From positions 1 through 33,492 of the forward strand of contig JABXJS010000095.1 of the NCBI GenBank assembly GCA_013538855.1: 33,492 bases of DNA. The letters are read 5' to 3'. How positions within the stretch are numbered: the stretch's first letter is position 1; each line of letters opens with the position of its first letter. The position numbers and the translations under genes are program-made. The stretch is from Herpetosiphonaceae bacterium (GTDB lineage: Bacteria > Chloroflexota > Chloroflexia > Chloroflexales > Herpetosiphonaceae). This document shows, piece by piece, positions 1-33,492 of this stretch. The notes under the pieces are model-generated. The model saw nothing but the letters and a program-made list of their open reading frames with translations. It was not told the origin of the DNA and did not search any database.

Positions 1-59
1 ACGGTTCCTTTCTTGGTTGGCACCACAAAGGATACCGCACGATTCGGCCGCCACACCGT

Positions 60-2069
60 TTACCCTGGCCCCAGGGAGTCCTGTGATCTACTGAGAATCA
101 GTGGAAGATAGACAGAGCTGCGCGTGGCGATGGTGTAGACCGCTCCTGTAAACGATCCGTTGCCTACGCCGTCGCCGCCAAGCGGAATGGCCGCGCTGAC
201 GCTGAGGATCGTGTCGTTATCGACAAGGTTGAGGCCAAGCGTGCCGTTGCCGGTACCAACGCTGGCCGTCACCGTCCAGACCGCGCCGGAGCCGCTGACG
301 GCGCTGATGCTGGCGTTGCTGAGGCCGCTGGTGGCTAGCATGAAGTCGCTCGCAGCGACGTTGGCGACCGCCTCGGAGAAGGTCACGCTGAAGGTGACGG
401 TCGGGGCGTTAGTGGGGCTAGGATCGGCGCGCACAATGCTGAGCACGGCGGGAATGCTCGGATCAAAGGTAACGCTGCTGGTGGCGCTGTCCTGGTTGGT
501 GTTGCCCAGCGCATCGGTGGCCACGTTGGCGGGCACGCTGAGCACCACGCTGCCTGGCCCGCGCATGCCGCTGACAGTGACCGTGTAGCTTGCTCCGGAG
601 CCACTGATGCTGGCGAGCAGCGTGCCAGGCGCAGTGCTGGCGCTCAGGTCGACATCGCTGACCAGATCGCCAAAGTCAGAGACGGGCTTGCTGAAGGTCA
701 CGCTGAAGCTGATCGGCGCGGTGCTGGCTGGATCGGCCTGGGCGCTGGCCTGCGCGACGCTGACCTGCAACGGCGCGCTGTCGATGCTCCAGCTGTAGCT
801 CGGCGGCGTAGAGTCCGCTGTGCCAAATCCATCAATTGCCCGCACCTTGAAGGTGTGGCTGCCGTCGAGCAGGTTGGTGTAGGTGATCGGACTTGTACAT
901 GCGCTGAAGGCCGCACCATCAATCTGACACTCGAATGCAGCGACTGTCGTGTCTGCGCTAGCATACCCGGCGAACGCGAACGTTGCAGTTGGGCTGGCGG
1001 TGAGCGCTGCGGGCATAGCCGTTATGATGGTCGCAGGTGCCTGCGCATCAACGACGAAGGTAATTGGGGGTGAGAAGGCGCTGTTGTTGGTCGCCGCGTC
1101 ACTGGCCATGGCTTTCACTGTGTGCTGGCCATAGGGCAGTGCGACTGACGGGATGAGACTCCACTCGCCAGCGCCGTTCGCCGTTACTGTTCCCCACGGC
1201 TGCTCATCCATGAACACGTGGACGCTTGACTGTGGCTCGGCGCTGCCGCTGATCAGCTGATAGGTCGTGGTTGTTACCGCGTTATGGACTGGCGTGGTGA
1301 TGATCGGCGGTGCTGGCGGTGCCGTATCGATGCGCCATGTGGCTGTGTCTGGTGATTGATCGACATTGCCAGCACGGTCGTAGGCCCGCACCCAGAAGGT
1401 GTGGCTGCCGTCGAGCAGGTTGGTATAGGTTATTGGGTGGGTGCAGGCGACGAATGGGTCTGCATCGAGCTTGCACTCGTAGCCTGCCGTGCCGCTGCCA
1501 TCCTTATCTATGCCTGCAAACTCAAAGGTTATGCTGGAGCTATTGCTAAGCGGCGGAACATAGTGGGTGATAACTGTGTCTGGGGCCAGTGTATCGATGG
1601 TGTACAGGACAGCGTTGGATAGAGCACTCGTGTTGCCGGCGCTGTCGGTGGCCCGTGCGGTGAGCATGCGTGTGCCGTCGCCATGGTAGCCATACGCGAT
1701 GCTCCAGTTGCCGGCGATATCGGCGGTTGTGGTGATTTCGACTGGATACTTGACGGTTACATAGACTGTTATTGCCGCCGTTGGCTCAGCGGTGCCGCTG
1801 ATAATCGTAACAGGTGTGTTGGTCAATGAGCCGTCGACTGGTGCGAGGATAACCGGTGGAGCTGGCGGTGTTGTGTCACCATGGATGCGCTCAGCATGCC
1901 CTGGCTTGCGGCTGTCTGCTGTGCTCGCGCGGCTGCCTGCGGCGCTGACAGTGACAGCGCGCTGGCGATACGCTGCAAATGTGGTGTGGCTAGGTAGGAC
2001 GCTCAGCAGTCCGACTGCCACGATCATTAAAAGGTACAGCCGTTTGATCCGGTGGGCATCATGGTCCAT
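60..2069 (-). CDS. Secreted multi-domain Ig-like repeat surface protein
   Basis: A 669-residue exported protein with no recognisable catalytic domain. Residues 1-33 form a signal peptide (basic start, hydrophobic LLMIVAVGLLSVL core). From about residue 68 there are alternating bacterial Ig-like modules: Big/Bap-like ones opening with PPAPP (about 68-158 and 250-340), and cysteine-pair modules of the form ECxLD...CTxPITYTNLLDGSHTFxVRA (about 159-245 and 345-435). Two domains resembling calcium-binding-type Big domains follow (about 435-650). The protein ends in SSVYLPLILSRSQ, a tail I recall from many Chloroflexota secreted proteins. The start follows a good Shine-Dalgarno (taggagaag, minus strand). 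Adhesion or a cell-surface role is likely but inferred. A broken paralogue lies just upstream at 2314-3305. Confidence 0.85.
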   Translation of the reverse strand: MDHDAHRIKRLYLLMIVAVGLLSVLPSHTTFAAYRQRAVTVSAAGSRASTADSRKPGHAERIHGDTTPPAPPVILAPVDGSLTNTPVTIISGTAEPTAAITVYVTVKYPVEITTTADIAGNWSIAYGYHGDGTRMLTARATDSAGNTSALSNAVLYTIDTLAPDTVITHYVPPLSNSSSITFEFAGIDKDGSGTAGYECKLDADPFVACTHPITYTNLLDGSHTFWVRAYDRAGNVDQSPDTATWRIDTAPPAPPIITTPVHNAVTTTTYQLISGSAEPQSSVHVFMDEQPWGTVTANGAGEWSLIPSVALPYGQHTVKAMASDAATNNSAFSPPITFVVDAQAPATIITAMPAALTASPTATFAFAGYASADTTVAAFECQIDGAAFSACTSPITYTNLLDGSHTFKVRAIDGFGTADSTPPSYSWSIDSAPLQVSVAQASAQADPASTAPISFSVTFSKPVSDFGDLVSDVDLSASTAPGTLLASISGSGASYTVTVSGMRGPGSVVLSVPANVATDALGNTNQDSATSSVTFDPSIPAVLSIVRADPSPTNAPTVTFSVTFSEAVANVAASDFMLATSGLSNASISAVSGSGAVWTVTASVGTGNGTLGLNLVDNDTILSVSAAIPLGGDGVGNGSFTGAVYTIATRSSVYLPLILSRSQDSLGPG

Positions 2070-2249
2070 GAACTTCTCCTAATACATGCTGGAACATTGT
2101 CGGTCAGAATCAAAATCACCTGTGCTCATGTGCTGAAGTGACACACGAGAAAGGTGGTTTGAAGCTGCTCTCCACTAGCAGGCGCTAGCATACCAGGTAT
2201 TATTGAGTCATGGAATAGTGAGTTTTTGCTCGTTGCGGCTAAATCTACT

Positions 2250-2282
2250 ACGGGCGGGATGGCAGCGCGCTATCCCGCCCGT
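2250..2282 (-). terminator. Hairpin after the Ig-repeat pseudogene
   Basis: A perfect 11-bp stem (2250-2260 with 2272-2282) encloses an 11-nt loop. It lies 32 bp beyond the end of the Ig-like remnant. There is no clear U-run on either strand, so its role as a terminator is uncertain. The rest of the 2070-2313 gap shows no gene. Confidence 0.35.
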
Positions 2283-2313
2283 AGCGGCTCGCCCTGCGCA
2301 CGCTAGCACAAAA

Positions 2314-3305
2314 TCAATCGACATTGGCGACCGCCTCGGAGAAGGTCACGCTGAAGGTGACGGTGGGGGCGTTAGTGGGGCTAGGGTCGGCGCGCACAAT
2401 GCTGAGCACGCTGGGGATGCTCGGATCGAAGGTCACGCTAAAGCTGATCGGCGCAGTGGTGGCTGGATCGGCCTGGCCGCTGGCCTGCGCGACGCTGACC
2501 TGCACCAGCGCGCTGTCGATGCTCCATCTGTAGCGGGCTGGTGTGGCATCTGTATTGCCTGCTCCATCAAGCGCTCGCACCTCGCAGGTGTGGCTGCCAT
2601 CGCCCAGGCTGGTCAGCACCAGTGGACTGGCACATGGACTGAAGCCCGAACCATCAAGCTGGCACGCAAATCCTGCTATGCCTGTCGTCACGCCGCCGCT
2701 GATGACATCGGTGGCCGTAAACTCAAACGTCGCTGTGATGCTGTTGGTGAGCGTCGGCAGCGTGCTGGTGATGCTTGTATTCGGCGCGGTGGTGTCGATA
2801 ATAAAGGTGATGCTGTTGGAGTCGACGCTGGTGTTGTTGGCGCTGTCAGTCGCGGTGGCCTTGGCGGTGTGCGCGCCATCGCTGGGCGGTGCTGCAGGCG
2901 TAAAGCTCCAGCTGCCGGAGCCATCGGCGGTGGTGGTGCCGCTGCTGACGCCGTCGAGATAGACGGTGACGGTGAGATTGGTGGTGGCGGTGCCAGTAAC
3001 GGCGGGCTGGCTGGTGTTGGTGATCGCGCCGTTGGCAGGCGTGCTGACGACCGGCGCAGGCGACGGCAGCGTGTCCACCGCCCACGAGTAGCTGGTCGGC
3101 GGGAACGTACATTATTTGCCGCATCGACGGCGCGCACATTGAACGTATGTGAGCCATCGCCAAGGCTGGTATAGCTGGCTGGGCTGGTGCACGTGCTGTA
3201 GGAGCCTAAGTCTAGCGCGCACTGATACTCCACAATGCCAGCGCTGGTGCCGCCGCTCGTTGGATCGCTGCCGGAGAACGCGAACGCTGCGTTAGTATAG
3301 TCTTT
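2314..3305 (-). pseudogene. Decayed, internally deleted paralogue of the Ig-repeat surface protein
   Basis: The minus strand encodes Ig-like modules closely matching the intact protein at 60-2069, but no start or signal peptide. Reading begins in mid-domain (about 3305, TNAAFAFSGSD) and runs through a CTSPASYTSLGDGSHTF module. It then shifts frame by about one base near 3100-3110, between AANNV and PPTSYSWAVD. A Big-like domain and a second cysteine-pair module follow. Downstream, the long domain present in the intact copy is missing: ISFSVTF joins directly to DPSIP. The copy ends abruptly at SEAVANVD and a stop. The last stretch (about 2325-2450) is nearly identical in DNA to 350-475, so the duplication or a conversion is recent. 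It is probably non-functional. Confidence 0.8.
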
Positions 3306-3347
3306 ATCGTCGTGGATTGGAATAGTGTATCGAGGATGTATGTGCAG

Positions 3348-4118
3348 CTACATGTTATCGGCGCACACCGTCAGCAAACAGACATGGCTCGGCTGTGTCA
3401 CTGTTGGCGTCTGCGCTAGTTCGTGCTTGATCTGCGCAATGCCCCGCTCGTAGAGTTGATCGGGGATGGTGATCAGCTGCGAGCAGGTGGCGCGCGCTTG
3501 GGCGGTGTGCAGCATATCGGCTAGGCGCTCTTGGATCTGCAGCTGCGTGCGTTCTAAACGCACATTGCTTAGGCCCGCCTCGATCAGTGCGGTGCTCAGC
3601 TCTTCCGGCGACCAGAAGTCCTCCAGATCAGCCTCTAACGCAGCGGGAAAATAGCGATAGTAGATCCAGTCGTGCATCTCGTGCGGACAGATGTTGCTGT
3701 AGACAAAGCGGCCTTGCGCCCGTAGCATGCGCGCCACTGCCTGTATGAGCGCTGGTTTGTTCTGCACGTGGTGAAACGAGAACTGACAGGTGATATAGTC
3801 GAAGCTGGCAACGCCAAACGGCGGCGCACTACTGTCTCCCTGCACCCAGGCGATGGCCTGCGACTTTGCCTGGGCTTGCCGTAGCATGCCCATAAAGCGA
3901 TCCATGCCCACAAAGGTGAAAGTTGGAAACTGCGCTTGGTTGGCGATCAACTGGCTGCCGGTGCCGCAGCCTAGGTCGAGCACATCGAGCGGTCGCTGCG
4001 GCTGGCGCTCCGCCACAAAGCGCACAAGCTCTGGATCGACCTGCTTCTGACGGTAGGGGTGCTGATCGTAGGTGTGGGCGATCTGATCATAGTCAACCCG
4101 TGGCTGTACAGATGACAT
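3348..4118 (-). CDS. Class I SAM-dependent methyltransferase
   Basis: A 256-residue methyltransferase with a Rossmann fold. Motif I is VLDLGCGTG (residues 46-54), the acidic end of strand 2 is GMD (71-73), and FDYITCQFSFHHV (about 106-118) corresponds to the motif IV region. The layout resembles UbiE/MenG and Methyltransf_11 proteins, but the substrate cannot be read from the sequence. The start is preceded by AGGAGAAAG on the minus strand. It is the last gene of a tight minus-strand operon, 23 bp after the GNAT-HIT gene. Its stop codon happens to be in frame with the Ig-like remnant downstream, which I regard as chance. Confidence 0.85.
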   Translation of the reverse strand: MSSVQPRVDYDQIAHTYDQHPYRQKQVDPELVRFVAERQPQRPLDVLDLGCGTGSQLIANQAQFPTFTFVGMDRFMGMLRQAQAKSQAIAWVQGDSSAPPFGVASFDYITCQFSFHHVQNKPALIQAVARMLRAQGRFVYSNICPHEMHDWIYYRYFPAALEADLEDFWSPEELSTALIEAGLSNVRLERTQLQIQERLADMLHTAQARATCSQLITIPDQLYERGIAQIKHELAQTPTVTQPSHVCLLTVCADNM

Positions 4119-4141
4119 AGACTTTCTCCTATGTGTCCTAC

Positions 4142-4993
4142 TTAGCTCCTGAGCGGCTCTCCGGCCCCGATATGCCAGTGCAGATGCTTGGAGTCTTGAT
4201 ATGTGCCCAGGTTTGTTACCACATGGCAGCCGCCATGGTTCGCTACAACCTCGGCGGCAACCTGTTGCACGACAGCGAGCAGCTCCTGCAGCAGCGTGGT
4301 GTCGCTGCTGATGTCAAGCAGCGATGCGATGTGTTGCTTGGGGATGACGACGATGTGCACCGGCCAGTGCGGACGGGTGTGCTGGAACGCGAGCACACCC
4401 GCCGTCTCATGCACTGTGACGACAGCGGTGCGCCCGCTGAGCACCTGATCACAGTAGAAGTCTGTGCCCGCATATGCCGCGCTCGGCTTGCTCGGCTCTG
4501 GTGGCGACTGAAACTCCTGCCGTGGGCCATCTGCTGTCATGTGCTCCTGATACTGGCCGCTGGTGTAGTGTGCAATAACGGCGCGCCAGAAGCGCTGGGC
4601 GGGCTGATTATGTGGCTCTTGCCCGACAATCCAGGTGCCCGGAAAGCGCGCAAACAGTGCCTGCGCGACCATGCTCCCTAGCCCCTGCCGTCGATACTTG
4701 CGCAGGATGAAAAACTCGGCCATTGCATGGTGTGCCGCGCCATCAGCATGCTGCTCTAGCCTGCGCACCAGCGCAAAGCCCGCGATTTGCTGCCGATAGT
4801 GCACGATAAACGCAAAGCGACCTGGCTCGGTCCAGTAGTTATCGAGGTAGTCGTAGCCAAAGTGGCCGTGCTGGCTGATGTCGGCACCGTTGAACTGGCT
4901 GTAGTCGTGCTGGCATAGCTCTAGCAGCTGGCGCAGCACGGGCTTGGTGTCGATTGTCGCTGGCCGTAGCTCTAGCGCGCTAGCTGGCGGCAT
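4142..4993 (-). CDS. GNAT acetyltransferase fused to a HIT-family domain
   Basis: A 283-residue two-domain protein. Residues about 8-155 are a GNAT N-acyltransferase: the acetyl-CoA loop is RRQGLG (101-106), after strand AEFFILRKY. After a proline-rich linker (about 160-175), residues 178-283 form a HIT domain. It starts at DFYCDQVLSGR and carries the HIT motif H270-L-H272-W-H274, whose middle histidine is the usual nucleotidyl-accepting nucleophile. HIT proteins are nucleotide hydrolases or transferases. The fusion suggests acyl transfer coupled to removal of an AMP-type group, but this is inference. The start has AGGAG 6 bp upstream. The gene sits 21 bp after the ATP-grasp gene and 23 bp before the methyltransferase. 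Confidence 0.85.
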   Translation of the reverse strand: MPPASALELRPATIDTKPVLRQLLELCQHDYSQFNGADISQHGHFGYDYLDNYWTEPGRFAFIVHYRQQIAGFALVRRLEQHADGAAHHAMAEFFILRKYRRQGLGSMVAQALFARFPGTWIVGQEPHNQPAQRFWRAVIAHYTSGQYQEHMTADGPRQEFQSPPEPSKPSAAYAGTDFYCDQVLSGRTAVVTVHETAGVLAFQHTRPHWPVHIVVIPKQHIASLLDISSDTTLLQELLAVVQQVAAEVVANHGGCHVVTNLGTYQDSKHLHWHIGAGEPLRS

Positions 4994-5014
4994 ACGCTGC
5001 TCCTATCTTTTAAC

Positions 5015-6094
5015 CTAAAGCGGCTGATTGTAGATGCGCTGGTAGAGACGGCGCACGGCGGCCCGCTGCTCTGGCCCGCTGGAGGCATAGTGCTCCATGC
5101 CCGGCGAGGCGTTGATCTCGATGATGCTGTAGTCTGCGCTCGGATCAGCGAGATCGGCGCAGGCGATGTCAACGCCACAGAACTCTAGCCCCATTGCGGC
5201 GGTTAGTTCGCTGCATAGGTCGCGCCAGCGCGGATGCAGCTGTGCGGTGTAGTCCTCTGCCTCGCCGCCAAGCGAGAGGTTCGAGGCATCGTGGACTTGA
5301 TACACCTCAGCTGGTGCGAGCACGCTCGCCAGCGTCAGATTGTGCCGCGCCAGGCGCTGGCCGATGCGCGGGTCTTCAAGCTTGATCACGGTGCTGCGCC
5401 CGATTGCGCTGAAGTGCGCCTGCTTTGACTCCAGCAGCTGGCCAATGCTCGCTACGCCATCGCCGCTGACGGCCAGCGGTCGCCGCAGGTAGCAGGCCAC
5501 AACCTCGTCGCGCAGCACAACGACGCGGTAGTCGGGATAGGGCACCGCCGCCTCGGCTAGAAACAGCCGCCGCTCGGTGCGCTGGAATAGCTCGACCGCT
5601 GCTGCCACGGCATCTGGCCCGTCGCAGCGCGTCACGCCCTCGCCCTGCGACGAGTCGTTGGGCTTGAGGTAGCACGGGTAGCCCAGCTGGCCCTCAATGT
5701 AGTCGTAGAGCGACTCGATAAACGCATAGTCGCTGAAGCCGTGCCGCCCAAGGTTGCGGTCGATGCGCGCGATATACTGCGGCAGCAGAAACACCTGGCC
5801 CACCGGCGTCGCATAGCCTAGCGCCTGCATAAAAAACTTGGCGTAGCCCTTGTCGGTGGCGATGCTGGTCGCGCCGTTGTTGTTCAGGCCCACCCGCGCA
5901 TCGCGAATCATGCGCACGGTGCCGTTGGTGTAGCGCAGTCGCCCAGCATAGCCGTAGCGCGGCTCGATCAGCAGCTCGGCCACGTTGGGCAGCTCGCCCT
6001 GCGCGTACAGATCAAGCAGTAGCCGCGTGGTGAACGGGTAGTGCGCCTTGCTCGGCGGCGCATCAGGCCGGATCGCTGAAGTTAACGTGCTCAT
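5015..6094 (-). CDS. ATP-grasp carboxylate-amine ligase
   Basis: A 359-residue ATP-grasp enzyme. Visible elements are the ATP-lysine region YPCYLKPNDSSQGEG (140-152, K144), the central strand FLAEAAVPYPDYRVVVLRDEVVA (about 178-200), a cyanophycin-synthetase-like stretch with NLSLGGEAEDYT (272-283), and the metal-binding end GVDI (307-310, D309) with IIEINASPGME (324-334, E326 and N328). The family joins a carboxylate to an amine using ATP through an acylphosphate. The substrate is unknown. The last two-thirds look closest to cyanophycin synthetase or glutamate-cysteine ligase type ATP-grasps. It is the first intact gene of a three-gene operon and overlaps the end of the Uma2 remnant by 32 bp. 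Confidence 0.85.
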   Translation of the reverse strand: MSTLTSAIRPDAPPSKAHYPFTTRLLLDLYAQGELPNVAELLIEPRYGYAGRLRYTNGTVRMIRDARVGLNNNGATSIATDKGYAKFFMQALGYATPVGQVFLLPQYIARIDRNLGRHGFSDYAFIESLYDYIEGQLGYPCYLKPNDSSQGEGVTRCDGPDAVAAAVELFQRTERRLFLAEAAVPYPDYRVVVLRDEVVACYLRRPLAVSGDGVASIGQLLESKQAHFSAIGRSTVIKLEDPRIGQRLARHNLTLASVLAPAEVYQVHDASNLSLGGEAEDYTAQLHPRWRDLCSELTAAMGLEFCGVDIACADLADPSADYSIIEINASPGMEHYASSGPEQRAAVRRLYQRIYNQPL

Positions 6095-6482
6095 AGATGT
6101 CCTGCAGCGCTAGGCTGCAACTAAGTGGTGCAAGTTGAATTGTGTGCTCAAGGCCGTGGAATTCTATCAGCAGCCAGCGCTGATGCGGCTGGCGTATATG
6201 CAGCTCCACATAGGCCCGGTTTTGCGCCACGACAACATACGCCTGTAGCGTATCAATCGTGCGATACTGCTCAAATTTCCCCCCCGCGATCATCGTGCTC
6301 AGTCCTTGGTGCTAGCACCTCAATCAGCACGCATAGGTTGATAATCGGATCAGGTCGGTCAGCGCTTAGCTCGATTGCGCCGCAGACAATCGAAAGATCA
6401 GGATAGGTATAGAGGCCCGTCTGCTCAATGTTTAAGCACATGGCGCTTCTAGGGTGATGAACTGCTCTGATTGTGCGCTCAT
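6063..6482 (-). pseudogene. Uma2-family (DUF820) endonuclease remnant with deletion and frameshift
   Basis: Uma2 proteins are PD-(D/E)XK-like nucleases, common in cyanobacteria and Chloroflexota. A good ribosome site (AAGGAACG) and ATG at 6482 start MSAQSEQFITLE, a typical Uma2 N-terminus. This jumps directly to sequence belonging mid-protein (GLYTYPDLSIVCGAIE..., in another frame), so roughly the first half is deleted. The reading frame breaks again at a run of seven C (plus strand, 6279-6285), where DRGG should continue into GKFEQYRTID. The last 70 or so residues (EQYRTIDTLQAYVVVAQNRAYVE... to DIYEHVNF) are well preserved. The decay looks recent. Confidence 0.8.
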
Positions 6483-6575
6483 GGTACGTTCCTTATTGAT
6501 CCCATTGCTGCACGGCGTCATATCAACTACAATTAAGCAATCGACAACAGTCACCCGCATAGGAAGGGGCCGAGT

Positions 6576-7445
6576 ATGCTTCAGTTTATGACTGATGATC
6601 AGACGCCAGTATTTTACTACGACAGCGGCGGCGATAAGCCACCGGTGGTATTTATTCATGGATGGACCAGCTCAAGCCGCGATTGGCGTGGCATCATGGG
6701 GCGCTTGGTTAAGCAGTATCGCTGCATTGCCATTAATCTGCGCGGCCATGGTAAAACACCAGCCAAGCCGCCGCTGACGATCTCGCGGCTAGCACAGGAC
6801 GTGCATCAGCTCATCCAGCACCTTGAGCTGAAGCAGCCAACGCTCGTCGGCTGGTCAATGGGTGGGCTGACAACGTTCGAGTATCTGCATCAGTTTGGCT
6901 ACGCCCATCTCAATAGTGTGGTGCTTGTTGATCAAACACCACGGATGCGCACCGATGAGACTTGGGAGCTAGGCTTGTTCGGCGAGTATACGCACGTGCA
7001 GGTCTCCGAGATCAAAGACCTGCTGTCGAGCCAGAAGAATCGCGTCATTCGCCAGTTCTCCAAAGAGATTCTGCACCCTAAGCGCCACACGCTGCGCTTT
7101 CTGAGCTGGATGGTGGCTCCCTATCGCGGCAAATACAACGTCGAGGCGCTGATCGCACTCTCCGATGATATGGCCGACTGCGACTATCGCGAGCTTGTTC
7201 CCACAATCAATCTGCCTGTGCTGCTCTGCTATGGTGCGGCAAGCTGGCTCTATCCAGGTGCAGTTGGCGAGTACCTGCACGAGCACCTGCCTCAGGCGCA
7301 GCTGGTGAAGTTCAGTAAATCTGGCCACTGCCCGCCAATCGAGGAGCCGCGCAAGTTTGTGCGCACGCTGCGAACATTTCTCGACCAACAGCACGTCAGC
7401 AGTTCGGTTGTAGCATCCGTGGACACGCAGGAGCAGTCAGCCTAG
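6576..7445 (+). CDS. Alpha/beta hydrolase
   Basis: A 289-residue alpha/beta-hydrolase-fold enzyme of the kind that includes esterases, epoxide hydrolases and haloperoxidase relatives. The oxyanion loop is FIHGW (26-30), the nucleophile elbow is GWSMGG with S94, and the catalytic histidine is H251 in SKSGHCPP. The usual acid position after strand 7 reads GAASWLYP, with serine where Asp is expected. The acid may instead be D119 after strand 6 (VVLVDQTP). There is no signal peptide, so it should be cytoplasmic. AGGAAGGGG lies just upstream of the ATG. The gene stands alone between the divergent ATP-grasp operon and the peptidoglycan-binding gene. Confidence 0.85.
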   Translation: MLQFMTDDQTPVFYYDSGGDKPPVVFIHGWTSSSRDWRGIMGRLVKQYRCIAINLRGHGKTPAKPPLTISRLAQDVHQLIQHLELKQPTLVGWSMGGLTTFEYLHQFGYAHLNSVVLVDQTPRMRTDETWELGLFGEYTHVQVSEIKDLLSSQKNRVIRQFSKEILHPKRHTLRFLSWMVAPYRGKYNVEALIALSDDMADCDYRELVPTINLPVLLCYGAASWLYPGAVGEYLHEHLPQAQLVKFSKSGHCPPIEEPRKFVRTLRTFLDQQHVSSSVVASVDTQEQSA

Positions 7446-7496
7446 CTATTAACGAATTTCCAACTGTTATTAATTATGCATTAAGATAGCTCGGCT

Positions 7497-7523
7497 ACAA
7501 TCAATCTATATCAATTTGATTGT
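7497..7523 (+). promoter_or_regulatory. Inverted repeat near a possible promoter of the peptidoglycan-binding gene
   Basis: Two 8-bp arms, ACAATCAA (7497-7504) and TTGATTGT (7516-7523), form a perfect inverted repeat with an 11-nt spacer in an AT-rich stretch. The arm overlaps a -10-like TACAAT (7496-7501), for which I see no good -35. It could be an operator for a dimeric regulator. Confidence 0.35.
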
Positions 7524-7546
7524 TTGCAGAAAGGCAGGCTATCTTC

Positions 7547-8464
7547 ATGCACAATCGTTGGCGACGGATCTTCGCTCCTCTGGCGGTCTTGGTGTTGATG
7601 GTGCCTCTGTTCATGGGCGTGCGCTCGGCTGAGGCGCGCTCATGGCCAACGCTGCGCCAGGGCGACAGCGGCGAGAATGTCTGCACCCTCCAGGCTATGC
7701 TCATCCAGCGCGGCTATACCGTTAGTTGGAACTGCTCCTTTGACTCGACCACCGACTCGAAAGTTAAGAGCTTCCAGAGCGCTAATGGCCTCACCGCCGA
7801 TGGCATCGTCGGCACCAACACCTGGGAAGCCCTGACCGTCGTTACGCGCAAAGGCGACAACAACATTGTTGTGAAGGCCCTGCAGCGCCAGCTCAACCGC
7901 TATGGCAATAGCCTGTCTGTTGATGGTATTTTCGGCTCTGGCACCGAGAGCGCTGTCAAGAGCTTCCAGTCCTCGCGCGGCCTCTATGCCGATGGCATCG
8001 TCGGCAAGGACACCTGGGCGGCCCTGATGACCGGCTCCGGCGGCGGCTCCGGCGGCTCCGACAGCGATCTGCTCAGCGATAGCACTGCCCGCTCGATGGT
8101 CAACAACGCTGGCATCTCGGTTGTCTCCAGCGGCAGCTGCTCCAATCGCTACGTCTCAACCTGCACCTCGCTTGAGCAGGTCCGCCGTGGCACCATCAAC
8201 GGCATCATCGCCTTCAAGCAGACCTCCGGCTGCTCGTTCAACATCACCGGCGGCACCGAGACCGGCCACTCCGGCGGCACCTACAGCCACTGGAACGGCT
8301 ATAAGCTCGATATCAGCCGCGTCTCGTGCGTGACCAACTATATCCACGGCCACTATACCTTCATCGGCAACCGTGGCGACGGTGCCCCGCAGTACCGCGA
8401 TGGCAACGGCGATGTCTACGCCGACGAGTACTGGGCCAACCACTGGGACATCACCTTCTACTAG
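7547..8464 (+). CDS. Exported peptidoglycan-binding protein with M15-like peptidase domain
   Basis: A 305-residue exported protein. I chose the ATG at 7547 over a TTG at 7520 because AGAAAGGCAGG lies 8 bp upstream and a signal peptide follows at once (basic MHNRWRR, hydrophobic core 8-24, cleavage near AEA-RS, residue 30). Two peptidoglycan_binding_1 repeats follow (about 32-98 and 100-163, each with DGI(V/F)G), then a Gly/Ser linker. The last 130 residues contain S247-H248-x-x-G251-x-x-x-D255, which fits the HxxGxxxD zinc motif of M15 DD-peptidases, and a late W-A-N-H299-W-D resembling the second M15 zinc histidine region. Cell-wall cleavage is therefore likely but inferred. A strong terminator follows. 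Confidence 0.75.
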   Translation: MHNRWRRIFAPLAVLVLMVPLFMGVRSAEARSWPTLRQGDSGENVCTLQAMLIQRGYTVSWNCSFDSTTDSKVKSFQSANGLTADGIVGTNTWEALTVVTRKGDNNIVVKALQRQLNRYGNSLSVDGIFGSGTESAVKSFQSSRGLYADGIVGKDTWAALMTGSGGGSGGSDSDLLSDSTARSMVNNAGISVVSSGSCSNRYVSTCTSLEQVRRGTINGIIAFKQTSGCSFNITGGTETGHSGGTYSHWNGYKLDISRVSCVTNYIHGHYTFIGNRGDGAPQYRDGNGDVYADEYWANHWDITFY

Positions 8465-8488
8465 ATCGATATATCACAGGTCTGGCGT

Positions 8489-8524
8489 GCGGCCACTCCT
8501 CTCTGGAGTGGCCGCTTTTGCTTT
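8489..8524 (+). terminator. Strong intrinsic terminator
   Basis: A perfect 11-bp GC-rich stem (8489-8499 with 8505-8515) with a 5-nt loop is followed by TTTTGCTTT. It lies 25 bp after the stop of the peptidoglycan-binding gene. Confidence 0.9.
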
Positions 8525-8751
8525 AGAAATGCTACGCCGTGGTCTGCGCCTGCATCTGCTGTTGCCATGTCTAGCTGTGCTCGCCCGCTGCCACTTGCTG
8601 CGTGGTTGCGCCCCCGCTCGCTGATGGCCTGCGCCGCTTTTTTTGCTTTAGAAATGCTACGCCGTGGTCTGCGCCCGCATCTGCTGTTGCCATGTCTAGC
8701 TGTGCTCGCCCGCTGCCTCTTGCTGCGTGGTTGCGCCCCCGCTCGCTGATG
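8516..8751. repeat. Tandem direct repeat, two copies, 125-bp period
   Basis: The segment 8516-8626 recurs at 8641-8751, with only about two substitutions in the alignable 111 bp and a few extra T residues at the junction. Each unit starts with a T-rich tract followed by GCTTTAGAAATGCTACG. The first unit starts in the tail of the terminator of the preceding gene, so terminator sequence seems to have been copied too. Short readings through it are low-complexity and not convincing as protein. It fills the gap between the terminator and the next promoter. Confidence 0.9.
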
Positions 8752-8766
8752 CTTGAGCGCCGCCTG

Positions 8767-8822
8767 CTGCTAGCGATCTGCTAGGAATCTGCTAGCCGCT
8801 GTGGCGCTGTTTTCGCTATGCT
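8767..8822 (+). promoter_or_regulatory. Three CTGCTAG repeats at 11-bp period plus -10-like hexamer
   Basis: CTGCTAG occurs at 8767-8773, 8778-8784 and 8789-8795, each separated by 4 bp. After exactly 21 bp comes TATGCT (8817-8822), a possible -10 for the membrane-protein gene starting at 8863. Seven-bp direct repeats at 11-bp period are the usual form of OmpR/PhoB-family binding sites. The same architecture recurs at 17519-17574. Confidence 0.6.
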
Positions 8823-8862
8823 GGAGCTATTGATTCACCCCTTCCACGAAAGCAGGCTGCTC

Positions 8863-9381
8863 ATGCAAAGCTACCAGTTTGACTACGTTGTTTCCGGGCA
8901 TGTATCGATTCATCGGCGGCTGATCATCGGGCTATGTTGGATCTGGGCTGTGCTGAGCACGTGGCTTGGCTGGCTGCTGATCTCGTTTATGCCCGCTGTG
9001 ATCGCGTGGGTTAACCAGCCTCCACAGGTTCATGGCAGCGTGTGGTCGGCCCTCGACGCGGCTAGACCGCTGTTTGGGCTGCTCATGCTGGCTGTGCCGC
9101 TTGTGGCGCTCGCCCACGCGCTGCGCACGCATATGCAGCTGCTCGCAATGCCAACGCTACCACATCAGCGTGCGGCCCGGCGCGCACTGCTGCTGCTAAT
9201 CGTGGGCGGCACGCTGATGGGTCTGCTGCTTGGCATCGTGCAGGTCTCCGCCAGCCTCGCCGCTGCTCCGTCATCAGCGCCGCTCCCGTGCGGCTGTCTG
9301 CTGCTGCTGCTCCCGCTCGGCTTGGGACGCCAGCGCTTCAGTCGTGCTGGACACAGCGCACGCAGCAGCGGTATGCAGTAA
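8863..9381 (+). CDS. Predicted membrane protein of unknown function
   Basis: I do not recognise this family. I chose the ATG at 8863 (MQSYQFDYVV) because GAAAGCAGG sits just upstream; an ATG at 8818 in frame would fall in the putative -10. The resulting 172-residue protein has hydrophobic segments at about 20-47 (LIIGLCWIWAVLSTWLGWLL...), 72-92 (PLFGLLMLAVPLVALAHAL) and 115-140 (ALLLLIVGGTLMGLLLGIVQV). A leucine-rich stretch and a basic tail follow. It is probably an integral membrane protein with three or four helices. It follows the CTGCTAG triple repeat and is 40 bp upstream of a 44-residue membrane peptide gene, so an operon is possible. Confidence 0.6.
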   Translation: MQSYQFDYVVSGHVSIHRRLIIGLCWIWAVLSTWLGWLLISFMPAVIAWVNQPPQVHGSVWSALDAARPLFGLLMLAVPLVALAHALRTHMQLLAMPTLPHQRAARRALLLLIVGGTLMGLLLGIVQVSASLAAAPSSAPLPCGCLLLLLPLGLGRQRFSRAGHSARSSGMQ

Positions 9382-9421
9382 AAGCACTAGAGTTCATTGT
9401 GTCAGTACAAGGAGCAAGCGC

Positions 9422-9556
9422 ATGGATGGACTTCAATCAACCTATCGTGTTCCGCGCTCTGTTTGCTTCAACAAACGCACTATCGTCGGCGCGCTGCTGG
9501 CGGCCGGGCTAACTGTGGTGCTGGGCTTTTACGAGTTTGTGTGCATGTTAACCTAA
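9422..9556 (+). CDS. Small single-span membrane protein, 44 residues
   Basis: A short reading frame (MDGLQSTYRVPR...) with an excellent Shine-Dalgarno (AAGGAG, 7-8 bp before ATG) and one hydrophobic segment at about residues 20-42 (IVGALLAAGLTVVLGFYEFV), ending in CMLT. The N-terminus is mildly basic. I do not recognise a family. The ribosome site and transmembrane helix favour a real small protein. It lies between two membrane-protein genes on the same strand. Confidence 0.5.
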   Translation: MDGLQSTYRVPRSVCFNKRTIVGALLAAGLTVVLGFYEFVCMLT

Positions 9557-9615
9557 GCATATAATTTGAAATGCGCTGTTCTGTGATCCCAGCTCAGGTG
9601 CTCCCAGCCAGTGGC

Positions 9616-9663
9616 GGCTGGTCTGGGACGCAGCCACTGGCCGCGGCAGGGTGTCACTTGCCA
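9616..9663. repeat. Dispersed GC-rich repeat, family 2, copy 1 (diverged)
   Basis: This stretch matches 29820-29868 in order and spacing, with shared blocks CGCAGCC and CGGCAGGGT followed by TCAC. The hairpin arms that are perfect in the other copy are partly degraded here. It lies in the gap upstream of the membrane-protein gene at 9697. Confidence 0.65.
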
Positions 9664-9696
9664 TTGCTCGACACATACATATCAGGAGGCTGTGCT

Positions 9697-10242
9697 ATGC
9701 GTAAGTTTGAATGTGCGTGCTCGCTGCTGCTGCTTGCCTGTGCGGTGGCAGGACTCTACGGCATGCTTCACAATCAAATCTCGTACACTGTTGCGCCAGA
9801 GTACTTTACGCAGTTCAAGTTTGATCAATTTGGTATACCTGCAAGCCTGCGCAATCGCTTAGGCGCGAGCATCGTTGGCTGGCGTGCTGCATGGTGGATG
9901 GGGCTGCTGATTGGGATGGTGCTGGTGCCGTTTGGTCTGCTCATCCCTGGCTGGCAGCAGTATCTGCGCACCATGCTGCAAACATTTTTTGTCGTTGCGC
10001 TCACAACATTGACGGTTGGGCTAGGTGCGCTAGCCTATGCCTATGCGACCTTTACTCCGGCCAATATCGGCCCGTATTCGGCGCGCATCACGCAGCCGCT
10101 GGCCTTTGCCCGCGCTGGTCATATGCACAACTTTAGCTATATTGGCGGCTTGATCGGCATCGTTGTTGGGGTGGTGTTTGTGCTGGTGCAGCGCTGGCGC
10201 ATAGGCCGCCGTGCAGCACCGCCCATGCCGCTAATCCAGTAG
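9697..10242 (+). CDS. Conserved membrane protein of unknown function
   Basis: A 181-residue protein started at ATG 9697, which has a perfect AGGAGG 7 bp upstream; the longer in-frame reading from 9571 crosses a dispersed repeat and has no ribosome site. Hydrophobic helices lie at about 5-24, 68-88, 96-120 and 146-167. The segment HNQISYTVAPEYFTQFKFDQFGI (about 26-48) resembles a motif I recall from a widespread uncharacterised membrane family (HDQxxYTxSPEYFTxFKF). The function is not known. It ends 103 bp from the convergent uvrA, with a hairpin between them. Confidence 0.75.
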   Translation: MRKFECACSLLLLACAVAGLYGMLHNQISYTVAPEYFTQFKFDQFGIPASLRNRLGASIVGWRAAWWMGLLIGMVLVPFGLLIPGWQQYLRTMLQTFFVVALTTLTVGLGALAYAYATFTPANIGPYSARITQPLAFARAGHMHNFSYIGGLIGIVVGVVFVLVQRWRIGRRAAPPMPLIQ

Positions 10243-10280
10243 GTTGCACTGCTGCTCTGTGCTGTCATGTGCCAGATACA

Positions 10281-10316
10281 CGCAACCCCGTGAGCACGAT
10301 TGCCCACGGGGTTGTG
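10281..10316. terminator. Hairpin between convergent genes
   Basis: CAACCCCGTG (10283-10292) pairs perfectly with CACGGGGTTG (10305-10314) around a 12-nt loop, midway between two genes that end toward each other. Neither side has a clean U-run, but the placement suggests a shared bidirectional terminator. Confidence 0.6.
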
Positions 10317-10344
10317 TCTGCTCGGTCTATAGCGCTTGGCTGCA

Positions 10345-13404
<3,060 letters not shown>

Positions 13405-13488
13405 GTGCGCCTCGATGTATTTTCAGCTACGGTGATCAAAAAAAGACCCCGGACCTGCGTTGACAGTGCGATCAGCGGGGATTGTATG

Positions 13489-13508
13489 CGAACAGACGTT
13501 TTATTATA
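13489..13508 (-). promoter_or_regulatory. LexA (SOS) box adjoining the uvrA -10 hexamer
   Basis: CGAACAGACGTTTT (plus strand 13489-13502) fits the Gram-positive LexA/DinR consensus CGAACRNRYGTTYC except for the last base. Read toward uvrA, a perfect TATAAT (13503-13508, minus strand) immediately precedes it, so LexA would cover the start of transcription. The -35 region is weak. Excision-repair genes are classic SOS targets. Confidence 0.75.
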
Positions 13509-13627
13509 CCATGAGTCGCGCTGATTCATGGCGCTCATGCATCAACATTCTGTTAAATCTGCGCTGTGTTCGTAGTCCGCACCACCGCCGTTACCTGCGC
13601 TCGCCACGCTCGGCTGTGGCGGGAATC

Positions 13628-13786
13628 ACCCGCAGTTTGTTGCGCGCCAACGGTGAACGGTTGTCTGGCACCAGCGCCGACACCACCCAAAGGGTGCCCG
13701 GCAACTGAGCTGCAGCAGCGTACCACGGACGAGTCATCTTTTAATGAATCAACCTAAGCAACCCATCTCGTGGCGGTGGCGCTGCG
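13628..13786 (+). repeat. Dispersed intergenic repeat, family 1, copy A
   Basis: This segment shares an ordered series of blocks with 33266-33406 on the same strand: ACCCGCAG, GTGAACGG, GCACCAGCGC, TACCAC-x-GACG, ATCTTTTAA, AATCAAC, GGCGGTG and GCTGCG. A third copy, inverted, is at 17227-17332. No protein reading explains it. Confidence 0.75.
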
Positions 13787-13836
13787 CAAACCCTGGCCGC
13801 ATGGCTGTACCAGGGCGGTCGTAGTACGCATGTTCC

Positions 13837-13865
13837 TTGACGCTGATTCACAACGTTGCTATAAT
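13837..13865 (+). promoter_or_regulatory. Near-consensus sigma-70 promoter upstream of the PrkA-type kinase gene
   Basis: TTGACG (13837-13842) and a perfect TATAAT (13860-13865) are separated by exactly 17 bp. Transcription would start near 13872 and give a leader of about 270 nt before the ATG at 14145. The leader holds no convincing gene. It contains a hairpin (ACGGTG/CACCGT, about 14010-14027) but no riboswitch that I recognise. Confidence 0.75.
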
Positions 13866-14144
13866 GCAAGTGCCTGTTTACGCAGCGTTCCCCCAAGCCC
13901 ATCCTCTGGCAAAGTCGGTCAACAACGAACCCAACCTGTATGATTTTGCCAGCACCAGATTCTCTTGAAATGGGCCGAGAGCGTTTAGCAGGAACGAAGA
14001 TCGAACCACGGTGGACGCACACCGTTGCCCGTTCCGCATCGATCACGCTGAACTCCACCGCATCCCGATCCTCGGCCACCAGCGGTCCTCTTTCCGATGG
14101 TCTATTCCCGCTCAACAGGGCGGCGATGGTAGGAGGCTCACATC

Positions 14145-17132
<2,988 letters not shown>

Positions 17133-17153
17133 CGCCAACTCCGCACCGTTTGC

Positions 17154-17185
17154 CAGCGGCGATCCTCTCAGCAGGGTCGCCGCTG
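17154..17185 (+). terminator. Hairpin after the PrkA-type kinase gene
   Basis: CAGCGGCGA (17154-17162) pairs with TCGCCGCTG (17177-17185) around a 14-nt loop, 22 bp after the kinase stop. The following TGTGTTCCCC is only mildly T-rich. Confidence 0.65.
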
Positions 17186-17226
17186 TGTGTTCCCCCGCCT
17201 CCGCTTGCCAGCGTGCCGCAATGTAA

Positions 17227-17332
17227 TTAATGATAAAGAATCGTCTGTGGTTAACCGCCCGTGGTTCAGTTGATAGACTCGGCGCTGGTGCCGTCTCGCC
17301 CGCTCACCGTTGGCCCTAACCAAGCTGCGGGT
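17227..17332 (-). repeat. Dispersed intergenic repeat, family 1, copy B (inverted)
   Basis: Read on the minus strand it contains ACCCGCAG, GCCAACGGTGAGCGG, GGCACCAGCGCCGA, ATCAACTGA and GACGATTCTTTATCATTAA, in nearly the same order as copies at 13628-13786 and 33266-33406. The rest of the 17186-17518 gap shows no gene. Confidence 0.65.
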
Positions 17333-17518
17333 GGCGCGCCGCACGCCCAGCGCCGCCCAGCGAGTTGTTCCAAACCTTTCGTCACTGCGCGGTCTTGACC
17401 CTGCTGCTCTCGCTCCACGCCTGTCGTCGACAGGTTGGCTGCCTCATCCACGGCGACGGCTGCGCATGCTCTGTCGCGTGTTTGCTGGCTGTCGTATTGC
17501 CGCTCCAAGTGCAACAGC

Positions 17519-17574
17519 GTGCTAAAGCCCCGCTAGGAAACTGCTAAACATACACCCCTAGCACCTGCTATCAT
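17519..17574 (+). promoter_or_regulatory. Three TGCTAR-type repeats at 11-bp period plus -10-like hexamer
   Basis: GTGCTAA (17519-17525), CCGCTAG (17530-17536) and CTGCTAA (17541-17547) are spaced exactly 11 bp apart. TATCAT (17569-17574) follows after 21 bp. Motif, period and distance match the site at 8767-8822. This suggests a shared OmpR/PhoB-type regulator for the lipoprotein pair starting at 17702, with a leader of about 120 nt. Confidence 0.55.
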
Positions 17575-17701
17575 CTGAAGTGAATGGATCTAGATGCAGA
17601 CCATGCTCAGCAGGCAAGCAAGGCGTGTCCCGCCCCAGCTACTTTGAACCGGTGTCGTCTGTCTATTTGCCTGTCACTATACGGTGAAAACGGAGGATCC
17701 A

Positions 17702-18250
17702 GTGAGCATACTACGAGTACACCATTGGCTGTGGTTGGCTGTGCTGTTTGGCCTGGTCGCCTGCACCAACTATCGCGCAGGCACACCGGTTAGTTTTACA
17801 GAGATTGTGCCAGACCATGGCGGTGCCGATCCCTCAGAGCCACGTTACACGAATGAGGAACCAGCCTTGTTTGTGCTGCATCCCACTGAGCGAGCACAGA
17901 TTGCAGCGTTCATCCCAAAATCAGTGGAGCGCGAGCAGTTTTTGCAGGCACAGCTCGATGACAGCGTGATCATTGCCGCCTTTCAAGGCATGAAGCGCAA
18001 CTCTATTGCCGGAATTGCGATTCGGGCGATCTATCAAGATGGCGCTGATTTGTATGTGCATACCTTTTTCCGTGTGCCGCAGCCCAACGAGTTGTCGGCC
18101 GCATATATGGGCTTGTCGGCCTACTCAATAGTGCGCGTTGATCTGGCCGACCTGAACCCAGTGCCGCCGCTGCTGACGGTGCACCTCATCGACGAGGTCA
18201 CGCAGGACGAGGTGCTCCAGCAGACCATTGAGTTGACTACGACGCCGTAG
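17702..18250 (+). CDS. Lipoprotein of unknown function, tandem copy 1
   Basis: A 182-residue lipoprotein. I chose the GTG at 17702 because GGAGG lies just upstream and because the sister gene begins with the same codons (SILRVHHWLWL). The N-terminus is a lipoprotein signal with lipobox LVAC (about residues 18-21), so the mature protein should be lipid-anchored on the membrane exterior. The rest is a soluble domain, with LDDSVIIAAFQGMK, IRAIYQDGADLYVHTFFRVP and a conserved end HLIDEVTQDEVLQQTIELTTTP. I do not recognise a family. It is followed 21 bp later by a close duplicate, and preceded by a candidate response-regulator site. Confidence 0.8.
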   Translation: MSILRVHHWLWLAVLFGLVACTNYRAGTPVSFTEIVPDHGGADPSEPRYTNEEPALFVLHPTERAQIAAFIPKSVEREQFLQAQLDDSVIIAAFQGMKRNSIAGIAIRAIYQDGADLYVHTFFRVPQPNELSAAYMGLSAYSIVRVDLADLNPVPPLLTVHLIDEVTQDEVLQQTIELTTTP

Positions 18251-18271
18251 AAAGCGTAAGGTGCGCAACCC

Positions 18272-18820
18272 ATGAGCATACTACGAGTACACCATTGGCT
18301 GTGGTTGGCTGTGCTGTTTGGCCTGGTCGCCTGCACCAACTATCGCGTAGGCACACCGATTAGTTTTACAGAAATTGTGCCAGATCGTTTAACTTCCGAT
18401 CCGCTCCTGCCACACTACACAGATGAAAATCCTGCCCTATTTGTGCTGCATCCTAACGAGCGGGTGCAGATTGCAGCATTCATTCCAACGCCAGCAGAGC
18501 GGGAGCAGTTTTTGCAGGCACAGCTCGATGACAGCGTGATCATTGCCGCCTTTCAAGGAATTAAAGGGAATTCAATTGCCGGAATTGAGATTCGGGCGAT
18601 CTATCAAGATGGCGCTGATTTGTATGTGCATGCCTTCTTTCGGGTTCCGCACCCAAATGAATTGGCGGCTCAATATATGGGGCTATCCGCCTACTCAATA
18701 GTGCGCGTTGATCTGGCCGACCTGAACCCTGTGCCGCCGCTGCTGACGGTGCACCTCATCGACGAGGTCACGCAGGACGAGGTGCTCCAGCAGACCATTG
18801 AGCTGACTACGACGCCGTAG
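18272..18820 (+). CDS. Lipoprotein of unknown function, tandem copy 2
   Basis: A 182-residue duplicate of the preceding gene with the same lipobox (LVAC). The first 100 bp and last 130 bp are almost identical in DNA to copy 1, while the middle differs in both codons and residues: DHGGADPSEPRYTNEEP versus DRLTSDPLLPHYTDENP, and MKRNSIAGIAI versus IKGNSIAGIEI. An island near LQAQLDDSVIIAAFQG is again almost identical. This mosaic points to gene conversion after an older duplication. It starts with ATG 21 bp after copy 1 and has a short AAGG ribosome site, so the pair is probably co-transcribed. The function is unknown. Confidence 0.8.
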   Translation: MSILRVHHWLWLAVLFGLVACTNYRVGTPISFTEIVPDRLTSDPLLPHYTDENPALFVLHPNERVQIAAFIPTPAEREQFLQAQLDDSVIIAAFQGIKGNSIAGIEIRAIYQDGADLYVHAFFRVPHPNELAAQYMGLSAYSIVRVDLADLNPVPPLLTVHLIDEVTQDEVLQQTIELTTTP

Positions 18821-18895
18821 GGTGGTGTCGTGCCATGGGTGCACCACCGCTGAGCCAGCCAGCGCATAGCGGCGATCTCGCGTGTTGCGCAGTCA

Positions 18896-18927
18896 CAAAA
18901 AGCGCCCCTGCTTGAAACAGGGGCGCT
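18896..18927 (-). terminator. Intrinsic terminator of the GAF histidine kinase gene
   Basis: AGCGCCCCTG (18901-18910) pairs perfectly with CAGGGGCGCT (18918-18927). On the minus strand the stem is followed by a run of T, so it terminates the kinase gene ending at 18950. The lipoprotein pair converges on it. Confidence 0.88.
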
Positions 18928-18949
18928 GACACCGCTGCAAGGGGCGGCG

Positions 18950-20608
18950 CTACCCGCCGATCGCATCCTCTTCTTCTTCTTGCTCCTCCAGCGGCACGCG
19001 GATGATCACCTGCGTGCCCTCGCCCGCCGCCGAGCGAATCTCGCACGAGCCGCCAACCAGAGTGGCGCGCTCGCCCATATTCAGCAGCCCAAACGAGCCA
19101 CGATCATCGTAGGAGGCTTGAATGCGGTTGATGTCAAAGCCGACGCCGCTATCGCGCACCACCGCCACCAGCATCTGGCGCTGGGTATCTTGGTGCAGCT
19201 CGATCCAGACCATCGAGGCTTTGGCGTGCTTGCGGGCGTTGTTGACCGCCTCCTGGATGATCATAAACGTTGCGGCGGCCGTCTGCGGCTTGAGCTTGCC
19301 GGTGAAGTTGCCCGAGGCGAAGCGCACCTGCATGCCCGAGGGATCGCGGAACTTGCTGGCGTACTCGTGCAGCGTCGCCACCAGACCCTGCGTCTCCAGT
19401 CCCAGCGGGCGCAGCTCGAACAGCAGCGTGCGCAGGTCCTGATACGTCTTGCGCACCAGCGAGGCCAGGACATTCAGCTCGTCCTCGACGCGCTCGGGCA
19501 TGGATTGGAGCAGCTTCTTGATGAACTCGATGTTCATCGAGATGGCGGCCACCGACTGGGTCGGCCCGTCGTGCAGATCGCGATTGATCTGGTGGCGCAC
19601 CTCTTCCTCTTTGCGGATGAGGCGGTCGCGCTCTTCCTTTAATTTAAGATACAGGCTGGCGTTCTCGATGGCGATGGCGGCCTGGCCGGCGAGCGTGGAC
19701 AGCACGCGCATATCCTGGTCGGTGAACGAGCCGTTGCGCTTGTTGACCACCTGCAGCACGCCGACGGTCTTATCGCGGGTGCGCAGCGGCACAGTGATAA
19801 TGTTGCGGGTGGTGAACTCAAGGTCTTGATCGACGCGCCGATAGAAGCGCGGATCGTTCTGTGGGTTTTCGACGATCAGGCCCTCGCCGTGCTTGACGAC
19901 CCAGCCGGCGAAGCCTTGGTCGATGGGCATGCGGTACGAGCGCAGCTCCTGGCTGTGGTTGCTGGAGGGAGCCTCGAAGTACAGCTCCTGGCGCACCTCA
20001 TCGACGAGCAGCAGCGAGCCGCCCTCGGCATCGAGGATGTGCGAGATGCGCTCGACAACCGTGCGCAGGACGCTGCGCAGATCGATGTCGCTGCTGATCG
20101 CCTGCCCAACCTGATAGACCAAGTTCATCTCTTCCAGCTCGCGGCGGGTGGAGTGCAGCAGAGCCACGCGATCTGCCGAGCCGCCGACGACGCCGACCAG
20201 CAGCAGCGCCAGCTCGCCCTCGTTTTCCGGCGAGACCTGATCGGCGGGGACGATCAAGTGCAGCAGGCCAACCTGTTCCTCACCAGAGCGCAGCGTAAGC
20301 TCCACCAGGGCATCGTGCTCATCGATGCCGTACACGCCCAAGTCCTGCTCGCTGACGGCGTCGCGCTGAAAGACCGAGCGGGTCTGCTCGATCATCTCGC
20401 GGGCCTCGGCCGAGGGCTGCCCCTGCTCCAGCATGAGCGGACGCCGGAACGGGTCGATGTACAGCACAGCGCCAGCGCTGGCTGGCCAGAATTCGATCAG
20501 ATGCGCCAAGAACGACTGCAGCAGATCCTTGGGGTTCTGGTAGGCAGTATCGGTAAGCAGGCGGCTGAACGCCTGCCAGCGCTGGGCATCTAGGGTGATG
20601 GTAGGCAT
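18950..20608 (-). CDS. GAF-domain sensor histidine kinase (NarX/DegS type)
   Basis: A 552-residue cytoplasmic kinase without membrane helices. Residues about 25-150 look like a diverged GAF domain. Residues 170-320 are a clear GAF domain (AEGGSLLLVDE, GFAGWVVKHGEGLIVENPQND, VGVLQVVNKRNGSFTDQD). The HisKA_3 dimerisation domain follows (about 338-410), with phosphoacceptor H346 in NRDLHDGPTQS. The HATPase_c domain has N-box QEAVNNARKHA (452-462), G1 DSGVGF (486-491) and G2 GSFGLLNMGERA (504-515). An unusual acidic tail (EEQEEEED) ends the protein. Such kinases normally phosphorylate a LuxR/NarL-type regulator, but none is adjacent, so this is an orphan. The ribosome site is a perfect AAGGAGG. 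Confidence 0.92.
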   Translation of the reverse strand: MPTITLDAQRWQAFSRLLTDTAYQNPKDLLQSFLAHLIEFWPASAGAVLYIDPFRRPLMLEQGQPSAEAREMIEQTRSVFQRDAVSEQDLGVYGIDEHDALVELTLRSGEEQVGLLHLIVPADQVSPENEGELALLLVGVVGGSADRVALLHSTRRELEEMNLVYQVGQAISSDIDLRSVLRTVVERISHILDAEGGSLLLVDEVRQELYFEAPSSNHSQELRSYRMPIDQGFAGWVVKHGEGLIVENPQNDPRFYRRVDQDLEFTTRNIITVPLRTRDKTVGVLQVVNKRNGSFTDQDMRVLSTLAGQAAIAIENASLYLKLKEERDRLIRKEEEVRHQINRDLHDGPTQSVAAISMNIEFIKKLLQSMPERVEDELNVLASLVRKTYQDLRTLLFELRPLGLETQGLVATLHEYASKFRDPSGMQVRFASGNFTGKLKPQTAAATFMIIQEAVNNARKHAKASMVWIELHQDTQRQMLVAVVRDSGVGFDINRIQASYDDRGSFGLLNMGERATLVGGSCEIRSAAGEGTQVIIRVPLEEQEEEEDAIGG

Positions 20609-20640
20609 AGTGGCCTCCTTGAAGCGGTGTGTATACTGTC

Positions 20641-20669
20641 AATCTACTTCACGTTCAGGCTTCCGTCAA
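20641..20669 (-). promoter_or_regulatory. Promoter of the GAF histidine kinase gene
   Basis: On the minus strand TTGACG (20669-20664) and TAGATT (20646-20641) are separated by 17 bp. The resulting leader would be about 25 nt and carries the AAGGAGG ribosome site. Confidence 0.55.
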
Positions 20670-20731
20670 GACAATAACGACATATGGGCAAGCTGCCTAA
20701 GTGCTGGCTGCTGGAGCGGTCGGTTAAAATA

Positions 20732-20747
20732 TTGGAAGCGTTTTCAA
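20732..20747. promoter_or_regulatory. LacI/CcpA-type palindrome upstream of the atp operon
   Basis: TTGGAAGCGTTTTCAA matches the cre-like consensus TGWAARCGYTWNCW at 13 of 14 positions and has the central CG typical of LacI/GalR-family operators. It lies about 50 bp upstream of the atp -35 and about 60 bp upstream of the divergent kinase promoter, so it could act on either. Confidence 0.45.
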
Positions 20748-20797
20748 CAGTAGGGCAGGTTGCACAAAAGGTGACATTGTGGGATTGTTAACATAGT

Positions 20798-20826
20798 TTG
20801 ACAATCGGGCCGTCGTCACGTATACT
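20798..20826 (+). promoter_or_regulatory. Sigma-70 promoter of the atp operon
   Basis: A perfect TTGACA (20798-20803) and TATACT (20821-20826) are separated by exactly 17 bp. Transcription would start near 20833, giving a leader of about 107 nt before the TTG start of atpB. Confidence 0.85.
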
Positions 20827-20939
20827 TCATCTGTGCATTTTCGCACGAAGTCTCAACGACAGTAAGGATTCAAACTTATTGCCCACTGGCGTGCGATAAA
20901 CACACGCAGCCAGGCGCGGCTAGACGAGGAGGAAACCCC

Positions 20940-21968
20940 TTGTCCACCACACGCAAGTTAACGTTTGCGGCGCTGGCTGTTATGGTAGTTGGCGCAGTTC
21001 TGCGATTTGCCCTCCCGGACTACTTCAAGGTTGGCAAGCCGCTGGTCTCGGTGAAGGCCGAGGAACTTTTCACCATTGGTTCGTATCGTTTTACGAACTC
21101 GCTGCTGCTGACGCTGATTGTCACGCTAGTGCTGATCATCGTCTCGCTGATCGCCACGCGCAAGCTGCGCAGCGGCGACGAGCAGGCGCTGCGCCAGCCG
21201 CGCGGTCTGCAAAACTTCATGGAAATGTCGGTCGAGGCCATCTATAACCTGATGGCTGGCGGCAGCCCGAAGTATGTGCGCCGCTTCTTCTCCATCGTAG
21301 CCACGATCTTCCTGCTCGTGCTGCTCTCGAACTGGTTCGGTCTGATCCCAGGTGTTGGCTCGATCGGCATCTGCTACGCTGGCCACGAGGGTGCCGAGGA
21401 GCATGTTGAGGGTGCGGCGAGCGGCCTGAACCTGGTTGCCGCAAACACGCAGCCGCTCAGCGATGCGCCGGTGTTGGCGGCGGAAGAGCCAGGCGGTGAA
21501 GAGGCGAATGCTACCTTCAGCAACAACTGCCCAGCTGGCACGGCCTTCCATCCCTTCCTGCGCTCTGGCAGCGCCGACCTCAACCTGACGCTGGCGCTGG
21601 CCTTGATCTCGTTCGTTGTGACCGAGTTCTGGGGCTTCAGCCGCCTTGGCTTCGGCTATCTCAAGAAATTCTTCAACTTCAAGGGTGGTGCAATCGGCTT
21701 CTTCGTGGGCCTGATCGAGCTTATCTCTGAGTTTGCGCGCATCATCTCCTTTACCTTCCGGTTGTTCGGCAACATCTTTGCTGGCGAAGTGGTGCTGCTA
21801 GTGATGGCGTTCCTCTTCCCATTTGTGCTGTCGCTTCCGTTCTACGGACTGGAAGTGTTTGTCGGTTTCATTCAGGCCTTCGTGTTTGCAATGCTAACGA
21901 TGGCCTTCATTGACCTAGCCGCAGAGTCGCATGACGATCACGGCGAGCATGCAGAGCATGCACACTAA
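20940..21968 (+). CDS. atpB: ATP synthase Fo subunit a
   Basis: A 342-residue membrane subunit forming the proton half-channels against the c-ring. The start is TTG at 20940, with GAGGAGG 7 bp upstream. Helices are visible at about 8-26, 52-72, 117-137, 213-232, 252-270, 282-300 and 306-326. The essential arginine is R274 in SFTFRLFGNIFAGE. It is longer than most subunit a proteins (about 240-290) because of an acidic loop at 141-213 holding Cys145 and Cys197, plus a histidine-rich tail (HDDHGEHAEHAH). The loop follows the early helices and probably faces outside. It is the first gene of the operon; no atpI or atpZ precedes it. Confidence 0.95.
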   Translation: MSTTRKLTFAALAVMVVGAVLRFALPDYFKVGKPLVSVKAEELFTIGSYRFTNSLLLTLIVTLVLIIVSLIATRKLRSGDEQALRQPRGLQNFMEMSVEAIYNLMAGGSPKYVRRFFSIVATIFLLVLLSNWFGLIPGVGSIGICYAGHEGAEEHVEGAASGLNLVAANTQPLSDAPVLAAEEPGGEEANATFSNNCPAGTAFHPFLRSGSADLNLTLALALISFVVTEFWGFSRLGFGYLKKFFNFKGGAIGFFVGLIELISEFARIISFTFRLFGNIFAGEVVLLVMAFLFPFVLSLPFYGLEVFVGFIQAFVFAMLTMAFIDLAAESHDDHGEHAEHAH

Positions 21969-22016
21969 TCGATAATCTTTGTAGCCGTATTTTGACTACA
22001 TTTGGAGGAACACGCA

Positions 22017-22250
22017 ATGACGGATACAGGCCTTCGCCTTCTGGCCGCGGCTTTCGCAATTGGTTTCGGTGCAATCGGCCCAGGTATTGGTATTGGTATT
22101 CTTGTGGCCGGCGCACTGCAGGCAATCGCTCGCAACCCCGAGACAGAAGGTACTGTCCGCACAAACATGTTCGTCGGTATTGCTCTCGCTGAAGGTCTCG
22201 CGATCTTGGCACTGGTTATCTCGCTGCTGATCGGCTTCGAGGTTATCTAA
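22017..22250 (+). CDS. atpE: ATP synthase Fo subunit c
   Basis: A 77-residue hairpin protein that forms the rotor ring. Helix 1 carries the glycine-rich packing motif (GFGAIGPGIGIG, about 16-27). The polar loop is ARNPE (38-42). Helix 2 carries the proton-binding carboxylate E59 in IALAEGLAILALV. The Gln and Glu-Ser/Thr pattern typical of sodium-binding c subunits is not present, so proton coupling is likely. The ATG at 22017 has GGAGG 8 bp upstream; a TTG 15 bp earlier falls within that site. A hairpin in the following gap may protect its message. Confidence 0.96.
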   Translation: MTDTGLRLLAAAFAIGFGAIGPGIGIGILVAGALQAIARNPETEGTVRTNMFVGIALAEGLAILALVISLLIGFEVI

Positions 22251-22278
22251 CGCCTGCGGGCACGATTGTTAGGCAATG

Positions 22279-22304
22279 ATGGCGCTCGGGCAGCCGAGCG
22301 CCAT
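22279..22304 (+). promoter_or_regulatory. Intercistronic hairpin atpE-atpF
   Basis: A perfect 11-bp stem (22279-22289 with 22294-22304) with a GCAG tetraloop and no U-run, about 20 bp before the atpF start. It is one of five gap hairpins in this operon. Confidence 0.7.
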
Positions 22305-22323
22305 TCCCACACGGGGGATACAC

Positions 22324-22818
22324 ATGGAAAAACTTGGTATTGATCTGCCTCTGTTGCTGTCACAGATCGTCAACTTCAGCCTGCTCGCGATCATCCTGAA
22401 CGCGGTGCTCTACAAGCCGGTGCTCAACGCCCTGCAGGCGCGCACCGAGCGCATCCGCGAGAGCCTGGAGAACGCCGAGAAGGTCAAGCAGCAGCTGGCC
22501 AGCGCCCAGAGCGACTACGACGCCAAGATGGCCGAGGCCCGCCGCGAGGCGCAGAACATCCTGGCCCAAGCCCAGGAGCGCGCCCGCGTGCAAGAGCAAG
22601 AGCTGGTCGTCGAAGCGCGCGCCAAAATCGAGCGCTTGGAAGAAGAAGCCCGCAATAAAGTCGAGCAGGAGCGCCAGCAGGTGCTGCGCAGCCTGCAGGG
22701 CGAGCTGGCGAACCTGGTCACGCAGACCGCCAGCAGCGTCATTGGCCGTGAGCTGCAGGGCAAAGGCCACGACGAGCTGATCAAGAAGTCTATTGATCAA
22801 CTGGGGAGGCTGAACTAA
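22324..22818 (+). CDS. atpF: ATP synthase Fo subunit b
   Basis: A 164-residue peripheral-stalk subunit. One membrane helix lies near the N-terminus (about 9-27, LLLSQIVNFSLLAIILNAVLY), followed by a long charged coiled coil (about 35-140, rich in Ala, Glu, Gln and Arg) and a C-terminal region that binds subunit delta. The ATG at 22324 follows GGGGGAT; an upstream in-frame ATG at 22276 would read through the hairpin and is less likely. The stop codon overlaps the atpH start by one base (TAATG), suggesting coupled translation. Only one b gene is present, so the stalk is probably a b homodimer. Confidence 0.94.
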   Translation: MEKLGIDLPLLLSQIVNFSLLAIILNAVLYKPVLNALQARTERIRESLENAEKVKQQLASAQSDYDAKMAEARREAQNILAQAQERARVQEQELVVEARAKIERLEEEARNKVEQERQQVLRSLQGELANLVTQTASSVIGRELQGKGHDELIKKSIDQLGRLN

Positions 22819-23174
22819 TGAGCAGCCGCGAACCCGCAAGCTACGCTCGCGCTGTCTACGAGTCACTGCTGGCAGCGCTCAAGGCGGAAGGCCGTGAAGA
22901 TTTGCTGGCCGAAGTGGTGGACGAGCTGACCCATATGGTGCGGGCCGGTGGCCCAGCTAGCGCCTCTGTGACCAGCGCCATACAGCTGAGCGCCGAGCAG
23001 CGTTCGACAATCGAACAGGAGCTGCGGGCTCGCTATGGGGCCTCGCTCGATGTGAGCTACTCGGTCAATCCCGAGGTGCTAGGCGGCCTCTTGATTCGCG
23101 TGGGCGATAAGGTGCTCGATACAACTGTGCGCCAGCGCCTCAACGCGGTTCAACGCAACATGATGGCTGGCTAA
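22818..23174 (+). CDS. atpH: ATP synthase F1 subunit delta (short form)
   Basis: A subunit joining F1 to the b stalk (OSCP in mitochondria). It is identified by position between atpF and atpA and by the C-terminal OSCP-like region (LSAEQRSTIEQELRARYGASLDVSYSVNPEVLGGLLIRVGDKVLDTTVRQRLN, about 57-110, whose GGL(L/I)I(R/K)VGD motif is the family hallmark). At 118 residues it is much shorter than the usual 175-185. The start YARAVYESLL keeps the family's first helix, but several helices of the N-terminal bundle that grips F1-alpha appear missing. The start overlaps the atpF stop, so no longer N-terminus is available. Confidence 0.9.
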   Translation: MSSREPASYARAVYESLLAALKAEGREDLLAEVVDELTHMVRAGGPASASVTSAIQLSAEQRSTIEQELRARYGASLDVSYSVNPEVLGGLLIRVGDKVLDTTVRQRLNAVQRNMMAG

Positions 23175-23190
23175 TTCACGGTATGCCCAC

Positions 23191-23220
23191 GCTGCGGCTG
23201 GCCCACCCTGCCGCCGCAGC
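23191..23220 (+). promoter_or_regulatory. Intercistronic hairpin atpH-atpA
   Basis: GCTGCGGC (23191-23198) pairs perfectly with GCCGCAGC (23213-23220) around a 14-nt loop in the 70-bp gap, 24 bp before the atpA start. Confidence 0.6.
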
Positions 23221-23244
23221 TTCCATACTACAAAGAGGTAAATC

Positions 23245-24801
23245 ATGGCTGTTACTGCTGAAGATATTATTAGTCGGTTGCAAGCCAGCATCTCCCGTCC
23301 TGTTGATGTCGAGACTGCCGCAGTCAATGTCGGCACCGTGCTCAGCGTCGGCGACGGCGTGGCCCGCGTCAGCGGCCTGCGCGACGTTATGGCCTCGGAG
23401 TTGCTGGAGTTTCCAACCAGCCGAACTGGTGAGCAGGTGATGGGCATCGCCCTCAACCTCGAAGACGATAACGTCGCTGCGATCATCCTTGGCGACTACC
23501 TCGATATCCAAGAAGGTGATATCGTCCGCTCAACCGGTCGTATTATTGAAGTTCCTGTCGGCCAGAGCCTGATCGGCCGCGTGGTGGACCCGCTGGGCCG
23601 CCCCGTCGATGGCAAAGGCCCCATCGATAGCTCAAAAACGCGCCAGATCGAGCGCATCGCCCCCGGCGTGATTACGCGCCAGGCGGTGAACCAGCCGGTC
23701 GCTACCGGTATCTTGGCTATTGATGCCCTGATCCCGATTGGCCGCGGCCAGCGCGAGTTGATCATCGGCGACCGCCAGACCGGTAAGACGGCGGTGGCGC
23801 TCGACACGATCATCAACCAAAAGGGCCAGGGCATGGTCTGCGTCTATGTCGCCATCGGCCAGAAGCGCTCGAAGGTGGCCCAGACGATCAATGTGCTCGA
23901 GCAGTATGGCGCGATGGACTACACCATCGTCGTCAGCGCCTCCGCCTCTGAGTCCGCTGCTATGCAGTACATCGCCCCCTACTCGGGCACCGCGATGGCC
24001 GAAGAGGTGATGGAGGCCGGCGTGATGGTCGACGGCCAAGAGGTGCGCGACGCCCTGATCATTTTCGATGATCTCTCCAAGCACGCTGTGGCCTACCGCC
24101 AGGTGTCGCTGCTGCTACGCCGCCCGCCTGGCCGCGAGGCGTATCCCGGCGACGTGTTCTATCTGCACTCGCGCCTGCTGGAGCGCGCCGCTCGCCTCAG
24201 CGCGGACTTCGGCGGTGGCTCGATTACCGCGCTGCCGATCATCGAGACCCAGGCCAACGACGTGTCGGCCTACATCCCAACCAACGTGATTTCGATCACC
24301 GATGGCCAGATCTTCCTTGAGTCCGACCTGTTCTACGCAGGTCAGCGCCCGGCGCTCAACGTCGGTCTCTCCGTGAGCCGCGTGGGCACCTCCGCTATGA
24401 CCAAGGCGATGAAGACGGTGGCCGGTAAGCTGAAGCTCGACCTCGCGCAGTTCCGCGAGCTGGCGGCATTCGCAATGTTTGCCTCGGATCTCGATCCGGC
24501 GACTAAAGCACAGCTCGAGCGCGGTCAGCGCCTCTCGGAGCTGCTGAAGCAGCCGCAGTACTCGCCAATTGCGCTGGCTGATCAGGTTACGATTCTGTGG
24601 GCCGCCAACAACGGCTACTTGACCGATGTTCCCGTCTCACGCATCAACGACTTCCGCCGCGACTTCTGGCAGTTCCTGCACTCAACGCACCCCGAGATCA
24701 ACCGCACCATCGCGAGCGAGAAGGTGCTCTCCAACGATACCGAGGCCAAGTTGAAGGCAGCAATCGAAGAGTTCAAACAAACGGCGAACTACACGGAGTA
24801 A
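23245..24801 (+). CDS. atpA: ATP synthase F1 subunit alpha
   Basis: A 518-residue non-catalytic nucleotide-binding subunit of the F1 hexamer. The N-terminal beta-barrel (about 25-95) includes [17 protein letters not shown]. The Walker A is GDRQTGKT (175-182). Further on are IYVAIGQK-like [16 protein letters not shown], the Walker B segment [18 protein letters not shown], and the signature [27 protein letters not shown]. Length is normal for the family. AGAGGT stands before the ATG. It lies 70 bp after atpH and 65 bp before atpG. Confidence 0.98.
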
Positions 24802-24810
24802 CAGCGAGTC

Positions 24811-24848
24811 CCCGCTGCTGACCTGGCTCTGCTGGCGTCGGCAGCGGG
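24811..24848 (+). promoter_or_regulatory. Intercistronic hairpin atpA-atpG
   Basis: CCCGCTGCTGAC (24811-24822) pairs with GTCGGCAGCGGG (24837-24848): 12 bp with one G-U pair and a 14-nt loop. It starts 10 bp after the atpA stop and ends 18 bp before atpG. Confidence 0.7.
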
Positions 24849-24866
24849 ATTCTCACAGAGGACGTC

Positions 24867-25751
24867 ATGGCTTCAGCACGTGAAATTCGACGCCGCATCA
24901 GAAGCGTCAAAAATACTGGCAAGATCACCAAGGCGATGGAGCTGGTCTCGGCATCCAAGATGCGCCGCGCCCAGCGCAATGTGCTTGCCACTCGCCCCTA
25001 TGCGGACCGCCTGTATGACGTGATGGGCGAACTGACAGTGCGCTCGCTGGGCGGCAGCTCGGATCATCCGCTGCTGCAGGCCCACTCGTCGATTCGCCAC
25101 GTTGCTCTGATCGTGGTCACGCCTGACCGCGGCTTGTGCGGTGCGCTCAACTCGAACGTTATTCGCGCTGCCTCGCGCTTCATCCTTGAACAACGTGAGC
25201 AGGGCCGCTCGGTCGATGTGCTCGCGGTTGGCAAGAAGGGCCGCGACTTTATGTACCGCACCGATCAGTCGGTGGCCGCCGAGATCATCGGTCTGGGCGA
25301 TGCGCCGCCGCTGGTCGATGTGCTGCCCATCGCAACCGAGGCGATCAAAGGCTATATCCCCAATGAGCAGGGCGCGCATCGCTACGATGAGGTCTATCTG
25401 CTCTATACCGAGTTTGTCAACACGCTGGTGCAGCGCCCGAAACTGCGGCGCTTCCTGCCAGTTGATCCGCCTGGCGATGCTGGGCAAACTAAGGTCGACT
25501 ACTCCTATGAGCCAGGCCGCGAGGAGGTGCTCGATCAGCTGCTGCCACGCTTTATCGAGGTGCAGCTGTATCAGGCCATCCTTGAGTCGATCGCCAGCGA
25601 GCATTCGGCCCGCATGATTGCAATGCGCAACGCCAACGATAACGCGAAAGAGCTGGTGCGCGACCTGACCTTGACCTATAACAAGGCACGGCAAGCCGCG
25701 ATCACCAAAGAAATTAGCGAGATCGCCGCTGGCGCAGTCGCACTTGAATAA
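24867..25751 (+). CDS. atpG: ATP synthase F1 subunit gamma
   Basis: The 294-residue central rotor shaft. The N-terminal helix is typical ([32 protein letters not shown], about 5-36). The Rossmann-like middle contains [18 protein letters not shown]. The C-terminal helix ends in [47 protein letters not shown]. Length is normal. It starts at ATG after CAGAGGA. A hairpin begins right after the stop codon. Confidence 0.97.
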
Positions 25752-25752
25752 A

Positions 25753-27217
<1,465 letters not shown>

Positions 27218-27224
27218 CACATCA

Positions 27225-27252
27225 GGCGGAGTCGGGTTACCTCGACTCCGCC
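27225..27252 (+). promoter_or_regulatory. Intercistronic hairpin atpD-atpC
   Basis: GGCGGAGTCG (27225-27234) pairs perfectly with CGACTCCGCC (27243-27252) around an 8-nt loop, followed by GTTTC. It sits between atpD and the weak ribosome site of atpC and might attenuate atpC. Confidence 0.7.
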
Positions 27253-27270
27253 GTTTCATGAGGTTCAGTC

Positions 27271-27687
27271 ATGCCGCTACGCTTGGAAATTGTCACCGCT
27301 GAACGGGTGGTGTTCTCCGAAGAAGTCGATATGGTCAGCGCGCCCTCGGCCGATGGCCGCGTCGGCGTCCTGCCGCGCCACGAGCCGATGCTCGCGCTCT
27401 TGCTGCCCGGTGAGCTGCACTACGTCAAGAACGGCGTGTCCATGCCGTTTGCGATCAGCGGCGGCTTCATTGAGGTGCTGCCGGATCGCGTCACGATCCT
27501 GGCCGATACCGCCGAGCGCGCCGATGAGATCGACGAGGCCCGCGCCGAGGCCGCTCGCCAGCGCGCCGAGGAGCGCATGCGCCAGCGCCACAGCGAAGAG
27601 GACTTTATTCGCGCCGAGGCTGAGCTGCGCCGCGCGCTCGTTCGCCTCCAGGTTGCCCGCCTGCGCCGCGAGCGTGGCAGCCGCTAG
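27271..27687 (+). CDS. atpC: ATP synthase F1 subunit epsilon
   Basis: A 138-residue subunit of the rotor that couples F1 to the c-ring and can inhibit ATP hydrolysis. The N-terminal beta-sandwich (about 1-84) has LEIVTAERVVFSEEVDMVSAPSADGRVGVLPRHEPMLALL and FAISGGFIEVLPDRVTILAD. The C-terminal helical hairpin (about 90-135, EIDEARAEAARQRAEERM...RAEAELRRALVRLQVARLRR) is present in full and is highly charged. The start has only GAGG at some distance, behind a hairpin, so translation may be low. It is the last gene of the operon. Confidence 0.96.
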   Translation: MPLRLEIVTAERVVFSEEVDMVSAPSADGRVGVLPRHEPMLALLLPGELHYVKNGVSMPFAISGGFIEVLPDRVTILADTAERADEIDEARAEAARQRAEERMRQRHSEEDFIRAEAELRRALVRLQVARLRRERGSR

Positions 27688-27712
27688 CGCTAGCGCGTTG
27701 GCGAGCTATAAG

Positions 27713-27770
27713 CAAAGAGCATTGAACCAGCTGTCCTTTGCGGCTTCGGTGTTCTTTGCTCTTTGTCTGG
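27713..27770 (+). terminator. Weak terminator-like hairpin after atpC
   Basis: CAAAGAGCA (27713-27721) pairs perfectly with TGCTCTTTG (27757-27765), followed by TCTGGTTT, but the loop is long (35 nt). A second hairpin, GGCAGCAGC/GCTGCTGCC (27786-27806), lies before mreB. Some read-through into mreB is possible. Confidence 0.4.
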
Positions 27771-27842
27771 TTTAAGATTGATCGCGGCAGCAGCGCCGCT
27801 GCTGCCCATCATGGCCCCACGGCCCTTGTAAGGAATGTAGGT

Positions 27843-28856
27843 ATGGCACGTAAAATCGGCATTGATCTGGGAACAGCAAATGTACTGGTGTATGTAAAAG
27901 GCCGCGGTATTGTGCTCTCGGAGCCATCGGTTGTGGCGATCTCAACTCGCACCAATAAGGCGAAGGCAGTTGGTACCGATGCGCTGGCCATGCTGGGCCG
28001 CGAGCCGGAGAGCATCGAGGTTATTCGCCCCATGCTCAATGGCGTGATCGCCGACTATAACACCACTAAGGTGATGCTCGATCACTTCATCAATAATAAG
28101 AAGTCGCGTGGCTTTGGCAAGCCCGATGTGATGATCTGCATCCCCGCTGGCGTGACCTCTGTCGAGATGCGCGCTGTGCGCCGCGCTGCTAAGGAAGCTG
28201 GTGCACGCCGAGCCTACCTCATTCGCGAGCCGCTGGCCGCCGCTATCGGGGCGAACATCCCGGTAGCCCAGCCCTCCGGCAACTTGGTTATCGATATCGG
28301 CGGCGGTACCACCGAGGTCGCGGTCATCTCGCTCAACGATATCGTCGTGAGCACCTCCGTGCGCGTCGGCGGCAATAAGTTCGATGAGGCCATCGCCGCC
28401 TACATCAAGCGCAAGTACAATATGATGATCGGCGAGCGCACCGCCGAGAGCATCAAGATCGAGATTGGCTCTGCACTGCCGCTCGAGCGCCCGCTCACCA
28501 TGCAGGTGCGCGGCCGCGATCAGGTCGCTGGCCTGCCTCGCACCATTGAGGTTGACTCCAACGAGATCACCGAGGCAATTCAGGAGCCGCTGGAGGCCAT
28601 CATCAATGCTGTGCGCGCTGTGCTCGTGGAGACGCCCCCGGAGCTTTCGTCAGATATTATCGATAAGGGTATGGTGATGACCGGCGGTGGCTCAATGCTG
28701 CGCCGCATCAACGAGTTGCTTACCGAGGTAACCGGTGTACCATGCTACGTAGCGGATCAGCCCGCGAACTGTGTGGCTATCGGAACGGGCCTTGCTCTGG
28801 AGAATCTTGACTCGCTTATCGATAGCCTGTCGAATGATGATGAACATATGAGCTAA
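27843..28856 (+). CDS. mreB: MreB/Mbl-type bacterial actin
   Basis: A 337-residue cytoskeletal ATPase that organises cell-wall growth in elongated cells. Actin-fold motifs are complete: phosphate-1 [18 protein letters not shown] (5-22), phosphate-2 [13 protein letters not shown] (149-161), and adenosine motif [13 protein letters not shown] near 285-297. VCIPAGVT-like [25 protein letters not shown] is present. The ATG at 27843 follows AAGGAATG; longer in-frame readings run back into the preceding hairpin region. mreC and mreD do not follow. Instead an HD-domain gene starts 13 bp downstream, so the two are probably co-transcribed. Confidence 0.94.
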
Positions 28857-28869
28857 CTGGGGGCCACGC

Positions 28870-29751
28870 ATGAATAAAGAGCGCGATGATGCGCAGATCG
28901 CCGATCAGGTCGAGGAAATTCGCGAATCGGCCGCCGAGAGCATGCCCATGGGCGCACGCGATCGGATGCGCGAGGCAGTCAAGCCAAAAATCAAGGAGGC
29001 CGTGGCTCAGCGCGAGGCGATGGTCGATGCGATCACCCGCGAGCCGGTCAAAGGCGCGCCCAGCGATCCATCTGCCGCTGACTCAAGCCGCATCACGATC
29101 ACCGATGTGCGCCAACACGCCCACGTCAATGCCTACCTTGAGGCAGCCAACGCCAATCTCAAAATTCTTGGCTATACTGAACACGGACGCCGCCACGCTA
29201 GCTTGGTCGGCCACATCGCCGCCAATGTGCTGCGCCACCTTGGCTATGGTGCCCGTGAGATTGAGCTCGCTGAGATCGCGGGCTTTTTACATGATATCGG
29301 CAATAGCGTCAATCGCGAGCAGCACGGCCAGACCGGCGCGGTCCTGGCCAATCATCTGCTGCTCTCGATGGGCATGCCGATCAACGAGGTCGTAACCGTC
29401 ATCGGCGCGATCGGCAACCACGAGGAGGAGCGCGGCCACGCTGTCTCAACGGTCGCCGCCGCTGTTATCCTGGCCGATAAGTCCGATGTCCATCGCTCGC
29501 GTGTGCAGAACGAGGATCCAACGACCTTCGATATTCACGATCGTGTCAATTATGCTGCAACACGCTCGTTCTTGCGTGTTGAGAATGGCAGCGCGCGTAC
29601 CATCACCCTTGAGCTAACCATCGATGCCGAGATGGCCTCGGTGATGGACTACTTCGAGATTTTCTTGTCGCGCATGATTATGTGCCGACGCGCTGCCGAG
29701 TTCTTAGGCGCGGCCTTTTTGCTGCGCATTAACGATGTCCCTATTCTCTAG
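28870..29751 (+). CDS. HD-domain phosphohydrolase
   Basis: A 293-residue protein with a metal-dependent HD hydrolase domain. The metal ligands are H109 (GRRHASLVG), H141-D142 (GFLHDIGN), H184 (IGNHEEE) and D203 (ILADKSD). The first 75 residues are charged and probably helical (MNKERDDAQIADQVEEIRE...). The C-terminal part after about residue 215 has NYAATRSFLRVENGSARTITLELTID and a final helix. Family members hydrolyse nucleotides or cyclic (di)nucleotides, and the substrate here is unknown. The spacing of 13 bp from mreB suggests a link to cell shape or wall synthesis, by context only. Confidence 0.85.
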   Translation: MNKERDDAQIADQVEEIRESAAESMPMGARDRMREAVKPKIKEAVAQREAMVDAITREPVKGAPSDPSAADSSRITITDVRQHAHVNAYLEAANANLKILGYTEHGRRHASLVGHIAANVLRHLGYGAREIELAEIAGFLHDIGNSVNREQHGQTGAVLANHLLLSMGMPINEVVTVIGAIGNHEEERGHAVSTVAAAVILADKSDVHRSRVQNEDPTTFDIHDRVNYAATRSFLRVENGSARTITLELTIDAEMASVMDYFEIFLSRMIMCRRAAEFLGAAFLLRINDVPIL

Positions 29752-29754
29752 GGC

Positions 29755-29785
29755 TGCGGGCTACTGCTTGCGTTGCCCGCATCTA
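29755..29785 (+). terminator. Hairpin after the HD-domain gene
   Basis: TGCGGGC (29755-29761) pairs with GCCCGCA (29775-29781), followed by TCTATT. It lies directly after the stop codon. The U-run is poor. Confidence 0.5.
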
Positions 29786-29819
29786 TTACCAATTCACGCT
29801 GGCCCCTACCAAGCGTGAG

Positions 29820-29868
29820 CGGGTTTGGGGCGCAGCCCCAAGCCCCCGGCAGGGTTTCACCCTGCACC
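29820..29868. repeat. Dispersed GC-rich repeat, family 2, copy 2 (double hairpin)
   Basis: Two perfect adjacent hairpins: TTGGGGC/GCCCCAA (29825-29831 and 29835-29841, loop GCA) and GCAGGGT/ACCCTGC (29849-29855 and 29859-29865, loop TTC). A diverged copy is at 9616-9663. It may also help terminate transcription before pckA. Confidence 0.7.
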
Positions 29869-29895
29869 TACGATAGGGGATGTTCAAATCTAAAG

Positions 29896-29914
29896 GGTAT
29901 AATTTTTCTATACC
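29896..29914 (+). promoter_or_regulatory. -10 hexamer within a palindrome upstream of pckA
   Basis: A perfect TATAAT (29898-29903) overlaps the palindrome GGTATA-N7-TATACC (29896-29901 and 29909-29914). No good -35 is visible at 16-18 bp, which suits an activated or repressed promoter. The leader to the pckA ATG at 30020 would be about 110 nt. Confidence 0.5.
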
Positions 29915-30019
29915 GTTGTAGTCTCAATGATGAGCTATGCAAGGAGCATCTTGAGTTCTACCTTGAACGTTGTATGTCACAATTCGAGGTAATTGCAGAT
30001 GACTTCCAAGGAGTCGCAG

Positions 30020-31615
<1,596 letters not shown>

Positions 31616-31650
31616 GCTGTGCACACGTAGCGGCTGAAATCTAGTAGAAT

Positions 31651-31690
31651 AAGACCAGACCCTGGCGATTAATGTGGTCTGGTCTTGTTT
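31651..31690 (+). terminator. Intrinsic terminator of pckA
   Basis: AAGACCAGACC (31651-31661) pairs perfectly with GGTCTGGTCTT (31676-31686), 14-nt loop, followed by GTTTGTG. Confidence 0.75.
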
Positions 31691-31698
31691 GTGTTAGG

Positions 31699-31753
31699 CA
31701 CCACCCGAGATGCCGCTGGCGCGCGTTTGTGCGCCAGCGTATGCGCGGTGGTG
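31699..31753 (+). promoter_or_regulatory. Two-stem structure in the leader of the esterase gene
   Basis: An outer stem CACCACC/GGTGGTG (31699-31705 with 31747-31753) encloses an inner perfect 9-bp stem (31714-31722 with 31731-31739). It lies about 50 bp before the esterase ATG. No promoter hexamers are clear, and its role is unknown. Confidence 0.35.
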
Positions 31754-31802
31754 TCTGTGCATATGGTCTTGCGGCGCTGGTGCTGGCAGGCTAGGAGGCT
31801 CA

Positions 31803-32522
31803 ATGCATCGTTCTCATCATCGTTGGTTTAGTCCGGTCCTCAGTCGGGATATGGAGCTGCTTGTGTTCGGGCATCAGGGCGCGCCTGTGCTGGTGTTCCC
31901 AACGTCGCAGGGTCGCTTTTTTGAGTTCGAGGATCGCGGCATGGTCGAGGTGCTGCGCTATCCACTTGAGCAGGGCTGGCTGCAGCTGATCTGCGTCGAT
32001 AGCGTCGATGCCGAGAGCTGGTACTGCTCGTGGGCGCATCCCAGCGGGCGCATCCGCCGCCACGATCAGTACGAGCAGTATCTGCTCAGCGAGGTCGTGC
32101 CGTTTGTGCGCGCCAACAACGCCAACGACTTCTGGATGTCGCTGGGCTGCTCCTTTGGCGCGTTCCACGCTGTCAATATCGCCCTGCGCCATCCCTGGCT
32201 CTTCCGGCGCACCATCGGCCTCAGCGGGCGCTACTCGATGCGCTCGTTTATGGACGGCTACTCCGATGATCTGGTCTACTTCCACACGCCCGCCGACTAC
32301 GTGCCCAACCTCCACGATCCGGTGCAGATTCTCCAGCTCCAGCACCTCGATATTATTCTCGCTGTTGGGCGCGATGATCCCGCCTACGCCTCCAACGACG
32401 CGCTCTCGGCGGCGCTCTGGAGCAAGGACATCGGCAATGCGCTGCGCGTCTGGGACGGCTGGGCGCACGACTGGCCCTACTGGGGCAAGATGCTCTCGAT
32501 GTATATCAACGGCCACGATTAG
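31803..32522 (+). CDS. Putative esterase, alpha/beta hydrolase fold (esterase D-like)
   Basis: A 239-residue protein resembling the PF00756-type esterases. The nucleophile elbow is GCSFGA with S117. The acid is probably in VGRDDPAY (about 195-202), and the catalytic histidine is in GWAHDWPYW near residue 223. The N-terminal half has FGHQGAPVLVFPTSQGRFFEFEDRG, typical of this group. There is no signal peptide, so it is cytoplasmic. A strong AGGAGG lies 6 bp before the ATG. The metallophosphoesterase gene begins 3 bp after its stop, so the pair is probably one operon. The substrate is unknown. Confidence 0.85.
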   Translation: MHRSHHRWFSPVLSRDMELLVFGHQGAPVLVFPTSQGRFFEFEDRGMVEVLRYPLEQGWLQLICVDSVDAESWYCSWAHPSGRIRRHDQYEQYLLSEVVPFVRANNANDFWMSLGCSFGAFHAVNIALRHPWLFRRTIGLSGRYSMRSFMDGYSDDLVYFHTPADYVPNLHDPVQILQLQHLDIILAVGRDDPAYASNDALSAALWSKDIGNALRVWDGWAHDWPYWGKMLSMYINGHD

Positions 32523-32525
32523 TCG

Positions 32526-33185
32526 ATGGCGCAGTCGATCAAGCTGGGCCTGCTCGCCGACATCCACGGCGATGCACAGGGCTTTTTTCGCGCCCTGCGC
32601 ATCTTTGAGCGCGAGCAGGTTCAGCAGATTCTCTGTGCTGGCGATGTCGTGGACCGTGGCCCAGACGCTGATCGCGTCGTCGCGCTGCTCCAGCGCCTGC
32701 AGGTGCCCTGTGTCGCCGGCAACCACGAGCACTCGGTGCTCGCCATGCAGGCGCGCTGGCGGGCCGCCAAGCGCGTCGAGCGCCTGCGCCAGCTTGGCCG
32801 CATTGTCTCCGACGATACCGTCGCCTGGATGCAAGCGCTGCCCGCCACCTACCGCACGACGCTGGCCGCTACGCGCATTCTGCTGGCGCACGGCTCGCCC
32901 TGGCACGATATCGATACGCTCTGGCCGCATAAAACGGCTTGGTTCGCGCGCCTGCACGCCGAGTTCGCGGCCTCGACCGATGTGATCATCGTCGGCCACA
33001 CGCATATGCCGATGTGCGTGCGCTACGCCAGCCTGCACATCGTCAACCCCGGCTCGGTCTACGGCGTGACTATGCGTGATAGTCACACCTGCGCCACGCT
33101 CACGCTGCCCGCCCGCACGCTGACGGTGTTCGATCTGCATACCGCCGCGCCGATTACCTACGAGCAGGTTGCGCTGCCGACGTGA
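32526..33185 (+). CDS. Calcineurin-like metallophosphoesterase
   Basis: A 219-residue phosphoesterase with the full set of metal ligands: D12 and H14 (LLADIHGD), D40 (CAGDVVDRGP), N66-H67 (VAGNHEH), the histidine in LLAHGSPWHD, and the GHTH motif in IIVGHTHMPM. It resembles the YfcE/MJ0936-type phosphodiesterase group. The substrate cannot be told from sequence. Its ATG is 3 bp after the esterase stop, with no ribosome site of its own, so translation probably depends on the upstream gene. Confidence 0.9.
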   Translation: MAQSIKLGLLADIHGDAQGFFRALRIFEREQVQQILCAGDVVDRGPDADRVVALLQRLQVPCVAGNHEHSVLAMQARWRAAKRVERLRQLGRIVSDDTVAWMQALPATYRTTLAATRILLAHGSPWHDIDTLWPHKTAWFARLHAEFAASTDVIIVGHTHMPMCVRYASLHIVNPGSVYGVTMRDSHTCATLTLPARTLTVFDLHTAAPITYEQVALPT

Positions 33186-33265
33186 TGACACTGCACCTTG
33201 CCGTGCGCATGGCCGCACTTCCTCACGCTGCTGCTACGCAGCGCCACAAACTGTCGCGCTGACGC

Positions 33266-33406
33266 ACCCGCAGATACGCGGCCACACCCGTGAACGGGTG
33301 AGCTAGCACCAGCGCAGACTCGCGCTGGATCACGAGCGCTCTACCACTGACGTATCTTTTAACTTAATCAACTGAGCTAGGCAGCGCTGGCGGCGGTGTG
33401 GCTGCG
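33266..33406 (+). repeat. Dispersed intergenic repeat, family 1, copy C
   Basis: Shares the block order described for copy A at 13628-13786, on the same strand. Just beyond it, AAGAATCG-CGTGGTTAA (about 33424-33440) also matches 17236-17254 near copy B. The 33186-33492 end of the window shows no gene. Confidence 0.75.
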
Positions 33407-33492
33407 GGCGTGGATTTTTGAACAAGAATCGCCGTGGTTAAGCGCTGCAGCGGCGGCGGCACGCGTCGCGCTGCGCCGTCCCGCACGTGCGG

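Follow-up and report, generated by a model that had tools for sequence, protein, structure and literature searches.

Three closely spaced genes on the minus strand of the 33,492-nucleotide stretch of Herpetosiphonaceae bacterium DNA analyzed here (the window, designated contig C26 in a genome of 6.3 Mb) encode an ATP-grasp ligase of an unnamed clade, a protein in which a GNAT acetyltransferase is fused to a HIT domain, and a methyltransferase. Our preferred reading, to which we give slightly short of even confidence, is that these genes form a lineage-specific unit of three enzymes that are normally encoded singly, and that the most likely role of the ligase would be to extend a cofactor or gamma-glutamyl tail, most probably with glutamate. 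The features are as follows.

5015 to 6094, minus strand: ATP-grasp amide ligase ORF, 359 amino acids (PF08443, TIGR02068, alignment to CphA structures, tree)
4994 to 5014, minus strand: 21-bp gap in which AGGAG precedes the start of the GNAT-HIT fusion
4142 to 4993, minus strand: GNAT acetyltransferase and HINT-type HIT fusion ORF, 283 amino acids (ORF list, Pfam, PDB matches)
4499 to 4993, minus strand: GNAT module of the fusion, about residues 1-165, which contains RRQGLG
4142 to 4498, minus strand: HIT module of the fusion, about residues 166-283
4166 to 4186, minus strand: histidine triad HLHWHIG, residues 270-276
4119 to 4141, minus strand: 23-bp gap in which AGGAG precedes the start of the methyltransferase
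3348 to 4118, minus strand: class I SAM-dependent methyltransferase, BioC/UbiE-like, 256 amino acids (ORF, Pfam, NCBIfam)

Read along the minus strand, the ligase (6094-5015) is followed by the GNAT-HIT fusion (4993-4142) and the methyltransferase (4118-3348). A sequence-only reading of this DNA had described three such genes separated by gaps of 21 and 23 bp, and the ORFs, their common strand and their intact motifs bear this out. Its calls of an ATP-grasp protein, a GNAT-HIT fusion and a methyltransferase were right, as all Pfam scores exceed their gathering cut-offs. The interval it assigned to the three genes, 4142-6094, needs correction, since it covers only the ligase and the fusion, while the methyltransferase lies at 3348-4118. 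The occurrence of the three genes, with over-cut-off domains and intact motifs, is far beyond chance. As no promoter- or terminator-like site around the three genes exceeded the shuffled background, the label "operon" rests on strand and spacing. The short spacing and the AGGAG sites speak for coexpression, at the least, of the three proteins. With a G+C content of 0.59-0.65 against 0.61 for the window, the genes do not stand out by composition as foreign DNA.

Among other features of the window, at 6063-6480 on the minus strand, just upstream of the ligase, a frame of 76 amino acids overlaps the ligase start and has no Pfam match; it looks like a piece of a Uma2-type endonuclease gene that has been broken into frames. 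Positions 60-3078 on the minus strand encode a large surface protein with Ig-like/OmpL47 repeats, with a second repeat-rich frame adjoining. On the plus strand, about 100 bases or more seem to be repeated at 8500-8784, downstream of a gene for a peptidoglycan-binding protein, as judged from the ORF translations.

The ligase matches the Pfam RimK-type ATP-grasp model (PF08443) at 38.1 bits, over the gathering cut-off of 21. Its best full models were those of cyanophycin synthetase, GshF-type glutathione synthetase and N-acetylglutaminylglutamine synthetase, and all matches were far under cut-off. The score was 127.5 of 850 bits for cyanophycin synthetase (TIGR02068), and the models of the tail glutamate ligases MptN (NF040720; 28.9 of 350 bits) and CofF (TIGR04443; 10.8 of 300 bits) were missed more widely. 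For N-acetylglutaminylglutamine synthetase (TIGR03103), the score of 84.3 bits against a cut-off of 569 makes the loose likeness of the ligase and GNAT to the N-acetylglutaminylglutamine amide enzyme, which had been proposed from the letters of the DNA, real at the level of the superfamily.

The best structure matches of the ligase were cyanophycin synthases, with the ATP-grasp core aligned over residues 125-338. Ligase residues K144, E181, R190, D309, E326 and N328 align with the K, E, R, D and E-x-N positions of CphA, which are presumably catalytic, and the same residues occur in a Nomurabacteria relative (L059). The window ligase thus has its ATP-grasp core and these positions in common with the N-terminal half of the cyanophycin synthetase CphA1, but CphA1 also contains a Mur-ligase half, which is lacking from the 359-residue protein. 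In a maximum-likelihood tree of 32 rows, which included seven CphA rows and Ngg, the ligase fell in a 13-row clade with support of 100/100, apart from CphA, Ngg and the other rows; within this clade, it sits in a four-row subclade from the same phylum. Two sequences were left out of the tree: L065, a near copy of L064, and the relative in genome G377 (L076, 8552-9714), which is apparently frameshifted near residue 65. Since the residues aligned with CphA are kept and the clade is separate and fully supported, the ligase is, as judged from its sequence, an active-looking member of an unnamed clade of standalone ATP-grasp enzymes. By the same kind of evidence, we class it as neither a cyanophycin synthetase nor an N-acetylglutaminylglutamine synthetase. 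In two plasmid records, ligases of the clade are annotated as cyanophycin synthetase or hypothetical protein, and the former label is probably wrong. Two predicted structures were poor (mean pLDDT 38.6 and 38.7). A viral scan with the ligase as query revealed no relative, and phage records gave only 28-29% matches.

In the second protein, an Acetyltransf_1 domain (PF00583; 37.1 bits, gathering cut-off 20.7, residues 40-137) and a HIT domain (PF01230; 42.6 bits, gathering cut-off 21.5, residues 194-276) occupy the same chain. GNAT proteins bind acetyl-CoA through the motif R/Q-x-x-G-x-G/A, which is intact as RRQGLG at residue 101, and the HIT triad H-x-H-x-H-x-x is intact as HLHWHIG; these motifs and the domain scores place the two halves with the GNAT acetyltransferases and the HINT-type HIT proteins, respectively. 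The best PDB matches of the HIT half are HINT-like proteins. The fusion has domain families and intact motifs in common with HINT-type HIT hydrolases, MccH and MccE-type GNAT proteins, but differs from them in that both domains are in one chain and in that its triad residue is not that of MccH.

Relatives of the two halves occur as separate proteins. In 26 other genomes of the phylum, the fusion found matches at E≤1e-18, each of which covers one half only, with identities of up to 58% for free GNAT proteins and up to 74% for free HIT proteins. Among plasmids, 51 records matched the fusion and none covered 80% of the query; five viral loci had a free HIT protein and no fusion. The GNAT-HIT fusion was therefore seen only in the window genome among those searched. 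We found no report of such a fusion in the open-access literature, which is no proof of absence. On a Planococcus glaciei plasmid (L101, 2718-6555), a 42% GNAT relative lies downstream of MurE-like and methyltransferase genes annotated as fragments. We rejected this locus as a matching set, since its methyltransferase is no detectable relative of that in the window and the genes are in pieces.

The methyltransferase matches Methyltransf_23 at 64.4 bits (gathering cut-off 27) and scores below cut-off against the BioC malonyl-ACP methyltransferase model (TIGR02072; 92.2 bits, cut-off 184.95). From these matches, we regard it as a generic class I enzyme. Among 59 further near relatives of the host, nothing matched it at E≤1e-25.

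The genes do not stay together elsewhere. We examined 14 neighborhoods of ligase relatives, from seven other genomes of the phylum, L059, two Rhizobium plasmids (L064 and L065) and four Patescibacteria loci (L126-L129), and none contained a GNAT or HIT gene. When the three window proteins were used in tblastn searches of ten of these neighborhoods (the seven from the phylum, L059, L064 and L065), only the ligase was found, except in L074, where the methyltransferase had a single weak match (28%, E 6.5e-8). L126-L129 contained neither GNAT, HIT nor methyltransferase. One of the neighborhoods, L070, is short because it is a 3.5-kb contig. The ligase itself is sparsely distributed: it matches at E≤1e-30 in 8 of 400 genomes of the phylum, the host included; across 59 further near relatives, the best match was 1.0e-26, short of that threshold. 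Relatives of two of the proteins can be found in one genome at separate places, as in G361 (ligase on contig C7, GNAT on C9) and G206 (ligase on C73, HIT on C62). The genes next to the ligase in the other holders of the phylum were varied and included luciferase-like, ThuA, AAA and cellulase genes. Since the relatives of the three genes live apart in other genomes, the trio looks like a lineage-specific set that was assembled locally, without a conserved pathway, from families that are normally single genes. Thus, the suggestion that the three enzymes build and decorate a small molecule together agrees with their domain types but finds no comparative support in their scattered relatives; a joint pathway in this single strain is compatible with the data.

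Relatives of the ligase in Patescibacteria have folate-type neighbors. In the class to which the Nomurabacteria relative belongs, 12 of 285 genomes match the ligase at E≤1e-30. Five of these are close (G700, G693, G612, G475 and G420; E≤1e-110); the remaining seven fall in a more distant subfamily, whose neighbors differ and include tandem copies. A gene for a CofE-like protein (PF01996) directly adjoins the ligase in G700, G693, G612 and G475, four of the five close holders; the fifth, G420, has a weak PF01996 match elsewhere in its genome. By comparison, PF01996 occurs anywhere in the genome in 49 of the 285 genomes of the class and in one of the seven distant-subfamily genomes. When two of the adjoining CofE-like proteins were scored against NCBIfam, the best model for both was TIGR04132 ("putative folate metabolism gamma-glutamate ligase"; 212.7 and 190.8 bits, under the cut-off of 350). 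This CofE-like ligase, which we also refer to as FolC2, belongs to a protein family other than that of the window ligase, and the window genome contains none.

Other folate-type genes are also nearby. Four of the five close holders have a DHFR-like gene no more than about 1 kb from the ligase, and three have a thymidylate synthase gene (ThyA) no more than about 2 kb from it. In G475, the genes run ligase, CofE-like, DHFR/RibD_C-like, and the latter two overlap. Neither a DHFR-like nor a thymidylate synthase gene was present in the stretch examined for G612 (L128). Of three CofE-like loci of what looks like the same subfamily (L152, L153 and L154), from genomes without a strong ligase match, two had a DHFR-like gene within the short stretch examined. 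No FolC over cut-off was detected in the five close holders. In the host's own phylum, the ligase of G331 has as its divergent neighbor a second FolC (251 bits against a cut-off of 162.65); the other FolC of that genome lies elsewhere. Because G700 and G693 are syntenic, the four adjoining cases amount to about three arrangements, plus G331.

Some loci of ligase relatives have further neighbors. In L059 (437-2467), L126 (3516-6964) and L127 (2899-6317), the ligase is in or near the nusG-rplK operon; in L059, it lies 4 bp after rplK. We considered a role in ribosome modification and rejected it, as these genes are near the ligase only in this syntenic group and not in L128 or L129. Two or three tandem ATP-grasp copies of the distant subfamily occur in other Patescibacteria (L158, 5210-7284; L159, 4406-7494), near genes that by eye resemble further ligases and membrane proteins. 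On an Azospirillum plasmid (L163, 2273-4624), a distant ATP-grasp relative adjoins genes for an acyl carrier protein and a YheC/YheD protein, possibly forming a small biosynthetic cluster.

Our reading of the ligase as a tail-extending enzyme draws on the folate-type neighbors of the clade, the replacement of FolC by CofE-like proteins, and the existence of ATP-grasp tail ligases in other pathways. CofF has an ATP-grasp fold, and MptN, CofF and MyfB are, like the window ligase, standalone ATP-grasp enzymes, although the ligase does not fit the sequence models of MptN and CofF. The adjoining gamma-glutamyl ligase genes are what would be expected for an enzyme of this type. In chlamydiae, FolC is replaced by a CofE homolog that complements a folC mutant of E. 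coli (PMC1971073), E. coli folate tails are reported with distal alpha linkages (PMC1971073), F420 receives a terminal alpha-linked glutamate from CofF (PMC8498797), and MyfA and MyfB act on methylofuran (PMC8141765). In such a scheme, the ligase would phosphorylate the terminal carboxylate of its acceptor and then couple an amino acid, most probably glutamate, lengthening the tail of a small cofactor or a similar gamma-glutamyl compound as MptN, CofF and MyfB do. The GNAT half of the fusion would N-acetylate an amine, the HIT half would cleave a phosphoramidate or aminoacyl-nucleotide bond, and the methyltransferase would methylate an oxygen or nitrogen.

For the host, this reading is transferred from relatives that are 35-51% identical, since the window genome has no PF01996 match, its ordinary FolC is on another contig, and no folate gene was seen adjoining the three-gene unit in the window. 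With a normal FolC present and PF01996 absent, the ligase need not replace FolC in the host. PF01996 is found in all seven other ligase holders of the phylum, which weighs little because it is found in 291 of 400 genomes phylum-wide. We rejected F420 as the tail in the host phylum, since this comparison is uninformative and the host lacks PF01996. The open-access literature yielded nothing that links an ATP-grasp enzyme to folate in Patescibacteria or to FolC or F420-0, which is no proof of absence.

Other explanations of the locus differ in whether the three enzymes cooperate. They may be unrelated accessory enzymes that have a common promoter and no functional link, which fits the scattered families and the lack of a methyltransferase relative among the near relatives of the host; yet random neighbors usually show less order than a domain fusion plus two short gaps that contain ribosome sites, the three genes have the base composition of their surroundings, and we consider this reading rather unlikely. 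At the other extreme, the genes could encode a dedicated pathway in which the ligase product, a dipeptide or amino-acid conjugate, is acetylated by the GNAT half and methylated by the third enzyme, with the HIT half serving to remove a nucleotide by-product. Here, the same-strand trio with its short gaps and AGGAG sites agrees with the proposal, as does N-acetylglutaminylglutamine synthetase, where GNAT and ATP-grasp chemistry are encoded together and can cooperate. That synthetase is a single chain in which the GNAT is joined to the ATP-grasp domain, with a partner amidotransferase adjoining (amidotransferase-ngg in the reference locus), whereas in the window the two activities are in two genes and the GNAT is joined to HIT. 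Moreover, the set is conserved in no neighborhood examined, the unit lacks a transporter, regulator or carrier gene, and a HIT phosphoramidase would be superfluous at the ligase step, because ATP-grasp ligases release ADP, not AMP. We therefore hold a dedicated pathway to be doubtful.

Two further proposals account for single proteins and seem highly improbable. The ligase could be a side branch of cyanophycin metabolism that acts on beta-Asp-Arg chains or dipeptides, since cyanophycin enzymes provide its best full model and best structures and the host has on contig C143 a further, longer frame that resembles cyanophycin synthetase; this is opposed by the placement of the ligase in its own fully supported clade, by its lack of a Mur-ligase half and by the folate-type genes that recur next to the clade. 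The fusion, in turn, could confer resistance to aminoacyl-nucleotide poisons by combining in one chain the two known routes by which processed microcin C is detoxified, acetylation at the amino group (MccE) and cleavage of the phosphoramidate (MccH). As described in PMC7157772, MccE acetylates processed microcin C and MccH, a HIT hydrolase, cleaves it, and both motifs are intact in the fusion. Its HIT half is of the HINT type, however, and neither the MccH template 3P0T nor any chain named MccE appeared among the 42 PDB matches listed. The position of MccH lysine K103 (PMC7157772), two residues past the catalytic histidine, is a histidine in the window. As the triad residue and the PDB matches do not fit, we rejected membership in the microcin C immunity proteins, leaving resistance to aminoacyl-nucleotides as a lead and not a family assignment. 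A defense role was also rejected: the ligase had no PADLOC match at E≤0.1, and we read the weak match of the fusion HIT half to ThsC (2.8e-6) and that of the methyltransferase to mads_2 (2e-16) as general family likeness.

Returning to the tail-extending ligase, a bolder version of this reading, which we think unlikely, is that the whole clade consists of unrecognized ligases for the tails of folate or related cofactors, which would add amino acids, perhaps alpha-linked glutamate, beyond the gamma-glutamyl units that FolC or a CofE-like FolC2 attaches, and that in the host the ligase was recruited together with the GNAT-HIT fusion and the methyltransferase to produce a capped, methylated tail or peptide. 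If this were true, the clade would supply a gene for distal tail linkages like those reported for E. coli folates. The GNAT-HIT fusion would be a new combination, in a single protein, of the acetylation of amines and the cleavage of phosphoramidates. Of most use is the ligase clade, which is unnamed and has folate-type neighbors that recur in other lineages; the neighbor evidence gives it a testable folate-type tail-building role in Patescibacteria, where the five genomes checked have no FolC over cut-off.

Follow-up and report, generated by a model that had tools for sequence, protein, structure and literature searches.

The window, by which we mean the whole stretch of 33,492 nucleotides from a Herpetosiphonaceae bacterium analyzed here, contains two sites at which three heptamers follow one another at an 11-bp period, with a predicted -10 hexamer 21 bp after the third. 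The earlier note had described these sites as a triple CTGCTAG followed by TATGCT at 8767-8822 and as GTGCTAA, CCGCTAG and CTGCTAA followed by TATCAT at 17519-17574; both descriptions were exact to the base, and the geometry of the two sites is identical. When both strands of the window were searched for three GCTA units at an 11-bp period, these two sites were the only matches. Their features, and those of the genes that they precede, are:

8767..8773 (+): heptamer unit 1, CTGCTAG, read from the sequence and by pattern match
8778..8784 (+): heptamer unit 2, CTGCTAG, followed by GAAT; read from the sequence, its GCTAGGA being identical at four sites
8789..8795 (+): heptamer unit 3, CTGCTAG, read from the sequence
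8817..8822 (+): predicted -10 hexamer, TATGCT, 21 bp after unit 3; the same hexamer at the same distance occurs on contig C105
8863..9381 (+): predicted target gene, encoding a 172-aa membrane protein (presumed start codon)
9697..10242 (+): gene for a second membrane protein, downstream of the 8863 gene
17519..17525 (+): heptamer unit 1, GTGCTAA, from the sequence and the GCTA pattern
17530..17536 (+): heptamer unit 2, CCGCTAG, followed by GAAA; from the sequence and the GCTAGGA comparison
17541..17547 (+): heptamer unit 3, CTGCTAA, read from the sequence
17569..17574 (+): predicted extended -10 (TGC TATCAT), 21 bp after unit 3
17702..18250 (+): first gene of the target lipoprotein pair, its GTG start at 17702 placed by aligning it to the second
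18272..18820 (+): second gene of the target lipoprotein pair, 87% identical to the first

No consensus -35/-10 pair was found in the vicinity of the 8767 site. Since the ATG of the downstream open reading frame at 8818 sits within the proposed -10 hexamer, the membrane-protein gene must begin later, and its true start is probably 8863; its product had no match in either Pfam or NCBIfam. The gene at 9697..10242 possibly belongs to the same transcript. Immediately 5' of the 8767 box are two 111-nt direct repeats (8516-8626 and 8641-8751) that are 98% identical and have a period of 125 bp. At the second site, a weak -35/-10 match (9/12, spacer of 18 bp) was present at 17545. Elsewhere in this part of the window, a gene for a GAF-domain sensor histidine kinase (18950-20608, minus strand) is convergent on the lipoprotein pair, with no neighboring response regulator gene noticed, and a PrkA-type kinase ORF (14145-17132, plus strand) carries an apparent in-frame intein.

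We searched the whole genome of the same organism (G000; 6,335,032 bases in 285 contigs) for three TGCTAR units at 11 bp and obtained three matches, compared to none for a reversed-pattern control. This strict triple lies at two places beyond the window, both 5' of genes: on contig C105, where it is followed after 21 bp by TATGCT, and on contig C278, where it is followed after 20 bp by TACACT. A looser form with three GCTA units added the 17519 site and two doubtful places, while a relaxed 29-mer with 3 mismatches yielded nothing new in this genome. A model built from the four window-type sites (R2) produced one further candidate, on contig C186, in which two units (CTGCTAG AGAA CTGCTAA) stand exactly 21 bp before TATACT, upstream of the gene for an ABC ATPase and that for the accompanying permease. 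Taken by itself, a genome-wide E of 0.18 is weak, and the candidate's support comes from the agreement in distance and -10. The scan that the earlier note had proposed, for the triple followed at about 21 bp by a -10, thus led to sites that precede genes, though these sites are few. GCTA triples on contigs C6 and C234 and in genome G007 were dropped because they had no -10 at the right distance or were oddly positioned; an R2 match on contig C37 had neither a -10 nor a good gene, and the triples in genome G084 were a simple GCTAAAAGAAA-type tandem repeat.

The target on contig C105 encodes a calcineurin-like phosphoesterase with a twin-arginine-like signal, and the C278 site precedes a lipoprotein pair whose first member is 28% identical to the window's lipoprotein. 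The 17519 and C278 sites may have a common ancestry with their genes, while the box-bearing genes at the remaining sites (8767, C105 and C186) are unrelated. All five sites precede genes for membrane proteins, lipoproteins, signal-peptide proteins or exporters. In BLAST comparisons of the 300-bp flanks, likeness between sites was confined to the box, indicating that the box is not a copied element. Among the neighboring ORFs of these five sites, no regulator gene adjoined any of them.

Outside this genome, the strict triple matched once in 40 relatives, upstream of an hsp20 gene, and the control pattern had no match in these relatives or in all 41 genomes. R2 gave no strong matches in 39 other genomes, such that strong window-type sites were found in the window's own genome only. 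A scan of 84,980 species, among which this genome may be absent, returned 27 stretches, namely two Chloroflexales hsp20 sites and 25 scattered matches. The latter number is close to the chance expectation, and ten of them came from Pantoea, probably with one gene in common. In one Pantoea stretch (L280:331-385), three GCTAAT units at 11 bp precede an AraC-type gene, probably as part of another regulon.

Since the sole strict match outside the window's genome lay at hsp20, and since GCTAR triples were found upstream of hsp20 and clpB order-wide, we read the clpB and hsp20 upstream regions across the Chloroflexales. In 50 clpB upstream regions we counted exact 4-mer pairs at all spacings between 6 and 30; the leading pairs were AACA (18 regions), TAAC (15) and CTAA (14), each at 11 bp, and CTAR pairs peaked at 11 and 22 bp. 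EM recovered (T/G)CTAACA heptamers at 11 bp, the third unit being weaker and separated from TAYRMT by a gap of 20 bp (73%) or 9 bp (13%). Promoters aligned on the -10 displayed four heptamers, the fourth degenerate at many, then 9 bp to the -10, with TG before it; these heat-shock promoters have an extended -10 and no -35.

A model trained on 30 clpB and hsp20 sites only (R1) had matches with an E of 1 or below in 80 of 82 genomes, and its matches spanned 34 genera of Chloroflexales. While its matches at clpB and hsp20 are circular evidence, its non-training targets provide an independent check, and these were dnaK, htpG, groES/groEL, dnaJ, a thioredoxin-fold protein, DoxX and a small membrane-protein family. 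The E-values derive from a short calibration and are rough, and weak matches (E > ~0.02), which often precede genes without a name, may be chance. In the window's own genome, R1 matched upstream of clpB, hsp20, htpG, a second hsp20 and dnaK, and these chaperone boxes are of the CTAAC type. Small membrane proteins of ~130 aa with no confident Pfam match recur behind heat-shock boxes (L178, L179, L183, L184, L187 and L014). Neither the exact CIRCE inverted repeat (TTAGCACTC-N9-GAGTGCTAA) nor TTAGCAC-N11-13-GTGCTAA was present in the stretches examined. Taken together, these sequence comparisons suggest that tandem (T/G)CTAACA is a heat-shock promoter element across the order. An open-access literature search on heat-shock regulation in Chloroflexus, Chloroflexales and Roseiflexus found nothing relevant, and while such absence is not proof, the heat-shock switch of the Chloroflexales, an order of green non-sulfur bacteria, appears to be undescribed in the literature searched.

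The window-type and heat-shock boxes have in common the 11-bp period, the CTAR core and, mostly, a TG before the -10, and we read them as sister specificities. In a common register, the distance to the -10 is 19 bp for the window type compared to 20 bp for the heat-shock type. With E allowed to rise to 5, the window sites were still absent from the R1 matches, so by this model they are not members of the heat-shock box, although they would work in a similar way. Their PWM scores ranged from +3 to -7 bits compared to a training median of 27, which places them in the top 0.03-0.3% of background and far below heat-shock sites. Since the same architecture is found at the heat-shock promoters of the order, envelope control would be a side branch of it; and since the window box is a diverged sister of the heat-shock box, the two are probably served by paralogous regulators.

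Alternatively, one regulator could serve both boxes, with the envelope genes being diverged members of the heat-shock regulon. The shared period, the shared CTAR core and a -10 gap that agrees within one base are consistent with this possibility, as are the CTGCTAG-type units in the hsp20 arrays of G036 and G056, both Chloroflexaceae genomes, and the G036 site, which is matched by both R1 and R2. However, unit 2 reads GCTAGGA at all four window-type sites, while every heat-shock training box has C or T at position 6 of that unit; the chaperone boxes of the same genome are of the CTAAC type; and the window sites score low under the heat-shock model. We therefore consider a single regulator unlikely and favor two paralogous ones.

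The best candidate for the heat-shock activator is an OmpR/PhoB-type response regulator encoded beside an hsp20-linked kinase, based on circumstantial evidence from synteny. The hsp20 gene and a gene for a GAF-PAS-HisKA histidine kinase are divergently arranged in three families, with the box in between. Relative to the copy in the window's own genome (contig C41), this kinase is 71% identical in G007, which we take to be Herpetosiphon, and 52-58% identical in the other families. A response regulator gene directly follows the kinase gene in family f3, presumably the Roseiflexaceae (the Roseiflexus copy lies at L247:1297-569), and follows it after about one gene in family f2. Within f3, genus g6 is poor in boxes. 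The encoded protein has Response_reg and Trans_reg_C domains and is 75-97% identical between f2 and f3. Although its best solved-structure match was KdpE (4kny, E 6.6e-61), it is not KdpE, scoring 223.6 bits against the NCBIfam KdpE equivalog cut-off of 325. In the window's own family, the gene for this response regulator does not adjoin the hsp20-linked kinase, and no orthologue was found in 20 further stretches (382 kb from the window's own genome, C. aurantiacus and C. aggregans), which for the own genome represent a small part of the whole. These same 382 kb contained one 43%-identical response regulator, on contig C186 of the own genome. No regulator of the boxes adjoins clpB in its C. 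aurantiacus neighborhood.

Next to hsp20 there is also a gene for a 121-aa winged-HTH protein, HTH_29 (L250:7268-7633, minus strand), whose first 86 residues are 68-83% identical across three families. Another tandem-binding protein could occupy the boxes, be it a SARP/BTAD activator, a BldC-type MerR protein or this HTH_29 protein. The geometry of SARP promoters, in which repeats at 11 bp end 8 bp before the -10, is a very good fit, and the winged-HTH gene does adjoin hsp20 in the three families. On the other hand, SARPs share the OmpR-type fold and are thus a sub-case of the OmpR-type reading; the Herpetosiphon hsp20 stretches that were read have the box but showed no HTH_29 gene; and the own-genome copy of this gene is the first in a stretch that also has two small genes and a gene for an MglA-like GTPase. 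A binder other than an OmpR-family response regulator thus strikes us as rather improbable. It is far less probable still that the repeats arose by chance or belong to a family of short repeats with no regulatory role, since even though such direct repeats need no protein and the sequence just upstream of the first site (8516-8751) is itself duplicated, the control pattern was absent from 41 genomes, the -10 geometry recurs at unrelated genes and the flanks are unrelated between sites.

In the activator-array explanation that we prefer, a transcription activator would sit head to tail on the 11-bp repeats, one helical turn apart, with the array immediately 5' of a promoter in which an extended -10 is present but a -35 is missing. 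The bound activator, most likely with an OmpR/PhoB-type (winged-helix) DNA-binding domain, would then recruit RNA polymerase, and in the window's lineage it would switch on a small set of envelope genes. We hold this explanation as a whole, including the OmpR/PhoB-type binder, the envelope set and the heat-shock sister box, with moderate confidence; activation, the family and identity of the binder, and the envelope role are what we infer from box geometry, targets and synteny. The earlier note had suggested an OmpR/PhoB-family regulon for the cell envelope. The architecture fits such a regulon and five sites stand at envelope-type genes, but no regulator gene adjoins them and the envelope set now looks like a side branch of a heat-shock layout.

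More tentatively, and with some doubt, we raise the possibility that the whole chaperone response of the Chloroflexales is run by a two-component system, made up of the GAF-PAS kinase and the highly conserved OmpR/PhoB-type response regulator, acting on tandem CTAACA boxes, rather than by a repressor or an alternative sigma factor, and that a paralogous regulator with the shifted code CTGCTAG governs the envelope branch in the window's lineage. One conserved promoter code before clpB, dnaK, groESL, htpG, dnaJ and hsp20 can be tested in Chloroflexus or Roseiflexus with a named candidate regulator, and the window boxes offer an example of how, inside a single genome, a second specificity may branch off from such a code.

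The heat-shock boxes share their target set (clpB, dnaK, groESL, htpG and hsp20) with HrcA/CIRCE, HspR/HAIR, CtsR and sigma-32. CtsR also uses direct heptamers. The boxes differ from all four systems in their activator-type position, 11-bp period and sequence. Compared to the KdpE system, the hsp20-linked kinase has a GAF-PAS-HisKA arrangement, with no KdpD domains reported. The Pho box bound by PhoB, like the sites of other OmpR-family proteins, consists of 7-mers with a 4-bp spacer in tandem (11 bp) that replace the -35. This tandem layout in the -35 position is also seen in the boxes described here, although these have another heptamer and three or more units, their last clear unit mostly lies 20-21 bp from the -10 rather than ~10 bp as in the Pho box, and no phosphate-uptake genes were seen among their targets. 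Tandem direct repeats at ~10-11 bp, a fixed distance to the -10 and a missing or replaced -35, which characterize OmpR/PhoB-type promoters, are all found here. In SARP-activated promoters (AfsR, afsS), an OmpR-like domain binds direct repeats spaced by 11 or 22 bp; the -35 is poor, and 8 bp separate the 3' repeat from the -10 (PMC10936776). SARPs control antibiotic pathways in Streptomyces, while no SARP gene is linked to the boxes here, and the 8 bp to the -10 compares with 9 or 20 bp at the heat-shock boxes. Since the heat-shock promoters fit the SARP/PhoB geometry with these 9 or 20 bp, activation by a tandemly bound OmpR/PhoB-type protein would, by analogy, be the likeliest mechanism, with the window promoters placing their boxes one turn upstream of the closest position.
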